In this document: positions 1 to 64,000 of the stretch, piece after piece
Numbering within the stretch: the first letter of the stretch is position 1
Layout: each line of letters starts with the position of its first letter
NCBI RefSeq assembly: GCF_009905215.1
Contig: NZ_CP047593.1
Span: 2,980,900 to 3,044,899 of the forward strand
Source: Tichowtungia aerotolerans
GTDB taxonomy: Bacteria > Verrucomicrobiota > Kiritimatiellia > Kiritimatiellales > Tichowtungiaceae
DNA length: 64,000 nt
Direction of reading: 5' to 3'
The notes under the pieces: model-generated
What the model saw: only the letters and a program-made list of their open reading frames with translations
The model's database searches: none
Told to the model about the DNA's origin: nothing
Made by a program: the position numbers and the translations under genes

Positions 1-209
1 TGGAAAGCGGCGGCGAAAAAGTTCCAGACAGTGGCAAACGAGTGCTTTTAGCGGTCGGCCCCGAAGGGGGGTGGACTCCTTATGAGCTGGAGATGTTTCG
101 GTCAAACGGCTTTGAAGTGTTCGGGATGGGGTCGCGGATTTTGCGGACAGATACGGCCTGTGTCGGTTTGTTAAGTCTGCTTGCAGAGGGCCTGCGTAAA
201 CCCGTATAA
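1..209 (+). CDS. rsmE: 16S rRNA m3U1498 methyltransferase RsmE, C-terminal end
   Basis: Only the last ~69 codons are present; the gene begins outside the window and the first complete codon is at position 3. RsmE is a SPOUT-fold enzyme that methylates N3 of U1498 in 16S rRNA using S-adenosylmethionine. The visible part carries the two hallmark stretches of the family: AVGPEGGW followed by an E-L-x-x-F segment, and GSRILRTDTA, the knot region that binds the cofactor. The stop TAA is at 207-209, nine bases before pgpA, so the two are probably cotranscribed. Nothing looks broken in the visible part. Confidence 0.9.
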   Translation, partial: ESGGEKVPDSGKRVLLAVGPEGGWTPYELEMFRSNGFEVFGMGSRILRTDTACVGLLSLLAEGLRKPV

Positions 210-218
210 AAGACGCCT

Positions 219-683
219 ATGAATAAATTTATTAAATGGACAGCGGTTGGATTTGGTTTTGGGCTGAGCCCGGTAATGCCCGGGACGGTTGGTACGCTTT
301 GGGGGATTCCGCTTTTTTGGGCAATTGCTGATCTCTCCCTGCCGATACAGATTGTGCTGTGTTTGATCTTCACGCTGCTTGCTGTGCCGCTGTGTGCCAA
401 AGCGGAGTCATTAATTGGGAAAGGAAAAGATCCCGGGTGCATTGTTGCCGACGAGTATCTGACCCTTCCAATCTGTTATCTCGGACTGCCGTTTTCGCTG
501 GGCGTGATTCTTGCCGGATTTGTGTTTCATCGTATTTTTGACATCACCAAGCCGCCGCCGATCAAGCAGTTGCAGCGTATTAAAGGTGGAATCGGTATTG
601 TGATTGATGACTTTCTTGCTGCTCTGATTGCTCTCGTCTGCAATCACGTGTTGTTCCGGATTGTTATTCCGATGTTTGGATAA
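219..683 (+). CDS. pgpA: Phosphatidylglycerophosphatase A
   Basis: A 154-residue membrane protein of the PgpA family, which dephosphorylates phosphatidylglycerophosphate to phosphatidylglycerol in the inner membrane. The N-terminus carries the family signature GLSPVMPGTVGTL, the middle has DPGCIVADEYL (acidic metal-binding segment), and the C-terminus has the conserved GGIGIVIDDFLAA. Several hydrophobic segments alternate with these motifs. Length is normal for the family. It starts nine bases after rsmE. Its 3' end overlaps by 20 bp the 3' end of the convergent alkaline phosphatase gene. Confidence 0.93.
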   Translation: MNKFIKWTAVGFGFGLSPVMPGTVGTLWGIPLFWAIADLSLPIQIVLCLIFTLLAVPLCAKAESLIGKGKDPGCIVADEYLTLPICYLGLPFSLGVILAGFVFHRIFDITKPPPIKQLQRIKGGIGIVIDDFLAALIALVCNHVLFRIVIPMFG

Positions 684-1719
684 GTTCGATCATTGTTTTT
701 CCAATATCTGTATTATCCATTATTCCGCTGAAACGGCTGCTGGCAGGGCCTTCGGCAAAGACCGGGACCATCGAGGCAGTGTGCTTTTTATGAATGAAGC
801 CGGTTTGGCTGACAGTTTTTTCTGCCAGTGTTCCATCGATCACAGCAAATCCGCCAGTTTCATGATCGGCAGTGATAATCACCAGCGTGCGGCCGTTTTT
901 TTCAGCGAAGTCGAGCCCAACTCCGACTGCGTCATCAAAATCAATGACTTCACTGATAATGTTGGCAGCATCATTTTTATGTCCCGCCCAGTCGATCTGA
1001 GAGCCTTCCACCATCAGAAAAAATCCATCTTCGTCCTGGACCAGGATTTCAATGGCTTTTTGGGTCAGTTCTTTCAGGGAAACTGTCCGCTCCGCGACAT
1101 GAGGCGGGTGTTCCGGATAGAGCAGGGCTGCGGCCTTTTCCGGGGTTCCGAGAGCGTAGAATTCCTCTGCGGTGGTGGCTAGGGGCATTTTATTTTGTAA
1201 CTGCGGCAGACAGGATGGGGCATTGGACGGACTGAAATAGGCCAGTCCGCCGCCGAAAAGAACGTCGACATCGCTGTCGGCCAGTTGCCGGGCGATTTCA
1301 ACGTATTGCTGGCGGCTGGGTACATGTGTTGCAAAGCCGGCGGGCGTGGCATGGGTGACTGCGCAGTTGCAGACGAGCCCGGTTGATTTTTTTTGATCTT
1401 CCGCAATTTCCAATACGGTTTTGAGGCGTTGGCCTTCGGGGTTGAGTGAGAGCATTCCGTTGTCTGTTTTGGTGCCGGTTGCCAAAGCAGTTGCCGCAGC
1501 GGCGGAATCGGTTGTCAGGTGGTCTGCAGACCAGGTGCTCGCCAGCCCGGCTACGGGGCAGCGCTCCATTTCCAGTGTTCCTTTAGCAATCTTGCCCGCA
1601 GTGACCTGCGCGATGCCCATGCCGTCCCCGATGAATAGAATGATGTTTTTAGGTCGGGTTTCTTCGGCATGAAGAAGAAGCCCGGTCAGGCAAAGGGCCG
1701 TCAGGATTTTCTTACTCAT
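664..1719 (-). CDS. Alkaline phosphatase, exported
   Basis: A 351-residue alkaline-phosphatase-superfamily enzyme. Residues 1-18 form a signal peptide (two lysines, then a hydrophobic leucine-rich stretch), so it probably acts in the periplasm releasing phosphate from organic phosphomonoesters. Motifs in order: ILFIGDGMG near residue 28 (first metal aspartate), TTDSAAAATALATGTK near residue 70 (nucleophilic serine), and ITADHETGG near residue 285 (zinc ligands). It is shorter than E. coli PhoA but fits compact members of the family. Transcribed opposite to pgpA; the adjacent minus-strand membrane-protein gene ends 71 bp upstream of its start, so the two may share a transcript. Confidence 0.9.
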   Translation of the reverse strand: MSKKILTALCLTGLLLHAEETRPKNIILFIGDGMGIAQVTAGKIAKGTLEMERCPVAGLASTWSADHLTTDSAAAATALATGTKTDNGMLSLNPEGQRLKTVLEIAEDQKKSTGLVCNCAVTHATPAGFATHVPSRQQYVEIARQLADSDVDVLFGGGLAYFSPSNAPSCLPQLQNKMPLATTAEEFYALGTPEKAAALLYPEHPPHVAERTVSLKELTQKAIEILVQDEDGFFLMVEGSQIDWAGHKNDAANIISEVIDFDDAVGVGLDFAEKNGRTLVIITADHETGGFAVIDGTLAEKTVSQTGFIHKKHTASMVPVFAEGPASSRFSGIMDNTDIGKTMIELIQTSE

Positions 1720-1790
1720 GCCGTCAGATTACTTTTCGGTGGTGAAGGTCACAAGTTCGAATTCGGTGAAGACGCTGTCAGCAGACCTGG

Positions 1791-2270
1791 TCAGCTCTTC
1801 TGTTGGGATTGAAGAGTGGTCTGGAGGCTTATGACATTTTCAATACTTCTTTCGTCGGGTTTCTGAATCGATCCCAAGGCTTTGATCTGCTCGGTGGTTT
1901 CGTCAATAATGTGGTCGTAAAAAAAGAGAATCTTTGGATCAAACCCTTTCGTTTTTTCAGCGGTCAGTTTGAACAGCATCATTTTCTGAAGGAAATTATT
2001 CAGGATGTGCTCAACCGCTTTCATCATTTTGCGGTAGATCTTCAGTCGTTCTTTTTCCACCAGAAGGTTTCGCTGCTGTTTGGATACGTCGATCATTGCA
2101 AAGATGTAGATGATCGCAATTGGAATGAACAGTTCATCTAATTCATGATGTTCATACTGAGAGAGAAAGACTGCCATTGTTTCAAAAACATCAATATTCA
2201 AGCAGGAGATGAAAAACCACAGGACGAACCCCAGGGTGAATCCGGTAATTGTCCATGTATATTTTTTCAT
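1791..2270 (-). CDS. Small two-span membrane protein of unknown function
   Basis: I do not recognise this 159-residue protein. An N-terminal hydrophobic helix (about residues 7-25) and a second one (about 47-62) flank a short acidic loop. The remaining ~95 residues are charged, helical-looking and rich in Lys/Glu/Gln, ending with a polar QQKS tail, so a membrane-anchored cytoplasmic helical domain is likely. It is divergent from mnmE across a 143-bp AT-rich gap. Downstream of its stop a short open frame (minus strand, about 1825-1735) could be a remnant coding end, but it has no start and I do not call it. Function cannot be inferred. Confidence 0.6.
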   Translation of the reverse strand: MKKYTWTITGFTLGFVLWFFISCLNIDVFETMAVFLSQYEHHELDELFIPIAIIYIFAMIDVSKQQRNLLVEKERLKIYRKMMKAVEHILNNFLQKMMLFKLTAEKTKGFDPKILFFYDHIIDETTEQIKALGSIQKPDERSIENVISLQTTLQSQQKS

Positions 2271-2413
2271 AGAAACAGCCTTTTAGTCGCCATTTTTGTG
2301 CTTTGTAAGTAAAAATCTAACTTATTGTTTTGGTTTTTATTCGACAAATACAAAGCGTGTTTCATCCTAATTTTTTCGTGTTCAAAGTATGCTTTGTGTT
2401 AATTCTTTGTTTT

Positions 2414-3778
2414 ATGAACGAAAACGAAACCATTGCAGCCATTGCAACCCCGCCCGGCGAAGGTGGCGTTGGGATTGTGCGCATCAGCGGCTCCAAGGTT
2501 TGGAAAATTGCCGATCAGATTTTCCAAGGTTTGGAAAAGCCCTCGCAAAAAGAGGGCGGCACCTTTATTTTTGGGAAGATTCTCGGCGCAGAAGGCGAAG
2601 AAATTGATGAAGGCCTTTGCCTGATTTTTCGCGCTCCCAGAAGCTATACCGGTGATGACACGGTTGAGATCCAGGGGCATGGCGGATCGGTTGTGCTGCG
2701 AAAAATCCTGCGTCGTGCTTTGGAAGCCGGAGCCCGGATGGCTGAGCCGGGTGAGTTCACAAAGCGCGCGTTTCTCAACGGCAAGATGGACCTGGTGCAG
2801 GCCGAGGCTGTTGCCGACCTGATTCACGCCCGCAGCGACCGCGCTGCGGCTGCCGCGCTTGAACAGCTGGAGGGAAGTTTGAGTGGACGGTTTAATCGGC
2901 TGTATGATCAGTGCGTCGATATCGCTGCCGATCTGGAAACGACGCTTGATTTTATTGAGGACGAGCTGCCGGATGAGGTTTTTCCAACCCTTGGAAAAAA
3001 ACTGGATGGAAGTTTCCAGACCTTGGAAGACCTGCTTTTGACCTGGGACGAAGGTCGGTTGCTGCGCGAGGGTGCGCGGGTTGTCATTATGGGTCGACCG
3101 AATGCCGGGAAATCGACGCTGTTTAATGCATTGCTTGGCCATGACCGTGCAATTGTAACCAGTATTGCCGGCACGACTCGAGATGTGATTGAAGAAGGAA
3201 TTGTGCTGGGAGGGATTCCGTTGAGAATTCTCGATACCGCGGGATTGCGTGAAGCTGAGTGCGAAATTGAGCGCGAGGGAATTCGTCGCGCCCGGGAGCA
3301 TGCAGGAGCTGCTGATATTGCTGTGTATCTGATTGACTGCTCCAGGCCGTTTTCGGTCGAAGATGCCGAGCATCTTGAGAAATTAAAGCCGGAGCAGACG
3401 GTTGTTGTGTTGAATAAAAACGATGTGCGGAGCCCAGCGTTTAATTTTCAGCTTTCAATGTTCCAGCCTTTGGAGGCTTCCCTCGGTCTTGGTGATGGGC
3501 TCGACGACATTCGTTCTGCTCTTGCAGCCAGGTTGGGCGGGTTTTCTCATGCGCCGGCGCATGCCGTTATTTCAGAACGACACCGCAACCTGCTGGAGTT
3601 GGCGCGGGTGGAACTGGAAAACGCTCGCGGGCAGTTGACGGGGCTGGAAGATGAGGGGGTCGTGCTGGCGGCTGAGCATTTGCGTTCTGCGCTTGAGTTT
3701 CTCGGGCAGGTGACCGGTCGCATTTATCATAATGAGTTGCTGGATAATGTGTTTTCCCGGTTTTGCATTGGGAAGTAG
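2414..3778 (+). CDS. mnmE: tRNA modification GTPase MnmE (TrmE)
   Basis: A 454-residue MnmE. With MnmG it builds the cmnm5U34 modification of the tRNA wobble position. The start ATG at 2414 is chosen because the product then begins MNENETIAAIATPPGEG, the usual N-terminus; an upstream in-frame GTG/ATG extension looks non-coding. Order: folate-binding N-domain (1-120), helical domain, inserted G-domain with P-loop GRPNAGKST near residue 226 and GTTRD near 253, and the C-terminal CIGK motif that ends the family. The gene carries five copies of the TTTCCAA-N3-TTGGAAA palindrome, read in all three codon phases (SKVWK, FQGLEK, FPTLGK, FQTLED, FQPLEA), the highest number in any gene here. Confidence 0.96.
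   Translation: MNENETIAAIATPPGEGGVGIVRISGSKVWKIADQIFQGLEKPSQKEGGTFIFGKILGAEGEEIDEGLCLIFRAPRSYTGDDTVEIQGHGGSVVLRKILRRALEAGARMAEPGEFTKRAFLNGKMDLVQAEAVADLIHARSDRAAAAALEQLEGSLSGRFNRLYDQCVDIAADLETTLDFIEDELPDEVFPTLGKKLDGSFQTLEDLLLTWDEGRLLREGARVVIMGRPNAGKSTLFNALLGHDRAIVTSIAGTTRDVIEEGIVLGGIPLRILDTAGLREAECEIEREGIRRAREHAGAADIAVYLIDCSRPFSVEDAEHLEKLKPEQTVVVLNKNDVRSPAFNFQLSMFQPLEASLGLGDGLDDIRSALAARLGGFSHAPAHAVISERHRNLLELARVELENARGQLTGLEDEGVVLAAEHLRSALEFLGQVTGRIYHNELLDNVFSRFCIGK
2490..2537 (+). repeat. Palindrome TTTCCAA-N3-TTGGAAA, two copies in mnmE
   Basis: Copies at 2490-2506 (left arm one base off) and 2521-2537 (perfect), both with spacer GGT. The first is read as S-K-V-W-K, the second as F-Q-G-L-E-K, i.e. 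in two different codon phases 31 bp apart. Confidence 0.85.
2981..3029 (+). repeat. Palindrome TTTCCAA-N3-TTGGAAA, two copies in mnmE
   Basis: Perfect copy at 2981-2997 (spacer CCC, read F-P-T-L-G-K) and a near-copy at 3013-3029 (spacer ACC, read F-Q-T-L-E-D). They lie in the linker before the G-domain, a region where family sequences vary. Confidence 0.85.
3460..3476 (+). repeat. Degenerate palindrome copy in mnmE
   Basis: GTTCCAG-CCT-TTGGAGG, four mismatches to the consensus but keeping spacing and the inner CCA/TTGGA; read F-Q-P-L-E-A. Likely a decayed copy. Confidence 0.5.
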
Positions 3779-3846
3779 ATCGTTTTTCAACCCTCTTTAA
3801 ATCAGGTTCTTACGTGACCGTTGCTTAATCTTTGCCGGTATTTAAC

Positions 3847-3884
3847 TTGTCTAAACACAGTTTGTTCAGTATTTTTTGAACGAA
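3847..3884 (+). promoter_or_regulatory. Candidate promoter and operator of the polysaccharide regulator gene
   Basis: TTGTCT (3847-3852), 17 bp, TATTTT (3870-3875) resembles a sigma-70 promoter. An imperfect inverted repeat TTTGTTCA (3861-3868) / TGAACGAA (3877-3884), 7 of 8 matching, brackets the -10 element, as expected of an operator for the winged-helix regulator encoded immediately downstream. Seen in sequence; function inferred. Confidence 0.45.
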
Positions 3885-3906
3885 TTGAATCGTCCTCGGT
3901 TTTTGT

Positions 3907-4389
3907 ATGCAAACGACTCTTACAGAGCTTGAGCAGGAGATAGTCGATATCTTCGTCCGGATGGCGGGAGTGTTGAATCTTCCGCGTTCGGTCGGTGAGC
4001 TCTATGGTTTGCTTTTTATTTCCCCCAGCCCGCTTTGTATTAACGATTGTATGGAGAAGCTGGGCATCAGCAAAGGATCGACCAGTCAGGGGCTGAAAAT
4101 TCTGCGCTCTTTTGGTGCTGTCAAAACGGTTTACGTGCCAGGAGAGCGTCGCGACTATTTTGAGGCGGAGTCGGGCCTGCGTAAGATTGTGACCGGATTT
4201 GTTAATGAACAGATTCGTCCTCATCTCGAAGGCGGCAACGAACGTATGGGGCGACTCGAAGAGTTGGTTCGAGTATCGGATTCCGAACAAAAAGAGTTTT
4301 TTGCAGATCGTATAGACCGCCTGAAAGGCTGGCAGAAACGCGCCAACCTCCTGCTTCCGTTTGCCCTGAATTTTATCAAACCCGAATGA
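3907..4389 (+). CDS. GbsR/MarR-like winged-helix transcriptional regulator
   Basis: A 160-residue DNA-binding protein. Residues ~20-100 form a winged helix: GELYGLLFISPSPLCINDCMEKLGIS is helix-turn-helix scaffolding, SKGSTSQGLKILRSFG is a convincing recognition helix, and VYVPGERRDYFEAE is the wing. This pattern fits the GbsR branch of MarR-like regulators. The C-terminal third is helical and charged and probably dimerises. It is the first gene of the polysaccharide locus and lies 4 bp before a NusG paralogue, so it probably controls the locus, possibly with autoregulation through the inverted repeat at its promoter. Ligand unknown. Confidence 0.75.
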   Translation: MQTTLTELEQEIVDIFVRMAGVLNLPRSVGELYGLLFISPSPLCINDCMEKLGISKGSTSQGLKILRSFGAVKTVYVPGERRDYFEAESGLRKIVTGFVNEQIRPHLEGGNERMGRLEELVRVSDSEQKEFFADRIDRLKGWQKRANLLLPFALNFIKPE

Positions 4390-4393
4390 CCTG

Positions 4394-4921
4394 ATGTGTG
4401 ATGCTCCTACATCTACTGCTTTGCTGTGGCGCTGCGTGAAAACACAGCCGAAGCGGGAGCATATTGCCGCCGGACAGTTGGAGAGGTTGGACGGTGTCGA
4501 GGTGTTTGCCCCCAGAATCCGGTTTAAGCGACGGACACCGCGCGGAAAGGTGTGGTTCGAAGAGTCGCTGTTTCCCGGCTATATTTTTGCGCGTTTCGGG
4601 GGGGCGATGCAGCGTGCGGTCGCTGGTTCGATCGGTGTGCGCGGATTGGTAAAGTTTGCTGGCGAGTGCGCTGTGGTTTCTGATGTTGTTGTTGAAACAA
4701 TTCGCACTGATACGTCCGAGTCCGGACTGATTTTGATTGAAGATGAGCGTGCCTTCAAGGAAGGCGACGAGGCCGTTGTTGCCGATGGCGCAATGATGGG
4801 GCTGCGTGCGGTGATTACCCAGGTGATGCCGGGCGGAGACCGCGTTCGGATTCTGATGGATATGATGGGGACAGCTGTTCCCGCAGAAGTCCCCGCAGAT
4901 AAACTGGAGAAGGTTGGTTAG
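4394..4921 (+). CDS. Specialised NusG paralogue (RfaH/UpxY/LoaP type antiterminator)
   Basis: A 175-residue NusG-family protein. The N-terminal NGN domain shows LLWRCVKTQPKREHIAA, the core segment ESLFPGYIFARF and the stretch SIGVRGLVKFAGE; the C-terminal KOW-like part has FKEGDEAVVADGAMMGLRAV. The short, divergent form and its position at the head of a polysaccharide locus match specialised paralogues (RfaH, UpxY, LoaP) that keep RNA polymerase processive over long operons by binding a cis element near the 5' end. It follows the GbsR-like gene by 4 bp. The structured 110-bp stretch immediately downstream is the nearest place to look for its recruitment signal. The identity is firm; the role is inferred from family and context. 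Confidence 0.85.
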   Translation: MCDAPTSTALLWRCVKTQPKREHIAAGQLERLDGVEVFAPRIRFKRRTPRGKVWFEESLFPGYIFARFGGAMQRAVAGSIGVRGLVKFAGECAVVSDVVVETIRTDTSESGLILIEDERAFKEGDEAVVADGAMMGLRAVITQVMPGGDRVRILMDMMGTAVPAEVPADKLEKVG

Positions 4922-4931
4922 GCCGTTCTCC

Positions 4932-4994
4932 GAGGTCTTATGACCTCTTACGTCATAGTCGAAAAGTGTACGGAAGGTTTCCGCCAGAGGCGGA
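4932..4994 (+). promoter_or_regulatory. Structured leader after the NusG paralogue
   Basis: Three hairpins within 63 bases: GAGGTC-TTAT-GACCTC (4932-4947), an overlapping alternative TATGAC-N5-GTCATA (about 4940-4956), and TCCGCC-AGA-GGCGGA (4980-4994). The first two share bases and cannot form together. None is followed by a T-run, so they are not simple terminators. This is a candidate recruitment or pausing signal for the NusG paralogue. Confidence 0.4.
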
Positions 4995-5031
4995 TCGACC
5001 GGGGGCGGCAGCTTGTTCCGGAGGCCATGTC

Positions 5032-5991
5032 TTGAAGATTTTAGTGACAGGTGCCGCCGGTTTTATTGGCTCATATGCCGCACATTCTTTGCTGGACGAC
5101 GGTCATGAAGTGGTTGGGCTGGATAACTTCAATGACTACTATGATGTATCGTTGAAAGAGGCCCGTTTCCAAGGTTTGGAAAAACGAAGCGGCTTCACAA
5201 TGGTACGTGGAGACCTGGCTGATTATGAGTTGCTGAGAACGCTTTTTGAAAAGTACCGGTTTGATCGTGTGTGTCATTTGGCTGCGCAGGCCGGTGTTCG
5301 TTATTCCATTCAGAATCCGTTTGCTTATCAGCAGTCAAACCTGCAGGGACATCTGAACATCCTCGAGGCGTGCCGTCATGCCGAAGTATCGCGGCTGGTG
5401 TATGCGTCCAGTTCCAGCGTTTATGGCGGCAGCAAAAAAATTCCGTTCAGCGAAGAGGACCCGGTGGATCATCCGGTCAGCTTGTATGCGGCCACCAAAA
5501 AGGCCAATGAGCTGATGAGTCACACCTATACACATCTGTACGGTCTGCAAACGGTTGGTTTGCGGTTTTTCACCGTGTATGGCCCGTGGGGCCGTCCGGA
5601 TATGGCTTATTGGCTGTTTACGGATGCCATGCTGAAAGGTCAGGCTATCCAGGTGTTTAATCACGGAAAAATGGAGCGGGATTTTACCTATATTGACGAC
5701 ATTGTCGCGGGGGTGAAGGCTTCGCTTGCTGCTGATGGCCTGGAGCCGTATGAAATTTTTAATCTGGGGAACAATACTCCGGAAAACCTGATGGAATTTA
5801 TTCAGACCATTGCCGGTGCGTTGGGGGTAGAACCGAAAATGGAGATGCTGCCCATGCAGGCCGGCGATGTGCCGACGACTTTTGCGGATGTTTCCAAGGC
5901 TCGGAAAAAACTGGGGTATGATCCATCCACACCGATTTCTGCCGGCATTCCGGCTTTCGTGAGTTGGTATCGGGAGTATTTCAGACGATGA
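5032..5991 (+). CDS. NAD-dependent epimerase, UDP-glucuronate 4-epimerase type
   Basis: An extended short-chain dehydrogenase of ~319 residues. It shows the Rossmann motif TGAAGFIGSY near residue 7, the loop GLDNFNDYYDVSLKEAR typical of UDP-glucuronate 4-epimerases, the active-site SSSSVYGG and catalytic Y-x3-K (LYAATKK), and the substrate segment RFFTVYGPWGRPDMA. It would interconvert UDP-GlcA and UDP-GalA for polysaccharide assembly. Start: TTG at 5032 preceded by GGAGG 8 bases upstream, which puts TGAAGFIG at the usual distance from the N-terminus; a longer GTG start at 4966 would run through the leader hairpins. It contains two palindrome copies (F-Q-G-L-E-K; S-K-A-R-K). Its TGA overlaps cysQ's ATG. 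Confidence 0.88.
   Translation: MKILVTGAAGFIGSYAAHSLLDDGHEVVGLDNFNDYYDVSLKEARFQGLEKRSGFTMVRGDLADYELLRTLFEKYRFDRVCHLAAQAGVRYSIQNPFAYQQSNLQGHLNILEACRHAEVSRLVYASSSSVYGGSKKIPFSEEDPVDHPVSLYAATKKANELMSHTYTHLYGLQTVGLRFFTVYGPWGRPDMAYWLFTDAMLKGQAIQVFNHGKMERDFTYIDDIVAGVKASLAADGLEPYEIFNLGNNTPENLMEFIQTIAGALGVEPKMEMLPMQAGDVPTTFADVSKARKKLGYDPSTPISAGIPAFVSWYREYFRR
5166..5182 (+). repeat. Palindrome TTTCCAA-N3-TTGGAAA
   Basis: Perfect copy, spacer GGT, read R-F-Q-G-L-E-K in the epimerase loop after the NAD-binding motif. Confidence 0.85.
5891..5907 (+). repeat. Palindrome TTTCCAA-N3-TTGGAAA, one mismatch
   Basis: TTTCCAA-GGC-TCGGAAA, read V-S-K-A-R-K near the C-terminus of the epimerase. This stretch (V-S-K-A-R-K-x-L-G-Y) is conserved in such epimerases, so this copy may be partly coincidental. 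Confidence 0.45.
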
Positions 5992-6830
5992 CAGCGTTTA
6001 TGAAGAATGCGGTGGATGCAGCACTGCGTGCCGGTGACGCAATTCTGCAGATTTACGAACGCGATTTTGAGGTCGAATTCAAAGACGATGAGTCTCCGCT
6101 TACCGAGGCCGATAAGGCTGCTCATTATATCATTTGTGACGCACTGGAAGAACTTGGACTTCCGGTTCTGTCCGAAGAGAGCAGGACGGTTCCTTACGAA
6201 GAGCGTAAGAGCTGGAATCGTTTCTGGCTGGTCGACCCTCTGGACGGAACAAAAGAGTTCATTAAGAAAAATGGAGAGTTTACGGTAAATATAGCACTGA
6301 TTGACGATGGCCGTCCCGTGATGGGGGTGGTCTATGCCCCGGTGCTCAAAACGCTTTATATGGGACTTGTCGGGCAAGGTGCATTCCGAGTGAAAGGCGA
6401 TGACCTTTTCCAAACCTTGGAAAAAGAGAGGTTTGATTTTTCAACCCTTGGAAAGCCCTGTGAGAAATTGCCGCATCTTCGTTCCGAACAAGGGGTAATC
6501 AAAGTGGTGGCATCCCGTTCACACATGAATTCTGAAACAGAGGATTTTATCGCAGACCTGGAAAAGACGGGCCGGGTCGAACTCGTTTCGAGTGGAAGTT
6601 CCCTGAAACTTTGTATGGTTGCGGAAGGTAGCGCGGATGTGTATCCGCGGATTGCTTCTACGATGGAGTGGGACACTGCGGCGGCACAGGCTGTTGTTGA
6701 AGCCTCTGGTGGAAGCGTTGTTCAGTACGGACTGGCTGAACCGCTGCGCTATAACAAGGAAAATCTGCTGAATCCCTATTTTGTGGTTTTTGGAAAAAAT
6801 CATCGACACGCTCAATTGCACAATACATGA
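5988..6830 (+). CDS. cysQ: 3'(2'),5'-bisphosphate nucleotidase CysQ
   Basis: A 280-residue inositol-monophosphatase-fold enzyme. CysQ hydrolyses 3'-phosphoadenosine 5'-phosphate (PAP), the by-product of PAPS-dependent sulfation or reduction, to AMP. Motifs: SPLTEADKAAH near residue 38, the metal-binding VDPLDGTKEF near residue 83, and the C-terminal SSGSSLKLCMVAEG and STMEWDTAAAQAV. The ATG overlaps the preceding TGA (ATGA), so translation is coupled. It heads a cysQ-cysD-cysNC group placed inside the polysaccharide locus, pointing to PAPS turnover for sulfated sugars rather than for cysteine synthesis (inference). Two palindrome copies (F-Q-T-L-E-K and F-S-T-L-G-K) lie in the mid-protein. 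Confidence 0.92.
   Translation: MTAFMKNAVDAALRAGDAILQIYERDFEVEFKDDESPLTEADKAAHYIICDALEELGLPVLSEESRTVPYEERKSWNRFWLVDPLDGTKEFIKKNGEFTVNIALIDDGRPVMGVVYAPVLKTLYMGLVGQGAFRVKGDDLFQTLEKERFDFSTLGKPCEKLPHLRSEQGVIKVVASRSHMNSETEDFIADLEKTGRVELVSSGSSLKLCMVAEGSADVYPRIASTMEWDTAAAQAVVEASGGSVVQYGLAEPLRYNKENLLNPYFVVFGKNHRHAQLHNT
6407..6454 (+). repeat. Palindrome TTTCCAA-N3-TTGGAAA, two copies in cysQ
   Basis: Perfect copy 6407-6423 (spacer ACC, F-Q-T-L-E-K) and near-copy 6438-6454 (TTTTCAA-CCC-TTGGAAA, F-S-T-L-G-K), 14 bp apart and in different codon phases. Confidence 0.8.
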
Positions 6831-6861
6831 TCATAATTATTGCAATTAGAGAGGGGCGGTT

Positions 6862-7764
6862 ATGAGCGGATACAATTTATCACATTTGAAGCAACTGGAA
6901 GCGGAGAGTATTCATATTATCCGTGAAGTGGCTGCCGAATTTTCGAACCCGGTTATGCTGTATTCGATCGGAAAAGATTCTTCGGTGATGCTGCACCTTG
7001 CTCATAAGGCGTTCGCTCCGGGAAAAATTCCATTTCCGCTGATGCATGTGGACACGCAGTGGAAATTTCAGGAGATGTATAAGTTCCGGGAGTTGATGGC
7101 CGAAAAATATCAGGTGGATCTGAAGGTCTGGATTAATCCGGAAGGAAAAGACCAGTCCGATCCCTTCGTTCACGGTTCAGAAAAACATACGCAGGTGATG
7201 AAAACCGATGCGTTGAAACAGGCGCTGGATCACTATAAGTTTGATGCCGCGTTTGGCGGTGCGCGCCGTGATGAAGAAAAAAGCCGGGCCAAAGAGCGGG
7301 TTTACAGTTTTCGCAATGAATTTCATCAGTGGGATCCTAAAAATCAGCGTCCAGAGCTGTGGAATCTTTATAATGCCAAGATCAATAAAGGGGAGTCCAT
7401 TCGAGTCTTTCCGCTGTCTAACTGGACGGAACTGGACATCTGGCTGTATCTGCTTCGCGAAGATATCCCGATTGTTCCGCTTTATTATGCCGCTGAACGA
7501 CCGGTTGTGGAGCGTGACGGTGTGCTGATTATGGTGGATGACGAACGCATGCCGCTGAAGGACGGCGAAACGCCAATGATGAAGAAAGTGCGTTTTCGCA
7601 CTCTCGGTTGTTATCCGTTAACCGGTGCTGTGGAGTCCAACGCCGAAACCGTTGAGGAAATTGTTCAGGAAATGTTGCTGACGACGACCTCCGAGCGTCA
7701 GGGGCGCGTGATTGATGGTGATAACTCTTCCATGGAAGACAAGAAGAAGGACGGGTACTTCTAA
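6862..7764 (+). CDS. cysD: Sulfate adenylyltransferase subunit 2 CysD
   Basis: A 300-residue ATP-pyrophosphatase-family protein, the catalytic subunit of ATP sulfurylase, which makes adenosine 5'-phosphosulfate from sulfate and ATP. Motifs: the PP-loop [14 protein letters not shown] near residue 34, [29 protein letters not shown] near residue 130, and the C-terminal [12 protein letters not shown]. Length is normal. An AGAGAGG ribosome-binding site precedes the ATG. The stop TAA overlaps the ATG of cysNC (TAATG), the usual coupling of the two sulfurylase subunits. Confidence 0.96.
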
Positions 7765-9740
7765 TGAGCGAAGCAAATTATCAGATTCAGGAAAAAGAGC
7801 TCATAGAGAGCGATATTGCTGAATATTTGAATCGGCATGAAACCAAAGATCTTCTGCGCTTATTAACCTGTGGCTCGGTTGACGATGGAAAGTCCACTTT
7901 GATCGGCCGGCTGTTGTATGACAGCCATATGATCTATGAGGATCAGCTTGAGAAAGTTGCGAAAGATTCAAAAGTTTATGGGACCACTGGTGAGGATTTT
8001 GATCCGGCGCTTCTTACGGACGGTCTCAAGGCTGAGCGCGAGCAGGGCATCACAATCGATGTGGCCTACCGTTATTTTTCGACAGATAAGCGGAAGTTCA
8101 TTATCGCGGACTGCCCCGGCCACGAGCAGTACACCCGCAACATGGCCACCGGCGCCTCGACCTGTAACCTGGCGGTGATTCTGATCGATGCACGGTACGG
8201 GGTGATTCGGCAGACCAAGCGGCACAGTTTTATCTGCTCGCTGCTCGGCATCAGGCACGTCATCGTGGCGGTCAACAAAATGGATCTGGTGGACTGGTCG
8301 GAGCAGCGCTACAACGAGATCGTGAAGGATTACAACGCGTTCGTCGGCCGCCTCGGGTTTTCCGATATCCACTTTATTCCAATGTCGGCGCTCAAGGGCG
8401 ATAACGTGGTGGAGCACAGCGACAACCTGAGCTGGTATGACGGCCCGACCTTTCTGCATCACCTTGAAAACGTCAATATTGCAACCGACCGCAACCTGAT
8501 TGACATGCGTTTGCCGGTTCAATATGTGCTGCGCCCGAATCTCGATTTCCGCGGGTTCAGCGGCACGCTGGCTTCCGGGGTCATTCGTATCGGCGACAAG
8601 GTCGCCAGCCTGCCCTCGCGCCAGGAGTCGAAAATCAAAGCCATTTACGGTCCGGACGGAGCAATTCAGGAGGCATTTGCGCCGCAAGCGGTTACTGTGA
8701 CGCTGGAAGATGAAATTGATGTGTCGCGCGGCAATATGTTGGTGCCGGTTAAAAATATTCCGCATATCGGCAACGAGTTTGAGGCTATGGTGGTCTGGAT
8801 GCATGAGGATGCGGCCAAATCCGGCAAGAGCTACCTCATTAAGCATACTTCCAGCATGGTTCCTGGGGTACTCTCCAGTGTTCGCTATAAAGTGGATGTT
8901 AACACCATGAAGCGCGAGCAGGATGATTCAACACTCCAAGACAGCGATTCGCAGGAAGCACGTTCTCTCGAATTAAATGAAATCGGTCGCTGCCATCTTA
9001 CGCTGCATCGGCCGATCGCGTTTGATTCATACGAAAGAAACCGGACTACCGGTGCGTTTATTATCGTGGATCGTATGACCAATGTCACGGTCGGTGCCGG
9101 CATGATCATTGACCGGATTGTTGCCAAAGAAAAAAATGCGGCTCCGGTCAGCAAAAATATTGTAAAAAGCGACAGTCTGGTTTCGGCTGAGGATCGTCAG
9201 AATTTATTGAACCAGAAAGGCTCTACGCTTTGGCTGACCGGGCTGAGCGGGTCGGGTAAATCAACCGTTGCCCGGCAGCTCGAACGCGAGCTGACCGATA
9301 TGGGACACGCCTGTTACATTTTGGACGGCGACAATGTGCGTCACGGATTGAACCGCGATCTCGGTTTCTCTGCAGAGGATCGATCGGAAAATATTCGCCG
9401 AATTGCGGAGGTTTCCCGGCTGTTCAATGATGCCGGAATCATTGTGATTACCGCGTTTATTTCGCCGACGGTTCAGGACCGTAAAGGTGCTCGTGAAATC
9501 ATTGGTGAGGGTTTTGTGGAGGTCTTTGTCGATACGCCGCTCGAAATCTGCGAGCAGCGTGATCCGAAAGGGTTATACAAAAAGGCCCGCGCCGGTGAGA
9601 TTCCGCAGTTCACCGGAATCAGCGCTCCTTACGAACCGCCAGTGAACCCGGAAATCGTTTTAAACGCCGCGGATGCACCGGTTGAAGACTCTGTTGATGC
9701 CATTGTTTCCAAATTGCGCGACGACGGAATCATCGGGTAA
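7764..9740 (+). CDS. cysNC: Bifunctional sulfate adenylyltransferase subunit 1 / APS kinase (CysN-CysC fusion)
   Basis: A 658-residue fusion. Residues 1-~450 are the CysN GTPase that drives ATP sulfurylase: G1 [10 protein letters not shown] near residue 37, [11 protein letters not shown] near 115, and NKMDLVDW near 170, then elongation-factor-like beta barrels. Residues ~475-658 are the CysC APS kinase: P-loop GLSGSGKST near residue 492, [11 protein letters not shown] near 522, and FISP, phosphorylating APS to PAPS. The fusion exists in many proteobacteria and other phyla. With cysD and cysQ it gives complete PAPS supply and PAP removal; no sulfotransferase was recognised in this window. The stretch 8.1-8.5 kb is visibly more GC-rich than its surroundings. 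Confidence 0.96.
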
Positions 9741-9764
9741 GCAGATACCCTTAATTTTGTACAT

Positions 9765-9796
9765 CGGGGTCAGTTCAGGCTGAACCCCGGCTTTTT
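9765..9796 (+). terminator. Hairpin with short T-run after cysNC
   Basis: CGGGGTCAG (9765-9773) pairs with CTG-A-ACCCCG (9780-9789) with one bulged A, followed by CTTTTTG. Stem strong, T-run short: a plausible partial terminator inside the locus, the sort of site an antiterminator would override. Confidence 0.6.
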
Positions 9797-9831
9797 GCAC
9801 CCCGACCATATTCAGAAACAGGAGTTGAATA

Positions 9832-10884
9832 ATGAAAAAAGCATTGATTACAGGAATTACTGGTCAGGATGGATCTTACCTCGCAGAGCTGCTGCTCGAT
9901 AAAGGATACGAGGTGCATGGAATCGTCCGGCGTTCCAGTTCGTTTAACACCGACCGCATTGATCATCTCTACAAGGACCGTCATGAATCCGGCGTGAAAA
10001 TGTTTCTGCATTACGGTGACCTGACTGACTCCAGCAATCTGAACCGGCTGATTGAAAAAATCCATCCGTCGGAAATTTACAACCTTGGCGCTCAGTCGCA
10101 TGTGCAGGTTTCTTTTGAGGTCCCGGAGTATACTGCCGAAGTGGATGCGACCGGAACGCTGCGTTTGCTGGACGCCATTCGCGAGACCGGTGTTGAGAGC
10201 CGCTTTTATCAGGCATCCACTTCGGAACTGTATGGAAAGGTGCAGGAAGTTCCGCAGACTGAAACCACGCCCTTTTATCCGCGCTCTCCTTATGCGGTAG
10301 CCAAGCAGTATGCGTTCTGGATTGTCAAAAACTACCGTGAGTCCTACGGCCTTCACGCGAGCAACGGGATTCTGTTTAATCACGAATCACCCCGTCGCGG
10401 TGAAACCTTTGTGACGCGAAAAATAACGATGGCCGTCGCCCGTATTTCGCGTGGTCTGCAGAGCTGCCTCTACATGGGCAACATCAACGCCCTGCGCGAC
10501 TGGGGTTATGCTCCCGACTATGTGCAGATGATGTGGATGATGCTTCAGCAGGATACTCCCGATGATTACGTGGTTGCCACCAACGAAATGCACACCGTCC
10601 GTGAGTTTATTGAAAAATCTTTCGGTCATGTCGGCATTGAAATCGTATGGGAAGGTGAGGGCGTGGATGAAGTCGGTAAAAACAAAGCGACCGGCGATAT
10701 CGTGGTGCGCATGGATGAGCGCTACTACCGCCCCTGCGAAGTTGACCAGCTTCTCGGCAACCCAGTGAAAGCAAAAAAACAACTCGGTTGGGAACCGACC
10801 GTTAAATTTGAAGAACTCGTCAAAATCATGACAGACGGAGATTTGAAAATTCTTGATGGAGCCCCTTATTCCAAAGGGTTTTGA
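9832..10884 (+). CDS. gmd: GDP-mannose 4,6-dehydratase
   Basis: A 350-residue extended short-chain dehydrogenase that converts GDP-D-mannose to GDP-4-keto-6-deoxymannose, the precursor of GDP-fucose. Motifs: [16 protein letters not shown] at the N-terminus (cofactor binding), the catalytic [21 protein letters not shown] (Y-x3-K) and [16 protein letters not shown], which is nearly diagnostic for GMD. It ends with the typical C-terminal segment [10 protein letters not shown]. With fcl downstream it forms the GDP-L-fucose pathway; a broken S23-family gene lies between the two. The ATG follows an AGGAG site. Confidence 0.96.
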
Positions 10885-10913
10885 CGTTTGCAGTTGATGG
10901 TTTGGAGCTGGTG

Positions 10914-11262
10914 GTGAGCGATTATAAGGATTTGGAGGTTTGGAGTCGGGCGGTTGATGTTGTAACAAACATTTATCTGCTCACGACTGAGTTTCCGGAA
11001 TCTGAAAAAGTTTGGAATCACTAATCAGGTGCGACGTGCTGCGGTGAGTATCCCTTCAAATATTGCCGAAGGAAGTGCTCGTCACCATTCAAAGGATTTT
11101 ATTCATTTCCTTCGAATCGCCGATGGATCAGCCGCCGAGCTTGAAACTCAATTGATTATTAGCGAAAAGCTCAACTTTGCTTCTGATAGTCAGCACCTCC
11201 AAAATGAAATAATTATTATTCGCCGTATGTTGGCAGCGTTAATTAAATCTTTAGGAAGGTAG
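10914..11262 (+). pseudogene. Four-helix-bundle (S23/IVP) protein, frameshifted
   Basis: Reading from GTG 10914 gives V-S-D-Y-K-D-L-E-V-W-S-R-A..., the S23 N-terminus, then a stop at 11022. The rest (R-R-A-A-V-S-I-P-S-N-I-A-E-G onward to 11262) is open in another frame from about 11010. Removing one A from the AAAAA run at 11005-11009 would restore E-S-E-K-F-G-I-T-N-Q-V-R-R, the family sequence. S23-like proteins are ~115-residue helical bundles first found in 23S rRNA intervening sequences; their role outside rRNA is unknown. GTTTGGAG-type words lie upstream and CTCCAAAC-type words downstream. It may be a decayed gene or a sequence error in the A-run. Confidence 0.8.
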
Positions 11263-11266
11263 AAAT

Positions 11267-12283
11267 ATGGAAATCGATCCTCAAACCTCAAACAGCAAAC
11301 TCCAAACTGACGGTATCTCCAAGGATGCCAAAATTTATGTCGCAGGCCATCTCGGCCTTGTCGGAGGAGGCATCTGGCGCGCCTTTGAGCGCCACGGCTA
11401 CAACAACCTGATTGGACGGTCTATTGATGAGGTCAATCTGATTAATCAGCAGGAGGTTGAAGAGTTTTTTGCATCTGAGAAGCCGGAATTTGTGGTGCTG
11501 GTCGCCGCCAAGGTCGGTGGTATTCATGCCAACGACACATACCGCGGACAGTTCATCTACGAAAACATGATGATTGAGATGAATGTGATTCATGCAGCTA
11601 AAGAGCATGGCGTAAAAAAACTGCTGTTTCTCGGATCAAGCTGCATTTATCCCAAGCTGGCTCCCCAGCCGTTGAAAGAAGAGTCTCTTCTGACCGGTCC
11701 GCTTGAGCCGACGAATGAACCGTATGCAATTGCAAAAATTGCCGGGATTCGTTTGTGCGATGCCTATAACCGTCAGTATGGCACCAACTTTATCTCAGCG
11801 ATGCCAACCAATATGTATGGACCTGGAGATAATTATCATCCGGAAAATTCTCATGTGCTTCCGGCGTTGATTCGTCGCTTCCACGAAGCCAAAGAGAGCG
11901 GCGCGGATAAAGTGGTCTGCTGGGGAACCGGATCGCCGCTGCGTGAGTTTCTATACAGTGATGATCTGGCTGAGGCCTGTGTGTTTCTGGTCGAGAATGC
12001 CAATTACGAAGATATGGCGTTTACTGATGAATCCGGCACGGTTCAATCGCACATAAACATTGGTTCCGGCAAGGAAGTCACCATTAAAGAGTTGGCCGAG
12101 ACCGTCAAGGACGTCGTCGGGTTCGAAGGTGATTTGGAATGGGATGCTTCAAAACCTGACGGAACACCTCGCAAGCTGATGGATTCCTCTCGCATTAATG
12201 CCCTGGGCTGGCAACCGCAGGTTGAACTGCGCGAAGGGATCGCACGGGCATATCAGGATTTTCTGACTCGCTACGGTAAATAA
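11267..12283 (+). CDS. fcl: GDP-L-fucose synthase
   Basis: A 338-residue epimerase/reductase (GDP-fucose synthase, WcaG) that turns GDP-4-keto-6-deoxymannose into GDP-L-fucose with NADPH. Motifs: [16 protein letters not shown] (near residue 23; the usual GxxGxxG), [16 protein letters not shown] (active site), [10 protein letters not shown] (Y-x3-K), and [28 protein letters not shown], which is characteristic. The first ~20 residues ([10 protein letters not shown]...) are an extension made by the CTCCAAAC word repeat, upstream of the normal N-terminus; the true family start would be near KIYVAGH. AGGAAGG precedes the ATG. It pairs with gmd. Confidence 0.95.
11279..11313 (+). repeat. CTCAAAC/CTCCAAAC word repeat inside the 5' end of fcl
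   Basis: CCTCAAACCTCAAACAGC followed by AAACTCCAAACTG: tandem variants of a 6-8-base word. It is translated as N-S-K-L-Q-T. Reverse-orientation words (GTTTGGAG) occur at 10898-10908 and 10933-10945, on the other side of the S23 pseudogene. Confidence 0.7.
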
Positions 12284-12289
12284 TCGGTG

Positions 12290-13165
12290 ATGAGCAGGAC
12301 CTTAATTATCGGATGTAACGGCCAGCTGGGGACGGACTGTATGTCTGTGTTTGGTGATGCTGCAACAGGGGTTGATTTTCCAGAGATTGATATTGCGAAT
12401 CGGTTCCAATGTCTGGAAAAGCTAAACGGGCTTCAACCATCTGTGATCGTAAATTGTGCTGCTTATACTGCCGTTGATGCCTGTGAAACAGACCCATCCT
12501 GCTGGGCGGTGAACGCAGACGGACCGAAACATCTGACGGAATGGGCTGCGCAGAATAGTGCATTTCTTGTCCACGTTTCGACCGATTACGTGTTCCCCGG
12601 AAATAAGCCCTTGTTTGAAGCCAGCGTTGAGGAGGATAAGCCGGATCCTATTTCCGAATACGGAAAATCAAAACTGGCTGGAGAACGGGCCGTTTTGGAT
12701 AGCAACGTCAAGGCGGCCATATTGAGAACCGCATGGCTGTATGGTGCCCATGGAAAAAACTTTTTAAAAACCATGCTTCGACTGACTCTCCAGAATCCAG
12801 ACAGGGAATTTAAGGTCGTAACAGATCAGTACGGCTCTCCGACCTGGTCTTATACGTTGGCGCGGCAGATCAAAGCTGTGGTTGAGCGCGAAGCAACAGG
12901 AGTTTTTCATGCTTCATCGGAAGGATATTGCACCTGGTATGATCTGGCGTGTTCGTTTTTAGATAAACTGGGTGTTGCTCATCATTTTATTCCGTGTTCG
13001 ACAGATGAGTTTCCGACGTCGACAAGGCGGCCTGCAAATTCTATTCTGGAAAATGCACATGCAAAATCGCTGGGCATTAACTGCTTTGAGAATTGGGATG
13101 AAGAACTCCAGGCATTTGTTGAAAAGGCCGGGAAAAAAGTTTTGGAGGAGGTCAAGGCTTTATGA
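12290..13165 (+). CDS. rfbD: dTDP-4-dehydrorhamnose reductase
   Basis: A 291-residue short-chain dehydrogenase that performs the last step of dTDP-L-rhamnose synthesis. Motifs: [13 protein letters not shown] (cofactor loop), [23 protein letters not shown] (active site), YGKSKLAGE (Y-x3-K), and [10 protein letters not shown] at 12290 chosen; a GTG three bases upstream is equally possible. It carries one palindrome copy read as R-F-Q-C-L-E-K-L in the loop before the [10 protein letters not shown] strand. Its 3' end overlaps rfbB by 4 bp. Confidence 0.94.
12403..12419 (+). repeat. Palindrome TTTCCAA-N3-TTGGAAA, near-copy
   Basis: GTTCCAA-TGT-CTGGAAA, two mismatches, read R-F-Q-C-L-E-K in rfbD. 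It is the last compact copy before a 19-kb stretch without any. Confidence 0.7.
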
Positions 13166-14241
13166 AAAAAGTGATGGTTACAGGTGGAGCTGGCTTTATC
13201 GGCTCTGCAGTTTGCCGTTATTTGGTGAATGAAAAGGGCGTTCAGGTTTTAAATGTAGATAAGCTGACATATGCCGGTAATACGGAGTCACTGAGAGAGA
13301 TTGCAGATAATCCGCTTTATCGTTTTGCCCAGGTGGATATTTGTGATTGTGACGGAATTTCAGCACTGTTTTCGGATTTTCAACCGGATGCTGTGATGCA
13401 TTTGGCAGCTGAATCACATGTTGACCGATCAATCGACGGACCTTCTGCATTTATTGAAACGAATATTGTCGGCACTTACAATATGCTCGACTGTGCCCGG
13501 GCGTATTGGACTGGGCTTCCTGAAAAAACTTCAAACTCCAAACTTCAAACCCCAAACCGTTCTGACTTCCGCTTTCATCACATTTCGACGGATGAGGTGT
13601 ATGGATCGCTTGGTGAGACCGGGCTGTTTGAAGAAACCACCCCTTACGACCCGCGTTCACCGTATTCGGCAAGCAAAGCCTCCAGCGATCATCTGGTGAA
13701 GGCTTGGTATCATACTTATGGGTTGCCTGTTGTGGTTACAAATTGTTCAAACAACTACGGGCCGTACCATTTCCCGGAAAAGCTGATCCCGCTGGTTATC
13801 CTGAATGCGCTCGATGAAAAATCTCTTCCTATTTACGGAAAGGGCGACAATATTCGCGACTGGCTTTATGTTGAGGATCACGCAAGGGCTTTGGTGACTG
13901 TGGTAGAAAATGGGGCTCCCGGCGAAACCTATAATGTAGGCGGTCGCAATGAACGCACCAATCTGGATGTGGTGGAGACCATTTGTTTTGTGCTTGATGA
14001 ACTGAAGCCGCGTAGCAATGGTTCTTATGCTGACCTGATCACCTTTGTGAAAGATCGTCCCGGTCATGACATGCGCTATGCGATTGATGCGACCAAACTT
14101 GAAACGGAATTGGGGTGGAGAGCTCAGGAAAATTTTGACACCGGTATTCGCCGTACCATTCAGTGGTATCTGGATAATGATTGGTGGTGGGGCCCGCTGC
14201 GCGCGGAGCGCTACGCGGGAGAGCGACTTGGAAAGGCGTAG
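13162..14241 (+). CDS. rfbB: dTDP-glucose 4,6-dehydratase
   Basis: A 359-residue dehydratase making dTDP-4-keto-6-deoxyglucose. Motifs: [12 protein letters not shown] at the N-terminus, [25 protein letters not shown] (catalytic Asp-Glu), [12 protein letters not shown] (Y-x3-K), and [15 protein letters not shown]. Between CARAYW and FRFHHIS lies an insertion of about 12 residues ([11 protein letters not shown]) coded by the CTCCAAAC word repeat; other RfbB proteins are short here. Starts within rfbD (4-bp overlap). Next genes are an S23 gene, then rfbA. Confidence 0.95.
13528..13559 (+). repeat. TCAAACTCCAAAC word repeat inserted in rfbB
   Basis: ACTTCAAACTCCAAACTTC then AAACCCCAAACCG: five imperfect units of a 6-8-base word, read [11 protein letters not shown] in a surface loop. 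Same family as 11279-11313 and 17142-17166. Confidence 0.75.
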
Positions 14242-14256
14242 CCGTGAGAGGCGCAA

Positions 14257-14318
14257 GTGTTAGGTTTTAGGTGTTAAGAGTTAAGACGTTGGCCTAAATC
14301 CTAAAACTAAATCGCAAA
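14257..14318 (+). repeat. GTTAGGTTTTAGGTGTTAAG word repeat, left of the intact S23 gene
   Basis: Non-coding. First half carries TTAGGTTTTAGGTG and TTAAGAGTTAAG, second half the opposite orientation (CCTAAATCCTAAAACT), so the segment can fold on itself. The same words recur after the S23 gene and around the next one. Confidence 0.75.
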
Positions 14319-14324
14319 GCGAAC

Positions 14325-14678
14325 ATGTATCAATCGTATGAAAAATTAGAGGTCTGGCAAAAAGCCGTCGCCTTAAGCGCTAGAATTTATGAGTTGTTGC
14401 GCGATTGCAGAGACTATGGGTTTAAAGATCAGGTATGCAGAGCTTCGGTTTCAATTGCTTCGAATATTGCGGAAGGAATGGAGCGGGAATCAAAAAAAGA
14501 AACAGTTCATTTTTTGCATATAGCCAAAGGTTCTTGTGCGGAAGTTCGAACTCAGGTTCTAATTGCATCAAAAATTAATTACATCAGTGCGGATGATTTT
14601 GAGGTTGTGAAAAATGAGGCAGAATCCATTTCGCGTATGTTGCACGGATTAGTTAAGGCGCTCTGCGACAAAAGTTAG
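14325..14678 (+). CDS. Four-helix-bundle protein, S23/IVP family, intact
   Basis: A 117-residue protein opening M-Y-Q-S-Y-E-K-L-E-V-W-Q-K-A, with DYGFKDQVCRASVSIASNIA and [16 protein letters not shown], the core of the S23 (23S rRNA intervening-sequence protein) family. Such proteins are small helical bundles that form pentamers in related structures; function outside rRNA is not established. It is very similar at the DNA level to the broken gene at 15799-16150, so one is probably a recent copy of the other. Both flanks are TTAGGTGTTAAG/CTTAACACCTAA words. It sits between rfbB and rfbA with no metabolic link to them, suggesting a passenger cassette. Confidence 0.85.
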   Translation: MYQSYEKLEVWQKAVALSARIYELLRDCRDYGFKDQVCRASVSIASNIAEGMERESKKETVHFLHIAKGSCAEVRTQVLIASKINYISADDFEVVKNEAESISRMLHGLVKALCDKS

Positions 14679-14795
14679 GAGTTATGTTTTATGTGTTAAG
14701 GATGAGTCTCTAAAACTTGAACACCTAAAACTTAAAACCATCCCCCTAGCACCTAAAACTTAATTCGTAACGCTTAACACTTGAATAAAATCGGA
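14679..14795 (+). repeat. CCTAAAACTTAACACC word repeat, right of the intact S23 gene
   Basis: Non-coding. Contains GTTATGTTTTATGTGTTAAGG and then CTAAAACTTGAACACC, CCTAAAACTTAAAACC, ACCTAAAACTTAA and CGCTTAACACTTG: several imperfect copies in both orientations, able to form long imperfect hairpins. Confidence 0.75.
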
Positions 14796-14801
14796 GATTT
14801 T

Positions 14802-15686
14802 ATGATGAAACGAAAAGGGATTATTCTGGCTGGAGGCAGCGGTACGCGCTTGCATCCTTTGACCCGGGTGGTCAGCAAGCAGCTGCTGCCTGTTTATGAT
14901 AAACCGATGATCTACTATCCGCTGTCCGTTCTCATGCTGGCGGGTATTCGTGAAATTCTGATTATCAGCACACCGCACGACCTGCCGATGTTTCGGGAGC
15001 TGCTGGGGGATGGAATGCAATGGGGTGTTTCGTTCAGTTATGCCGAACAGCCCAGACCGGAAGGGCTGGCACAGGCGTTTCTCATCGGTGAAGCGTTTAT
15101 TAATGGCGATCCTAGCTGTCTGATTCTGGGTGATAATATTTTTTATGGCCACGGATTTAGCAGCACTTTGAGCAGTGCCGATGAGCGGATAACTGGAGGA
15201 ACCGTTTTTGCATATCCAGTGCTCGATCCAGAGCGTTATGGAGTGGTCGAATTTGATTCCAACGGGAACGCTCTTTCCATTGAAGAGAAACCGGAGAAGC
15301 CCAAATCGCACTATGCGGTTCCAGGTCTTTACTTTTATGACAACCGGGTTGTAGATATGGTTAAGGAGCAGAAGCCTTCTTCCCGGGGAGAACTCGAAAT
15401 CACCACAGTGAACCAAAACTATCTCGAAATGGGAGAATTGCATGTTGAAGTGCTGGGTCGTGGTTTTGCATGGCTGGACACCGGTACGCACGATTCACTG
15501 CTGGAAGCCGGCTCTTTTGTGGAAACTTTAGAGAAAAGACAAGGTCTTAAGATTTCATGCGTTGAAGAAATTGCCTGGCGCAAAGGATTTATTGATTCGG
15601 AACAGATGGAAACGCTTGGCAATGAGCTTTCTAAAAACGGGTATGGACAGTATCTCCTTCGGCTTTTAGTCGAAGGAAAGTGTTAG
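14802..15686 (+). CDS. rfbA: Glucose-1-phosphate thymidylyltransferase
   Basis: A 294-residue nucleotidyltransferase that makes dTDP-glucose from dTTP and glucose-1-phosphate, the first step of dTDP-rhamnose synthesis. Motifs: [14 protein letters not shown] at the N-terminus (pyrophosphorylase signature), [31 protein letters not shown], and [21 protein letters not shown]-like segment (here [15 protein letters not shown]). ATG 14802 follows CGGAG by 7 bases; an upstream TTG at 14781 lies in the repeat and is less likely. It is separated from rfbB by the S23 cassette although the four rfb genes belong together. Confidence 0.95.
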
Positions 15687-15790
15687 GATCCAAGTTTTAA
15701 GTGTTAGGTGGGATACGTGTTAAAGTTCAGTGCCATGTGTTATGTGGATGACCTAAAACTTAACACGTTATTTCTAACACCTGAGACGAA
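15687..15790 (+). repeat. TTTTAAGTGTTAGGTG / CACCTAAAACTTAACAC words, left of the second S23 copy
   Basis: Non-coding. CAAGTTTTAAGTGTTAGGTG near its start and GACCTAAAACTTAACACG plus TTTCTAACACCTGAG near its end are inverted versions of one another and can form an imperfect ~15-bp stem. Matching words close the cassette at 16139-16163. Confidence 0.75.
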
Positions 15791-15798
15791 AAGCGGTC

Positions 15799-16150
15799 AT
15801 GTATCAGTCCTATGAAAATTTAGAGGTTTGGCAAAAGTCTGTCGAACTGAGTGTGGCGATCTATAAGCTTATGCAGGAGTGCCGGGACTATGGGTTCAAA
15901 GATCAGATTTGCCGGGCCGCGGTTTCGGTCCCCAAATATTGCGGAAGGGTTGGAGCGCGAGTCCAAGAAGGAAATAATTCATTTTTTACATATAGCCAAA
16001 GGCTCTTGTGCGGAAATGCGTACGCAATTACTCATCGCCTTTAAAATTAATTATATAACTGATGGTGATTTTAATGTACTAAAGGGTGATGCTGAAGCGA
16101 TATCGCGCATGCTTCACGGTTTAATCAAATCGATGTCTCCTAAAACTTAA
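15799..16150 (+). pseudogene. Four-helix-bundle (S23/IVP) protein, frameshifted copy
   Basis: Starts M-Y-Q-S-Y-E-N-L-E-V-W-Q-K-S, near-identical to the intact copy, and reads to A-A-V-S-V-P at about 15932. There the frame is lost: the expected S-N-I-A-E-G continues two bases out of phase, and the family sequence then runs to 16150. Comparison with the intact copy indicates a 2-base deletion in the serine codon near 15933. The two frames together cover the normal ~117 residues. The last codons (S-P-K-T-stop) come from the flanking CCTAAAACTTAA word. Probably a decaying duplicate. Confidence 0.8.
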
Positions 16151-16165
16151 CACCTAAAACTGATC

Positions 16166-16708
16166 ATGATCATAGAGAATCTTTCCATTCCTGATGTAAA
16201 ACTTATAAAACCTCGTGTTTTTACAGACGAGCGTGGTTTTTTTACGCAGACCTATCACTACGAACAGTATCGCGATGCCGGGATTGATGTTCGATTTGTG
16301 CAGGATAACTGGTCCCGCTCGACAAAGGGGGTGTTGCGTGGATTGCACTATCAACTGAAGCATCCACAGGACAAACTGGTCTCTGTTATTCGTGGAGAAG
16401 TGTTTGATGTGGCCGTTGATATTCGCAACGGCTCTCCAACCTTTGGGGAATGGGTTGGTGCGATCCTGTCGGAAAAAAATCATCACCAGTTATTTGTGCC
16501 CAAAGGCTTTGCTCACGGGTTTTGCGTGCTGAGTGATAAAGTCGACTTCGTTTACAAGTGCAGTGACTTTTATACGCCCGGTGACGAATATGGCATTCGG
16601 TGGAACGATCCGGAAGTTGGTATCAAGTGGCCGAGTTTGGACGAGTTGATCATTTCGGACAGAGACTTAGGCTTACCGTTTTTCATGGATGTAATATATT
16701 TCGACTGA
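16166..16708 (+). CDS. rfbC: dTDP-4-dehydrorhamnose 3,5-epimerase
   Basis: A 180-residue cupin-fold epimerase for dTDP-L-rhamnose synthesis. Motifs: PRVFTDERGFFTQTYH, FVQDNWSRSTKGVLRGLHYQ (catalytic His in RGLHYQ), VFDVAVDIRNGSPTFG, and VPKGFAHGFCVLSD with the second His. Full length, with KCSDFYTPGDEYGIRWNDP at the expected place. It completes the rfbDBAC set. The ATG lies immediately after the CCTAAAACTTAACACC words that end the upstream S23 cassette. Confidence 0.96.
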   Translation: MIIENLSIPDVKLIKPRVFTDERGFFTQTYHYEQYRDAGIDVRFVQDNWSRSTKGVLRGLHYQLKHPQDKLVSVIRGEVFDVAVDIRNGSPTFGEWVGAILSEKNHHQLFVPKGFAHGFCVLSDKVDFVYKCSDFYTPGDEYGIRWNDPEVGIKWPSLDELIISDRDLGLPFFMDVIYFD

Positions 16709-16715
16709 TTGCTGG

Positions 16716-16768
16716 CTTGGAAACATCAACGTGTTTTTAATCCCTTATATATCTTATACGTTTCCAAG
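16716..16768 (+). repeat. Inverted repeat CTTGGAAAC - 35 bp - GTTTCCAAG
   Basis: Perfect 9-bp arms (16716-16724, 16760-16768) in the 182-bp gap before the TviB-like gene. The arms are the half-sites of the genome palindrome in reversed order and far apart, with an AT-rich middle. Could be a looping or dimeric binding site; no promoter is obvious. Confidence 0.5.
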
Positions 16769-16890
16769 ATTTTAGTCTAAGACTTGTCTGCGTATGGAGT
16801 TGGCCCGTCGCGTATCCTGTCGGAAGCGTAACAGTGGAATGAACGGCATTGCCGGTTGTTAAGAAACTCTAAGGTAAAGTAGAGAAAATT

Positions 16891-18216
16891 ATGAAAAAAG
16901 AAAGAAACGTCGAACCTAATGCCCAAGGCCTGAAGTCTTTCTCCGATGTTCGCATTGGCATCATCGGGCTCGGCTATGTCGGCCTGCCGCTGGCGGTGGA
17001 GTTCGGTAAAAAGTTTTCAACGGTTGGGTTTGATATCAATCAGTCACGTGTTGATGAGCTTGCTTCCGGAAAGGATCATACCCTCGAATGTTCTCCCGAA
17101 GAACTCGCTTCCGCTGCTCAACTGGAGTTTTCAACCGACATCTCCAAACTTCAAACCGCAAACTGCTACATCGTCACCGTGCCTACTCCTGTCGACGATT
17201 CCAACCGTCCGGATCTGACACCGCTGATCAAAGCAAGCGAAACAGTTGGTAAAGTGATTTCCAAGGGCGATGTCGTCATTTATGAATCCACGGTCTACCC
17301 TGGTGCGACCGAAGAGGATTGTATTCCTGTGGTCGAAAAAGTGTCCGGCCTGGAGTTTAACAAAGATTTTTTTGCCGGATACAGCCCAGAGCGGATCAAT
17401 CCCGGCGACAAAGAGCATCGGCTGCCAACAATCAGGAAGGTCACTTCTGGTTCTACCCCGGAAGTTACTGATTTTGTTAACGAGTTATATTTAAGCATTA
17501 TAACCGCTGGTACGCATAAAGCACCGTCTATCAAGGCGGCTGAAGCAGCTAAGGTTATCGAAAATACACAACGTGATGTGAACATAGGGTTGATTAATGA
17601 ACTCAGTATGATTTTTAACAAGCTGGGGATTGATACGCTTGATGTTCTGGAAGCCGCCGGCAGCAAGTGGAACTTTCTTCCTTTTCGGCCGGGATTGGTC
17701 GGCGGACACTGCATTGGTGTCGATCCTTTTTATTTAACGCATAAAGCGCAACAGGTTGGCTTCCACCCTGAAATGATTCTTGCTGGCCGCCGTACCAATG
17801 ACAATATGGGCAAGTATGTTGTTTCTGAAATTGTGAAACTGATGCTTCATCGCTGCCTTTCAGTTAAGAATTCAAAAGTGCTGGTTTTGGGAATTACTTT
17901 TAAGGAGAACTGTCCTGATGTCCGTAATACCAAAGCTGTTGATTTGGTATCAGAATTTAAAGAATATGGGTGCAATGTGGATGTCTTTGACCCATGGGCA
18001 AACCCCGATGAGGTGCTTCATGAATATGGGATTTCTCTGCTTCCTAAAAGCCAGCTTCTACCTTCAATTTTGTATGATGCAGTGATTTTAGCCGTTGCTC
18101 ACGACGAATTCCGGGAAATGGGTGCAGGAGCAATACGGACTTTGATGAAGCCGGACGGCGTTCTTTACGACATCAAATATGTTTTTCCCAAAGAGTCTGT
18201 CGATGGTCGGCTCTAA
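16891..18216 (+). CDS. tviB: UDP-N-acetylhexosamine 6-dehydrogenase (TviB/WbpO type)
   Basis: A 441-residue member of the UDP-glucose/GDP-mannose dehydrogenase family, oxidising a UDP-N-acetylhexosamine to the uronic acid. Motifs: [20 protein letters not shown] (NAD binding) near residue 25, [16 protein letters not shown] near 165, the hinge [20 protein letters not shown] (family hallmark), and the catalytic [12 protein letters not shown] near residue 273. The C-terminal domain has [16 protein letters not shown]. The S-K-L-Q-T-A-N stretch near residue 85 is coded by CTCCAAAC words. With the next gene it would give the TviB-TviC pair used for N-acetylgalactosaminuronate-type sugars; the exact epimer cannot be told. 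Confidence 0.9.
17142..17166 (+). repeat. CTCCAAACTTCAAAC words in the TviB-like gene
   Basis: CTCCAAACTTCAAACCGC then AAACTGC, read S-K-L-Q-T-A-N. Short, and placed where the family has a variable turn before the YIVTVPTP strand. Confidence 0.5.
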
Positions 18217-18242
18217 TCATTGTTTTCAGCTGGAGAAGTTAA

Positions 18243-19247
18243 ATGAGTCGAAAAATTGAGAATTCCAGAGTCCTGGTGACCGGCGGCGCCGGTTTCATCG
18301 GCTCCAATCTGATAGATGCTCTGATGGAGCAGAACAATGAGGTCGTCTGTTTAGATAATTTTTCAAACGGAAAGCGCGAGAACATAGTTCATCATGAAGG
18401 CAGCGAGCGGTTTCATTTCATAGAAGGGGATATCCGTTCTTTGGATACATGTCACAAAGCGTGTGATGGAATTGACTATGTTCTGCATCAGGCGGCTTTG
18501 GGTTCGGTTCCCCGCTCTATTAAAAATCCGATTCTTTCAACAGAAGTAAACATCATGGGGTTTCTTAATATGCTGGTGGCAGCCCGCGACGCGAAGGTCA
18601 AACGGTTTGTCTATGCTGCCAGCAGTTCAACGTATGGCGACAGCAAAACGCTTCCAAAGGTAGAGAACGTCATTGGAAAGCCCCTTTCGCCGTACGCCAT
18701 CACAAAATATGTCAATGAGCTCTACGCCGATAACTTTTCGGAACTCTATGGGCTCGAGACCGTTGGGTTGCGCTATTTCAATGTATTCGGTCGCAGACAG
18801 GATCCCTTTGGGGCGTATGCCGCTGTGATTCCAAAATTTGTCATGGCATTAATGAAATACGAAAGCCCCGTAATTAACGGGGATGGCAGTTTTTCCCGTG
18901 ACTTCACCTATGTGGATAATGTTGTTCAGGCCAATCAGCTGGCGGCTTTGGTAGCGACGCCGGAAGCTGTTAATACGGTTTACAATGTGGCTTGTGGGGA
19001 ACGGACGGATTTAAATGAGTTGGTTGTGGTGCTTCGAAAAAACCTTGCAAAATTTGACCCTCGAGTCGCAGATGTCCAGGCGACGCACGGATCCAGCCGT
19101 GCCGGGGATATTCCCCATTCGTTGGCAGATATTGGCAAAGCGAAATGTCTTTTGGGCTATGATCCGCAGTTTGGGTTTACTGCTGGAATACAAGCTGCCG
19201 CCGAGTGGTATTTTAAGAATTTGGATGCTGTTCCCTCTGACGAGTAA
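18243..19247 (+). CDS. wbpP: UDP-N-acetylglucosamine 4-epimerase (WbpP/TviC type)
   Basis: A 334-residue extended short-chain dehydrogenase. Motifs: [16 protein letters not shown] near residue 12, [12 protein letters not shown] (WbpP-like), [30 protein letters not shown] (active site), [13 protein letters not shown] (Y-x3-K), and [23 protein letters not shown], which is diagnostic of the WbpP/TviC branch acting on N-acetylated UDP-hexoses. It follows the TviB-like gene by 26 bp. An apparent TTCCAA...TTGGAA pair here is part of conserved coding sequence, not a palindrome copy. Confidence 0.9.
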
Positions 19248-19268
19248 TTTGATGAAAGGTCCAGATGT

Positions 19269-20738
19269 ATGCTTTTTAACTCATTAAACTTCCTTCTGTT
19301 TTTTCCTGTTGTGGCAATGCTCTATTTTGCATTTCCGCATCGGTTCAGGTGGGGGTTATTGCTGGCGGCTAGCTACTACTTCTATATGTGCTGGAATCCG
19401 GGTTATGCGGTTTTGATTCTGACAACAACGGCGATCGCCTATTGGTCTGGCATTAAGATAGGGCAAACAGATGACCTACAGTTGAGAAAAATCTATTTGA
19501 TTTTAAGCCTGATCGTCAGTTTAGGGATATTGTTTGTTTTCAAATACTTTAACTTTTCCATGTCCGCATTTACGGATGTGATCAATGTATTTGGCTTTGA
19601 TTATAATACGCCGACGCTGAAACTTCTGTTGCCGGTTGGTATTTCATTTTATACCTTCCAAACGCTTAGCTATTCTATCGATGTATATCGAGGACAGATG
19701 AAGGCGGAGAAGAATTTTGGTATTTTTGCGCTTTATGTATCGTTTTTTCCTCAGCTTGTTGCTGGACCCATTGAGCGTTCCACCAACTTGCTTCCGCAGT
19801 TTTACATAAAGCACACGTTTGACTACCAACGCGTAACCGATGGCTTAAAGTTAATGCTGTGGGGTTTTTTTTAAAAAATGGTTATCGCAGACCGTTTGGC
19901 TGCCTATGTTTCAGACGTATACGGTCATCCAGGGAGCCACCCCGGGATAGCGGTTCTGTTAGCAACCTATTTCTTCGCGTTCCAGATCTACTGTGATTTT
20001 TCAGCTTATTCAGATATTGCTATCGGCGCAGCTCAAGTGATGGGGTTTCGCTTGATGGATAACTTTAACCGGCCTTATTTTTCAAAAACGATTGCAGAGT
20101 TTTGGAGTCGCTGGCATATCTCCCTTTCCACGTGGTTTCGAGATTATCTGTATATCCCCTTGGGGGGGAATCGTTGCGCCAAGAGTCGGTGGCTCCTGAA
20201 TTTACTAATTGTATTTATCGTCAGCGGGCTCTGGCACGGGGCGGCATGGACTTATATTATTTGGGGCGCATTACATGGGCTGTACCTCATGCTTGAGATT
20301 TTGACTGGGCCTTTTCGTAAGGCAGCCAGTCGAAAAATCCGATTAGATTGCCATCCACATATCCATAAGTTTATTCAAGTGTTCATCACGTTCCATTTGG
20401 TCTGCTTGTCGTGGATATTTTTTCGGGCTGATTCGTTGCATGATGCGGTTATGCTCCTGAAATCACTGTTCCTGAATTTTATCCCGTCACTACGGCCTCA
20501 GGCCATTGTTCAGGCTGTTACTCAGGTAGAAACCAGGGATGGTGGATTATTTATGGCCTTTGCCGTAATTGCCTTTATGGAAATCATTCACCTCATGCAA
20601 CGACACAGGAAGATGCGTCGTTTTATGGACGACAAGCCCCTGATTGTTCGTTGGGCGGTATATTACGCTATCGTTCTATCGATCCTTTTATTTGGGGTCG
20701 TGGACTCACCATTTGAGTTTATCTATTTTCAGTTTTAA
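19269..20738 (+). pseudogene. MBOAT family O-acyltransferase (AlgI-like), interrupted by in-frame TAA
   Basis: A ~490-residue membrane-bound O-acyltransferase that would acylate a polysaccharide at the cytoplasmic membrane. The N-terminus (L-F-N-S-L-N-F-L-L-F-F-P) and the segments PVGISFYTFQTLSYSIDVYRG, FPQLVAGPIERS, CDFSAYSDIAIGAAQ, FWSRWHISLSTWFRDYLYIP and SGLWHGAAWTYIIWG (catalytic His) are typical of AlgI. At W-G-F-F-[stop]-K-M-V-I-A-D-R a TAA at 19872-19874 replaces the conserved lysine codon; the frame is unchanged afterwards and an ATG follows at 19878. The stop lies in T8A6 (19865-19878). It may be an inactivating mutation, a sequencing error, or two coupled ORFs (19269-19874 and 19878-20738). 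Confidence 0.85.
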
Positions 20739-20746
20739 AGGGTGTT

Positions 20747-21658
20747 ATGCGTCAATTTATAATCAAAATATTTGTTTTCATGGGTATACTCGTAGTGGCC
20801 CTTTTGCCGCTATCATTATTGTTTAATCGTATCGCCAGTCGGAATTATATGGCTGCTGTTCAGGTATTAAAGCAAAGCCGACCAATCGTTCTGATCCTAG
20901 GCGATAGTCATCCTTTGGCTATGAAAAAGGAACATTTGCCGCCACATGTATTCAACTTTTCCTATGGCAGTGATAATCTGACAGATATGTATACGAAGCT
21001 TCAGTTTTTTATTGATCAGTACGGGGCTCCAGAAATGGTGGTTCTTGAATGTGATCGACATATTTTTTCTACGTATCGGTCTGTTTTGAATAACAACGAG
21101 CGGTCATTGTTTTATATGAACTTTGGGGTTTATCGGGAAATATATGGGTTCCATCCATTGAAGTATTTTGTTCGGCGACATGTTTTTCGGTGGTTTCCTA
21201 TGGCGAACATGAAAAATTTACAGTTTGCAAAAAAAGCGGCAATCTCAAGGGTCGAAAAGTTTGTGAGTCATAAGGAGGAAAGGGCTCAGCCTCCTTGGTC
21301 AACAGTTTCGGTCGAAGATCGAGTTGGTCGCGTGGAACAGCGACTTGAGCTGCAGTTTTCATCTCCTTATGATTCCGTATTGGTGCAGCGCTTTTTTGAT
21401 ATCGTAACCTTATGCAAAGATTTAAACATTCGTATTCTTGGGGTTCGCTACCCTGTTACGCCTGAGTATGACCAAGCATTAAACAAGATGGATCTTCAGC
21501 GTATTGAACAGGTCTTTTTGGATAACGAAGTCGACTATCTTGATTTTTCAGCCAGCTTTTCTGATCCGCTCCTTTTCCAAAATGAGGATCATATTTCAGA
21601 GAAGGGGAGCCTCAAGTTGTGTAGGGAGCTTGATGCACATTGGTCTGTTATCCCTTAA
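20747..21658 (+). CDS. SGNH-like membrane-anchored protein, probable acylation partner
   Basis: A 303-residue protein with an N-terminal membrane anchor (about residues 5-27). LILGDSHPLAM near residue 50 resembles the SGNH/GDSL nucleophile block, and LDFSASFSDPLLFQNEDHIS near residue 270 supplies the Asp/His block. AlgI-type acyltransferases are commonly paired with such periplasmic proteins (AlgJ, AlgX, DltD-like), which pass the acyl group to the polysaccharide. It starts 8 bp after the MBOAT gene. Assignment to a named family is uncertain, but motif order and context agree. Confidence 0.6.
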   Translation: MRQFIIKIFVFMGILVVALLPLSLLFNRIASRNYMAAVQVLKQSRPIVLILGDSHPLAMKKEHLPPHVFNFSYGSDNLTDMYTKLQFFIDQYGAPEMVVLECDRHIFSTYRSVLNNNERSLFYMNFGVYREIYGFHPLKYFVRRHVFRWFPMANMKNLQFAKKAAISRVEKFVSHKEERAQPPWSTVSVEDRVGRVEQRLELQFSSPYDSVLVQRFFDIVTLCKDLNIRILGVRYPVTPEYDQALNKMDLQRIEQVFLDNEVDYLDFSASFSDPLLFQNEDHISEKGSLKLCRELDAHWSVIP

Positions 21659-21674
21659 AGGAAGGGACGATGAA

Positions 21675-22250
21675 TTGAGCGGAAAATATAAAATTTCAGT
21701 GATTATTTCTACGGGGATTTTGTTGCTGGTTCTCTTTGGCGTTGTGACGTTGAAATGCCCTCATTTGGTCTACAAAGCGTGGACTAGGGTTGTTCCTCGG
21801 CGGGATATGACGCAAGAGGCAGAGCAGTTTGTGAAAGTGACGGTCACGCCATCATTTGATTTTAAATACAGTTTGATGAAAAGAGGGGTGCTGCAACATC
21901 TCGATCGTAAATACACATATGATGTGATTCCGGAAGAGTTGCGCGGCGGATTTCTTTTTCAAGGGATTCATCGGCCACCTATAGGAACCCGTATTCAATT
22001 TGAGTTGAAGTGCCCTGCAACGGTATATTTCTTTTTTCATTATTGCACGAATGGCGGCTTTTCAGAAATTTTTCCTGAGCTGAAGGAGTGGGAGCGATGT
22101 TTGCAAGCCCCTCAATATGACATATACAATGGCGATCACGGCCTTAACATGATCATGTATAAGCTCAATGCTGAGGCTGGCGCGTACACCATTCCCCCAA
22201 CGCAAACAGAAAACGCATGTTTCAATATAGTTTTTCAGTTTTTGCGGTAG
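21675..22250 (+). CDS. Membrane-anchored protein of unknown function
   Basis: I do not recognise it. About 191 residues from a TTG at 21675 with GAAGGGA eight bases upstream; a longer ATG/GTG start would lie inside the previous gene. One N-terminal hydrophobic helix (residues ~8-26) is followed by a ~160-residue soluble domain rich in aromatic residues (V-Y-F-F-F-H-Y-C-T-N), which suggests a periplasmic beta-rich domain. It follows the SGNH-like gene by 16 bp, so it may be a third part of the acylation system. No catalytic motif is visible. Confidence 0.5.
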   Translation: MSGKYKISVIISTGILLLVLFGVVTLKCPHLVYKAWTRVVPRRDMTQEAEQFVKVTVTPSFDFKYSLMKRGVLQHLDRKYTYDVIPEELRGGFLFQGIHRPPIGTRIQFELKCPATVYFFFHYCTNGGFSEIFPELKEWERCLQAPQYDIYNGDHGLNMIMYKLNAEAGAYTIPPTQTENACFNIVFQFLR

Positions 22251-22376
22251 GTCTTTTTTTGTTTGTAGAAAAAATGAGGGTTTAAGTTGCTGAGTTTACA
22301 TGTTTTTAGCTGAAGATATAATTTTTCGATTGGTCTTGGGTGCGAGTCCATTTGCCGATGAAGGGTAAGGTGTGAA

Positions 22377-23372
22377 GTGATAAAAGAATTGTATAAAAAA
22401 ATAGTTCCGTTGCGGATTCAGCAGCGGTTTAGATTTGAAAAGGGGCTCGTTCATGTGTTTTTTTCAGATTATTTGCGTTACCGGAAATATGCATGTATTG
22501 ATCCCTATGAGGCTAGAAATATTAAAGCATTTGACTCTATGCTTGTGATGGAAGCACACAAAATTGAAAAAGCCTTTTCCCTTCCAAATCCACGCCCCGG
22601 GTTTGGCGTGTCGGCTATTAGGGGATTGATGAAACTCTTAAATGATTATAAGAACAAAGGGTATGATTGTAATAGCTTGGCGTATAAAAAAGTACAGTCT
22701 GTTTTGGGTGAATACATTCGGTTTCATGAAAGGGTTGAGTATGATTTGGGGCCGTTAAAAGAGGAAGTTAGGCATTATGCAGATTTTGATTGTGATATTG
22801 GTGGATATAATGAAGTTGCCGCTGAAGAATGGTTGAGGAATGCACGTGGTAATTTTGAGGAGTGTGCATTGAGTCGATCCAGTGTTCGTACGTATAGTTC
22901 TATTCCTGTCCCGGAAGAAACAATTAAAGATGTTGTCCGGATAGCAAGGAAAACTCCTTCTGTATGTAATCGCCAAGCATGGCACACTTATATAGTCAAA
23001 TCTCCTGAGGTAAAGGGTAAGCTTATGGAACTGCAAACTGGATGTCGGGGATTTGGGGATACGGCAGATTTTATGGCTGTAATAACCACAAACTTGCGTT
23101 CATTTGTTGGGCCTTCTGAGCGTAATCAGGCTTATATAGATGGGGGGTTGTATGCAATGTCTTTTTTGTATGCATTGCATTATAAGGGAATCGGGGCTTG
23201 TCCCCTTCATTGGATGGTACCTCCGGAACGGTCTGAAAAGCTTCGTTCGCTTTTAAACATTGGGGCTAGTGAAAATATAATTATGGTTATTTCTGCGGGA
23301 GGTATTCCTCCTCTTTTGCGTACCGCAAAATCAGTCAGACATAAAGTGGATAGTCAGATAACATTTGTTTGA
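22377..23372 (+). CDS. Nitroreductase-like protein with N-terminal extension
   Basis: A 331-residue protein from a GTG start (AAGG just upstream). Residues ~165-331 resemble the FMN-dependent nitroreductase fold: SRSSVRTYSSIPVPEE, the flavin-contacting ARKTPSVCNRQAWHTYIV, and GIGACPLHWMVPPE. The first ~160 residues are not a family I can name. In polysaccharide loci such genes often stand next to pyruvyltransferases, as here, with an unproven role. DNA is conspicuously AT-rich compared with the rfb and cys genes, a sign of separate origin. 126 bp upstream carry no gene. Confidence 0.7.
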   Translation: MIKELYKKIVPLRIQQRFRFEKGLVHVFFSDYLRYRKYACIDPYEARNIKAFDSMLVMEAHKIEKAFSLPNPRPGFGVSAIRGLMKLLNDYKNKGYDCNSLAYKKVQSVLGEYIRFHERVEYDLGPLKEEVRHYADFDCDIGGYNEVAAEEWLRNARGNFEECALSRSSVRTYSSIPVPEETIKDVVRIARKTPSVCNRQAWHTYIVKSPEVKGKLMELQTGCRGFGDTADFMAVITTNLRSFVGPSERNQAYIDGGLYAMSFLYALHYKGIGACPLHWMVPPERSEKLRSLLNIGASENIIMVISAGGIPPLLRTAKSVRHKVDSQITFV

Positions 23373-23453
23373 CTGATTGCTGCAGTTTGTGCGTTTTTAT
23401 TAATAGTTCCCACTTTGGGATTAACACCTTGCTTGAGGTTGTGAAACTAAACC

Positions 23454-24575
23454 ATGATAGTTAAAACTATAACATGCCATGACGTGTATAATTATGGAGC
23501 GACCCTTCAGGCATACGCTTTGATGAAATACTTACAAAATCAAGGGCATGAAGTCGAAATTATAGATTACAAGCCTTTATATTTGTCTACGCGGATGGAA
23601 CTTTTTGCCGTGACACCAAAATGGAGGTCTAGAAGACTAGCTGTTAGAGTTGCGTATCTCGTGGCTAAATTTTTTGTTCGGATTTGGGTTAATGCGCGCT
23701 CTTGCAAGAAAGAGTTTGATGATTTTAAAAACACATTCATGTGTGTAACCAGGGATAGGTATCGGAATAATTCGGAATTAAAAAAGAATCCGCCTCCGGC
23801 TGATGTTTATGTTGCGGGTAGTGATCAAATTTGGAATACCAATAGTGAAAATGGGCGGGATCCGGCATTTTATTTGGACTTTGCACCACCAGAAATACGT
23901 CGCGTTTCTTATGCTGCAAGTTTTTCCGTATCTGAGATTATGCCTGAGTATAAGGATTTTGTGCGGGGAATGATCCAACGACTTGATTCTGTTTCTGTGC
24001 GGGAGCGCCGAGGAGTAGAAATATTGAAGTCGATCGGGTTGAGTGAGGGAGTTCATGTTCTTGATCCTGTGTTTCTTTTGGGGCGTAGTTTCTGGGATGG
24101 GTTTTCGGGGAAAAAAATATCTGGGAAGTATATATTGGTGTATGATTTTGATGGGAATGACGGGTTGAGAGAATTTGCAAAAGAACAGGCGAAAGAGCGG
24201 GGGCTGAAGATATATTCCGTCAACAATTACAAGCGAACCTCTTATGCTGATGTAGATTATTACCGGGCTGGCCCCCAAGAGTTTTTGTCTCTTGTTAAAA
24301 ATGCAGAGGTTGTCGTGGGAAACTCGTTTCATGCTCTTGCTTTTTCATTGATTTTTGAAAAGGATTTCTATGTTTTTTGTAGGTCAAGACACCAGGTGAA
24401 TTCCCGCATGGAAGATCTTCTCGATCTGGTTGGATTGAGTGACCGCATGATTTGTCATGCAGAGCAGGCTTCTTCACCATCTGTAATCGATTATGAGGTT
24501 GTTGGAAAAGTGCTGGCTGCTCATATCGAGCAGTCGAAGAGGTATTTAAATGGCGCGATATGCGGCGATTTTTAA
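23454..24575 (+). CDS. Polysaccharide pyruvyltransferase family protein
   Basis: A 373-residue enzyme of the polysaccharide pyruvyltransferase family (CsaB/EpsO-like), expected to transfer pyruvate from phosphoenolpyruvate to a sugar as a ketal. Motifs: CHDVYNYGATLQAYALMKYL at the N-terminus, VYVAGSDQIWNTNS near residue 125 (conserved GSDQ-x-W), SVRERRGVEIL near 190, LDPVFLL, and GNSFHALAFSLIF near residue 285. This is the subgroup usually found with nitroreductase- or F420-beta-like genes. AT-rich like its upstream neighbour. Confidence 0.85.
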   Translation: MIVKTITCHDVYNYGATLQAYALMKYLQNQGHEVEIIDYKPLYLSTRMELFAVTPKWRSRRLAVRVAYLVAKFFVRIWVNARSCKKEFDDFKNTFMCVTRDRYRNNSELKKNPPPADVYVAGSDQIWNTNSENGRDPAFYLDFAPPEIRRVSYAASFSVSEIMPEYKDFVRGMIQRLDSVSVRERRGVEILKSIGLSEGVHVLDPVFLLGRSFWDGFSGKKISGKYILVYDFDGNDGLREFAKEQAKERGLKIYSVNNYKRTSYADVDYYRAGPQEFLSLVKNAEVVVGNSFHALAFSLIFEKDFYVFCRSRHQVNSRMEDLLDLVGLSDRMICHAEQASSPSVIDYEVVGKVLAAHIEQSKRYLNGAICGDF

Positions 24576-24620
24576 ATTAAATTATTTTAATTGATCACGC
24601 CGGACAGTTTGTTATTAACA

Positions 24621-26099
24621 ATGGCCTCGTTACGTAAAAAAACGCTAAAGGGTATGCAGTGGAGTCTGATTGGCTCCGCCGGGAACTCGATCTTGCAGAT
24701 GGTGGTGATGGTAGTTATCACCCGTTTGATTGCTCCGGAAGAGTTTGGGGTGATGGCAATGGCGCAACTGTTTGTTCAATTTGCAACGTTCTTTGCTAAT
24801 TTTGGGGTGGGTGTTGCAATTATCCGGAATGAAGAATTAACGGAAGATCATATTGCTGCAGGGTTTTGGTGTGGAATTGTCATTTCTTTGTTTATAGCGC
24901 TGGTTATGTTTTTATTGGCACCTCTATCAACACATTTGCTGGATTCATCCCGAATGCCGATTGTTGTTCGTTTGCTGGCTCTTAATTTTTTTTTTAACGG
25001 GTTCGGGATTGTCAGTATGTCTCTTCTGCAAAAGGAAATGCGTTTTGGATTCCTCGCTCTGATGACGCTTTCTACCTACGCGCTTGGATATGGTCTGGTT
25101 GGCATTCCTCTCGCCATTAAGGGATATGGTGTATACGCCTTAGTGTTTTGTATGTTAACGCAAACGGCTCTTAGGGTTGTTACACTATTAATTGCTGCGC
25201 ATCATCGAGTGCGTCCTTCTCGGCAGCTTCGAATATATAAGGAAACGCTATCTTTTGGCGGGCAGCACTCCTGTGCCGGATTTCTTTCTTTTTTGGGTAG
25301 TTCAGTTGATCGCATGATGCTTGGGCGCTGGGGTGGGGCTGAAATGTTGGGGATCTATTCGCGCAGCAGTCAGCTGATCAACTACCCCATTCAGTTTTTG
25401 TCCAGTTCCATCATGCGCGTACTGTTTCCCGGATTTTCCAGTATTCAGCGAGATACAGAGCGTATGCGGGCGTCATTTCTAAAAAGCGTTTCTATGATGG
25501 CTGTCATTTTGGTTCCCGTTGCATTTTTTGCCAGCTTCACAAGCCGGGATTTGATTTTGTTGGCATATGGTTTGAAATGGGCCGAGGGGTGGCCGGCGTT
25601 GGTTGCATATTCATGGGTTGCTCCTTTGTGTGTTCTGGGGGTAATGGGTATGATGATAAATGATATTATTGGTAAGCAGTGGTATCGAATCCGTATTCAC
25701 ATGGAGGCTTTGATTGTTTTTGCCGTATGTATTTGGTTCGGTTTGCGATTTGGGATCAAGGGCGTTGCGGTTGGGGTTGTTGTCGGGTATTTTTATCGTT
25801 TTGTATTTACAGGTCTGTTGGTATGCAGGCTGTTGCATCTAGATAGGGTGAAATTTGTAAATTGTTTCTTTTGGCCGTGTATAGTGGGTGTTGTTTCGGT
25901 TGCGGTTCCTTTACTTGTTTTATTCTTTGGGGGTGGTCTTGTCGTTTGGATTCGCTTGATGTTCTCTGCTCTTGGAGCGGGGCTGTCATTGTTTGTTTTG
26001 GTTGTTTGCGTTTCTGTGCCACCCCTTGTGCAGATAGCTGAACTGATTGAGGGTGGATATCCTCGTATAGGATCAATGCTGAAGTTTATTAAGAGATAG
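24621..26099 (+). CDS. Wzx-type polysaccharide flippase
   Basis: A 492-residue polytopic protein of the MOP exporter superfamily, with about 12-14 hydrophobic segments. The N-terminus LRKKTLKGMQWSLIGSAGNS and TRLIAPEEFGVMAMA is typical of the WzxC/AmsL/RfbX branch, as is SSVDRMMLGRWGGAEMLGIYSRS. It would flip undecaprenyl-linked repeat units across the inner membrane. ATG 24621 is preferred to the upstream TTG at 24591. It is the only flippase in the window. Loss of membrane topology is not apparent. Confidence 0.9.
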   Translation: MASLRKKTLKGMQWSLIGSAGNSILQMVVMVVITRLIAPEEFGVMAMAQLFVQFATFFANFGVGVAIIRNEELTEDHIAAGFWCGIVISLFIALVMFLLAPLSTHLLDSSRMPIVVRLLALNFFFNGFGIVSMSLLQKEMRFGFLALMTLSTYALGYGLVGIPLAIKGYGVYALVFCMLTQTALRVVTLLIAAHHRVRPSRQLRIYKETLSFGGQHSCAGFLSFLGSSVDRMMLGRWGGAEMLGIYSRSSQLINYPIQFLSSSIMRVLFPGFSSIQRDTERMRASFLKSVSMMAVILVPVAFFASFTSRDLILLAYGLKWAEGWPALVAYSWVAPLCVLGVMGMMINDIIGKQWYRIRIHMEALIVFAVCIWFGLRFGIKGVAVGVVVGYFYRFVFTGLLVCRLLHLDRVKFVNCFFWPCIVGVVSVAVPLLVLFFGGGLVVWIRLMFSALGAGLSLFVLVVCVSVPPLVQIAELIEGGYPRIGSMLKFIKR

Positions 26100-26196
26100 G
26101 GATGCGGTTATAGCTGTCGTTGCTGGACTACTAAAGAATGCTAATGAAGAACAGTTATCGCTTGAGATTTTGGAGAAGTGCTTTGAGGATGATCAG

Positions 26197-27378
26197 ATGA
26201 AAATTGCCTATTTGAGTCCGTTTTTATCGAAATATGCAGTTCAGCATGTTGATGGAATGGACGATGATTTTGTTAAGGCTGTGCCCGGTCGGGGTGGCAT
26301 TAATGTGTGTTATCTCGTCGAGGAGCGGTTGCGAAGAAAGCAGCCGACGGTTGTCGTTACTATGGATCCGGGTGTCGCTGAGGTTACTCGTTTCCGGGGG
26401 CCATATCTGGAATACATTGTTTGCCCTATGCGGGCGACTGGGAAGACACGCGATCTGTTTAGAAAAGAACGAATGTGTCTCAAGGCAGTTGTTGAGTCGC
26501 TAAATGTTGATCTGTTCCATGTCCACTGGACTTATGAATATGCAGTAGCCTTGATTGACGCTGGACTTCAGGATAAGGCCTTGATTACAGTGCATGACCA
26601 TTCATGGAAGGCCTTGCTGTCAACAACTCCTTTGTATCTCCCTAAATATTTACTGACTCGATACTACGTATTTCGAAAGGGGAAATACTTTTCTGCTGTG
26701 GCGCCGCATGTGAGTCACTATGTTGAGAAATGCAGTGGACGAATTGTTCATACCATTTCGAACTCTATTCCTCCCGAAGTGGAGGAGCTTAGTCCGCCGC
26801 AAAGAAGTGCTATTTGTCATGGGGAGATCAATGTTCTTTCAATTTCTGGGTGGGGACGGCTCAAAAATTTAAAAAATAGTATTCGGGCCTTTTCTATGTT
26901 TCGCGAAAGATTTAAGGGCGCACGTTATCATTTAGCGGGGCAAGGGTTGGCACCGAACGGTCCAGCTGAGGAGTGGGCGGTGAGGCATGCTGTTTCAGAG
27001 GGGCTGGTTTTTCATGGACTCTTATCGCATGGAGAGCTTTTTGCGTTAGCTGACAGCTGCGATATTCTCCTTCACCCGTCTTTGACCGAAGCCTGCCCGA
27101 ATGCCGTACTGGAGGGGATGAGTTATGGGTTGGTTGTGATTGCTGATAAGCAGAGTGGCGGCTGCCCTTTCGTTTTAGGTAACGCCGGAGTGCTGACGGA
27201 TGCTTCCAGTCCTGATGCTATATGTTCGGAGATGATTCGGATTTGCAGTGATTCGGACCTTGCCCTGTCATTATCTCAAGCCGCTCATCAACGAGCATAT
27301 CGTGAATTTTCGATAGCACGCGTGTGTCGGCAGTATGAACGGCTTTATTATTCTATTTATAAAGGAGATCTTGGATGA
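26197..27378 (+). CDS. Glycosyltransferase family 4
   Basis: A 393-residue GT-B glycosyltransferase. The acceptor half begins M-K-I-A-Y-L-S-P-F and contains LFHVHWTYEYAVA and VHDHSWKALLS; the nucleotide-sugar half has ISGWGRLKNLKNSIRAF and the GT4 signature HPSLTEACPNAVLEGMSYGL (E-x7-E). ATG 26197 follows GAGGATG; an upstream TTG at 26170 extends it by nine residues. The frame stays open upstream for about 30 more codons without a start. Donor and acceptor unknown. Ends 4 bp inside the next gene. Confidence 0.85.
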   Translation: MKIAYLSPFLSKYAVQHVDGMDDDFVKAVPGRGGINVCYLVEERLRRKQPTVVVTMDPGVAEVTRFRGPYLEYIVCPMRATGKTRDLFRKERMCLKAVVESLNVDLFHVHWTYEYAVALIDAGLQDKALITVHDHSWKALLSTTPLYLPKYLLTRYYVFRKGKYFSAVAPHVSHYVEKCSGRIVHTISNSIPPEVEELSPPQRSAICHGEINVLSISGWGRLKNLKNSIRAFSMFRERFKGARYHLAGQGLAPNGPAEEWAVRHAVSEGLVFHGLLSHGELFALADSCDILLHPSLTEACPNAVLEGMSYGLVVIADKQSGGCPFVLGNAGVLTDASSPDAICSEMIRICSDSDLALSLSQAAHQRAYREFSIARVCRQYERLYYSIYKGDLG

Positions 27379-28760
27379 AACCCGGCACTATCTTGCTTAT
27401 ACTGTTTCCCGTATTGTTTTTGATTCTGAATGTTTTTTTCAGCCCTATACAGTCAGCATTTTTTATGCTTACAGCGGGAGGGGCTCTTTACCTTATTTCA
27501 AATCCGCCCAAATTGGTATGGTTCTACGCGCTATTTATTCTTTTTGCTCCGCCTTTGTTTTTTTATTTTCCTAGTTTGAGGCAAGTCGGGACCATTTTAT
27601 CCTTAGGGCTGTGGGCTTCTATGCTTCTACTGCTTTGCTTCCGAAGAGCCAGTATTAACGATCGCTTATTGAGGTTTGCGCTGGTTTTTTTAGTGGCAGG
27701 ATCGATGGGGGCATTACAGGGTGATTTGATCCCAAAGAACTTCATTCAGTTTTATGTGACCTATTTAGCGGGGCTTATCTTTTTTTGGCAAGCTCGCCTG
27801 ATCCTGAACGGGAAATTCCCTCGCCACTTCGCGAAATGGCTACATGGCTTCTTTCTTATTCAGTTAATAATGAATGTCCTCTACTGGAAAGGTATCAATC
27901 CAATCCAACATCAGTTTATGTATCTTCCATCGTATATGGCGGATTTTTCTGTGGGAACTCTGGGGAGTTGTGCGTATGTTGCCTATTTTACCTGTTTTTA
28001 TCTGTTTTTTTTAAATGCGTTATGTAGGGAAGAGGGGCGAATAACTGTTGGATTACTGATTTTGAATTTATTGGCTTATTTTCAGTTATTTCTCACGTAC
28101 ACCAATCATGCGTATATGGTGTTTTCGGTTGCCGTGGTGTTTCAGTTATTTTTAATCGGCCGAAAATGGTGGAGGTGGTTACTTGCTGGATTAGGAGTTT
28201 GTGTAATTATTTTTGCAGGCGTGCAGTTGTCGAGATCAGAATATCTCCAACGACGTTTAGACAGGCAGGTCATACATGGCCCTAAGCGGATTGTGATAGA
28301 TAAATTACTTGATCGGGACGGTTTGTCAGTGTTGGTTGGTGAGGGCCCGGGGGCGGTTGTGTCGGGAGTCGCGATGGCGACTGGGGCACCCAAGGCGTTT
28401 GAGTATTTGACGGATGTCTACTTGACGACAAGTGGGCAGCGCGAACTGGTCGGAGGCAGTATCTTTCAGCAACCGGTAACAGAAATTTCCGTATTGTTTG
28501 GAGAGACTGGTGCGGTCGGGATGATTAGTTATTATGGCATATTGTTGTTTTTAGCGATAACGGTTACTTTGCGATATTGCCGGGGTGAGTATAGTAATCC
28601 AATACAGCGAGCTCTTGCTGGCTCTTTCCCTTTCGTTGTTTTGTTTATGCTGGGAATTTCCTCGTTAACCTTAGTTTTTGCTGATGATGTGATGGTTGTT
28701 TTATTGTGGGGAATGGCTGCGCTGGTCTGGGATCCGGCGCCGAGGGAGCGGTCTGTATGA
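27375..28760 (+). CDS. O-antigen polymerase/ligase-like membrane protein
   Basis: A 461-residue polytopic protein with ~11 hydrophobic segments and one large soluble loop (about residues 290-375). In this loop LVGEGPGAVVSG and ELVGGSIFQQPVTEISVLFGETGAVGM resemble the periplasmic loop of Wzy/WaaL-type proteins, where the glycan and the lipid carrier meet. It overlaps both neighbours by 4 bp, so the three genes are coupled. It is one of two such proteins in the locus (the other at 42979), which could act as polymerase and ligase or in two different chains. Confidence 0.7.
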   Translation: MKPGTILLILFPVLFLILNVFFSPIQSAFFMLTAGGALYLISNPPKLVWFYALFILFAPPLFFYFPSLRQVGTILSLGLWASMLLLLCFRRASINDRLLRFALVFLVAGSMGALQGDLIPKNFIQFYVTYLAGLIFFWQARLILNGKFPRHFAKWLHGFFLIQLIMNVLYWKGINPIQHQFMYLPSYMADFSVGTLGSCAYVAYFTCFYLFFLNALCREEGRITVGLLILNLLAYFQLFLTYTNHAYMVFSVAVVFQLFLIGRKWWRWLLAGLGVCVIIFAGVQLSRSEYLQRRLDRQVIHGPKRIVIDKLLDRDGLSVLVGEGPGAVVSGVAMATGAPKAFEYLTDVYLTTSGQRELVGGSIFQQPVTEISVLFGETGAVGMISYYGILLFLAITVTLRYCRGEYSNPIQRALAGSFPFVVLFMLGISSLTLVFADDVMVVLLWGMAALVWDPAPRERSV

Positions 28761-29776
28761 AGGTGGTGTTTAATATAAATTACCCTGTTGCATGGGCTCC
28801 GGGAGGAGGGGGGCTTACGCTTTTTGAGATGAAGAATGCACTCAAGAAGTGCGGCGTTGAGACGGGGTGGATGAGGAACGAAGACACAAGTTTATCGGCC
28901 GATATTCTGCATTCATGGGGGCACTGCCACGATGCCTTGCTGGACATAGCCCATAACAAAGGGGTCAAGGTGGTTGCGGATATTCAGAACGGTACCGCCA
29001 TTCAGGACTATCGGCCCTTTCGCCTGATGATCAGAAGGTACTTAGACCAATTTGCAAAAGGCATGCTTGGGTATAAGCGATATTGCTCCGTTCTTAATCG
29101 TGGTATGTATAGTAAAGCAGATGCTCTGATCTCAAATAATCCTGCCTATTTGGAGTATGTGTGCCGGGTATTTAATGTTCCAGTATCTAAAACCCATGCT
29201 ATTTGGCGAGGCGTGCGGGATCCTTTCTTTGAAATAAATGGTCTGAAAAAAAAGGAGCATTTGGTTTGCGTAGGGTCTATTCTTCCGTTGAAGAATCAGG
29301 TTCTTTTGGCACGTATCGCTAAAGAAGAAAAAGTTCCTATAAAATTTATTGGTCCGCCTCATCCTGAGTCGGAATCTTACGTCAGGGAGTTTGAGAACGC
29401 AGTGGATGGGCGCTATGTGACATGGGAAAGAGGGATTATCGATTCAGAAGAGCTGGCTCAAAGAGTGGGCGAATCCATGGGGTTGGTTTTGCTAAGTTCT
29501 TATGAAAGCTATGGCAATGTAATTATGGAGGCCTTGGCTGCAAAAGTACCCGTCCTGGCTTCAAGTTTATTTAGCTTGCAGAGTATTTATGGCAACGATA
29601 TCCAATATGTTTCCACACCGCTAGATGCGCATGTTGCGCCAGCCCTTACGGCTTTTTACGACCAGTCGTGCCGGATGGGTGGAACCGTTGCCCCTGCCCA
29701 AATAAAACCCTTGCGATGGAGTCAGGTCGCTCAGAAGGTCATAGAAGTTTATAAGGAATGCGGGGTAAACCCTTGA
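28757..29776 (+). CDS. Glycosyltransferase family 4
   Basis: A 339-residue GT-B enzyme starting M-K-V-V-F-N-I-N-Y. The second half holds LVCVGSILPLKNQVLLARIA, IKFIGPPHPES and the E-x7-E region LLSSYESYGNVIMEALAAKV. ATG at 28757 overlaps the previous TGA (ATGA). Shorter than many GT4 enzymes but with both Rossmann halves. Donor unknown. Confidence 0.85.
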   Translation: MKVVFNINYPVAWAPGGGGLTLFEMKNALKKCGVETGWMRNEDTSLSADILHSWGHCHDALLDIAHNKGVKVVADIQNGTAIQDYRPFRLMIRRYLDQFAKGMLGYKRYCSVLNRGMYSKADALISNNPAYLEYVCRVFNVPVSKTHAIWRGVRDPFFEINGLKKKEHLVCVGSILPLKNQVLLARIAKEEKVPIKFIGPPHPESESYVREFENAVDGRYVTWERGIIDSEELAQRVGESMGLVLLSSYESYGNVIMEALAAKVPVLASSLFSLQSIYGNDIQYVSTPLDAHVAPALTAFYDQSCRMGGTVAPAQIKPLRWSQVAQKVIEVYKECGVNP

Positions 29777-29855
29777 AATGGGTCGCTGCCGGGTTGTTCC
29801 ATCTTCTGAGAATCCGGCATAGAGAAATAATGGTTTGTATGCGAGAGGTTTATAA

Positions 29856-30308
29856 ATGAGAGGGCAGTCATATCCAAAAAATGAATGGATTCGAAACAGC
29901 CAGGTGGCTGATCTGTATTTGAACCTGTTGCGCCGGAAGAGTAAATGGGCGCGCGTTGTTGGGACATTAATTGGGTGCGATATCGGATGCCCGTTGCCCG
30001 AACGCCTGTTTTTGCCCCACCCCAATGGTATTATTGTGGGGAGCGAGTCAGTGCTTGAAAGTGATGTCGTGCTAAATCATCAGGTTACTTTGGGCGGTAA
30101 AGATCCTTACTATAAGGGGGAGAGCTTAAAAAATGAGTACCCCGTGCTAAGGCAGGGTGTTTATGTCGGGGCGGGTGCAAAAATTCTCGGAAACTGCACG
30201 ATCGGTGAATGGGCTATCATCGGTGCAAACGCTGTCATCACAAAGGATATTCCCGCCAATACAACAGTAGTTGGTTTCAACAAGATCGTCGAAGATCGAT
30301 CGATTTAA
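29856..30308 (+). CDS. Left-handed beta-helix O-acetyltransferase (CysE/WcaB-like)
   Basis: A 150-residue hexapeptide-repeat protein. Repeats run from about residue 50: IIVGSESVLESDVVLNHQVTLGG, then VYVGAGAKILGNCTIGEWAIIGANAVITKDIP, ending with a short tail. HQVTLGGK contains the acetyl-CoA-site histidine of the serine-acetyltransferase branch. It lacks the long N-terminal domain of true CysE, so it more likely acetylates a sugar, like WcaB. It sits between two glycosyltransferase genes and 80 bp downstream of the previous one. Confidence 0.8.
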   Translation: MRGQSYPKNEWIRNSQVADLYLNLLRRKSKWARVVGTLIGCDIGCPLPERLFLPHPNGIIVGSESVLESDVVLNHQVTLGGKDPYYKGESLKNEYPVLRQGVYVGAGAKILGNCTIGEWAIIGANAVITKDIPANTTVVGFNKIVEDRSI

Positions 30309-30327
30309 ACTCAGGAGAGATGAATAC

Positions 30328-31158
30328 ATGAAGTTTTCGGTAGTGACTCCCTGTTATAATTATCGCCAATATCTTGGCGCAGCATTAGAGAGTGTGTTAG
30401 ATCAGGTGGCAGAATGCCCGGCTGGTTTGCAGGTGGAGCATATTGTTATTGATGGCGGTTCTACGGATGGAACCGTGGATATTCTTGGTAGTTTTGAGTC
30501 ACAGGTTTTAGAAAAAGAGTTGGATGGGGTCTATGCTTTCCGATGGGTTAGTGAACCGGACAGGGGGCAGTCTGACGCCATCAATAAAGGGTTGCGCATA
30601 GCAACCGGTGATGTTGTCTGCTGGCTTAATGCCGACGAACGTTATGTTCCCGGAGCACTAGCTAAAGTTGCACGCGTATTTCATGAGACCCCATCGGCTG
30701 ATGTGATTTACGGAGAGCCGGTGTTTACGGACAAGGCCGACAAGGTCATAAAAGAAAAAAAAGATCATCGGTTTGATCGGAACATTCTACTCTATTACGG
30801 ATGCTATATCACATCCTGCTGTACGTTTTGGAGAAGGAGAATACTGGATGAAGGGCATTATTTGGATGAGAGTTACAGGGCTACGATGGACTATGAATAC
30901 TATGTTCGTTTGATGCATTTGGGGTATAACTTTCTTTTTCTGCCGGTAACAATTGCATCCTTTATATGGCACGATCAAAACGTTAGTACGGTGTTTGCTG
31001 ATGTCCGCCGTGCTGAGCGTCTTCAGGTTCAGCGGCAATATGGAGTGAGCATGCCATTTTTCAAGCAAACCCCAACGTGTGTTTTAGATGGCCTAGCGAA
31101 GGTGTTTAAACTTAAACGGGGTTTCATGACGCTACCTCGGCGCATTTGCTGTCGTTAA
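30328..31158 (+). CDS. Glycosyltransferase family 2
   Basis: A 276-residue GT-A enzyme. It shows FSVVTPCYNYRQYLGAALES at the N-terminus, VIDGGSTDGTVDIL, SEPDRGQSDAINKGLRIATG and VCWLNADERY (the metal-binding D-x-D equivalent), then YGEPVFTD. ATG 30328 has AGGAGA 10 bases upstream and follows the acetyltransferase by 19 bp. It belongs to the WcaA/WcaE-like group common in colanic-acid-type loci. A second member of the group is at 44970. Confidence 0.9.
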   Translation: MKFSVVTPCYNYRQYLGAALESVLDQVAECPAGLQVEHIVIDGGSTDGTVDILGSFESQVLEKELDGVYAFRWVSEPDRGQSDAINKGLRIATGDVVCWLNADERYVPGALAKVARVFHETPSADVIYGEPVFTDKADKVIKEKKDHRFDRNILLYYGCYITSCCTFWRRRILDEGHYLDESYRATMDYEYYVRLMHLGYNFLFLPVTIASFIWHDQNVSTVFADVRRAERLQVQRQYGVSMPFFKQTPTCVLDGLAKVFKLKRGFMTLPRRICCR

Positions 31159-31185
31159 TCCCCGCACGGATTGGAACATAAATTA

Positions 31186-32499
31186 ATGGACGTCGAATCA
31201 AAAAAACTCATTGAGATCCTTGATGTCTTCGATGCGAAAGACATCGCGTATGTGTTAGTAGGGGAGGATGCGCAAGCGCTCGCAGATCAAGTGCAGAGCG
31301 ATGTAGATATTGTCGTTCGGTCGTCTGATTTATCCAATCTTCACTCCAATCTTTTGAAAATTTCTTCGTTTCTTGGGGCGCAGCTGGTTCAAGTTCTTCA
31401 GCATGAAGCGTGCGCTTTCTATTATGTGGTTTCGTGGAGAGAAAATGATCGAGAGCTCTATTTGCGTTTAGATGTTTGTTCGGACTATGTGCGCAATGCA
31501 CGTCGGTTTTTGACGGCCGATGAAATGCTTGCTGGTCGGCGAAAAGATGTTGCCACGGGGTTCTATTTTCCGGCTCCTGAAAAGAATCTGCTCTACTATC
31601 TGTTGAAGAAGATCGACAAGGGGGCGATCAATGATGAGCAGTTCGCGTATTTGCTCAAAAATCTGGCGGCCAGTGAGTCTGACGTGCTGCCGGAGTTGCG
31701 GCGTTTCTGGGCGGAGGATCAGTCCAAACAAATTTTCCAATGTTTGGATCACAAAGATCGGTCTGGCTTCCAAGCCATGATCCCGATGCTTCAGCAGTCT
31801 TTGCGTGCCCAATGTCGTCCATCCATAAAGAGCAGGGCTCAGGATGTGGCTAGAATGTGTAAACGGATCCTGCAGCCGACAGGCGTTTGGGTTGCGGTTC
31901 TCGGTCCGGATGGCTGTGGAAAAAGTTCCGTGATTGACTTGTTGCTTCCTCGTCTGGAGCCTGCATTCCGTAGAACCGGCTTGATGCATTTCCGGCCTAA
32001 GGTGGGATATCGGGGTCCCGCTGATCAGTCTCATGCTGCCGATCCTCACAATCAGCCGGATCGGAGTGTGGCCGGGTCGATCCTGAAGCTTGGATATTAT
32101 ACCGCGGACTACATCATCGGTTATTTTCTGAAAGTTTTGCCTGCTCGAATTCGTTCCACGTTTATCGTTTTTGATCGTTACTACGATGATCTGCTCGTGG
32201 ACCGGAAACGTTACTGTTATGGAGGCCCGGTCTGGTTATTGAAGGCGGTGCGACCCTTTATTTCGAAACCAGATCTGGTGTTTTGCCTGGATGCACCTGC
32301 CGAAGTGCTTCGGTCGCGCAAGCAGGAGGTTCCGTTTGAGGTGACTGCCCGCCAGCGCACTGCCTATCGTGAGCTGGTTTCCAAGCTTCGGAACGGGCAT
32401 GTGATCGATGCCTCCCAGCCGCTCGAAAAGGTTGTGCATGATGTGGAGTCTGTTGTTCTTGATTTTATGGAGCGCCGGACAGCGAAGCGGATGCATTGA
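31186..32499 (+). CDS. Nucleotidyltransferase-like / thymidylate-kinase-like fusion
   Basis: A 437-residue two-part protein. Residues ~1-190 include LVGEDAQALADQVQSDVDIVV, a D-x-D pair like that of minimal nucleotidyltransferases. Residues ~230-437 look like a P-loop nucleotide kinase: VAVLGPDGCGKSSVIDLL, FIVFDRYYDDLLVD (DR-Y motif of thymidylate kinases) and DLVFCLDAPAEVLRSRK. Such proteins appear in polysaccharide loci of PVC bacteria; substrate unknown. ATG 31186 chosen over TTG 31171. A palindrome copy gives I-F-Q-C-L-D-H near residue 188, in the linker between the two parts. Confidence 0.7.
   Translation: MDVESKKLIEILDVFDAKDIAYVLVGEDAQALADQVQSDVDIVVRSSDLSNLHSNLLKISSFLGAQLVQVLQHEACAFYYVVSWRENDRELYLRLDVCSDYVRNARRFLTADEMLAGRRKDVATGFYFPAPEKNLLYYLLKKIDKGAINDEQFAYLLKNLAASESDVLPELRRFWAEDQSKQIFQCLDHKDRSGFQAMIPMLQQSLRAQCRPSIKSRAQDVARMCKRILQPTGVWVAVLGPDGCGKSSVIDLLLPRLEPAFRRTGLMHFRPKVGYRGPADQSHAADPHNQPDRSVAGSILKLGYYTADYIIGYFLKVLPARIRSTFIVFDRYYDDLLVDRKRYCYGGPVWLLKAVRPFISKPDLVFCLDAPAEVLRSRKQEVPFEVTARQRTAYRELVSKLRNGHVIDASQPLEKVVHDVESVVLDFMERRTAKRMH
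31734..31750 (+). repeat. Palindrome TTTCCAA-N3-TTGGAAA, right arm decayed
   Basis: TTTTCCAA-TGT-TTGGATC (17-mer at 31734-31750), read F-Q-C-L-D. Lies in the inter-domain linker of the kinase-like fusion. Confidence 0.65.
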
Positions 32500-32817
32500 T
32501 TAACAGTCCGAGAAAGGTCCACTTCTTTATTATGGCTCTTCGTGAAATTTAATGGAGATGGTAGTAAAGCTAGAACAATTTTTGACAGGATAACAGGATT
32601 TCGAGGATGTCTTTCAATGAGGGGATGGGATCTGGTCGATCGGCATACTTTACCCACAAAAAGCTTGTTCCTGTTGTATTTCGGCTCTCCCGAAATTAAT
32701 TTTCGGGATAAAAATGGAAGCGGATGAACCGGATATTAATCCTGATGATCCTGTTATCCTGTCAAAAACTTTCTATTCCATGAAAATCTAAGAGGAAGCT
32801 TTGTTTTCTTTAATCAC
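32500..32817. other. 318-bp gene-free gap holding the inverted-repeat element
   Basis: I see no supported coding frame here. The gap is mostly filled by the 190-bp element at 32579-32768. A second small inverted repeat, CTCCCGAAATTAATTTTCGGGA (arms CCCGAAA / TTTCGGG), lies inside at about 32686-32707. The last ~50 bp (AT-rich) lead into the next gene. Confidence 0.6.
32579..32768. mobile_element. MITE-like element with 21-bp perfect terminal inverted repeats
   Basis: TTTTTGACAGGATAACAGG(AT) at 32579-32599 is exactly complementary to (AT)CCTGTTATCCTGTCAAAAA at 32748-32768. The 190-bp unit encodes nothing convincing. Inside the right end the word GATCCTG/GATATTAATCCTG repeats. This fits a non-autonomous element or a large RNA/DNA hairpin; no transposase was seen and no clear target duplication stands out. 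Confidence 0.7.
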
Positions 32818-33972
32818 ATGAAGTATACGCACAGTTGGTCTTTTTTCTTTGGTTTAGGTGAGCGGGTAATGGCTCTTCCCGGATGGTGGAAGCCGCGCTT
32901 ATACATTGTTTCCAAAGGTTGGAAACAACGCTGGCAGGATTCTTCTTTTTATCCAGCGTTTAAGTTGCGTGCAAAATGTTTCAAGTTGGTTGTCCGGTTC
33001 TTGGCGATGTGTGGACTTTTTCGGGTCCGCACTTCTTTGCGCGGGGAACCCCCCTTCCGTTCCGGGCGTCGTGTTGTTCTGTTGCGTGGAGCCGAAGGGC
33101 TTTCTCAGAAGCTGATTGCCCGCGTAGTGGATGAACCGAGCTCTAAAACGGTTGCATACATAAAGTATGCGGAAGATGGGCTCGCTCGGGATAAGGTGGA
33201 GGCCGAGCATCGCATTTTAACGGAGTTGGAAAAACAGAGCACATCGCTCGCTCCCTTTGTGCTCAATTATGGATCTTTTGGAAATGGCATCGCGTTGGAG
33301 GTCTCTGCGGTTGAGGGGGAGATGCGGGAGGCGAAGCTTCCCGTATCAGAAATCAGAAATCAGATGTCAGAGGTCAGAGAGTATCTTGAACAGCTGCACG
33401 TATCTGATGAGCTGTTTGAGATTGACGAGCATCCGGCGGTTGTTCGCCTTCGCGAACAACTGCTGAGTTATACATCTGACAATCCTAAAGCCCAAAGCCT
33501 AATGCCTAATGCCTCGCAGTTCTCTCAATGGCTTGCTCCATTGAGAGAACGCGCATGGCCTGTCGTGATTCAGCATGGTGATTTTACACCGTGGAACATA
33601 ATCCAGAGGACAGAGGCCGGAGGACAGAAGTCAGAGGATTACAGTCCCCCGATAACAGATTTTCAGATAACGGATAACGGAGCTACGCTCCTTTGCGCGA
33701 TTGATTGGGAAGAAGGGGTTTTGGATGGTTCCCCCCATTTTGATTTCATCTATTTTATTCTTCAGTCGGGGTGTTTGATTCACGGATGGGAGCCTCAGCG
33801 TACGGTTGACTATCTGCTACCTTTGTTGGAGAGCGAAGGTTTGTCTGAAAAGGAGTCGGTCTCTCTGATTAAGCTTTGTGCCTTGGAGGCCTATTTCCGA
33901 TTCGGTGCAGAATCAGGCAATCCAAAGCTGCAGGATTTCAGAAAACAGGTTTTTTCCTATGCTTCCCAATAA
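32818..33972 (+). CDS. Aminoglycoside-phosphotransferase-fold protein with repeat insertions
   Basis: A 384-residue protein with the kinase-like fold of aminoglycoside/choline phosphotransferases. Catalytic loop VVIQHGDFTPWNIIQ near residue 243 and metal-binding CAIDWEEGVLDGSPHFDF near residue 300 are intact. The substrate is unknown; in polysaccharide loci such proteins may phosphorylate a sugar. Four stretches are made of DNA word repeats: S-E-I-R-N-Q-M-S-E-V-R-E (residue ~177), N-P-K-A-Q-S-L-M-P-N (~222), R-T-E-A-G-G-Q-K-S-E-D (~264) and I-T-D-F-Q-I-T-D-N-G (~281). A 13-bp-stem hairpin (33519-33550) and a 9-bp one (33439-33460) also lie in frame. One palindrome copy is read V-S-K-G-W-K. 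Confidence 0.7.
   Translation: MKYTHSWSFFFGLGERVMALPGWWKPRLYIVSKGWKQRWQDSSFYPAFKLRAKCFKLVVRFLAMCGLFRVRTSLRGEPPFRSGRRVVLLRGAEGLSQKLIARVVDEPSSKTVAYIKYAEDGLARDKVEAEHRILTELEKQSTSLAPFVLNYGSFGNGIALEVSAVEGEMREAKLPVSEIRNQMSEVREYLEQLHVSDELFEIDEHPAVVRLREQLLSYTSDNPKAQSLMPNASQFSQWLAPLRERAWPVVIQHGDFTPWNIIQRTEAGGQKSEDYSPPITDFQITDNGATLLCAIDWEEGVLDGSPHFDFIYFILQSGCLIHGWEPQRTVDYLLPLLESEGLSEKESVSLIKLCALEAYFRFGAESGNPKLQDFRKQVFSYASQ
32909..32925 (+). repeat. Palindrome TTTCCAA-N3-TTGGAAA
   Basis: Perfect copy with extended arms (GTTTCCAA-AGG-TTGGAAAC), read V-S-K-G-W-K near the N-terminus of the phosphotransferase-like protein. Confidence 0.85.
33345..33381 (+). repeat. ATCAGAA/GTCAGAG word repeat in coding sequence
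   Basis: Five units of an ATCAGAA / GTCAGAG word in tandem, read S-E-I-R-N-Q-M-S-E-V-R-E. Absent from the conserved core of the fold, so probably a surface insertion. Confidence 0.75.
33439..33550 (+). repeat. Two in-frame hairpins and AAAGCCCAAAGCCTAATGCC words
   Basis: GTTGTTCGC-CTTC-GCGAACAAC (33439-33460, 9-bp stem). CCTAAAGCCCAAAGCC then TAATGCCTAATGCC (33484-33513). GTTCTCTCAATGG-CTTGCT-CCATTGAGAGAAC (33519-33550, perfect 13-bp stem, 6-base loop). All are translated within the phosphotransferase-like gene, just before its catalytic HGDF. Confidence 0.8.
33603..33680 (+). repeat. GAGGACAGAGGCCGGAGGAC and GATAACAGATTTTCAGATAAC words
   Basis: Two adjacent word families within 80 bp between the catalytic loop and the metal-binding DWE motif. 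The first (AGAGGACAGA) also occurs in the O-antigen-ligase-like gene at 43220-43245. Confidence 0.7.
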
Positions 33973-35314
33973 CCAGTCTCCCCAAGTAGCAGAGCAAAGC
34001 TCGCTACAGGGCAAGTCAATAACCACAAGCCCCGTGGAAGCATCTTCCACAGGGGATAACACGCAGAGATTAAGACGCTTGCGCGTCCTGATCTCTGCGT
34101 ACGCCTGCGAACCCAACAAAGGGTCCGAGCCTGCCGTGGGATGGAATGTTGCCACGGAGATGGCGAAGCACCACGATGTCTGGGTGTTGACCCGCGCCAA
34201 CAACCGGACGGTAATCGAGGAGGAGCTGAAAGAGCGCCCGGTTCCGGGGATTAATTTTGTCTATTACGACCTGCCAGAATGGGCGATGTGGTGGAAAAAA
34301 GGGGGGCGGGGCGTTCAGATTTATTATTATCTATGGGAAGTTTTTTCAGAGAGCGTCGTTCGACGGACAGAACGACAGATTGGGTTTGATGTAGCTCATC
34401 ATGTGACCATTGTCCGCTATTGGACTCCAAGCAATCTGCGGAATATTCGCGTTCCGTTTGTCTGGGGGCCCGTTGGTGGAGGAGAGTCGACTCCTAAAGC
34501 ACTCAAAAAAAACTTTTCGTTAAAAAACCGCATCATTGAGCAGGTTCGGGATCTCATGCGATGGATTGGAGAATGTGATCCACTGGTTCGGAAGACTGCT
34601 CGTAAAAGTAGCTTGGCGATCGCTACAACAAATGAAACCGCCGCCCGCCTGAAAGCTTTGCGGGGGGAGCGGGTACAAGTGCAATCCCAACTGGGGACGG
34701 GTGCGTTAACGGCTTCGTTAGAAGTTGATGACGGATCGGATCCAAAGATTGTTCGTTTTATTTGTATCGGTAAGCAGATCTATTGGAAAGGGTTCGATTT
34801 AGCGCTGAAAGCATTCGCTAATGTTGACATAAATAATGCTAAGTTGATTTTCGTTGGGGAAGGCCCTGAGCATAAATCGTTGCAGGATTTAGCTTCTGAC
34901 TTGGGACTGCATGATAGCGTTCGCTTTGAAAAATGGATGGATCAAAAAACGCTACATGAGTTGCTTGTGAAATGCGATGCGCTGATCCATCCCAGTTTTC
35001 ATGATTCCGGAGCGTTTGTCTGTTTGGAGGCAATGGCGGCATCAAAACCGGTCATTTGTCTGGATCTCGGGGGGCCTGCTGTTCAGGTGACCTCAGAAAC
35101 AGGTATTAAGGTGGCCGCCTTAAACCCAAAGCAGACGGTGCAGGATCTAGCCTCGGCGATGAGACGGTTGGCGATTGACCCAGCCTTGCGGAAACAAATG
35201 GGCGATGTCGGGCGCAAGAGGGTTGAGGAGCATTTTCTATGGACTGCAAAAGTCGATGCGTTTTGTCAAATGTATGAATCTATTCTCGAAAGCAAGGATT
35301 GCCATGTTCGCTAA
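33959..35314 (+). CDS. Glycosyltransferase family 4 with repeat-derived N-terminal extension
   Basis: A 451-residue GT-B enzyme. The normal N-terminus seems to begin near L-R-V-L-I-S-A-Y-A-C-E-P-N-K-G-S (residue ~42); the ~40 residues before it are coded by three hairpins (33987-34006, 34030-34055, 34062-34099). Other motifs: FVWGPVGGGESTP, RFICIGKQIYWKGFDLALKAF, LIFVGEGPEHKSL, and the signature HPSFHDSGAFVCLEAMAASK (E-x7-E-like). ATG 33959 overlaps the previous gene by 14 bp. If the extension is ignored an alternative internal start could be used, but no ATG lies nearby. Confidence 0.85.
   Translation: MLPNNQSPQVAEQSSLQGKSITTSPVEASSTGDNTQRLRRLRVLISAYACEPNKGSEPAVGWNVATEMAKHHDVWVLTRANNRTVIEEELKERPVPGINFVYYDLPEWAMWWKKGGRGVQIYYYLWEVFSESVVRRTERQIGFDVAHHVTIVRYWTPSNLRNIRVPFVWGPVGGGESTPKALKKNFSLKNRIIEQVRDLMRWIGECDPLVRKTARKSSLAIATTNETAARLKALRGERVQVQSQLGTGALTASLEVDDGSDPKIVRFICIGKQIYWKGFDLALKAFANVDINNAKLIFVGEGPEHKSLQDLASDLGLHDSVRFEKWMDQKTLHELLVKCDALIHPSFHDSGAFVCLEAMAASKPVICLDLGGPAVQVTSETGIKVAALNPKQTVQDLASAMRRLAIDPALRKQMGDVGRKRVEEHFLWTAKVDAFCQMYESILESKDCHVR
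33987..34099 (+). repeat. Three consecutive hairpins in the 5' end of a glycosyltransferase gene
   Basis: TAGC-A-GAGC-AAA-GCTC-GCTA (33987-34006), CCCCGTGGAAG-CAT-CTTCCAC-A-GGGG (34030-34055) and CGCAGAGAT...ATCTCTGCG with inner GACGC/GCGTC (34062-34099). Resembles a REP/BIME-type element that stays in frame. Confidence 0.8.
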
Positions 35315-36437
35315 ACGCCAACCGGAAGATCGCCGCCGGGTTCTGGTGGTCGGACAGGTTCCTCCACCATGGGGTGGGCAGGCTGTGATGATCAAAAAGC
35401 TGTTGGATGCAAAACTGCACGGAGTGGAACTTTTCTTTGTTCCGATGTCGTTTTCGGCCGATATGGATGAAATCGGGCGTTTCCGATGGAAGAAGCTGTT
35501 GCAACTTCCTTTGTTGGTTTTCCGGATATGGGCCGCTCGATTTAAATATGGGTGCAAGGTGTTTTATTATCCCCCTGGAGGCGAAAGCCTGACGGCAATT
35601 TTTAGGGACATCATGGTTCTGCTAAGTTGCCGCATTCTCTTCAAAAAAGTGGTGTTTCATATTCACGCCGGAGGTTTCACAGAGGTTGCTGAGAAGGCGC
35701 CGTTGCCGATTCGGCTGTTAGCCGGATGCGCATACCGAAAACCTGATCTGGCGATTCAGCTCACAGAAAAAAGTCCGCCGGATGCTTTGCGCATTGGAGC
35801 CCAGAAGACTGTTTTTGTGCCCAACGGCCTGGCGGATGAGGGGATCAGCTATATCGATGAGTTTCGCCATGTCAGTACTGACCGGCCTCTTACGTTATTA
35901 TTTGTTGGTGTGGTCAGCCCCAGCAAGGGGGTTATGGTTTTGCTCAATGCGTGTGCGCAGTTGCTGGCGGACGGAGTTGAGTTTCATTTGGGGGTTATGG
36001 GGCGGTTCTATTCGCCGGAGTTCGAGGCGGAGTGCCGTTCTTTTATTCATTATCATGAACTGGATGGACACGTTGAGTTTTTGGGTGTGCTGACAGGCGG
36101 CGACAAGTGGACAGAGTTCTGTGCTGCTGATGTGTTCTGCTTTCCTTCCCACTTCGAGTCAGAAAACCAAAGTTTAGTGATTCTTGAGGCAATGCAGTTT
36201 TGCCTTCCTTGTGTCGCATCCGACTGGCGCGGGATGTCCGCGATGATTAAGGATGGGCAGACCGGCTTCCTTGTTCCTGTCAAGGATCCGTACTCCTTTG
36301 CTGAGAGGATTGCGAAGCTGGCGACTGATCCAGTGTTGCGGATGCAGATGGGTAAACGTGCTCGTGAGGTTTATCTCGAAAAATACACGGATGAGATTTG
36401 GCGGCAAAATATGGAAACAACACTGAGGGAGCTTTGA
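35304..36437 (+). CDS. Glycosyltransferase family 4
   Basis: A 377-residue GT-B enzyme. ATG 35304 chosen: the product then begins M-F-A-K-R-Q-P and reaches VLVVGQVPPPWGGQAVMIKK, the usual first strand and glycine loop; the frame extends upstream only inside the previous gene. Further motifs: FHIHAGGFTEVAEK, LLFVGVVSPSKGVMVLLNA, and FPSHFESENQSLVILEAMQF (E-x7-E). Overlaps the upstream gene by 11 bp and the next by 1 bp, so the chain of genes 33.0-37.4 kb is translationally linked. Confidence 0.88.
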   Translation: MFAKRQPEDRRRVLVVGQVPPPWGGQAVMIKKLLDAKLHGVELFFVPMSFSADMDEIGRFRWKKLLQLPLLVFRIWAARFKYGCKVFYYPPGGESLTAIFRDIMVLLSCRILFKKVVFHIHAGGFTEVAEKAPLPIRLLAGCAYRKPDLAIQLTEKSPPDALRIGAQKTVFVPNGLADEGISYIDEFRHVSTDRPLTLLFVGVVSPSKGVMVLLNACAQLLADGVEFHLGVMGRFYSPEFEAECRSFIHYHELDGHVEFLGVLTGGDKWTEFCAADVFCFPSHFESENQSLVILEAMQFCLPCVASDWRGMSAMIKDGQTGFLVPVKDPYSFAERIAKLATDPVLRMQMGKRAREVYLEKYTDEIWRQNMETTLREL

Positions 36438-37402
36438 TGAAATTGCTGGTAACGGGAGCCTCCGGCTTCATCGGAACAAATTTTGTGGATCATTTCGGCA
36501 AGCTGGATTGTGAGCTACTTAATCTGGATATTCAAAAACCTTTAAACTCAGGCCATGAGAAGTTCTGGAAAAGAGCGGATATAATGAATCCGGTCGAGCT
36601 GGCCGCCGCCTTCGCGGAGTTTGCTCCGACGCATGTGGTGCATATGGCTGCGCGTGCCGAGTGCGATGAGACGACGACTGTGGAAGAGGGCTATTCCGCC
36701 AATACCGTCGGCACAGAAAATGTGCTGAATGCGATTAAAAAGACTCTATCCATCGAGCGGGCGATCATTGTTTCTACTCAATATGTTTGCGGGCCGGGTC
36801 GTCTGCCGGAAAATGATGAGGATTATTTCCCGCATACGGTTTATGGGCAGAGCAAAGTCATTACGGAGCAGCTGACTCGCAAGGCCGATCTTTCCTGTAT
36901 CTGGACACTGGTCCGGCCAACCAATATCTGGGGGCCGTGGCATTTGCGTTACCGGCGTGAGGCCTGGCGGGTGATTAAAAAGGGGCTCTATCTGCATCCG
37001 ACCGGCGCACCGGTTGTCCGATCCTACGGGTATGTAGGAAACATTGTCTGGCAGATGGAACAGATTCTGAAAGCTCCGGCGGAGAAGGTGAACCGGCAGA
37101 TATTTTATGTTGGCGACCGCCCGATCGATATTTACGAATGGGTGGATGCCTTTTCGATGATCCTGCGCGGACGTCATGCTCGCAAGATTCCGCGCTTTAT
37201 TTTACGAATGATCGGTCTGGTTGGTGATGCCGCCGGGCTAGTACGAATCAAATTCCCGCTGACCTCTTCCCGCGTTCGAAGCATGACCCAGGACTATCTG
37301 ACCCCGATGGATAAGACCTTTGAAACCTTCGGTGCACCGCCGTGCTCATTGATGCAAGGGGTTGAAAAGACTGTTTGTTGGTTGGAGGAACAAGAAGGAT
37401 GA
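36437..37402 (+). CDS. NAD-dependent epimerase/dehydratase family protein
   Basis: A 321-residue extended short-chain dehydrogenase: VTGASGFIGTNFVDHF at the N-terminus, HMAARAECDETTTVEEGY, VSTQYVCGPG (active-site strand with Thr in the usual Ser/Thr position), YGQSKVITE (Y-x3-K) and RPTNIWGPWHLRYR. It is probably a nucleotide-sugar reductase or epimerase; the substrate cannot be read from the motifs. Starts at the last base of the preceding stop codon (TGATG). Confidence 0.85.
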   Translation: MKLLVTGASGFIGTNFVDHFGKLDCELLNLDIQKPLNSGHEKFWKRADIMNPVELAAAFAEFAPTHVVHMAARAECDETTTVEEGYSANTVGTENVLNAIKKTLSIERAIIVSTQYVCGPGRLPENDEDYFPHTVYGQSKVITEQLTRKADLSCIWTLVRPTNIWGPWHLRYRREAWRVIKKGLYLHPTGAPVVRSYGYVGNIVWQMEQILKAPAEKVNRQIFYVGDRPIDIYEWVDAFSMILRGRHARKIPRFILRMIGLVGDAAGLVRIKFPLTSSRVRSMTQDYLTPMDKTFETFGAPPCSLMQGVEKTVCWLEEQEG

Positions 37403-37456
37403 TGCCTCTCATTAAAACCTGTTCAGTCCGTGGGCCAGGTCTCAGGGGATTTTTTT

Positions 37457-38626
37457 GTGAATAACAGATCCGGTTTGTTGTTCGGGCTGTGGTTTTCTCT
37501 GGCCCTGCCGTCAATCGCTGTATTTAAGAAGGCGGGCGGAGAGTGGGCGCTGGCTTATTTTATTTTTTCGTTGGTCGGTGTATGGGCCGTGACTGCATTA
37601 TTTCGGTTGGCACAGCGCCGTATTGCGATTCGGTGGGGGCTTCGGGGCCTTGCGACACTTTGTGCTCTGTCGGCGACTGTGACTTTTTTTGTGGTCCACC
37701 CCATAATCGATGAGACGGGTATTCGGGTTGGTGCCGTTGAGGTCGGGGCGTCGGATACTGACGATGCGATTGATGTGGGCATATCCGCGTTGTTGGCCGG
37801 GAAGAATCCCTACAGGGAGAGTACCTTTTTGGGAAACCCGCTGACTCCGCTCCCCGGGGCGTTCCTGATGGCTTCCCCCTTTTACTTGCTCAAAAACAGT
37901 GCTCTTCAGAATTTATTTTGGATCGGGCTGCTGATCTTGTTGTTTGCGAGGACGGTTGGTCGTCCCGCTTCCGCATCGGCGTTGCTGATTCTTTTAATTC
38001 TCGGGTCGCCATGCGTTTTGTATCGCATTGTGCAGGGCGGCGATTATTTCAGTAATAACATCTATATTCTATTGGCAATGATGGCTCTGTGGAAGGGCTC
38101 TCCCGAACGAGGAACGTTTTGGTTGCCTGCCGCAGTATTTGCGGGCATTGCTTATGCTTCTCGTCCCAATTTTTTGTTTCTGGGGCCGATGATGCTTCTG
38201 CTCTTGTCACGAAAATACTCGTGGCGACACTCATTCCGAATACATATGATTTCTGGCGCAACTTTCTGCCTTCTCGTCTTGCCGTTTTGGATACATGATC
38301 CGTCGAGTTTTAGTCCGTTGCACCTCGCCGAAAAAGTGGAGTTTGGCAGTTTTGGATCGATACTGAGATGGATGGTTCCTGCTGTGGGTTTGACCGTATC
38401 TGTTATGTTCGGGATGTGGGGGGATGAGGGTGATAACTGTGCACTCTTCAGGTATGCTTTCTGGATCCAACTGTTAATGGTATTCATGGTGATGTTATTT
38501 GCATCAATTCACGCAGGACATTTACGCTGGTATGCAGAACCTGTTTTAGCATTTTTATTTATGTTTTTTGGTGTTTATGGGTATGGGGTACCTTTGTTCC
38601 GGAAGCTTGTGGAGAGCGGAATATAA
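37457..38626 (+). CDS. Multi-span membrane protein, possible lipid-linked-sugar glycosyltransferase (GT-C)
   Basis: A ~389-residue polytopic protein from GTG 37457, with CAGGGGAT 8 bases upstream (an earlier GTG at 37430 is possible). About ten hydrophobic segments. Between the second and third is an acidic loop with D-D-A-I-D-V-G, and GKNPYRESTFLGNPLTPLPG follows; an early acidic residue and N-P-Y are common in GT-C mannosyltransferases such as the GT87/DUF2029 family. The resemblance is general, so the call is tentative. No counterpart in the rest of the window except loosely the protein at 48015. Confidence 0.5.
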   Translation: MNNRSGLLFGLWFSLALPSIAVFKKAGGEWALAYFIFSLVGVWAVTALFRLAQRRIAIRWGLRGLATLCALSATVTFFVVHPIIDETGIRVGAVEVGASDTDDAIDVGISALLAGKNPYRESTFLGNPLTPLPGAFLMASPFYLLKNSALQNLFWIGLLILLFARTVGRPASASALLILLILGSPCVLYRIVQGGDYFSNNIYILLAMMALWKGSPERGTFWLPAAVFAGIAYASRPNFLFLGPMMLLLLSRKYSWRHSFRIHMISGATFCLLVLPFWIHDPSSFSPLHLAEKVEFGSFGSILRWMVPAVGLTVSVMFGMWGDEGDNCALFRYAFWIQLLMVFMVMLFASIHAGHLRWYAEPVLAFLFMFFGVYGYGVPLFRKLVESGI

Positions 38627-38738
38627 TCATTCCTGCATTAAGCACATGCCTTGTCGAAAAGCTTGAGATACAAAGGATTGTCTAATGAAGACCGACTGCG
38701 GTTGGTGTGGCGCCGAGTTTCTTTGGATAAAATAGATT

Positions 38739-41384
38739 ATGAGAGCAAAACGATTAATAAACGGACTGTTGAATGCAGTGCCGCTGGTTCTCTTCAGCGG
38801 CATGCTGGTTGCGCTGTTATTGGCCCGGATCACCTTGGGACTGACACTTCCCTGGTGGGGGGCATGGGCGCTTGGCATTTTTTGGGGAGTCATCGTTTTT
38901 GACCACCTGATTCGTGTCGAGCTGTTTAAGCAGATCGGTGGGTTTGTTGTGACTTTCATTGCGGTGCTGATTCTCATCGGGGCCCTGGCGCCGAAGGAAA
39001 CGGTTGCCCGCTCCCCGAGGATGGCTGCAGATCAGGTGGTGCGGCAGATGGAGGCCACCTGGAATGCAGTATATCACGGCAATATTTTTAAAAACTACAG
39101 CCTGAAACAGCAGCTGATCGATTACGGAACCGGTCTCGGCAATCTCGATCCGTTTCGGCATGGAAAAATGATTCTGTTTGCCCTGCTCGGGTTTGCGCTG
39201 GGGGTTGTGTATCTCTTTCCGATTGAGCCATTTCGCCGATGGCGAAATGCGTTTGGGAGTGGGGGAGTAGAGGAGTCTTGGAGTCGTGGAGAAACGAAGT
39301 CTAACACCCATACACCCATACATCCATACGCCCATACTTTTCAGCGAAGTGGAAGCGCTGCGTACATATGCCGTTGCGCGACGCTTTTCCTCGCCGGTGC
39401 GGTTTTTGCCCTTCAGGTCGAGCTTCTGCAGGTGCTCTCTCCGACGCGATTGGTGACGGGGCTCAGTCTGCTCGACAGCTGTCTGGGACTGCTGGCCGGC
39501 CTTCTCCTGTTTGTGCCGGTGCACCTCTTTTACGTATTTCTTGCGGAACGCCGGAAGAAAGGCTCCCCGCGGTTCAATGTGCTTGGGGTCGGGGTTGATG
39601 CCGTGAATATGGGAGACTGCCTGAAATTATTTGAGGAGATTATTAGCTGGAAGCCGACAGCTGACAGCATGCAGCTTAAAAGGGCTGTTGGCTGTGAACT
39701 GAACGCTGAAAGCTCTTACAGCAATCCTTCTCAGGATGAAGCCGGGACGTTGGACATGTCCGGAAGGCGGAAGACAGAAAACAGCGAGCTGTCGTCAGTG
39801 ACCAGGCATCTGTCATCCGGGCGGGATGCCCGTCTTCCCGCGATGACCGCGGCCCTCGGTGTGGCCGGCATTGTGGAGGCGCGCCGCAACCAGAAGCTGC
39901 AGCGGATTCTGAATGAATCGGTGCTGAATACGCCGGACGGCATGCCGCTTGTCTGGCTTGGCAAGCTCTTCGGTTACCGGAGTATTGAGCGGGTTTATGG
40001 TCCCGATCTGCTCCGCGATGCCTGTGCCTATGGCGAGGCCCGGGGCTGGCGCCACTTCTTTTATGGGGCCGCACCCGGCATTGTCGAGAAGCTGAAGATC
40101 GCGCTCGAGCAGAAGCATCCTGCCATTCGGGTGTCCGGCATCTACTGCCCGCCATTCCGTGACCTGACGCCTGAAGAAGAGACCGAAGTGGTCGATATGG
40201 TGAATTCTTCGGGAACCGATATCTTCTGGATCGGCATCTCGACGCCGAAGCAGCTCTATTTTATGGACCGGATACGCAGCCGGCTGACCTGTAAGATCAT
40301 CTGTCCGGTGGGGTATGCGTTTGATGTGAATGCCGGAGTGGAGGAAGATGCGCCGGACTGGGCTAAATATTCCGGGTTCCAGTGGCTCCACCGGGCAATC
40401 AAGCAGCCGCGGCTCTGGAAGAGATACCTTCCGGACAATCCCCGGTTCGTGTGGGAGGTGATTCTGCAGGTGCTGCATTTAAAGCGGTATCCGATGCTGA
40501 TGCACGAGCGCATTGTTGAGCCGGAGACCGATGCCGAGGGCTATCCGCGCTTTCCTGCGGGCGTGGTGTCGCTTTCGGCCATGTCACTTGAAGGGGCCCG
40601 TGATCGGGTACTCAACTGGGTCAGGACCGGGCAGCGGCACTATGTGAACATTTGCACTGCGGATACCATGGTCCAGTGCTTCGACCGGCCGGATATGGCA
40701 AAAATTGTGAAAAATGCGGGGATGGCGACGACGGACGGCATGCCGCTGGTCTGGCTTGCGCATCACTATGGGTTTAAAGATGCAACGCGGGTTTATGGGC
40801 CGGACCTGATGCTTGAACTGTGCCGGGTCACTTCAGATCCGGCCGGTTTTCGGTGTTATGATTTAGGTGTTAAGCGGGACGAGCATGCCCGTGAAAGCCT
40901 AAAACCCAATCACCTAACACCTAACACTGAAAAGAAATGCATCTCGCATTTTTTCTACGGCGCCACCGACGAGGTGCTCGAGCAGTTGAAGGCCAACCTG
41001 CTCAAAAAGTTTCCGGATCTGAAGGTCGCGGGCATGTATTCTCCGCCGTTCCGGCCGCTCACAGATGCGGAAAAGGATGAGGTGGCCGAAATGATTAATG
41101 CGTCCGGTGCGGATATCGTCTGGTGCGGACTGGGCACTCCGAAACAGGATTACTGGGTGGCGGAGTTCCGGCCGCGCCTGAATTGCGCTGCTATTCTGGC
41201 GGTGGGGGCCGCCTTCAACTTTCATGCGGGCCATGTTCGTCAGGCTCCCCGCTGGATGATGTGCGGCGGGCTGGAGTGGTTTTTCCGCCTGTGTACGGAG
41301 CCCAAGCGTCTCTGGCGGCGGTATCTCATCGGCAACCCGCGTTTTATCATGTTGACCTGGCGGCAGTTTTTAAGCCGCAGTTAA
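38739..41384 (+). CDS. VanZ-like domain fused to two WecG/TagA/CpsF glycosyltransferase domains
   Basis: An 881-residue protein. Residues 1-~265: about six membrane segments with GKMILFALLGFALGVVY and FALQVELLQVLSPTRLVTGLSLLDSCLG, a VanZ-like pattern. Residues ~275-590 and ~605-881: two GT26 domains, each with the TPDGMPLVWLG-like motif (near 400 and 665), VYGPDLL/M, HFFYGA and G(T)PKQ (STPKQLYF; GTPKQDYW). GT26 enzymes add N-acetylmannosamine(uronate) to lipid-linked GlcNAc. Domain 1 has a ~60-residue insertion (39655-39840) and domain 2 a ~25-residue one (40863-40924), each absent from the other domain and made of repeat words; a third lies in the VanZ part. Confidence 0.85.
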   Translation: MRAKRLINGLLNAVPLVLFSGMLVALLLARITLGLTLPWWGAWALGIFWGVIVFDHLIRVELFKQIGGFVVTFIAVLILIGALAPKETVARSPRMAADQVVRQMEATWNAVYHGNIFKNYSLKQQLIDYGTGLGNLDPFRHGKMILFALLGFALGVVYLFPIEPFRRWRNAFGSGGVEESWSRGETKSNTHTPIHPYAHTFQRSGSAAYICRCATLFLAGAVFALQVELLQVLSPTRLVTGLSLLDSCLGLLAGLLLFVPVHLFYVFLAERRKKGSPRFNVLGVGVDAVNMGDCLKLFEEIISWKPTADSMQLKRAVGCELNAESSYSNPSQDEAGTLDMSGRRKTENSELSSVTRHLSSGRDARLPAMTAALGVAGIVEARRNQKLQRILNESVLNTPDGMPLVWLGKLFGYRSIERVYGPDLLRDACAYGEARGWRHFFYGAAPGIVEKLKIALEQKHPAIRVSGIYCPPFRDLTPEEETEVVDMVNSSGTDIFWIGISTPKQLYFMDRIRSRLTCKIICPVGYAFDVNAGVEEDAPDWAKYSGFQWLHRAIKQPRLWKRYLPDNPRFVWEVILQVLHLKRYPMLMHERIVEPETDAEGYPRFPAGVVSLSAMSLEGARDRVLNWVRTGQRHYVNICTADTMVQCFDRPDMAKIVKNAGMATTDGMPLVWLAHHYGFKDATRVYGPDLMLELCRVTSDPAGFRCYDLGVKRDEHARESLKPNHLTPNTEKKCISHFFYGATDEVLEQLKANLLKKFPDLKVAGMYSPPFRPLTDAEKDEVAEMINASGADIVWCGLGTPKQDYWVAEFRPRLNCAAILAVGAAFNFHAGHVRQAPRWMMCGGLEWFFRLCTEPKRLWRRYLIGNPRFIMLTWRQFLSRS
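39229..39345 (+). repeat. Hairpin plus GGGAGTGGGGGAGT and CCCATACACCCATACATCC words in the VanZ part
   Basis: CATTTCGCC-GAT-GGCGAAATG (39229-39249, perfect 9-bp stem), then GGGAGTGGGGGAGTAGAGGAG words and CACCCATACACCCATAC words to 39345. Translated as a G/S/H/T/P-rich loop between two membrane segments. Confidence 0.75.
39655..39840 (+). repeat. Repeat-derived insertion in the first TagA domain
   Basis: Contains CAGCTGACAGC pairing imperfectly with GCTGTTGGCTG, GCTGAAAGCTC, GGACATGTCC, GGAAGACAGAAAACAG, CATCTGTCATC and CGGGC-GGGAT-GCCCG. Aligning with the second TagA domain, the segment between E-E-I-I-S-W and the conserved stretch before D-G-M-P has no counterpart. Confidence 0.75.
40863..40924 (+). 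repeat. TTAGGTGTTA...TAACACCTAA hairpin inserted in the second TagA domain
   Basis: Perfect 10-bp arms 40863-40872 and 40915-40924; inside are CGGG/CCCG and CCTAAAACCCAATCACC. Same word family as the flanks of the S23 genes 25 kb away. Read as ...D-L-G-V-K-R-D..., ...S-L-K-P-N-H-L-T-P-N-T; the first TagA domain lacks it. Confidence 0.85.
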
Positions 41385-41486
41385 AAGGTCTGCAATTTTG
41401 ATTGCGAGAGAATGAGGTAGACATTTTAATTCATCGAATCAATACCAAGCAATCGTTTCAAAACTTGATGTACTGGCATTTAAACT

Positions 41487-42923
41487 ATGAATCAAATAAA
41501 TCAAGGAATAACAATTGACCCGGCAGGTCATCGTGCTCATCCGTTTATGCGGCGCCGACTTGCAGATGCTGCTATGATGCACTTGACGGATGGTCTCATG
41601 CTTTTCCTTGCAATATTTGTTGGGGACAGTCTCTTGCTTCTTTTTCATGGGATTCCAATCCAAATGGAACGCATGTTGTTTTTGATTCCGGTGTGGTGGA
41701 TTGGAACCTGGTTTGTGCAGCTGGTGCCGGGATGGGGCCTTGGGACGGTGGAGGAACTGCGTAGAATAGAGTTGCTTCTTGTTACTGTTTTTGCAGGTGT
41801 CGCCGTTGCTCTTTTCCTGGGAGTTACCGACCGAGGGGGGAGTAGGATTACTTTTTTGTCTGCATATGTGATTGCGGCCGTTCTCGTGCCGGTTGGTCGA
41901 TCAGCGATGAAACAGATTCTCGCAGCCATAAATCTTTGGGGAGTTCCCGTGTCAATTTATGGGGATCGAGAGAGTGTTCCTGAGGTGGCTAAAGCATTGC
42001 GGAGCGATCGTGCCTTCGGTTTTATTCCACAGGCAGTACTGAGTGACGACTACGGTTTGGGGGATGTTGCAGAAGGCGTTCCGGTCTTGGGCGGATTGCA
42101 TAATACAACGCGCCGTACTCCTATGGCTGTTGTTGCTTTGCCTCATTTGGAGAGAGAAAAGTTGATCGAATTGCTGGAAGGACCTCTTGAAATTTATCGG
42201 ACGATTCTTTTGATTCCTGATTTGAAATGTGCGCCCTCGCTGTGGGTTAAGCCTTGTGATTTGAAGGGTATTTTGGGATTGGAGCTTCGGCGCAATCTGC
42301 TGGATCCAATGTCTTCGTTTTGTAAAAACTTTGCTGAATGGATCTTGGTTTTTTTAACCCTGCCAATCTGGGGCCCTTTGTGCCTTTTTTTGATGTTGTT
42401 AGTGTGGTTGCACGATCTTTCCGCTCCTGTATATGCTCAAACCCGTTTGGGAAAAAATGGACGGCTTTTTAAGGCATATAAGCTTAGAACCATGGTTCCG
42501 GATGCAGAAAGTGTTTTGTTGGAAAAGCTTTCGACAGACCCTGTTTTGAAGAAAGAGTGGGAAAAACACTATAAGTTAAAACAGGATCCTCGCATTACTT
42601 TGGTAGGTAAGTTTTTAAGAAAGACATCTTTGGATGAAATCCCTCAATTGTGGTGTGTGTTAATAGGTAAGATGGCGCTGGTTGGTCCGCGGCCTTTACC
42701 GGATTATCATCATAATGAACTGGAGTTGCGTACGCAGCGTCTTCGAATGAGGGTTCGGCCGGGGATTACAGGATTGTGGCAGGTCTCGGGGCGCAGTGAT
42801 TCGGGAACGACCGGAATGGATCGCTGGGATACATATTATGTGACCAACTGGTCGGTATGGCTGGACATTGTGATTCTTGCCCGTACGTTGCGTGTTGTTC
42901 TTTTCGGAAGCGGTGCGTATTGA
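41487..42923 (+). CDS. wbaP: Polyprenyl-phosphate glycosyl-1-phosphate transferase (WbaP type)
   Basis: A 478-residue initiating transferase that loads the first sugar-1-phosphate onto undecaprenyl phosphate. Four or five N-terminal membrane segments are followed by a soluble Rossmann-like domain, another membrane segment (~290-310) and the catalytic domain: VYAQTRLGKNGRLFKAYKLR, DPRITLVGKFLRKTSLDEIP, GKMALVGPRPLP and RMRVRPGITGLWQVSGRSD. The order TMs-soluble-TM-catalytic is that of WbaP/WcaJ. It is preceded by a 102-bp AT-rich gap, a possible internal promoter. It is the only initiating transferase seen in the locus. Confidence 0.93.
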   Translation: MNQINQGITIDPAGHRAHPFMRRRLADAAMMHLTDGLMLFLAIFVGDSLLLLFHGIPIQMERMLFLIPVWWIGTWFVQLVPGWGLGTVEELRRIELLLVTVFAGVAVALFLGVTDRGGSRITFLSAYVIAAVLVPVGRSAMKQILAAINLWGVPVSIYGDRESVPEVAKALRSDRAFGFIPQAVLSDDYGLGDVAEGVPVLGGLHNTTRRTPMAVVALPHLEREKLIELLEGPLEIYRTILLIPDLKCAPSLWVKPCDLKGILGLELRRNLLDPMSSFCKNFAEWILVFLTLPIWGPLCLFLMLLVWLHDLSAPVYAQTRLGKNGRLFKAYKLRTMVPDAESVLLEKLSTDPVLKKEWEKHYKLKQDPRITLVGKFLRKTSLDEIPQLWCVLIGKMALVGPRPLPDYHHNELELRTQRLRMRVRPGITGLWQVSGRSDSGTTGMDRWDTYYVTNWSVWLDIVILARTLRVVLFGSGAY

Positions 42924-42978
42924 CGATGCGCAACGCTTTATTGCGAGTATATATCCTAACATTTGTACTCAAACGCCT

Positions 42979-44973
42979 ATGAAGCTGATTGATAAAATTA
43001 CGGTTATTCTCATTCTCCTCGTCTTAATCACGGGTTTTTCTATCTACGGCGTATGGGAAGACAAAATGATGTTTTTGTCATTGCTGATTCCTGTAGTTTA
43101 TATTGCGCTTGCCATGTGGGTGGTTGCTGCCGGGTGGCGAGCGGCGAATGGTCGCGGCAGGACGTCGGAGATTCCGTGCCGGAAGACGGAGGGTCGAGAG
43201 CAGCGTTCTGATGATAAGATACAGAGGACAGAAGACAGAGGGGCTGGGCGACCGCATTCTTTCGTTCTTCGTCCATCTGCCGCTGGAATGATGATTCCGC
43301 CCGGAGGAATCATGCTTTTTCTTTTCTGGTCTTACAGTGCACTCATGATTCCGTTTTCGGTTATTCCGTATGAGGCTAAAATCAGTACCCTTCGTTTGGG
43401 ATGTTACGTCGGCACATATTGGGTGGTTGCCAATATCTGTTCACGGTTCTCGCGGCGTAAGGTGGTGTGGGTGACTTTACTGCTGGCCCTGTTGGGTGTG
43501 GCTCTGTACAGCCTGGTTCAGCACAAAATCAATTTTGATATGTTATTCGGGAGCGAACGTTACGCCGATTATGGAGGGCGTCTAGGGGGAACATATATTT
43601 GTCCTAACCACATTGCTCACCTGTTCCAGATGTGGATGCCTTTCTGTTTTATTTTTCTATTCGTTCCGCAGTTAGGTTGGTTTGGGCGAATTTGTTTTGG
43701 GTATGCCATTCCCGTATTTGGACTGCTTATATATCAAACTCAGTCCAGAGCAGGACTGCTGGGCGCTGTCGTTTCCGTTGGGATGCTTTTTCTTTTGTTG
43801 ATGCTTCGCAAAAGCCGCAAGGCGTTTGCAATCGCGCTGGTTGCTGCGCCATTGCTGGTTGTTAGCGGAATTGGTGGTTTGTGGGCCGGTTCGTCGATGT
43901 TCCGTGAGAGAATGGAGCCAGTCTTCCAGGTCTTGAATAAAGCGATGGGCGGGAACTGGGAAGAGGTGGCTTCTCTGGATTTTCGACCGATGACCTGGGC
44001 GGATGCAGGTCTTATGATTGCGCAGGATCCGATTACGGGGTATGGGCCGGGGAATTATGGACAGAGTTTTCCAGAGTTTCGAATGCGATGGCGGGCGACC
44101 CGTCGGGAAACGGTTCATCCGCACAATGAACCGCTCGAACTGCTTGCTGAGTATGGTATCGTTGGGGCATTGCTTTTTGCCGGTGCAGTAATCTGTTTCT
44201 GTATCTCTCTGGTTCGGGTGATTAAAGACTCCGATCGACGTTCTTATGCTTTACCCGCTGCTGCGATGCTTGCTGCATTAGCCGGAACGTTTGTGCATGG
44301 CTTATTTGATTTCGAATTACGCATATTTCCCAATGCTCTCATGCTTTCTGTTCTGGCTGGCTGCGCTGCTGCTCCGACCCGAAAAGAAGGCCGGGCAGGA
44401 AGCCTGTCTCGGTGGACTTGTGTTTTGTTTTCTGCTTTCCTGCTACTGGCGTTGGTTTGGTCTTTGCAGGTGATGAGTTCTGCCGGGTTGCGTGTTCGGG
44501 GGGATCTGTTGCGTCTGAGCGGCAACCGGAAGCAGGCTGAAACGCTGTATAATGCCGCAGTCAGGATTGATCCGCAAAACTGGCAGGCATATTTAGGGAT
44601 GGGGCAGGTGTACAGTCATTATCGCTATTATGAGCTGGATGCTGAAAAAAAGACTCTTCTGGCTCAACAAGAACGGGATGCCTATGCTCGAGCTTATCGG
44701 CACAATACTAAAAAAGAAGAAGTGGTATATGGTCTGGGCAGAGCGGAACTTGCTTGTGGAAATCGTGATGCTGGAATCGATTATTTGCGCCAGGCTGCAA
44801 ATTATAGACGATTTAATGATTTCTACTGGCGCAAACTGGGCATCGAACTGCGCAAAGCCGAATTGTATGAGGAAGCCCGGGAGGTATTTGAACACGCTTA
44901 TTCGCTGGATCGTTCCAACCCGACAGTTCGCGCCAACCTTAAATGGCTGAAAAAACACGTTGCCGCAGAATGA
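42979..44973 (+). CDS. O-antigen ligase/polymerase-like protein with C-terminal TPR region
   Basis: A 664-residue protein. About 12 membrane segments; a periplasmic loop with TGYGPGNYGQSFPEFRMRW and TVHPHNEPLELLAEYGIVGALLF (the H-N-E/D-x-L-E signature of WaaL/Wzy proteins) near residue 375. After the last segment (~residue 490) a ~170-residue helical, TPR-like region follows (QAETLYNAAVRIDPQNWQAY; EEAREVFEHAYSLDRSNPT). ATG 42979 is preferred; an upstream start would overlap wbaP. Residues ~57-105 (R-T-S-E-I-P-C-R-K-T-E-G..., I-Q-R-T-E-D-R-G) are a repeat-derived insertion between two membrane segments. Confidence 0.85.
   Translation: MKLIDKITVILILLVLITGFSIYGVWEDKMMFLSLLIPVVYIALAMWVVAAGWRAANGRGRTSEIPCRKTEGREQRSDDKIQRTEDRGAGRPHSFVLRPSAAGMMIPPGGIMLFLFWSYSALMIPFSVIPYEAKISTLRLGCYVGTYWVVANICSRFSRRKVVWVTLLLALLGVALYSLVQHKINFDMLFGSERYADYGGRLGGTYICPNHIAHLFQMWMPFCFIFLFVPQLGWFGRICFGYAIPVFGLLIYQTQSRAGLLGAVVSVGMLFLLLMLRKSRKAFAIALVAAPLLVVSGIGGLWAGSSMFRERMEPVFQVLNKAMGGNWEEVASLDFRPMTWADAGLMIAQDPITGYGPGNYGQSFPEFRMRWRATRRETVHPHNEPLELLAEYGIVGALLFAGAVICFCISLVRVIKDSDRRSYALPAAAMLAALAGTFVHGLFDFELRIFPNALMLSVLAGCAAAPTRKEGRAGSLSRWTCVLFSAFLLLALVWSLQVMSSAGLRVRGDLLRLSGNRKQAETLYNAAVRIDPQNWQAYLGMGQVYSHYRYYELDAEKKTLLAQQERDAYARAYRHNTKKEEVVYGLGRAELACGNRDAGIDYLRQAANYRRFNDFYWRKLGIELRKAELYEEAREVFEHAYSLDRSNPTVRANLKWLKKHVAAE
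43160..43313 (+). repeat. GACAGAAGACAGAGG words and hairpin in the O-antigen-ligase-like gene
   Basis: Contains GGAAGACGGAGGGTCGAG and ACAGAGGACAGAAGACAGAG words, then ATGATTCC-GCCCGGA-GGAATCAT (43291-43313, 8-bp stem). In frame, between transmembrane segments. Confidence 0.7.
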
Positions 44974-45899
44974 AATTGTTTGTCGTCACGCCCAGTCGCA
45001 ATCAGCTTGGCTGGCTTAAATGCTGCGTTGCCTCTGTCCGGGATCAGGTAATGTTGCACAGCCCGCCGGCGAAAGAAGCACCGGAGTCGGGTTCCCGGTC
45101 TCTGATCGCTGGACAAGAATCATCGATTCATGTGCACCATCACGTTCAGGACGCCTGTTCTACCGACGGAACCGTCGATTGGCTTGGCGCTCAGACCGAC
45201 AGTCCTCTTCCTGAAAACTATTCTTTCAGCTTCAGCTCCGAGCTCGACAGTGGCATGTATGATGCGCTCAACAAAGGTTTCGATCGTTCGGCCGACGCCG
45301 ATATTCTCTCTTGGCTCAACTGCGACGAACAGTATCTCGAAGGCGCGCTGACCGCTGTTGAAGATGTTTTTACAGAATCGTCCGCTTTGGATCTGCTTGC
45401 AGGAAGCCTTCTGCTGACCCGCCCGGACGGAACGCTGCTGGCCCGTCGCCAGGCGATTCCTTTCCGGGAAAACTGGGTTAAGGCAGCCCACCTCTACAAC
45501 CTTTCTGGCGGGCTCTTTTTCCGCCGCTCCGTTTGGGAGCGTGGCATTCGGTTCGATACCGCTTACCGCAATCTTGGAGACGAGGATTGGGTGCTGCGCC
45601 TGCTGTCCGACGGCCTTCAGACCTCATGCATCAAACAGCCGTTGGCGGCGTTCAGCTTTACCGGCAACAACCTCAGTCGGCAAGCAGGCGCGCAGGTGGA
45701 AACGGATCGTCTTCGCGGCCTTCATCCAGTGCCTGCCCGAACGCGTCTTTTCCTTAATCTATGCCGCCGGTTCGAAAAAATACGCCAAGGGGCTTATCGC
45801 CGTCCCTCTCTGGATTATGCGGTATATACCACGGAAAATCCGGACTCACGAACCGCCTTTCACATCGAACACGCTCCGTTCCAATGGCCGAAAAAGTAA
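44970..45899 (+). CDS. Glycosyltransferase family 2
   Basis: A 309-residue GT-A enzyme: FVVTPSRNQLGWLKCCVASV at the N-terminus, DACSTDGTVDWLG, SELDSGMYDALNKGFDRSAD and ILSWLNCDEQYLEGAL. It resembles the family 2 enzyme at 30328 but carries ~25 extra residues (V-M-L-H-S-P-P-A-K-E-A-P-E-S-G-S...) between the first helix and the D-x-S-T-D-G strand. The ATG overlaps the upstream TGA (ATGA). From here to 48 kb the DNA is clearly more GC-rich than at 20-31 kb. Confidence 0.88.
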   Translation: MKLFVVTPSRNQLGWLKCCVASVRDQVMLHSPPAKEAPESGSRSLIAGQESSIHVHHHVQDACSTDGTVDWLGAQTDSPLPENYSFSFSSELDSGMYDALNKGFDRSADADILSWLNCDEQYLEGALTAVEDVFTESSALDLLAGSLLLTRPDGTLLARRQAIPFRENWVKAAHLYNLSGGLFFRRSVWERGIRFDTAYRNLGDEDWVLRLLSDGLQTSCIKQPLAAFSFTGNNLSRQAGAQVETDRLRGLHPVPARTRLFLNLCRRFEKIRQGAYRRPSLDYAVYTTENPDSRTAFHIEHAPFQWPKK

Positions 45900-47047
45900 C
45901 CAGACGAATTGCTCTCGATCTCGCCATGATCCGCCCCGGCAGCGGCGGAACCGGCAGCGGCATTTGGACCTATGTCCGTGAGCTGGTTCTGCATCTTGAC
46001 CGGCAGGATGTCCAGAGCCTGGAAATTATCTGCTTTGTGAACCGCAGGCAGTTATCTGCTTTTTCCAGTCTTCGAAATATTTGCCTGTTCTGTATTCCCG
46101 ATCTTGGGAAAAACATCCTGACGCGCATCCTGTGGGTTCATCTCCTGCTTCCGGTACTTTGTCTGCTGAAACGGATTTCCGTCCTTCATCGGCCTGCCAC
46201 AGAAACCCCACTGTTGTGCCCGGCGCGCCGGGTCACCACCGTACACGATTTCTATTATGAATTCCTGATGGAGCAGCGGCCGCCGGCGGCCATTCGGGTG
46301 TATGAACGACTCGAAAATCTTTATTTTTCGCTGATCACCCGCATCTGTTTCCGCTCGAGCCGGGCCATCATCACCGTATCCGATGCCGTTCGCTGCGAAG
46401 CTGCCCGCCGCTATCCGGCCGCCGCCGGCCGGTTGCATGTGATTCCCCACGGGCATCCGCCCGTTCCGCCCGCCCGTCCGGAACCTGTCGGTCCGTTCAA
46501 TATCCTGTGCGCGGCCAAATTTATGGAGCACAAAGGTCAGCACCTGCTGATCGCCGCTTTCGAAATTCTGATGGAAAAACATCCCGAATGGGTTGGAAAC
46601 GTTTTGCTGACTTTGCGCGGCTTTCAGAACGACTGCGATTATTTTGAGCGGATTCAACAGCAGGTGCAGGCGAGCCGCTGGGCCGGGCAGATCCGGCTGC
46701 TTCCTTATCGTCCTGAAGACGGACCGGACACAATTTACAAGGACATCCATCTGACTGTTTTGCTATCCAGCTGCGAAGGGTTTGGTCTGCCTGTGCTGGA
46801 AGCGCAGTGCTTCGGGATCCCGGTGCTTTGTTCGAATCTTTCGGTCTTGCGCGAAGTCGGCGGGACCGGAGCGCTTTATGTGCCGCGGGAAGATTCGGTC
46901 GCGACGGCGGAAACTTTGCACCAACTGATCTCGGACGAGGCACTGCGGAAGAGGCAGATTGAAAACGGATTTGAAAATCTTCGACGTTTCAGCTGGCAGG
47001 CTGCCGCGGAAAAAACGCTGAATGTATATCGAAAGGTGATGGAATGA
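45884..47047 (+). CDS. Glycosyltransferase family 4
   Basis: A 387-residue GT-B enzyme. ATG 45884 gives M-A-E-K-V-T-R-R-I-A-L-D-L-A-M and GSGGTGSGIWTYVRELV, the usual glycine-rich loop of WbnH/mannosyltransferase-like enzymes. Further motifs: TVHDFYYEFLMEQRPPAA, ITVSDAVRCEAARRYPAA (acceptor side), and LSSCEGFGLPVLEAQCFGIP (E-x7-E). It overlaps the previous gene by 16 bp and the next by 4 bp. Donor unknown. Confidence 0.9.
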   Translation: MAEKVTRRIALDLAMIRPGSGGTGSGIWTYVRELVLHLDRQDVQSLEIICFVNRRQLSAFSSLRNICLFCIPDLGKNILTRILWVHLLLPVLCLLKRISVLHRPATETPLLCPARRVTTVHDFYYEFLMEQRPPAAIRVYERLENLYFSLITRICFRSSRAIITVSDAVRCEAARRYPAAAGRLHVIPHGHPPVPPARPEPVGPFNILCAAKFMEHKGQHLLIAAFEILMEKHPEWVGNVLLTLRGFQNDCDYFERIQQQVQASRWAGQIRLLPYRPEDGPDTIYKDIHLTVLLSSCEGFGLPVLEAQCFGIPVLCSNLSVLREVGGTGALYVPREDSVATAETLHQLISDEALRKRQIENGFENLRRFSWQAAAEKTLNVYRKVME

Positions 47048-48018
47048 AAAAAACACTGGTAACCGGCGGCTGCGGTTTTGTCGGTCGACATCTGATTGCA
47101 CGGCTCCTGCAGGAAGGGCATGAGATTCATTGCGTTGACCCGATCGTGCCGCTTAGCGGAGGGATCCGTCCGGAGGAGTGGCCGCTTTTCCAACCTTTGG
47201 AACATGGAGGTTTCCACTTTTATCCGCAGGATTGTCGCGATTGGTTCGGCGGGCATGAGGATACGGATTTCGACTATGCTTTTCACCTTGCCGCCATGGT
47301 TGGCGGACGCGAAATGATCGAAAACAATCCGTTGGCCGTGGCGGATGATCTCTCCATTGACGCGCAGTACTGGCAGTGGGCGGTGAAAACCCGCCCGGTG
47401 AAAAACATTGTCTTCAGCTCCAGTGCGGCTTATCCGATTGAGCTGCAGCGTCCCGATCACTATGAACTGCTCCGGGAGGAGATGATCACCTTCGAAGATC
47501 GGATCGGTATGCCGGATATGACCTACGGCTGGGCGAAGCTCACGAACGAATATCTGGCCCGCCTCGCGGTTGAAAAGCACGCTTTGAAAGCCGTTTGTTA
47601 CCGACCGTTTTCCGGTTACGGTGAAGATCAGGATGATTCCTATCCGTTCCCCGGCGTTTGTAAGCGGGTGCTGGCGAATCGCGGTGCCGAGGAAATTACC
47701 GTCTGGGGCAGCGGACGTCAGATGCGCGACTTCATTCACATCGATGACTGTGTCGAGGGGATTCTGACCACGATGGATCAGATCGACGACGCTTCGGCTC
47801 TCAACCTTTCTACCGGGCTGTATACCTCCTTCATCGAATTCGCCCGGATCGCCGCGGAACTCTGCGGATTTTCTCCGGCGGTGAAAGGAACCTCCAATAA
47901 ACCTGAAGGTGTTTTCGCCCGTGGCGGCGACACGGCCCGTCAGCGCGAACTCGGTTTCACGCACACTCTCAGTTTTCGCGACGGTATTGCGCGGGCACTG
48001 AACTATTACGACGCATGA
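47044..48018 (+). CDS. NAD-dependent epimerase/dehydratase
   Basis: A 324-residue extended short-chain dehydrogenase: VTGGCGFVGRHLIARLL, HLAAMVGGREMIENNPL, VFSSSAAYPIELQ (active-site serines), YGWAKLTNEYLA (Y-x3-K), and FSGYGEDQDDSYPFPGVCKRVL. The last segments resemble the GDP-mannose 3,5-epimerase / GDP-fucose synthase-like branch, but the substrate is uncertain. A palindrome copy near residue 50 is read L-F-Q-P-L-E-H. Overlaps both neighbours by 4 bp. Confidence 0.85.
   Translation: MKKTLVTGGCGFVGRHLIARLLQEGHEIHCVDPIVPLSGGIRPEEWPLFQPLEHGGFHFYPQDCRDWFGGHEDTDFDYAFHLAAMVGGREMIENNPLAVADDLSIDAQYWQWAVKTRPVKNIVFSSSAAYPIELQRPDHYELLREEMITFEDRIGMPDMTYGWAKLTNEYLARLAVEKHALKAVCYRPFSGYGEDQDDSYPFPGVCKRVLANRGAEEITVWGSGRQMRDFIHIDDCVEGILTTMDQIDDASALNLSTGLYTSFIEFARIAAELCGFSPAVKGTSNKPEGVFARGGDTARQRELGFTHTLSFRDGIARALNYYDA
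47187..47203 (+). repeat. Palindrome TTTCCAA-N3-TTGGAAA, one mismatch
   Basis: TTTCCAA-CCT-TTGGAAC, read F-Q-P-L-E-H. First compact copy after a 14-kb stretch without any. Confidence 0.8.
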
Positions 48019-49751
48019 ACCGCCGGATTAATTTTACGTTGTTGATCGTTTTTGCCGCAGCCTCGCTCTGGTGCGCGGACGGCCTGATGCGTAAAAACGA
48101 TCAGGCCGCCATCCTTGCCGGTGCGGTGGACCTTGCCCGCGGGCAGATTCAGCCGTGGAGCGCCTATTACCAGTTCGATAAAACCTATGTCCTGTACGGC
48201 GTGGCCGGAGCCATCCTGAAGGCCGTTCCCGGAGCTGATCCGGTCACGGCGGCCAACATCGGACTGGCGCTAATCTTCTGGACCTCGCTCGCGGTCTTTA
48301 TCGCCCGCAGTCGGGAGCGCCTTTCTCCTGCGGTTCTTCTTTGTGTGCTGGCATCGCCTGCTGTTTTGTTTAATACGTCTTATGTAAACAGTTCTGTGCT
48401 GTCATCAGCTTTTTTGCTGCTTTGCGGGGCTTTCGTTTTTCGAACGGATCGATTGAGCAGCTGGCTTGCTGCGCTGTTTTATTTTCTTGCGGTCGGTTCA
48501 CGTTCGGATGTGATTCTTCTGCTTCCGTTGCTGCTTTGGCTGGGCACGCCGATTCCTGAGTCTGGAAATTTCAGGGAGTGGTTTTCCAACCTTTGGAAAA
48601 CAGACGCCCGGACTTCTTTGCCGTTTTCCAACCTGTGGAAACTGACGGTTGCCGGAATCGGCGCTCTTATTCTCGGCCCGATATTCGCTGGGGGCGCGGG
48701 TATGGCGCTCGATCCGTTTTTCAATTGGAAGATGGTTGCCGGCTATACGGTGTTCGGCTTCGGTGCCGCCGGAATGCTCTGGGGCGTACAGTTGGTTGGT
48801 CTGGGAAGGCTGGTTGTTAAAAACCGGGCTGTTTGGCCTGTTCTTTATGGTTCAGCGGGGCTCTTGGCCTTGCTGATTCCGGTGCTGTTTTTTCTGCCGC
48901 AACTGCATGCGCCACGCTATTTCTGGCGTGGGTGCGAAGCTGTTTTATTGCTGTCAGTGACCGGTCGCCTGCCGCAACTTAATCGGCGATGGGTGGCAAT
49001 CTTCGCATTAGCAGCGGTTCTGCCGTTGTTGGTTGGGGTTCGTCTGCCGCAGCTGAACCAGCCGCAACTCACGGTAACGTCGCCGACATGTTTCCCAAGT
49101 GGAGACGGGTTTTATCCCATGGGTGCCTATGGGTCGTTTCTCTGGCGTTTGCATCACGCGGACGTTGAGTCGATTGACCATAATCAGCGAGTGTGGACTG
49201 CAGCGCGGCAGACTGTGTTCCAACCCTTGGAAAACGGGACGGTTCCGGTGCTGTATACGCCAATGTCGGGCTATCTGCTGCTCAGCGCGTCACTGCGGGG
49301 GCAGATCGCGGTGCGGGCTTCGTTTGAAGAGCTGCCTGCGATCGGGTTCTATGTCGATAGCCGCAGCCTGATGCGTGACGATCCAAAGAATCCTGTCGGT
49401 GCATTGAACCGGATTTTAGATATGCCTGTGGAATTTGTGTCACCAGAGTCAGACGGCATCGGAATTCTGCGGGTAGGAACGGGCCGTCGAGAATGGGGCG
49501 CACAGACGAAGCTGCTGAGCCGGTGTTTTAACGGAAATGAGTACCTTGTTTATCCTGCTGATCAGGTACGTCCGGGTGATCGAAATTTTATTTTCTTTTC
49601 TAAAAAGGATTTTACCGGTGCCCGGTATGACTCTCTTTCGGGATTGTATTGGTCGGGAAAATATCCTGCTGCTGTGCGGACTGATATCTTTTTTGCTCAA
49701 GCGGTTTTACCTTCGTGGATGTCTCTTCAGGCCTTCAAGGGGACTGATTAA
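48015..49751 (+). CDS. Large membrane protein, possible GT-C glycosyltransferase
   Basis: A 578-residue protein I cannot assign firmly. About ten hydrophobic segments occupy residues 1-~345, and a ~230-residue soluble C-terminal region follows. An early acidic stretch (R-K-N-D-Q-A-A-I-L-A-G) after the first membrane helix fits the first-loop acidic residue of GT-C enzymes. Three palindrome copies lie inside: two in the loop near residues 190-210, read S-N-L-W-K both times, and one near residue 402 read F-Q-P-L-E-N. It starts 4 bp inside the epimerase gene and is the last gene before exosortase. Confidence 0.5.
   Translation: MNRRINFTLLIVFAAASLWCADGLMRKNDQAAILAGAVDLARGQIQPWSAYYQFDKTYVLYGVAGAILKAVPGADPVTAANIGLALIFWTSLAVFIARSRERLSPAVLLCVLASPAVLFNTSYVNSSVLSSAFLLLCGAFVFRTDRLSSWLAALFYFLAVGSRSDVILLLPLLLWLGTPIPESGNFREWFSNLWKTDARTSLPFSNLWKLTVAGIGALILGPIFAGGAGMALDPFFNWKMVAGYTVFGFGAAGMLWGVQLVGLGRLVVKNRAVWPVLYGSAGLLALLIPVLFFLPQLHAPRYFWRGCEAVLLLSVTGRLPQLNRRWVAIFALAAVLPLLVGVRLPQLNQPQLTVTSPTCFPSGDGFYPMGAYGSFLWRLHHADVESIDHNQRVWTAARQTVFQPLENGTVPVLYTPMSGYLLLSASLRGQIAVRASFEELPAIGFYVDSRSLMRDDPKNPVGALNRILDMPVEFVSPESDGIGILRVGTGRREWGAQTKLLSRCFNGNEYLVYPADQVRPGDRNFIFFSKKDFTGARYDSLSGLYWSGKYPAAVRTDIFFAQAVLPSWMSLQAFKGTD
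48583..48641 (+). repeat. Palindrome TTTCCAA-N3-TTGGAAA, two copies
   Basis: 48583-48599 (perfect, arms extend to GTTTTCCAA-CCT-TTGGAAAAC) and 48625-48641 (TTTCCAA-CCT-GTGGAAA). Both are read F-S-N-L-W-K, in a loop between membrane helices. Confidence 0.85.
49217..49233 (+). repeat. Palindrome TTTCCAA-N3-TTGGAAA
   Basis: GTTCCAA-CCC-TTGGAAA, one mismatch, read V-F-Q-P-L-E-N. Confidence 0.8.
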
Positions 49752-49816
49752 TAAAATACTGTTGATTTTTGAACCGTTAGTGTACCATTACAGGCTGTTA
49801 GGAACGGAAACTGAAT

Positions 49817-50779
49817 ATGCAGAACCAAACAAATATTAAAGTCTGGAGTGAGCGTTGGCGGCTGGGGGCGCTGGAATCACAGGAATTAATTCGGATTGGT
49901 CTTGTTTCTGTGATGATTGGCCTGCTGTTTATGCTGTTCCATATGCTTGGAAACACGGTTGAAAATGTCAACAGCCGTTCGGCGTTCACATGGATGGTTG
50001 CCCGGTGGGGCGACACAATTTCTTTTGGAGCAGACTATTCTCACGGTTATTTTATTCCGTTTGTGAGCCTTGCTGTTCTCTGGTACCGCCGAAAAGAGAT
50101 TTTTTCGGTTGAAACCTGGGTCGATTGGCGGGGGTTGGTTGTTGTGATCGGCGCATTGTTTATGCATTGGCTGGGCGCAAAAATGCAGCAGACGCGACTC
50201 TCTTTGATGAGTCTGGTGTTACTGACATGGGGGATTCCTTTTTATTTATTTGGATGGCGCATTGCAAAAAATCTTATTTTCCCCTGTTCGTATCTTATTT
50301 TTTGTATTCCGCTGAACTTTCTGGATGTGATCGCATTTCCATTGCGCATTTTTTCCACAAAAATCGCCGTGGGTATGCTGAATGGCTTTGGAATTGAAGC
50401 TGTTCGATCGGGAACAGCGATCCTGATTCCGTCGATGCCGACCGGAATGGATGTCGCCGACCCTTGTTCCGGCTTACGATCTCTTTTGGCGATGACGGCA
50501 TTGACAGCCGTTTACGCCTATTTCACCCAGAAAACGTTTATTAAAAAATGGATCCTGTTTCTTTCGTCTATTCCGTTGGCGGTGATCGGGAATATTGCCC
50601 GAATCGTAACGATCGCTTTTGTTTCAGAAGCTTTAGGGCCCAAACCGGCTCTTGGGCTCTATCATGATTATTCCGGCTATATCCTGTTTGCTGCCGCAAT
50701 TACCGCAATGGTTATTTTCGGTGGATTGCTGAACATGGGTTTCAAGGAGATGTTAAAAAAATGGAAATTCGTTCGCTAA
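49817..50779 (+). CDS. Exosortase (XrtB-like)
   Basis: A 320-residue integral membrane transpeptidase with about eight hydrophobic segments. The exosortase triad is visible: Cys in DPCSGLRSLLAM (~216), Arg in IGNIARI (~261) and His in LGLYHDYSGYI (~283). An early YSHGYFIPFVSLAVLWYRR segment is typical. Exosortases process PEP-CTERM proteins and attach them to the cell surface, with polysaccharide loci as usual neighbours. The next gene, epsI, overlaps it by 19 bp, the common xrtB-type pair. No PEP-CTERM substrate is encoded in this window. Confidence 0.92.
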   Translation: MQNQTNIKVWSERWRLGALESQELIRIGLVSVMIGLLFMLFHMLGNTVENVNSRSAFTWMVARWGDTISFGADYSHGYFIPFVSLAVLWYRRKEIFSVETWVDWRGLVVVIGALFMHWLGAKMQQTRLSLMSLVLLTWGIPFYLFGWRIAKNLIFPCSYLIFCIPLNFLDVIAFPLRIFSTKIAVGMLNGFGIEAVRSGTAILIPSMPTGMDVADPCSGLRSLLAMTALTAVYAYFTQKTFIKKWILFLSSIPLAVIGNIARIVTIAFVSEALGPKPALGLYHDYSGYILFAAAITAMVIFGGLLNMGFKEMLKKWKFVR

Positions 50780-51537
50780 CTCCGCATTTGACATTGATCG
50801 GCCTGCTGGTTCTGACCGCTCTGGCTCTCGCGTTTACGGTGGATGTTACTTTGAGTGATACACCGGGGGTTCGTATGGAACTGCCTTCTCAGATTGATGA
50901 CTGGAGCGGCGATGAGCTGCGCTATTCTCACGACCGGGATAATCCAAAGCAATATCGTGTCAGTGAGCTGGAGTTGCCGGATATTGATCCGGAGACAGGA
51001 AAAAAACTCTTTACGATGAGTTATGCAGAGTATGAGGCTCTGCCTCACGATACGGAGTTTGTTAAATCGATTTATACTAACAATACAGATGGAAATGTTT
51101 TCGTTTCAATTGTTCTTTCCGGGAAGGAGAGAAACAGTATCCATCGCCCTCAACGTTGTCTGGTCGGGCAGGGCAACACGATTGTGGGGACGGAACGGAT
51201 GGAGATCCCGTTGGCGGGTCGAGAGCCTTTGAAGGTGGATGTGTTAAAAACGGAACGCCGGTATCGTAATGCAAACGGTGAAATGCAAACCTATTACGGA
51301 TATTACGCCTATTGGTTTGTTGGGCAAAGCCGCGAGACGCCCAGCCATTATGAACGCATGTTCTGGCTGGCTTGGGACCGAGTCGTGCACAGTGTTGCTC
51401 ATCGTTGGGCGTATATTGCTGTGTCTGGACAACGGGCTGATGAAAACTCTCAGGACTACAAACAGGACATGAAAGATTTTGTTGAGAAGCTCTATCCGTA
51501 CCTGCTGATTGATCATTCCCGCCACGACAAAAGTTGA
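50761..51537 (+). CDS. epsI: EpsI-like exosortase-associated protein
   Basis: A 258-residue protein with one N-terminal membrane anchor (about residues 9-28) and a periplasmic domain. PSQIDDWSGDELRYSHDRD resembles the start of the EpsI domain, and VFVSIVLSGKERNSIHRPQRCLVGQG the central H-x-P-x-x-C motif; YWFVGQSRETPSHYERMFW follows. EpsI proteins accompany exosortase B and serve export or polysaccharide steps not fully understood. It is the last gene of the locus; its stop overlaps the TTGACA proposed for leuA. Confidence 0.88.
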   Translation: MEIRSLTPHLTLIGLLVLTALALAFTVDVTLSDTPGVRMELPSQIDDWSGDELRYSHDRDNPKQYRVSELELPDIDPETGKKLFTMSYAEYEALPHDTEFVKSIYTNNTDGNVFVSIVLSGKERNSIHRPQRCLVGQGNTIVGTERMEIPLAGREPLKVDVLKTERRYRNANGEMQTYYGYYAYWFVGQSRETPSHYERMFWLAWDRVVHSVAHRWAYIAVSGQRADENSQDYKQDMKDFVEKLYPYLLIDHSRHDKS

Positions 51538-51562
51538 CAAACTCAAAACAGTTGCTTATTTA
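51534..51562 (+). promoter_or_regulatory. Candidate promoter for the leuA leader
   Basis: Consensus -35 TTGACA (51534-51539), 17 bp, TATTTA (51557-51562). The -35 is perfect, the -10 weak. Transcription would begin near 51569, just ahead of the leader ORF, and would leave it with a very short 5' end. Inferred. Confidence 0.45.
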
Positions 51563-51576
51563 TATGCCTCGTACTT

Positions 51577-51624
51577 ATGAAAAACAGATTCAACAGCTTG
51601 GAACTCCTTCTACTCGCCGGGTAA
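51577..51624 (+). CDS. Leucine leader peptide
   Basis: A 15-codon ORF, MKNRFNSLELLLLAG, stop TAA at 51622-51624. Five of fifteen residues are leucine, four in a row (codons CTC CTT CTA CTC, 51604-51615), the pattern of ribosome-stalling leader peptides that sense charged tRNA-Leu. It stands between a consensus -35 element and a terminator, 175 bp ahead of leuA. No clear Shine-Dalgarno is visible, so translation may be leaderless or from a weak site. A longer overlapping ORF (51564-51656) is less leucine-rich and is not preferred. Confidence 0.75.
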   Translation: MKNRFNSLELLLLAG

Positions 51625-51688
51625 GCCCTGCGGGAGTTTTGCGTTTGTTGAATTAGCAGTCAGTTAGTTTCGCTAAACCTCTCCGCAG
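51612..51688 (+). promoter_or_regulatory. Leucine attenuator: pause hairpin and antiterminator
   Basis: Segment 1, ACTCGCCGGG (51612-51621, overlapping the last Leu codons), pairs with segment 2, CCCTGCGGGAGT (51626-51637), with TAAG loop. Segment 2 can instead pair through CTGCGG-G-AG (51628-51636) with segment 3, CTCCGCAG (51681-51688), which is the left arm of the terminator. A ribosome stalled on the Leu run covers segment 1 and would free segment 2, forming the antiterminator; with leucine plentiful, 1:2 and the terminator form. Confidence 0.7.
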
Positions 51689-51706
51689 CGCGGAGAGGTT
51701 TTTTTG
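51676..51706 (+). terminator. Rho-independent terminator (attenuator) before leuA
   Basis: AACCTCTCCGC-AGC-GCGGAGAGGTT: perfect 11-bp stem (51676-51686 / 51690-51700), 3-base loop, followed by TTTTTGTTTTG. It lies 46 bp before leuA's ATG. Confidence 0.93.
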
Positions 51707-51751
51707 TTTTGAGTGTAGGTTTTAAAAAAGAAAAACAGTAAGGAATGAGTT

Positions 51752-53434
51752 ATGAAAACACCGAAATACAAAGTGCCGGAATCGTTTGACATGCCTGACC
51801 GCCAGTGGCCGTCGCGCACTCTGACCGACAGCCCCGTCTGGTGTTCTGTTGATCTGCGTGACGGGAATCAGGCACTGCCTGATCCGATGACTCCCGATCA
51901 GAAGCGTGAGTATTTTAAGATGCTGTGCGACATCGGTTTTAAACATATTGAAGTCGGATTCCCGTCTGCCAGTCAGGATGATTTTGATTTCTTTCGTGGT
52001 CTGATCGAGGAGGATCGTGTTCCGGAAGACGTTTTTATCATGGGGCTGACGCAGTGCCGTTCCCATCTGATTGAACGGACTTTTGAGGCATTCAAAGGAG
52101 TTAAGCAGGGGATTGTCCATGCTTATATTGCGACATCTGACCTGCATATGAAGCAGGTATTCGGAATGGATCGGCAGGATACAATTGAAACGGCCGTGGC
52201 GGCCACCCGTCAGATCCGTGAATTGGCCGATGCTATGCCGGAAAGTGATATCCGTTACGAATTTTCTCCAGAAGAGTTCACGGATACCGATCCCGAATTC
52301 TGTCTGGAATTGTGTAAGGCGGTTTATGATGCCTGGGGCAAAGCAACCCCGGAGAAGCCGCTGATTCTGAATCTGCCGGCGACGGTGGAGCGTCGACCGC
52401 CAAATCATTATGCAGATATGATTGAGTGGTTTTGTTCGCGCTTCCCGAACCGGGACCGTGTTCAGATTTCTCTGCATTCTCATAATGATCAGGGAATGGC
52501 GGTTGCCGCCACCGAACTGGCACTGATGGCCGGCGCGGACCGTGTGGAAGGCACACTGTTCGGGCACGGAGAGCGGACTGGCAACGTGGATCTGGTTACC
52601 GTTGTCGGCAACCTGTTTTCGCGCGGTATCGAGACAGGACTGGATTTTTCTAATATGGAAAAGGTTGTGGAGTCGGTCGAGCGTTTGACCGGTATGCCGG
52701 TGTATTACCGCCAGCCGTATGCCGGAGAGTATGCTTTCACAGCGTTTTCAGGGTCACATCAGGATGCCATCAACAAAGGGATGCACCGTTTGGACAAAGC
52801 CTCCGAAATCTTTGGAATGCGCTGGAAAGTTCCATATCTGCATATCGACCCGGCCGATCTGGGGCGCAGTTTCGAACGGCTGATTCGTATTAACTCGCAG
52901 TCTGGAAAAGGCGGTATTGCATGGGTGCTGGAGCAGGAGTACGGGGTCCATATTCCCAAAGCCATGCAACCGGAATTGCGCGAAGAGGTGCAGCGGTACA
53001 GTGAAGAGGTTTCCCGGGAACTGAGCTCGGAAGAAGTGTACAAAATTTTCGAAGAGAAATTTTTACGGCCGGAAGGACCGTACGAACTGGCAGGCTATTG
53101 GCCGCGCCCGGATGATAACGATCCGACATTTATTCATGGAGAAGTGAAAATCCTGGTGAATGGAGAAGCCAAAACGTCGGTGGCCGATGGAAACGGCCCC
53201 ATTTCGGCATTTGTAAATGCTGTTCGGGAGCTGGCCGGCATTGAGTTCGGTGTGGATGACTATCATGAACAGGCGATCGGGAAGGGTGCTGATGCGCAGG
53301 CTCTGGCATATGTGCCGTTGAAGTTGAAAGATAACGGTGTGATTTTTGGTGTTGGATCGGATTCAAATATTGATCAGGCCGCCGTGCGTGCCATTATTGC
53401 CGGACTGAACCGTATTGAAGGACAACAAAAATGA
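51752..53434 (+). CDS. leuA: 2-isopropylmalate synthase (long, IPMS2 type)
   Basis: A 560-residue enzyme for the first committed step of leucine synthesis, condensing acetyl-CoA with 2-oxoisovalerate. Motifs: WCSVDLRDGNQALPDPM near residue 30 (metal and catalytic residues), VGFPSASQDDFDFFR near 69, SLHSHNDQGMAVAATELALM near 240 and GTLFGHGERTGNVDL. The C-terminal ~130 residues form the regulatory LeuA dimer domain. The N-terminal pattern (P-x-F-D-M-P-D-R-Q-W-P) marks the long fungal/actinobacterial-type IPMS2. It follows an attenuator that reads leucine supply and overlaps aroE by 4 bp. Confidence 0.96.
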   Translation: MKTPKYKVPESFDMPDRQWPSRTLTDSPVWCSVDLRDGNQALPDPMTPDQKREYFKMLCDIGFKHIEVGFPSASQDDFDFFRGLIEEDRVPEDVFIMGLTQCRSHLIERTFEAFKGVKQGIVHAYIATSDLHMKQVFGMDRQDTIETAVAATRQIRELADAMPESDIRYEFSPEEFTDTDPEFCLELCKAVYDAWGKATPEKPLILNLPATVERRPPNHYADMIEWFCSRFPNRDRVQISLHSHNDQGMAVAATELALMAGADRVEGTLFGHGERTGNVDLVTVVGNLFSRGIETGLDFSNMEKVVESVERLTGMPVYYRQPYAGEYAFTAFSGSHQDAINKGMHRLDKASEIFGMRWKVPYLHIDPADLGRSFERLIRINSQSGKGGIAWVLEQEYGVHIPKAMQPELREEVQRYSEEVSRELSSEEVYKIFEEKFLRPEGPYELAGYWPRPDDNDPTFIHGEVKILVNGEAKTSVADGNGPISAFVNAVRELAGIEFGVDDYHEQAIGKGADAQALAYVPLKLKDNGVIFGVGSDSNIDQAAVRAIIAGLNRIEGQQK

Positions 53435-54282
53435 ATAAACTTGCAGTTTTGGGCCACCCGATCGGCCACACACTTTCGCCGGTGATGCACAACGCTTCTA
53501 TTCAAGCGCTTGGTTTGGCGGACCAATATGAATATGACAAGCTCGATGTCGCACCGGATGCATTGCTGGAACGCCTTTCCCGGTTTCCTTCTGAAGGCTA
53601 TGCCGGGGTCAACCTCACAATTCCACTCAAAGAAGTCGCATTCCAAGGGTTGGAAAAGCTCGACGAAAGCGCTAGGACTCTTGGGGCCGTGAATACGGTT
53701 GAATTTACGGATGACGGTCCGGTCGGTCATAATACCGACGGGTACGGCGTGCTCAAAGCGCTTGAGGAGGCATTCGGAAAAACCGTTGAGAACGATTCCG
53801 TTTTTGTGCTTGGTTGCGGAGGGGCTGGGCGCGCCGTCGCTCTGATGGCCGCGCTGAATGGAGCAAAAACGGTCACGTTGGCTGATGTTGACGCGGAGCG
53901 TCTTGCTAATCTGGCAGCCGAAATTGCGGAAAAGGCTCCAACGGTTGACATTTCCCAATGTTTGGAAAAAGCGGAGCAAGTTGAGAAATGCCGTGCAGCC
54001 GATCTGGTGATTCAGGCTTCACCGGTCGGGATGAAAAAGGATGATCCGTCGTTGATGCCGCCCGAAGCGTTTCGCGAAGGGCAGCGTGTTTTTGATCTGA
54101 TCTATATGTATCCGGAAACGACTTTGCTCGGCGTTGCCAGAAAACAAGGGGCTCAGGTTGCAAACGGTTTGGGGATGCTGCTGCATCAGGGAGCCCGGGC
54201 GTTCAAAATCTGGACCGGTATCCAGCCCGATGTCGCGGCAATGCGTACGGCCCTGGAACTGGCGGTTTACGGAGATCGCTAG
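53431..54282 (+). CDS. aroE: Shikimate dehydrogenase
   Basis: A 283-residue NADP-dependent shikimate dehydrogenase. Motifs: VLGHPIGHTLSPVMHNAS (shikimate binding), GVNLTIPLKEVAF (catalytic Lys in the N-L-T-x-P-x-K motif), GAVNTVEF, HNTDGYG, and VLGCGGAGRAVALMAAL (cofactor binding). C-terminal NGLGMLLHQGARAFKIWTG fits. Two palindrome copies are inside: A-F-Q-G-L-E-K directly after the NLT-PLK helix and I-S-Q-C-L-E-K in the NADP domain. ATG overlaps leuA's stop (ATGA), so leucine attenuation probably also governs aroE. Confidence 0.95.
   Translation: MNKLAVLGHPIGHTLSPVMHNASIQALGLADQYEYDKLDVAPDALLERLSRFPSEGYAGVNLTIPLKEVAFQGLEKLDESARTLGAVNTVEFTDDGPVGHNTDGYGVLKALEEAFGKTVENDSVFVLGCGGAGRAVALMAALNGAKTVTLADVDAERLANLAAEIAEKAPTVDISQCLEKAEQVEKCRAADLVIQASPVGMKKDDPSLMPPEAFREGQRVFDLIYMYPETTLLGVARKQGAQVANGLGMLLHQGARAFKIWTGIQPDVAAMRTALELAVYGDR
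53640..53656 (+). repeat. Palindrome TTTCCAA-N3-TTGGAAA
   Basis: ATTCCAA-GGG-TTGGAAA, one mismatch, read F-Q-G-L-E-K in aroE. Confidence 0.85.
53952..53968 (+). repeat. Palindrome TTTCCAA-N3-TTGGAAA
   Basis: TTCCCAA-TGT-TTGGAAA, one mismatch, read S-Q-C-L-E-K in the NADP domain of aroE. Confidence 0.8.
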
Positions 54283-54351
54283 GCCGGCTCCGATATCACC
54301 TTCCTGAAAAAACCTGTTTATTCACATGAATTCATGGGCTAGTCTGCCAGC

Positions 54352-55158
54352 ATGATATTTATGGAAATATACTTTGCGTTTGTGACTCTGATTTTGGGGC
54401 TTTGCTTCGGCAGTTTTCTTAACGTTTGCATTTATCGGATTCCAGCGGAAATTTCGCTGTCTCATCCTCCGTCGACCTGCCCGAAATGCAAAACCCGGAT
54501 CAAGTGGTATGACAACATTCCGGTGTTCGGATGGCTGATGCTGGGCGGCAAATGCCGGGCCTGCAAACAGCCCATTTCCGCCGGCTATCCTGTGATCGAG
54601 CTGACCACCGGACTGTTTTTCCTCACGTTGTACCTGATCTACGGCTTCACCTGGATCACCCCGATTTACGCCCTGTGCGTTTTCGGCCTGCTGCTCGCCA
54701 CGTTTGTCGATATTGCCGAGATGTGGATTCCGGACCGGGTGAGTATCGGAGGAATGATCGTTTTCCCGATTTTCAGTGTGTTTGTTCCTGAGTTGCACGG
54801 AGCCGCCGATTGGGTTGGCGGGCTGTTTGCCTCAGCCATTGGAATGGCTGCCGGCTTCATCGGCTTCTGGCTGATCGGCGTAATCGGAAAGGCTATTTTC
54901 AAAAAGGATGCAATGGGCTTTGGCGACGTAAAACTGATGGGGGGGCTCGGTGCGCTGCTCGGTTGGCAGGCTGTGATCTATATCCTCTTTTTCTCTGCGC
55001 TGGCTGGTTCCGTCATCGGAGTGGCATTGATCGCAATGAACAAAAAAGAACTGTCCAGTCAGATCCCGTACGGGCCGTATTTGGCGCTGGCCGCTTTTTC
55101 CTGGATGCTCGGCGGATATCATCTGTGGGATGCCTATCTGGCGATGATGAAATTTTAA
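54352..55158 (+). CDS. Prepilin peptidase (type IV leader peptidase, PilD-like)
   Basis: A 268-residue membrane aspartyl protease that cleaves and often N-methylates type IV prepilins and type II secretion pseudopilins. GSFLNVCIYRIP at the N-terminus and two zinc-type C-x2-C pairs (STCPKCKTR; GKCRACKQP) form the cytoplasmic domain. The catalytic aspartates are in FVDIAEMWIPDRV and GFGDVKLMGGLGALLG. About eight membrane segments. The ATG at 54352 is followed by a second at 54361. No pilin gene is next to it. Confidence 0.93.
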   Translation: MIFMEIYFAFVTLILGLCFGSFLNVCIYRIPAEISLSHPPSTCPKCKTRIKWYDNIPVFGWLMLGGKCRACKQPISAGYPVIELTTGLFFLTLYLIYGFTWITPIYALCVFGLLLATFVDIAEMWIPDRVSIGGMIVFPIFSVFVPELHGAADWVGGLFASAIGMAAGFIGFWLIGVIGKAIFKKDAMGFGDVKLMGGLGALLGWQAVIYILFFSALAGSVIGVALIAMNKKELSSQIPYGPYLALAAFSWMLGGYHLWDAYLAMMKF

Positions 55159-55205
55159 AACCATTGGATATCAGCAGTTACTGGAAAGTTTAAGAGACAC
55201 AAGAT

Positions 55206-55547
55206 ATGAATTTGAAGAACGTTGTTGAAGCGCTGGATGCGTCTGAGTTGCATGCATCTGATGGATGGGAGACGCTGGAAGTGGATGATGTTTTTGCCTC
55301 TGACCTGATTAGCGACATTCTGGTCAGTGAAGGTGAAGATCAACTGTTGCTGACTTCACTGACATCTCCTCAGGTGGTTCGGACGGCAGCTTTGGTCGGT
55401 GCTGTGGCAATCATCCTGGTGCATCGGCGTCAGACTCCGCCTGCTCTGGAGGCGGCAGCACGTCAGCAGGGCCTGCCTCTTTTCCGCAGCGCACTGACAA
55501 AGTTCGAAGCCTGTCTGCGCATCGGAAAACTGATGGAGACGTCATGA
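55206..55547 (+). CDS. DRTGG-domain protein (1)
   Basis: A 113-residue protein of the DRTGG type, small alpha/beta domains that also occur in phosphate acetyltransferases. L-D-A-S-E-L-H-A, SDLISDILVSEGEDQLLLT and AAIVLVHRRQ-like segments (here AVAIILVHRRQ) match the paralogue at 56467 in order, and the two share SDL-SD followed by ...Q-L-L-L-T / Q-V-L-I-T. It overlaps the next gene by 4 bp. In clusters known from fermentative bacteria, DRTGG, anti-sigma-type ATPase and PHP genes accompany [FeFe]-hydrogenase or NADH-dependent subunits, suggesting a redox-regulatory role here (inference). Confidence 0.75.
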   Translation: MNLKNVVEALDASELHASDGWETLEVDDVFASDLISDILVSEGEDQLLLTSLTSPQVVRTAALVGAVAIILVHRRQTPPALEAAARQQGLPLFRSALTKFEACLRIGKLMETS

Positions 55548-56470
55548 GCGACGTACCGCTGCCGCTGGATCAATCCGCACTGCGAATTCAGGAGCTGGCC
55601 TACGGCTTAAAAGTGCGGGATGTGATGACTCGAAAAATTTTTGCCGTCACGCGTACGTGCACGATGCGTGATGTGCAGACTATCATGAAAAACAACGGAA
55701 TCAGCGGTGTTCCGGTGGTCGACGATGCCCATGTGGTTGGCATCATCAGCATGAATGACATCATGAATGCGTTTGTTAATGGACATATGGATGACGGGGT
55801 TGCCCGGCATATGGTCACGGATGTACAGACTTTGAGTGATGAGGTTCCTCTGACTTTTGCGATGTCGGCTTTCAGCAAATATTCCTTTCGCCGTTTTCCG
55901 GTCGTCAATCAGAAAAATGAGCTGGTCGGCATCATCACTCCGCGCAATATCAACCTGGCATTGATTCGGGAGCTGTCGCGCCAACTGGATGAGCTCGAGG
56001 ACAACAGCGGACATCCTGAGCAGGGTGGATCAAAGCCGGTTTTCCATCAGATCTACCGTCTGACCCGTTATGACTTTGAACACGCAGGCCGAGCATCCGC
56101 TGAATTGAAAAAGCAGCTCAAAGCGCGGGGGATTCCTCCGAAGGTGATCCGTCGAGCTGCAATTGCCAGTTATGAGCTCGAGATCAATGTTGTGGCGCAT
56201 TCCCATGGCGGTACCTTTGCGGTTCTGGTTGACGACGAACGCGTGCGCATTACTGCCAATGACTTTGGGCCGGGCATTCCCGATGTAGATGCTGCGATGA
56301 CCGAGGGGTTTTCCACAGCCAATGACTGGATTCGCTCTCAGGGCTTTGGTGCCGGAATGGGACTGCCCAATGCTAAACGGGTCTCTGATGAATTTGAAAT
56401 TCAGTCGGGGATCGAAATGGGAACAATGGTCAAAGCGATTGTTTATCTAAAACAAGGAGAACAACGATGA
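55544..56470 (+). CDS. CBS-pair protein with RsbW-like ATPase domain
   Basis: A 308-residue fusion. Residues ~20-145 hold two CBS motifs (VRDVMTRKIFAVTRTCTMRD... GVPVVDDAHVVGIISMND; and TLSDEVPLTFAMSAF...VVNQKNELVGIITPRNI), which bind adenine nucleotides. Residues ~170-308 form a GHKL-type (RsbW-like) ATPase: SYELEINVVAHSHGG (N-box Glu/Asn), ITANDFGPGIPDVDAAMTEG and SQGFGAGMGLPNAKRV (G-boxes). The lack of a histidine-kinase dimerisation helix points to an anti-sigma-type or direct switch protein. It lies between two DRTGG genes with ATGA overlaps on both sides. Confidence 0.85.
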   Translation: MSDVPLPLDQSALRIQELAYGLKVRDVMTRKIFAVTRTCTMRDVQTIMKNNGISGVPVVDDAHVVGIISMNDIMNAFVNGHMDDGVARHMVTDVQTLSDEVPLTFAMSAFSKYSFRRFPVVNQKNELVGIITPRNINLALIRELSRQLDELEDNSGHPEQGGSKPVFHQIYRLTRYDFEHAGRASAELKKQLKARGIPPKVIRRAAIASYELEINVVAHSHGGTFAVLVDDERVRITANDFGPGIPDVDAAMTEGFSTANDWIRSQGFGAGMGLPNAKRVSDEFEIQSGIEMGTMVKAIVYLKQGEQR

Positions 56471-56796
56471 AAATCAGTGAGCTGGAGTCTCTCGGATTCA
56501 CCTGTCTGCAGGATCAGTTTGAAGATATCGATTTGGTGGGCGGCTACACCTCTGATCTTCTGAGCGATGTGATGGCAAACCTTAAAGAAGGTCAGGTTTT
56601 AATTACCATTCAGGCTCACAAAAACACCATTGCTGTTGCATCGCTTTCAGGCGCGTCTGCGGTTGTGTTCTGTCATGGACGTCCGGCGGCAGATGATGTG
56701 CTGGATGCCGCCGCCGCCGAAGGCATTGCCGTTTTCAACACTCCCGACAATCAGTTTGACGCAACGGTTAAGGTGTCACGTGCGCTGCGTGCATAA
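56467..56796 (+). CDS. DRTGG-domain protein (2)
   Basis: A 109-residue paralogue of the protein at 55206: I-S-E-L-E-S, VGGYTSDLLSDVMANLKEGQ, LITIQAHKNTIAVASLSGAS, AVVFCHGRPAADDVLDAAAA. Same fold order and length; the pair may form a hetero-oligomer with the CBS-ATPase protein. No cofactor motif is visible. Followed by a 111-bp gap with no hairpin terminator before the PHP gene. Confidence 0.75.
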   Translation: MKISELESLGFTCLQDQFEDIDLVGGYTSDLLSDVMANLKEGQVLITIQAHKNTIAVASLSGASAVVFCHGRPAADDVLDAAAAEGIAVFNTPDNQFDATVKVSRALRA

Positions 56797-56907
56797 AATC
56801 TGAATGATGAAATCCCCAGGAACCCAGAGGAATCTGAATGGCGAATTCCGGAACGGTTGGTTCGGGGTTTGGGCATTTCGTCTTTTCATCAATTCGGGAG
56901 ATTGGTC

Positions 56908-57606
56908 GTGAATGCCCGGATTGATTTCCATATTCATTCCTGTCTGTCACCATGCGCTGCCCTGGAAATGTCGCCGCGGGCGATTATCGCCGGGGCGAAA
57001 GAAAAAGGGCTGGACTGTATCGCCTTGGCCGATCATGGATGCGTGGAAAACCTGCCGGCGTTTCATGACGCCTGCGCCGAAGCAGGATTGCCGTGTTTGT
57101 ACGGTCTGGAAGCGACCTCTTCTGAGGAAGTTCACACCCTCTGTCTGTTCGATCAGCTCGACCCGGCACTTAAGTTTGGTCGGATGATTTATGATTCTAT
57201 TATGGATTATCCCAACGACCCGGAACGGTTCGGCATGCAGCCGATTGTGACCGTAGACGACGATGTGCTGAACTTCGCTGACAAACTGCTTTTTGCCGCC
57301 ACAGACATTTCATTTTTCGATTTAGTGCCCATGGCGCTCGATGCCGGAGCACTCTGTATTCCGTCACACATCGACCGCGAATATCTGGGCGCCATCGCTC
57401 AGATCGGCTTTCTGCCGGATCTGCCGTATGATGCCGTCGAAGTGGTTTCTCCAAATCCGCCGGCCGGCGCAGAAAAATGGCCGATTGTCCACTTTTCTGA
57501 TGCACATCATCCGGACCAGATCGGCCGACGTTTTACCGAAGTGGAAACCGAAGCCTTCACCGTTCCCGCATTACGCGCGGCTTTTCATAAACTGCTTCCG
57601 GCATAA
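56908..57606 (+). CDS. PHP-domain phosphoesterase
   Basis: A 232-residue PHP protein. GTG 56908 with GGGAG 7 bases upstream gives V-N-A-R-I-D-F-H-I-H-S, so the metal-binding H-x-H starts at once, as is usual; a GTG at 56857 would add 17 residues. Further metal ligands: CIALADHGCVEN (D-H), GLEATSSEEVHTLCLF (E, H), and SHIDREYLGAI and HFSDAHHPDQIG (H, D-x-H). PHP proteins are phosphoesterases of varied substrate. Its place after the DRTGG/CBS-ATPase genes repeats a known module in which PHP, DRTGG and GHKL ATPase accompany hydrogenases, which are absent from this window. Confidence 0.85.
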   Translation: MNARIDFHIHSCLSPCAALEMSPRAIIAGAKEKGLDCIALADHGCVENLPAFHDACAEAGLPCLYGLEATSSEEVHTLCLFDQLDPALKFGRMIYDSIMDYPNDPERFGMQPIVTVDDDVLNFADKLLFAATDISFFDLVPMALDAGALCIPSHIDREYLGAIAQIGFLPDLPYDAVEVVSPNPPAGAEKWPIVHFSDAHHPDQIGRRFTEVETEAFTVPALRAAFHKLLPA

Positions 57607-57696
57607 GCCGGGTTCCGGCAGGCATTGAATGATTCCTTGTGCTTTCCTCGATCCGGACTAAAATATCTCGCAAGAGATAAAAAGGGGAGGTCGTGT

Positions 57697-58197
57697 ATGA
57701 AAAAAATACTGGTTGCGGTTGATTTTTCCAAAGGGAGCGATCGAGTGGTGCAGCAGGCGATCGAGCTGGGTAAAGAACTGGATGGACAGCTCTATATGGT
57801 CCACGTGACATCCGACACATTAAAGGACGCATATGCATCAACACAGTTTTATGATGTTGCCTCTGAATTTGCCGCCGCTCCGGCCGGAGATATCGAGCTG
57901 GCCCGAAATCTGTGCGCCAAAGAGTATAAACGGGAACATAACGCCTTGTTGAAAATTTCTTCCCGGATGAAGGAGGAGGGAATAAGAGCGCAAGCGATGC
58001 TCCTGAAGGGAGATGCGGCAGGGTTGATTCTGGAAAAAGCCAACGAATTGAGAATCGATTTGATTGTGATGGGCTCACACGGCCACGGACTGCTCCGAAA
58101 GGTGCTGGTCGGCAGCGTCGCCGAGGGAGTGCTGCGGAAAGCCCCCTGCGGCGTGCTGATTGTCCCGGCGACAGCGAACCTGACGCCGATCCTGTGA
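57697..58197 (+). CDS. Universal stress protein A-like
   Basis: A 166-residue UspA-family protein: KKILVAVDFSKGSDRVVQQA at the N-terminus, and the ATP-binding VMGSHGHGLLRKVLVGSVAE (G-x2-G-x9-G-S pattern) near residue 130, followed by APCGVLIVP. The loop between is longer than usual (about 25 extra residues after MVHVTSD). GGGGAGG lies 7 bases before the ATG. It is separated by 90 bp from the PHP gene and converges on the metallo-hydrolase. Confidence 0.9.
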   Translation: MKKILVAVDFSKGSDRVVQQAIELGKELDGQLYMVHVTSDTLKDAYASTQFYDVASEFAAAPAGDIELARNLCAKEYKREHNALLKISSRMKEEGIRAQAMLLKGDAAGLILEKANELRIDLIVMGSHGHGLLRKVLVGSVAEGVLRKAPCGVLIVPATANLTPIL

Positions 58198-58215
58198 GCC
58201 ATGGTTTTTCCGCGG

Positions 58216-58866
58216 TTACCGATTGAACTTCTGTAAAAAGAAATTAGTCGCCAGTTCCTTGGCAATCGTGGAGGTCAGTCCGTGACCCGCGACAATTTGA
58301 GTTTCCGGAGGAAGAGTCTCTGTCAGTTTTTTCAGGGACTCAGTCAACGTACGCGCGTCTCCGCCGGGAAGGTCGGTGCGCCCGCATGATCCTTTAAAAA
58401 GCGTGTCTCCGGTAAAGCAAACACCCGCGTCCTGAAACCAGTAGCAGACACCGCCGGGCGTGTGGCCGGGAGTTTCCAAACATTGGAAACTTAGGTCTGC
58501 AATGTTCCAAACCCTGGAATATTCGAGATCATTTTTTCCAAAGATTGGAAACTCTGCATCGGGGCGGAGCGGCACAGGGTAGTACGGCAGAATCTGGTTG
58601 CTGGGGCCAAAGGCCCATTCCTGATCGGCTGGATGCAGGTAGACTGGCGCAGGGTGATTTTTATGCAGTTCGGCGAGGGCGCTGATGTGGTCGGCGTGGC
58701 CGTGCGTGAGCAGATATGCGGCGGTTTGTAAGTTGTTTGTTTTGAGAAAGTTTTCTATTTCTTTTGCGTCTTTCCCCGGGTCGAGGATCAGGGCTTTGCG
58801 TGCTTTTCCCCATACAACAGCACAATTGACTTCGTATGAGCCTACAGTGATTAATTCGAGATTCAT
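58216..58866 (-). CDS. Metallo-beta-lactamase-fold hydrolase (glyoxalase II-like)
   Basis: A 216-residue MBL hydrolase. Zinc ligands: THGHADHI near residue 54 (H-x-H-x-D-H), GHTPGG near 136, TGDTLF near 153 and the final GHG near 196. Shorter than true glyoxalase II, so substrate uncertain. Between the usual strand 'A-E-F' and the ligand T-P-G-H-T-P-G-G the gene holds three palindrome copies within 79 bp, read F-P-I-F-G-K, S-R-V-W-N and F-Q-C-L-E-T, one in each codon phase. Start overlaps the stop of the 24-residue peptide encoded just ahead of it. Confidence 0.92.
   Translation of the reverse strand: MNLELITVGSYEVNCAVVWGKARKALILDPGKDAKEIENFLKTNNLQTAAYLLTHGHADHISALAELHKNHPAPVYLHPADQEWAFGPSNQILPYYPVPLRPDAEFPIFGKNDLEYSRVWNIADLSFQCLETPGHTPGGVCYWFQDAGVCFTGDTLFKGSCGRTDLPGGDARTLTESLKKLTETLPPETQIVAGHGLTSTIAKELATNFFLQKFNR
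58473..58551. repeat. Palindrome TTTCCAA-N3-TTGGAAA, three copies in 79 bp
   Basis: 58473-58489 (perfect, spacer ACA), 58504-58520 (GTTCCAA-ACC-CTGGAAT, degenerate) and 58535-58551 (perfect, spacer AGA). Centre-to-centre 31 bp each, about three helical turns. All within the minus-strand metallo-hydrolase gene. Confidence 0.88.
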
Positions 58867-58937
58867 GGCCGCAGAGAATAGGCAAGATAGGCGGTAGCGA
58901 AAAGGCCGAATGATAAAAATGTCAGCCAGGCACTCAT
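58863..58937 (-). CDS. 24-residue single-span membrane peptide
   Basis: ORF M-S-A-W-L-T-F-L-S-F-G-L-F-A-T-A-Y-L-A-Y-S-L-R-P. One hydrophobic helix ending S-L-R-P, similar in style to KdpF (ends ...Y-A-L-L-R-P) or CcoQ/CydX-like subunits. The stop TGA overlaps the ATG of the metallo-hydrolase (ATGA), and GGAA precedes the start by ~9 bases. The coupling makes it likely to be translated. No kdpA/kdpB gene is in the window, so identity as KdpF is only a guess. Confidence 0.55.
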   Translation of the reverse strand: MSAWLTFLSFGLFATAYLAYSLRP

Positions 58938-59036
58938 AAATTTAACAGTTCCGTGTTTGACATAGACGTCCGATTTCTTCAGGTTATGCGGAATTTTAAC
59001 CGGATTTCATAGAAACCCTTAACCAGGAGGACGCAA

Positions 59037-60854
59037 ATGAGCGCACCGACAACAAATCAGAAGCTACTTGATTGGGTAGCTGAAATCGAAAAAATGTGCA
59101 CCCCGGACCAGGTGGTTTGGTGTGATGGATCGACTGAAGAGTACGATCGCCTGATGGACCTGATGGTCAGCACCGGAATGGCAATCAAGCTGAACGAAGA
59201 AAAACGCCCGAACAGCTACGCATTCAACTCCGACCCGTCCGACGTGGCTCGCGTTGAAGGTCGTACCTACATCGCTTCTGTTAAGGAAGAAGATGCCGGA
59301 CCGACCAACAACTGGATTGATCCGGTTGAGCTGAAAAAAACCATGACGGAACTGTACTCCGGCTGTATGAAAGGCCGCACCATGTACGTGATCCCGTTCT
59401 CCATGGGTCCAATCGGTTCCGACATTGCTAAAAACGCAATCGAAATCACCGACTCTCCGTACGTTGTGGTTAACATGCACATCATGGCCCGCGTTTCCAC
59501 CGAAGTCCTTCGTCTGATCGAAAAGAACGACGATTTCATTCCCTGCCTGCACTCCGTCGGTTCGCCGCTCGAAGAAGGTCAGGAAGACAGCCGTTGGCCC
59601 TGCGCTCCGATCGAAAAGAAATACATCGCTCACTTCCCGGAAGAAAACCTCATCTGGTCCTACGGTTCCGGTTACGGCGGAAACGCTCTGCTCGGCAAAA
59701 AATGTCTGGCGCTGCGTATCGCTTCCGCAATGGCCGGCCGCGAAGGCTGGATGGCTGAGCACATGCTCATCCTCCGCTTTACCAGCCCGGAAGGCAAACA
59801 GTACCACATTGCTGCTGCGTTCCCGTCTGCCTGCGGAAAAACCAACCTGGCCATGCTCCAGTCCACCGTTCCGGGCTGGAAAGTTGAAACCATCGGTGAC
59901 GATATTGCATGGATGAAGCCGGGCGAAGACGGACGTCTCTACGCCATCAACCCGGAGGCCGGATTCTTCGGTGTTGCTCCGGGTACTGCTGAGTACTCCA
60001 ATCCGATGGCTCTCGCAAGCTGCGCAAGCGATGCGATCTTCACCAACGTTGTTGTGACTGAAGACAAAGACGTTTGGTGGGAAGACATGGGTTACGACTG
60101 CCCGAACGGCGGCGGAACCGACTGGAAAAACAATCCTTGGAAACAGGGTGATGTTGACGCCGACGGTAACAAAATCAAAGGTGCTCACCCGAACAGCCGC
60201 TTCACCGCTCGTGCTGACCACTGTCCGGTTATCTGCCCGGATTGGGAAAACCCGGCCGGTGTTCCGATCGATATCTTCGTATTCGGTGGAAAACGGACGT
60301 CTGTGATGCCGCTCGTACACGAAGCTTTCGACTTCGAACAGGGCGTCTACATGGGTGCAACCGCATCCTCCGAGCCGACCGCTGCTGCGCTTGACCTCGG
60401 TAACGTAAGCCTGCGCTTCGACCCGTTCGCCATGACTCCGTTCATCGGATACCACGCTGGTGACTACATGCAGCACTGGTTCGACATGGGCGAAAAACTC
60501 GGCGACAAAGCTCCGAAGTGCTTCTACGTCAACTGGTTCCAGAAAGATGAAAGCGGCTTTGTTTGGCCTGGGTTTGGCGATAACAGCCGCGTTCTGAAAT
60601 GGATGTGCGACCGTGTTGAAGGCAAAGTCGACGCAGTTGAAACTCCGATTGGTCTGATGCCGAAGAAAGAGGACTTCTGTTTTGAAGGTCTCGACCTGTC
60701 CGACGAAGCCTGGGAAAAACTCATGACCGTTGACAACGCTGAGTTCCTGAAAACTGTTGAAAACGCCAAAGAGTACCTCGCCAAATTCGGCGACAAGCTC
60801 CCGGCTAAAATCAGCGAGCAGCTCGAGAAACTCGAAGCTCGTCTGAACGCCTAA
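59037..60854 (+). CDS. pckG: Phosphoenolpyruvate carboxykinase, GTP-dependent
   Basis: A 605-residue GTP-type PEPCK, interconverting oxaloacetate and phosphoenolpyruvate for gluconeogenesis or anaplerosis. Motifs: EGRTYIASVKEEDAGPTNNW near the N-terminus, YVIPFSMGPIGS, the P-loop AFPSACGKTNLAML with the catalytic cysteine near residue 265, ETIGDDIAWMKPGEDG, and FVFGGKR. AGGAGG is 7 bases before the ATG. The gene uses an unusually uniform codon set (AAA, GAA, CTG, CGT) suggesting high expression. A palindrome begins right after the stop codon, followed by a strong terminator. Confidence 0.97.
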   Translation: MSAPTTNQKLLDWVAEIEKMCTPDQVVWCDGSTEEYDRLMDLMVSTGMAIKLNEEKRPNSYAFNSDPSDVARVEGRTYIASVKEEDAGPTNNWIDPVELKKTMTELYSGCMKGRTMYVIPFSMGPIGSDIAKNAIEITDSPYVVVNMHIMARVSTEVLRLIEKNDDFIPCLHSVGSPLEEGQEDSRWPCAPIEKKYIAHFPEENLIWSYGSGYGGNALLGKKCLALRIASAMAGREGWMAEHMLILRFTSPEGKQYHIAAAFPSACGKTNLAMLQSTVPGWKVETIGDDIAWMKPGEDGRLYAINPEAGFFGVAPGTAEYSNPMALASCASDAIFTNVVVTEDKDVWWEDMGYDCPNGGGTDWKNNPWKQGDVDADGNKIKGAHPNSRFTARADHCPVICPDWENPAGVPIDIFVFGGKRTSVMPLVHEAFDFEQGVYMGATASSEPTAAALDLGNVSLRFDPFAMTPFIGYHAGDYMQHWFDMGEKLGDKAPKCFYVNWFQKDESGFVWPGFGDNSRVLKWMCDRVEGKVDAVETPIGLMPKKEDFCFEGLDLSDEAWEKLMTVDNAEFLKTVENAKEYLAKFGDKLPAKISEQLEKLEARLNA

Positions 60855-60855
60855 T

Positions 60856-60872
60856 TTTCCAAACCTTGGAAA
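60856..60872. repeat. Palindrome TTTCCAA-N3-TTGGAAA, intergenic
   Basis: Perfect copy with arms extended to TTTTCCAA-ACC-TTGGAAAA, two bases after pckG's stop and seven before the terminator stem. Confidence 0.9.
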
Positions 60873-60878
60873 ATACGA

Positions 60879-60909
60879 AAGCGCTCCGGTTCGCCGGAGC
60901 GCTTTTTTT
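60879..60909 (+). terminator. Rho-independent terminator after pckG
   Basis: AAGCGCTCCGG-TTCG-CCGGAGCGCTT: perfect 11-bp stem with UUCG tetraloop (60879-60904), followed by TTTTTG. Confidence 0.95.
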
Positions 60910-60938
60910 GTGTTTCTTTGCAATCATTGGAACGGTTT

Positions 60939-60984
60939 CTTCCAAGGTTTGGAAATTGACCCTTGGGGCGGGGTAGTCTACTCT
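60939..60984 (+). promoter_or_regulatory. Palindrome copy abutting a candidate purA promoter
   Basis: CTTCCAA-GGT-TTGGAAA (60939-60955, one mismatch) is followed immediately by TTGACC (60956-60961), 17 bp, TACTCT (60979-60984). If this is the purA promoter, the palindrome touches its -35 element. Confidence 0.45.
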
Positions 60985-61027
60985 CTTTGCTTTTAAGAAA
61001 CCGCGCAGAATAAGGATTTTATAGAAA

Positions 61028-62305
61028 ATGGCTAATTCAGTTTTGATCGGGTCGCAGTGGGGCGACGAAGGCAAAGGTAAAGTAATCGATGTGCTCACCG
61101 AAAACGCAGACTGGGTGGTGCGTTATCAGGGCGGCAACAATGCCGGTCACACCGTGGAAGTGGGTGATCAGAAATATGTGCTGCACCTTACTCCGTCCGG
61201 AATTCTTCGTCCGACAGCAAAATGTGTGATTGGTAACGGTTTGGTCGTGGACCCGCTTGGTTTGGCTGAAGAACTGCAGGACCTTGAGAAACGCGGAATT
61301 TCCATCGATGGCCGTCTGTTCATCAGTGACCGCGCACACCTCGTGATTCAGTACCACAAAGAGCTCGACGGCGCCAAAGAAGCCAAGCTTGAAACGGGCA
61401 AAAAGATCGGCACCACCAAACGCGGAATCGGCCCGTGCTATTCCGATAAAGCGGACCGCAACGGTCTTCGTATGGGGGATGTGCTTGAGAATGATTTTGA
61501 AGCAATGCTGCGAGAGCGTATTGATGTTAAAAACAGCATGCTTGCTGTCCTCGGGGCTCCGGCTCTCGACGCCGATGCACTGGTCGCGCAGTACATGCCT
61601 GCCTTTGAATATCTCAAGCCGTTTATCTGCGATACCGTTCCGATGCTCAACGAAGCCATTCGCGACGAAAAACAGAATGTTCTGTTTGAAGGTGCGCAGG
61701 GTGTCATGCTTGATATCGATTTCGGAACATATCCCTTTGTCACCTCGTCCAGCACCGGAGCGGGCGGAGTTTCCGCCGGAGCCGGAGTACCGCCGCATTC
61801 CATCACGGATGTGATCGGCATCGTGAAAGCCTACACGACCCGTGTGGGAGAAGGTCCGTTCCCGACGGAACTGTTCGACGATGACGGTATGCAGCTCGCA
61901 AAGGTTGGTAATGAGTTCGGTGCCACAACCGGGCGCCCGCGTCGTTGCGGATGGTTCGATGCAGTCGTTGCTCGCTACTCTGCCATGATCGGGGGGGTCG
62001 ACCGCTGGGCGCTGATGAAACTCGACGTGCTCGATGGGTTTGAAACCATCAAGGTTTGTGTGGCCTATGACTGCGACGGCGAACGGGTCGAAACCGTCCC
62101 TGCCAGCATCAGCAAGTTGGCCCGCTGCAAGCCGATCTATGAAGAATTTGAAGGCTGGAACTGCCCGACCACCGGCTGCACGTCGATTGATGAGCTGCCG
62201 GAACAGGCAAAAAAATATATCAAATGGATCGAAGGGCTGACCGGTGTTCCTGTTTCAATTCTGTCGGTTGGCCCGAAACGCGCCAGCACAATTGTTCTTG
62301 GCTAA
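61028..62305 (+). CDS. purA: Adenylosuccinate synthetase
   Basis: A 425-residue GTP-dependent enzyme that converts IMP and aspartate to adenylosuccinate. Motifs: LIGSQWGDEGKGKVIDVLTE (P-loop and catalytic Asp), RYQGGNNAGHTVEVGDQKY (catalytic His), TTKRGIGPCYSDKADR, EGAQGVMLDIDFGTYPFVTS, TTGRPRRCGWFD and the C-terminal GPKRASTI. Length is normal. It heads a purA-uppS-cdsA-rseP run; the gap to uppS is 18 bp. Confidence 0.97.
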   Translation: MANSVLIGSQWGDEGKGKVIDVLTENADWVVRYQGGNNAGHTVEVGDQKYVLHLTPSGILRPTAKCVIGNGLVVDPLGLAEELQDLEKRGISIDGRLFISDRAHLVIQYHKELDGAKEAKLETGKKIGTTKRGIGPCYSDKADRNGLRMGDVLENDFEAMLRERIDVKNSMLAVLGAPALDADALVAQYMPAFEYLKPFICDTVPMLNEAIRDEKQNVLFEGAQGVMLDIDFGTYPFVTSSSTGAGGVSAGAGVPPHSITDVIGIVKAYTTRVGEGPFPTELFDDDGMQLAKVGNEFGATTGRPRRCGWFDAVVARYSAMIGGVDRWALMKLDVLDGFETIKVCVAYDCDGERVETVPASISKLARCKPIYEEFEGWNCPTTGCTSIDELPEQAKKYIKWIEGLTGVPVSILSVGPKRASTIVLG

Positions 62306-62323
62306 TTCAAAACAACCGGGACA

Positions 62324-63055
62324 TTGAAACTGGAAATTCCAGAGCTCGAGACGGTGCCGACTCACGTGGCGATCATTATGGATGGGAATGGTCGCTGGGC
62401 CAATGAGCGCGGGTTGCCGCGCTTGAAAGGCCATGAAGAGGGCGCGCAGTCGGTGCTTGCTGTATTGAGAGCAGCAAAGGCTGTTGGCGTCAAATACCTG
62501 ACTCTTTACGCGTTCAGCACAGAAAACTGGAAGCGTCCCAAAGACGAAGTCGACGGACTGATGACGCTGCTGGGCTCTTTTATGCAGAAGCATTCCCGGG
62601 AGTTTCTGAAAAATAAAATTCGTTTGCGGGTCATGGGCGAACTCGATCGGCTTCCCAGAGCGGTTCGGGGGGGGCTGTCCAAACTGATGAAGGAATCCGC
62701 AAAGGATTATGAGCACACGCTGATTGTGGCGCTCAGTTACGGCAGTCGCAAGGAGATTGCAGACGCGGCCAAGGCCATTGCCCGTAAAACGGCTGAGGGA
62801 GAGCTGGATCCGGACGCGATTACCGAAGAAACTTTTTCGCAGTATTTGTATCTGCCTGACGTGCCGGATCCGGAACTGATGATTCGCACCAGCGGCGAGT
62901 TGCGGTTGAGCAATTTCCTGCTCTGGCAGCTGTCGTATGCTGAATTTTATGTCACTGATACCTACTGGCCGGATTTTCGTGAAAAGGAATTTTTCCAGGC
63001 CTTGGAAAGTTTTGGTAAGCGGGGCCGGCGTTTTGGCGGCATCGTGACGCAATAA
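62324..63055 (+). CDS. uppS: Undecaprenyl diphosphate synthase
   Basis: A 243-residue cis-prenyltransferase making the C55 carrier for peptidoglycan and the polysaccharide described upstream. Motifs: HVAIIMDGNGRWANERGLPR (catalytic Asp, P-site Arg), LTLYAFSTENWKRPKDEV, and the C-terminal DPELMIRTSGELRLSNFLLW with Y-A-E-F-Y-V-T. TTG start at 62324 behind an ACCGGGA site; no ATG is available before MDGNGR. A palindrome copy is read F-F-Q-A-L-E-S, four residues after DFREKE. Confidence 0.95.
   Translation: MKLEIPELETVPTHVAIIMDGNGRWANERGLPRLKGHEEGAQSVLAVLRAAKAVGVKYLTLYAFSTENWKRPKDEVDGLMTLLGSFMQKHSREFLKNKIRLRVMGELDRLPRAVRGGLSKLMKESAKDYEHTLIVALSYGSRKEIADAAKAIARKTAEGELDPDAITEETFSQYLYLPDVPDPELMIRTSGELRLSNFLLWQLSYAEFYVTDTYWPDFREKEFFQALESFGKRGRRFGGIVTQ
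62992..63008 (+). repeat. Palindrome TTTCCAA-N3-TTGGAAA, one mismatch
   Basis: TTTCCAG-GCC-TTGGAAA in uppS, read F-Q-A-L-E-S. The family has F-x-x-A-L/I here, so this copy fits a naturally similar peptide. Confidence 0.65.
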
Positions 63056-63063
63056 GGAGCTGT

Positions 63064-63912
63064 ATGGATAAAAAACGAATTTTGCTTGGCCTGACGATTG
63101 CGGCCGTGCTGATTACGCTGCTGCTGATTGTGCCGGCCGGGAATCCGGCCGCTCTGGTTGTCTTTTTGGCGATTTGTGCTTTGGCGATGCGCGAGATTTA
63201 TGCGCTGATGGCTAAAGGGAATATGCCGGCATCTACAGGGATGGGAATGACCAGCGGTCTGGTCTTTGTTGCGTTGACCTGGTGGGTATCCCGCTCGGAC
63301 CAATGGACGGATAACGCATTATGGGCACTGCTGCTCGCGATTTTGATTGTTAATTTTTTCCGGTTGCCGCTCAGTCAAAGGGATGCGCTGAGGGCGATTC
63401 GCAATGCGCTGGGAACCTTGTTCGGTTTTATTTATGTTGCCTTTTTCTGGAGCTTTTTCGTGCGGCTTTATATGGAAGGGGACATCAGCGAGCCGGCTCG
63501 GGTTGCGTTTTATCTGCTGCTCGCGGTTAAGTGGGGCGATGCCGGGGCGTACTTCATCGGTTCCAGGTTCGGCAGGCACCGTCTTGCTCCTTCGGTTTCT
63601 CCGAAGAAGAGCTGGGAGGGGTTGTTGGGTGGCATTCTTTTCTCATGCGTGGTCGGGGTCATTTGGTGGATTGCCACCGATGGGACATTGGGACCATATT
63701 CTTTTCCGCTGTACCATGTGCTGATTCTGGGAGTGGTGCTTCCAATTATTGGAACGATGGGGGATTTGGTGGAGTCGTTATTTAAGCGGGCTGTGGACGT
63801 GAAAGATTCCGGGGCCATTGCACATGGTATGGGCGGCATGCTTGATATGATTGACAGTCTGCTTTTTACCGCGCCCTTTATGTACATCTACATTCAGATT
63901 TTCTTAGATTAG
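63064..63912 (+). CDS. cdsA: Phosphatidate cytidylyltransferase
   Basis: A 282-residue membrane enzyme forming CDP-diacylglycerol from CTP and phosphatidate. About eight hydrophobic segments; the CdsA signature lies at the C-terminus, SLFKRAVDVKDSGAIAHGMGGMLDMIDS. Positions usually P-G-H-G-G-x-L-D-R read A-H-G-M-G-G-M-L-D-M here, a mild departure. SPKKSWEGLLGG, the other conserved stretch, is intact. It starts 8 bp after uppS and precedes the rseP-like gene by 7 bp. Confidence 0.93.
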   Translation: MDKKRILLGLTIAAVLITLLLIVPAGNPAALVVFLAICALAMREIYALMAKGNMPASTGMGMTSGLVFVALTWWVSRSDQWTDNALWALLLAILIVNFFRLPLSQRDALRAIRNALGTLFGFIYVAFFWSFFVRLYMEGDISEPARVAFYLLLAVKWGDAGAYFIGSRFGRHRLAPSVSPKKSWEGLLGGILFSCVVGVIWWIATDGTLGPYSFPLYHVLILGVVLPIIGTMGDLVESLFKRAVDVKDSGAIAHGMGGMLDMIDSLLFTAPFMYIYIQIFLD

Positions 63913-63919
63913 GATCCTC

Positions 63920-64000
63920 ATGCTAGACATTCTTCTTTCCGGCTGGACGATTTTTTACAGTGTTGTTCTCGCGCTTTTCCTGTTCGGGGTGACCGTGTTT
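63920..64000 (+). CDS. rseP: Probable RseP-type site-2 protease, first 27 codons
   Basis: ATG 63920 with AGGATC upstream. The visible 27 residues form one hydrophobic helix ending F-L-F-G-V-T-V-F, the stretch that normally leads into the zinc motif H-E-x-x-H of RseP. The purA/uppS/cdsA neighbourhood supports it (uppS-cdsA-(dxr)-rseP is a common order; dxr is absent here). The diagnostic residues lie beyond the window edge, so the call is provisional. Confidence 0.6.
   Translation, partial: MLDILLSGWTIFYSVVLALFLFGVTVF

Follow-up and report, generated by a model that had tools for sequence, protein, structure and literature searches.

Period-7 and period-8 word inserts in a VanZ-GT26-GT26 fusion gene of Tichowtungia aerotolerans and their likeness to the flanks of S23 genes

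The window analyzed here is a stretch of 64,000 nucleotides from Tichowtungia aerotolerans (contig NZ_CP047593.1, positions 2,980,900 to 3,044,899). The genome consists of one contig of 3.88 Mb, and its relatives carry the names Kiritimatiellales or Pontiellaceae. The window contains a stop-free ORF encoding one protein of 881 aa, with an N-terminal helical VanZ-like part followed by two GT26 (WecG/TagA/CpsF) domains (Table 1). The Pfam family PF03808 was matched with an E-value of 8e-102 and 338.5 bits, against a cut-off of 27.4, in three stretches, domain 2 being split by its insert. The match to VanZ (PF04892) is weak (E 0.004, 18.1 bits, under the cut-off of 30.1), although the position and the predicted helices of this part agree with VanZ despite the low score. 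Genes for polysaccharide synthesis adjoin the fusion gene: an epimerase, GT4 glycosyltransferases, a sugar transferase and a Wzy_C protein. Within the fusion gene, an Rfam search gave nothing close to the gathering score and a profile search found no S23 (PF05635) match. A DNA search of the whole genome found no near-identical copy of the gene or of its inserts.

Table 1. Features of the window discussed in the text (positions are those of the window).
Feature	Position	Strand	Basis or remarks
Heptad array AAACTTC/AAACTCC in rmlB	13525..13558	+	lag-7 array; alignment to PDB 1bxk, 1g1a
S23 gene, TTAGGTG-family words on both sides	14257..14763	+	PF05635 at G000 2995239-2995547; flank complementarity p 0.005 (L071)
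S23 gene, apparently frameshifted	15690..16160	+	PF05635 split over two frames, 15814-16120 (G000 2996713-2997019)
Three heptad arrays in APH-fold phosphotransferase ORF	33344-33379, 33484-33515, 33603-33681	+	within 33344..33681
VanZ-like / GT26 / GT26 fusion	38739..41384	+	ORF, Pfam, orthologous fusions
Insert 1, loop of VanZ part	about 39237..39350 (about residues 167-204)	+	two octamer arrays
Insert 1, octamer array GGAGTCGT	39255-39291	+	
Insert 1, octamer array ACACCCAT	39304-39337	+	
Insert 2, GT26 domain 1	39645..39842 (residues 303-368)	+	between helix FEEII and strand MTAALGVAG
Insert 3, GT26 domain 2	40824..40946 (residues 696-736)	+	between helix YGPDLMLELC and strand HFFYG

The initial annotation regarded a tandem pair of GT26 domains fused to VanZ as unusual. 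This was not borne out for the order of the domains, which is widespread in Kiritimatiellales: orthologues of like layout were found among congeners, among Pontiellaceae and further away within the phylum. In one congener (G008; L141, C1 17000-24000) the gene stops after domain 1, domain 2 is absent and the next polysaccharide gene follows directly. In a Pontiellaceae genome (G014, C2) an S23 gene (411021-411269) lies directly upstream of the VanZ-GT26-GT26 gene (411515-413860). Comparison with the residues named for TagA (PMC6493773) gave a divided answer on the catalytic residues of the two domains. Counterparts of Asp65, Arg83 and Gln167, read off the 7mpk alignment, are kept in domain 1 (D400, R418 and Q505) and in domain 2 (D666, R684 and Q803), and arginines of the C-terminal tail are present in both domains in these alignments, without one-by-one mapping. 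Thr37 and Asn39 are not kept, their places being taken by A and G in MTAALGVAG of domain 1 (an extrapolated alignment) and by I and T in NICTAD of domain 2 (a weakly aligned stretch). Judging from the aligned residues, this loss would touch the substrate and not the fold.

Alignment to orthologues revealed three in-frame inserts, located in the VanZ linker, domain 1 and domain 2. The proposal that each GT26 domain holds an insert lacking in the other was confirmed, and both insertions then described are real. The third, in the VanZ part, had been overlooked, and the insert of domain 2 has 41 aa instead of the 25 or so residues first assigned to it (40863-40924). Insert 1 is absent from Pontiellaceae orthologues, where the linker has 22 aa, and the VanZ site carries three unrelated inserts in three congeners, the words of G008 and G004 differing from those of the window. 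Insert 2 is composed of decayed heptads, a conserved core PSQDEAGTLDM and a tail LSSGRDARLPA; its 66 aa stand against some 6 at the matching place of the sister domain. At this position orthologues have 34-115 aa except L035, which has only 9, and the cultured Pontiellaceae isolates B12219 and B1224 are among those whose orthologues contain the insert. Insert 3, with a TTAGGTG 5' arm and a CCTAACA 3' arm (arm complementarity p 0.007, fold z -2.3), exceeds the 9 aa found in homologues, counted to the conserved His. AlphaFold, run with 13 sequences, gave pLDDT values below 50 at residues 167-204, 307-353 and 703-732, all three flanked by elements of secondary structure; apart from these, a long stretch below 50 was seen only in the interdomain region 561-594. 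Because the mean pLDDT is 64, the model is taken as a guide only, and in this low-confidence model all three inserts are predicted to be unstructured loops. Two of the checks suggested at the outset came out in favor of insertion: the inserts sit in low-confidence loops, and the empty loop is seen in orthologues and in the sister domain.

At the DNA level, lag autocorrelation, expressed as z against dinucleotide shuffles, reached 7.7 at lag 8 in the VanZ insert, 6.1 at lag 7 in the domain-1 insert and 4.1 at lag 7 in the domain-2 insert. The largest values in 202 control windows of 120 bp, taken from conserved coding parts of the same genes, were 2.2 at lag 7 and 3.1 at lag 8. The repeats in the three inserts are not due to chance, and each insert consists at least partly of period-7 or period-8 words. 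Most orthologue inserts have the same periodicity with other words, L042 and L048 showing little period signal, and the first half is richer in G than the second in 15 of 17 inserts. Fold z against shuffles ranged from -4.7 to -0.2, with better folding at -4.7, -3.3 and -2.3, and complementarity of the arms is weak or absent in several inserts. Since the folding energies were mixed, word period and shared words were used as tests. Of the earlier description of the insertions as hairpins and word repeats, the word repeats hold in all three inserts. A pattern of constant and variable positions inside each word was seen by eye only. The domain-2 insert of L026 and the VanZ insert of L054 are of another make, with units of about 20 bp, TTGAACG and small hairpins; this TTGAACG type (peptide LND..LNE..LNA) was found in orthologous genes of two genomes, but not at the same site in both.

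The domain-1 insert contains ESSYSNPSQDEAGTLDM, which has close counterparts in four Pontiellaceae (L027, L028, L030 and L032). The core PSQDE[TA]G.. is common to the insert and these four, and the tail SSGxxxxLPAMT to most orthologues. A search for the PSQDETG core as a dispersed element, covering sampled DNA of about 1.3 Mb and the fetched loci, gave convincing matches in orthologues only, and the core is therefore treated as a conserved peptide. The domain-1 loop mixes conserved peptide with word arrays. Peptide segments shared by orthologues across families, with unrelated DNA, had been named in advance as evidence against repeat insertion, and this was found in part, as the core and tail, in the domain-1 insert. 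The sister domain had also been taken as proof that repeats entered in frame; its empty loop and the kept frame stand, but for domain 1 the proof is weaker than claimed, because the insert holds a peptide core shared with Pontiellaceae.

The loop of domain 2, YGPDLxxxxC-FFYG, is short in most cases: over 15 homologous domains, among them domain 1 of the window protein, have 10 residues there. In nine domains it has 20-80 residues, domain 2 of the window protein being one of the nine. The words in the occupied loops vary by lineage, with TTAGGTG in the window, AGAGGTC in both G004 copies, CATCCAA in L049, CCCCATG in L040 and CCAACAAC in L048; the shortest occupied loop, that of L050 (20 residues), is without clear words. 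Edge residues AAT.. and ..EKKC are common to occupied loops, so occupancy may be partly inherited while the words turn over. On a tree of the conserved parts, occupied orthologues stand at three places (L024; L025 with L054; L026), but support is weak at key forks and no number of independent gains is claimed. This one GT26 loop thereby keeps a natural record, with no insert in many domains and differing words in others.

In the two G004 copies (L025 and L054) the word family has stayed the same, with drift in copy number and sequence. Their domain-2 inserts differ at 7 first, 4 second and 6 third codon positions, with 3 synonymous to 12 nonsynonymous changes against 109 to 29 in the conserved parts (Fisher p 9e-6). 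In this one pair, where it could be tested, the domain-2 insert evolves like a neutral spacer, with relaxed codon evolution. No in-frame stop occurs in 19 inserts, the other two frames holding 42 and 53 stop trinucleotides; this is a matter of consistency and not a test, because the ORFs were chosen as open, and it says no more than that stops are present in the other frames.

Genes of the S23 family (PF05635, 23S_rRNA_IVP) were found in 35 of the 40 genomes searched, mostly several per genome. Two of the three in the window (10926-11235 and 15814-16120) match the profile in two frames each, as if frameshifted, and the word arm on the right of the first of these genes, CTCAAACCTCAAACAGCAAACTCCAAACT (11267-11310), seems to give the next ORF its N-terminal codons. 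The words around the last S23 gene in Table 1 are of the TTAAGTG / CCTAACA type. In the whole window there are exactly four occurrences of TTAGGTGTTA/TAACACCTAA, two of them in the domain-2 insert and two beside S23 genes. Flanks of S23 genes are complementary (p <= 0.05) at 14 of 19 testable loci, with words that differ by locus (binomial p 6e-15 if the loci are independent, some being related). Pooled, fifteen inserts have 141 9-mers in common with S23 flanks, where shuffles gave 53 +/- 10, and sharing amounts to 8.9 per 100 nt compared with 3.3 in control coding windows. It is significant for the domain-2 insert, rmlB (p 0.007), APH2 (the middle array, p 0.003), L029, L027 and L036 VanZ; in the window protein, neither the VanZ insert nor the domain-1 insert reaches significance. 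The shared 9-mers support the earlier statement that the domain-2 words belong to the family around S23 genes. An IVS in the 23S rRNA of this genome was ruled out, as each of the two 23S genes fits the Rfam model over its full length. A link to reverse transcriptase found no support, the single RVT_1 match in the genome being far from the window.

In 1.264 Mb of genome, 18 arrays at lags 7/8 were detected, of which 16 lie within open frames 120 aa or more in length; lags 5, 6 and 9-13 together gave 15 in the same DNA (p 5e-5 for equal lags). A scan of 200 kb of E. coli gave no arrays at lags 7/8, and one array in the control genome (L114) was false, arising from masked (N) sequence. The window holds 7 of the 18 arrays in 5% of the DNA (p 2e-5), a biased figure because it was picked for such repeats. 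Compared with solved RmlB (PDB 1bxk, 1g1a), the loop that holds the rmlB array is extended by about 9 aa. The array in a sialate-acetylesterase-like protein (L086 15312-15343) encodes LRVSSFEFQVS and a solved homologue aligns there without a gap; not every array is therefore an insertion, and an array can replace native sequence. No insertion is claimed for the array of a methylase (L098), since it falls outside the part aligned to PDB. Dispersed inverted repeats TTTCCAA..TTGGAAA, perhaps a REP-like family, are present in the window at 2520-2998, 48621-49237, 58470-58554 and 60856-60955, and a 30-nt inverted repeat (TTTTTGACAGGATAACAGGAT...) with a loop of 130 nt at 32579-32768.

In-frame invasion of proteins by small repeats is best known in Rickettsia and has been reported in Wolbachia, and the biology of S23/IVS genes has been open for decades. 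The closest precedents are the Rickettsia palindromic elements, the heptamers of the Coxiella IVS and the heptads of the Nostoc trnL P6b stem. Rickettsia palindromic elements are small palindromic repeats, tolerated in frame in conserved proteins and also intergenic (PMC2229807). The window inserts resemble them in being in frame in a conserved protein and absent in homologues. Unlike those elements, which measure 105-146 bp and form recognizable families, they consist of degenerate 7-8 bp words that vary between species and are linked to S23; no family with many similar copies per genome was seen, there being no second near-identical copy and the words being variable. In the Coxiella IVS, tandem heptamers (GACAGAT, in variable copy number) lie beside the S23 ORF and the ends form a stem (PMC4990558). 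Complementary ends, though weak or absent in several inserts, are a feature in common with the 23S rRNA IVS that carry an S23 ORF in Leptospira and Coxiella, but here the S23 genes lie between protein genes and the protein inserts have no S23 ORF. The P6b element of the Nostoc tRNA-Leu intron has complementary heptad arms, and at this one site one word class was repeatedly replaced by another (PMC4476775); that is a structured intron RNA with two word classes, while our case concerns protein-coding loops and many words. In Beggiatoaceae, direct repeats of the 7-bp word TAACTGA are abundant and in some cases overlap ORFs (PMC4679880), but they are one fixed word, mostly intergenic and mostly at ORF ends, unlike the many words found here inside domains. 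In Nematomorpha mitochondria, coding genes contain inverted repeats and still function (PMC6649704); the two arms of those repeats code for conserved protein, while the arms described here are extra residues. A literature search of open-licence papers found no description of a link between in-gene word inserts and S23.

The best reading, which we consider reasonably probable, is that word hairpins of the S23/IVS type, without the S23 gene, entered tolerant loops and then underwent fast word turnover. The inserts would be remnants of small elements whose two arms, usually a G-rich first and a C-rich second arm, consist of degenerate words of 7 or 8 bp and are of the same kind as those bracketing S23 genes. 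Such elements would enter surface loops of the VanZ-GT26-GT26 protein where added residues do no harm, and only frame-keeping copies would survive. The inserts would be translated as disordered spacers, both GT26 domains would remain functional, and quick turnover would leave related species with different words in one loop. Mobility, an S23-linked origin, translation and enzyme activity are what we infer. The initial annotation spoke of proof; in-frame repeats in a conserved gene are indeed present, but this does not extend to mobility, as neither a target-site duplication nor an excised copy nor an event of transposition came to light. Among the genomes searched there was no filled/empty strain pair differing by one insert, and no identical copy in two places. 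The association of S23 genes with heptads could also reflect two kinds of repeats co-located in the same permissive places.

The main and serious rival, which we rate as possible but rather unlikely, is local replication slippage with hairpin template switching in unconstrained loops, involving no mobile element, the likeness to S23 flanks being due to mutational bias. The differing words between species, the drift of copy number and sequence within one word family in the G004 copies and the shared edge residues, by which occupancy may be inherited, all agree with it, as does the repeated replacement of heptad words at one site in the Nostoc P6b stem (PMC4476775). However, slippage alone does not select periods 7 and 8, and coding DNA should favor 3n. 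Slippage is also at odds with the exact 9-mers that inserts have in common with S23 flanks located elsewhere or belonging to different species, and with complementary arms around most testable S23 genes. Quite unlikely, in our view, is that the inserts are ordinary species-specific disordered linkers under protein selection, the DNA repeats being incidental: the conserved core and tail in domain 1 and the in-frame state of every insert would fit, but a DNA period of 7 or 8 yields no short peptide repeat, the domain-2 insert has no excess of synonymous change and the same words occur in S23 flanks, which are largely noncoding. It is most improbable that the mRNA treats the hairpins as IVS, which would be cut out or bypassed to give a protein without inserts. 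RNase III does cut IVS stems in 23S rRNA (PMC4990558), and some inserts fold better than shuffles, but such a cut without religation would destroy the mRNA; that all 19 inserts are stop-free and in frame also speaks against it, as consistency only given the choice of open ORFs.

Returning to word hairpins of the S23 type, a bolder proposal, which we hold to be decidedly doubtful, is that the S23 four-helix protein is part of a system for writing new, degenerate words of 7-8 bp into permissive sites, with the G-rich strand inward from both sides. If true, a word-writing S23 system would be a local diversifier unrelated to transposases, each lineage having its own word in the same loop. On the preferred reading, small repeats have invaded proteins in frame in an unrelated phylum too, and the phenomenon becomes tied to S23/IVS genes. 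The origin of the heptad words and the role of S23 become testable through comparison of the GT26 loop in close strains. The results suggest that small, selfish-looking repeats may repeatedly enter working genes without breaking them.

Follow-up and report, generated by a model that had tools for sequence, protein, structure and literature searches.

Leucine attenuation by a translating ribosome is represented in Proteobacteria by leuL of Escherichia coli, which makes use of the rare leucine codon CTA, and Rfam holds a Leu_leader family, which we take to be RF00512. A survey of leader-peptide systems published in 2010 was presumably the work of Naville and Gautheret. According to its available text, and setting aside the survey's own Firmicutes case, no groups other than Proteobacteria and Actinobacteria were then known to have such systems (PMC2965389, partial text). 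The ilv-leu operon of Staphylococcus aureus has a leucine-rich attenuator peptide, a terminator and a proposed read-through at low leucine, but it differs from the locus described here in belonging to Firmicutes, in beginning with ilvD and in being under CodY control as well (PMC5794164, partial text). The actinobacterial LEU element shares a run of Leu codons before leuA; it is described in the accessible part of the source as a pseudoknot with pairing to the leuA Shine-Dalgarno sequence, whereas here a terminator is present and that pairing is not conserved (PMC1262725). Two tryptophan leaders are also relevant. In trpL/rnTrpL of Sinorhizobium meliloti, which acts by transcription attenuation, the leader ORF lies at the 5' end of the RNA, a precedent for a near-leaderless leader ORF, although the amino acid is tryptophan and the RNA begins exactly with the ATG, whereas a few untranslated nucleotides are predicted here (PMC7298713, partial text). 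In the wider PVC group, trpL of Chlamydia is a putative cis-attenuator that the available part of the source presents as atypical and not experimentally validated; it differs from the present leader in being a tryptophan system (PMC7755916). In the open-access literature on Verrucomicrobia, Kiritimatiellota and Planctomycetes we found no leucine attenuator, which is weak evidence of absence; the mechanism considered here is classical, and the lineage is apparently undescribed in this respect.

We analysed a leader before leuA and aroE in Tichowtungia aerotolerans. It lies in a window of 64,000 nt (the whole stretch of DNA that was analysed), taken from a genome of 3.88 Mb in a single contig. 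In window coordinates, the features are as follows.

51534-51562, plus strand: predicted sigma-70-type promoter, with TTGACA at 51534-51539, a 17-nt spacer and TATTTA at 51557-51562.
51577-51624, plus strand: leader peptide ORF of 15 codons, MKNRFNSLELLLLAG followed by a stop; its ATG is 14 nt past the -10 box and has no Shine-Dalgarno sequence.
51604-51615, plus strand: control codons CTC CTT CTA CTC, four successive Leu, read from the sequence.
51590-51651, plus strand: 1:2 hairpin (protector), with its 5' arm inside the leader ORF and segment 2 within its 3' arm.
51628-51636, plus strand: core of segment 2, CTGCGGGAG, with antiterminator pairing to segment 3 (native duplex about -15 kcal/mol).
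51679-51688, plus strand: core of segment 3, CTCTCCGCAG, common to terminator and antiterminator.
51676-51705, plus strand: intrinsic terminator, the 3:4 stem and seven T, supported by sequence, terminator scan and covariation.
51752-53434, plus strand: leuA, 2-isopropylmalate synthase of the long type (NCBIfam NF002991, 725 bits, above cut-off).
53431-54282, plus strand: aroE, shikimate dehydrogenase (TIGR00507, 222 bits, above cut-off).

The initial annotation had described a Leu-run ORF, a 1:2 hairpin, a competing 2:3 pairing and a perfect 11-bp terminator with a T-run, and every detail of this anatomy was confirmed from the sequence. The terminator stem AACCTCTCCGC/GCGGAGAGGTT (51676-51686/51690-51700) has 11 perfect pairs around an AGC loop, with the T-run at 51699-51705. 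The -10 box is a weak match to consensus, and a consensus promoter scanner gave no call for it. The 187-nt leader region folds with -61.8 kcal/mol (z = -4.05), a value equalled by none of 200 dinucleotide shuffles. A terminator scan of the region returned one site compared with an average of 0.5 in shuffles, so that the terminator by itself is unremarkable.

With a Leu-codon leader ORF, an intrinsic terminator before leuA and a predicted start upstream, the leader is very probably a transcription attenuator that works through a translating ribosome and responds to charged leucyl-tRNA. RNA polymerase would initiate just ahead of the leader ORF. When leucine is sufficient, the ribosome would pass the Leu codons and cover segment 2; the 3:4 terminator would then form and transcription would end before leuA. 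When leucine is scarce, the ribosome would stall on the Leu codons, the rare CTA among them, and cover the 5' arm of the 1:2 hairpin, leaving segment 2 free for segment 3. With 2:3 paired, no terminator would form and leuA-aroE would be transcribed. Stalling, leucine as the signal and leucine-controlled read-through are the steps that we infer.

A search of 58 related genomes at E 1e-100 or better found LeuA in 36. In f1, the genus to which the window belongs, 12 of 14 genomes had it, and in the sister family f2 it was present in 24 of 29. Where sufficient upstream contig was available, a leader ORF and terminator stood upstream of leuA in 9 of 10 f1 and 18 of 22 f2 genomes. A covariance model (R1) built from these 27 leaders gave 31 strong matches in the 58 genomes (E 2e-10 or better), one per genome, corresponding to 30 leaders and one remnant (G041) that keeps only the terminator and the 3' part. 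Leaders directly before leuA were thereby identified in 30 genomes of two families, 27 by reading and 3 by the model (G004, G011 and G029). The latter had no part in training the model, and each has a Leu-rich ORF and a LeuA N-terminus shortly downstream; G004 and G029 were not counted at the leuA contig, which starts within the gene. Also outside the leader counts were G007 (8 nt upstream) and G034 (no upstream sequence). No leader was present in G001 (f1), in G021 and G030 (900 nt examined) or in G017 (330 nt present), and neither LeuA nor R1 found a match in G012, G035, G039 and G040. A further 12 R1 matches were weak (E 5.9e-5 to 0.009), six of them on the opposite strand of the leuA element itself (G018, G019, G020, G022, G038 and G042), one on the opposite strand of the G024 element and three partial (two in G002, one in G013). 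The remaining two (G036/L153 and G037/L154) are terminator-like hairpins without a Leu-rich ORF, located before a gene that we take to be purD-like.

Retention of a Leu-rich leader ORF by relatives, a test named beforehand, was thus found in 30 genomes, three f1 leaders having N or S in the four-Leu run (LLNL in G003 and G004, LLSL in G011). The f1 peptides follow the pattern MxxxFNSLELLLLAG(E/D)TLREFCAC, and f2 peptides are MKNEFNNLLLGLLLTGNDPVEAVCL and similar. Because the ORF, the pairing and the terminator are kept before leuA in 30 genomes, chance can be excluded as their origin. Codon choice is strongly biased: CTA accounts for 61 of 193 Leu codons in the 30 leaders, 27 of which have at least one. 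It makes up 21 of 1,004 Leu codons in 24 ORFs of the window, and the leuA genes that accompany the leaders use it for 3 of 934. The comparison with window ORFs gives a Fisher p of 7e-35, which is overstated since the leaders are related. Counts by codon position in f2 are 506, 646 and 839, a third-position excess in data taken from related pairs.

A transcription start downstream of the ORF had been named in advance as refuting the proposal; a predicted, conserved promoter lies upstream of the ORF in 28 of 30 leaders. All leaders but G010 and G011 (28 of 30) have TTGAC 38-44 nt ahead of the ATG. The distance from the end of the -10 box to the ATG is 9-14 nt in these 28, and each of the 19 f2 leaders has 9 or 10 nt. 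Transcription usually begins 6-8 nt behind the -10 box, which would place the start only ~1-8 nt ahead of the ATG. A Shine-Dalgarno-like motif precedes none of the 30 leader ORFs versus 27 of 27 leuA genes. Based on this absence and on the position of the -10 box, the leader ORF is probably translated almost leaderless.

The position of the promoter also bears on a rival explanation, in which the hairpin serves only to end transcription of the exosortase operon before it, the Leu-rich ORF has no role and leuA is read from a promoter of its own further downstream. An exosortase-associated gene does end at 51537, ~140 nt 5' of the terminator, and in the f1 genome G001 leuA stands directly behind an EpsI-like (exosortase-associated) gene with neither leader nor terminator. 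However, in 28 of 30 cases the promoter separates the leader from the gene before it, a plus-strand promoter scan from the terminator to leuA found none, and f2 genomes have a different-looking upstream gene from f1, yet the leader and terminator remain linked to leuA (by eye). A terminator of the exosortase operon would also leave the Leu codons, the CTA bias and the 2:3 geometry unexplained, and we consider this explanation very unlikely.

A search for covarying stems in relatives had been proposed as a check on all three pairings of the attenuator; covariation is clear for 3:4 only, with one covarying pair for 1:2 and no compensatory change for 2:3. The 3:4 stem has standard pairs in 99.6% of cells (27 sequences), with four pairs changed on both sides, and none of 500 shuffles came up to it in percentage paired or in covariation score; 27 of 27 leaders have the terminator. 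In the 1:2 hairpin, none of the 21 predicted f1 pairs is changed on both sides, while the f2 hairpin is 92.3% paired with one covarying pair; RNAalifold over all 27 leaders recovers only part of it. The antiterminator pairing, whose presence in relatives was another test named beforehand, is retained: the 2:3 helix is 97.5% paired and almost invariant in f1 and 87.2% paired in f2, compared to 33-60% when slid. Wobble changes occur in the f2 helix, and no compensatory changes were found in 2:3 of either f1 or f2. Across 27 species, the native 2:3 duplex has a mean of -16.5 kcal/mol versus -9.6 kcal/mol with a shuffled segment 2. Swapping segments between families was tried as a test of co-evolution and did not discriminate, as the duplex was not weakened (-15.3 kcal/mol for f1 segment 2 with f2 segment 3, and -17.3 kcal/mol for the reverse, against the native mean). 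Given the lack of compensatory change and the harmless swap, conservation of 2:3 may partly reflect the role of segment 3 in the terminator. Since 3:4 usually outweighs 2:3 at equilibrium, the switch must be kinetic.

We modelled the switch by folding leaders with a ribosome in place, hiding the RNA upstream of its leading edge and leaving segment 4 not yet made. This edge was assumed to be 12 nt away from where the codon in the A site begins. The test used the Leu run and covered the 27 leaders, out of 30, that make up alignment A1. On average, segment 3 formed 10.8 pairs with upstream RNA when the ribosome stood on the last Leu codons, 4.7 when it stood five codons further on and 6.2 without a ribosome. 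The stalled value exceeded the value past the run in 27 of 27 leaders, in agreement with the original proposal that a ribosome stalled on the run leaves segment 2 available to segment 3. Shuffling the stretch from the Leu codons to segment 3 reduced the stalled value to 6.2 pairs, and in 24 of 27 leaders the native value reached or passed the 95% level of 20 shuffles. In silico, antiterminator and terminator therefore exclude each other according to the position of the ribosome.

The same folding test speaks to control by the leader RNA without translation, through a T-box, a riboswitch or a protein-bound antiterminator. In 22 of 27 leaders the stalled value was over 0.5 pair higher than that without a ribosome, and in the other 5 the two were about equal, 2:3 forming similarly with no ribosome, as such control would allow. 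Nonetheless, an Rfam search of the leader up to E 10 gave no Leu_leader and no T-box match, no family reached its gathering score and the best matches were unrelated (E 0.18 or worse). Together with a Leu-rich ORF of rare-codon bias kept between ATG and stop, this makes a translation-independent device extremely unlikely. A role for the Leu run in translational control of leuA, by pairing with the leuA Shine-Dalgarno sequence, would have a model in the LEU element described before leuA in Actinobacteria (PMC1262725, partial text). In the window, TCCTT in the Leu run is indeed complementary to AAGGA ahead of leuA, but a 5-nt match at the leuA Shine-Dalgarno sequence, the mark of a LEU element, occurs in only 7 of 27 leaders compared with the terminator in all 27, and we find this possibility hardly credible.

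The window's leader is itself a shortened variant. In relatives the ORF reads through segment 2 and the stop codon lies behind it, giving 24 codons versus 15 in the window, where GGGTAA-GCC stands in place of the relatives' GGGGAA-ACC and translation would end at the TAA at 51622-51624 (relatives GGGGAAACC, window GGGTAAGCC). The remaining codons of the longer ORF are still recognisable 3' of this TAA, which suggests that the truncation is a recent change. With the ribosome on the TAA, segments 2 and 3 formed 1.7 pairs versus ~11 on the Leu codons, figures from an earlier version of the folding test in which, for most f1 species, a Leu codon not belonging to the run entered the average. In this model, a ribosome on the window's TAA is still predicted to cover enough of segment 2.

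The remark that leuA and aroE overlap, so that leucine supply would also tune shikimate dehydrogenase, holds as far as gene order goes: the window overlap is real (4 nt, ATGA), and in 32 of the 34 f1/f2 loci inspected aroE comes directly after leuA. The exceptions are G005, which ends within leuA, and G028, which has no aroE in 1.5 kb. Among relatives, overlap is limited to part of f1 (gaps approximate). Leucine supply would plausibly also set AroE, provided no internal promoter exists. In G025 (L017) and G022 (L024) an additional gene stands between the leucine terminator and leuA, and it would also fall under leucine control. Directly 5' of the attenuator, an exosortase gene (TIGR02602) and an EpsI-like gene occupy 49817-51537. 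Elsewhere in the same genome, ilvB and two trpE-like genes have no matching codon run plus terminator upstream (by eye).

A wider survey covered 84 leuA upstream regions of at least 200 nt each, of which 78 belong to the phylum and 6 to other named contigs. Twenty regions had an ORF with four or more Leu in six residues versus 2.7 expected from shuffles, and 6 had one with five or more in six versus 0.2 expected. In the f18 set, which has the other LeuA type (TIGR00973; 10 loci above cut-off, L186-L195, weaker paralogues left out), a Leu-rich ORF and terminator lie upstream in 10 of 10 loci, a seemingly separate copy of the design that favours the attenuator reading of the window's leader. In 9 of 10 loci the stalled 2:3 value reached or passed the 95% level of 40 shuffles; it stayed up when the ribosome moved on in L192 and was equally high without a ribosome in L188, L189 and L193. 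In the f40 set (the best 30 of 35 matching genomes, L156-L185, with the gene start placed by a fixed 1500-nt offset), a Leu-rich ORF such as MTTNLRGLLELRPLLLGLATR precedes leuA in 17 of these best 30, and a terminator-like hairpin is found only in a minority, most having no strong terminator. Tentatively, leucine attenuation of leuA could be old, or could have arisen repeatedly, across Verrucomicrobiota in the GTDB sense. It would use near-leaderless ORFs with the RNA 5' end at the start codon and span two LeuA types, in a terminator form (Kiritimatiellales and f18) and a form with a conserved Leu-rich ORF, mostly no strong terminator and another output (f40).

Compared with proteobacterial leu/ilv attenuators, the leader shares the Leu-run ORF, the 1:2/2:3/3:4 logic, a terminator before a leu gene and the use of CTA. 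It differs in having no Leu_leader match, no Shine-Dalgarno sequence, a promoter abutting the ORF, a long-type LeuA with aroE and, in relatives, an ORF that crosses segment 2. The 30 natural variants, with one shortened ORF and several losses, pose the question of what an attenuator can do without, and the leader set raises that of fast ribosome loading on an ORF with almost no 5' leader. For these bacteria, the finding would bring Kiritimatiellota, and probably a large part of Verrucomicrobiota, into the known range of classical ribosome-mediated leucine attenuation, and would tie shikimate dehydrogenase to the supply of leucine.
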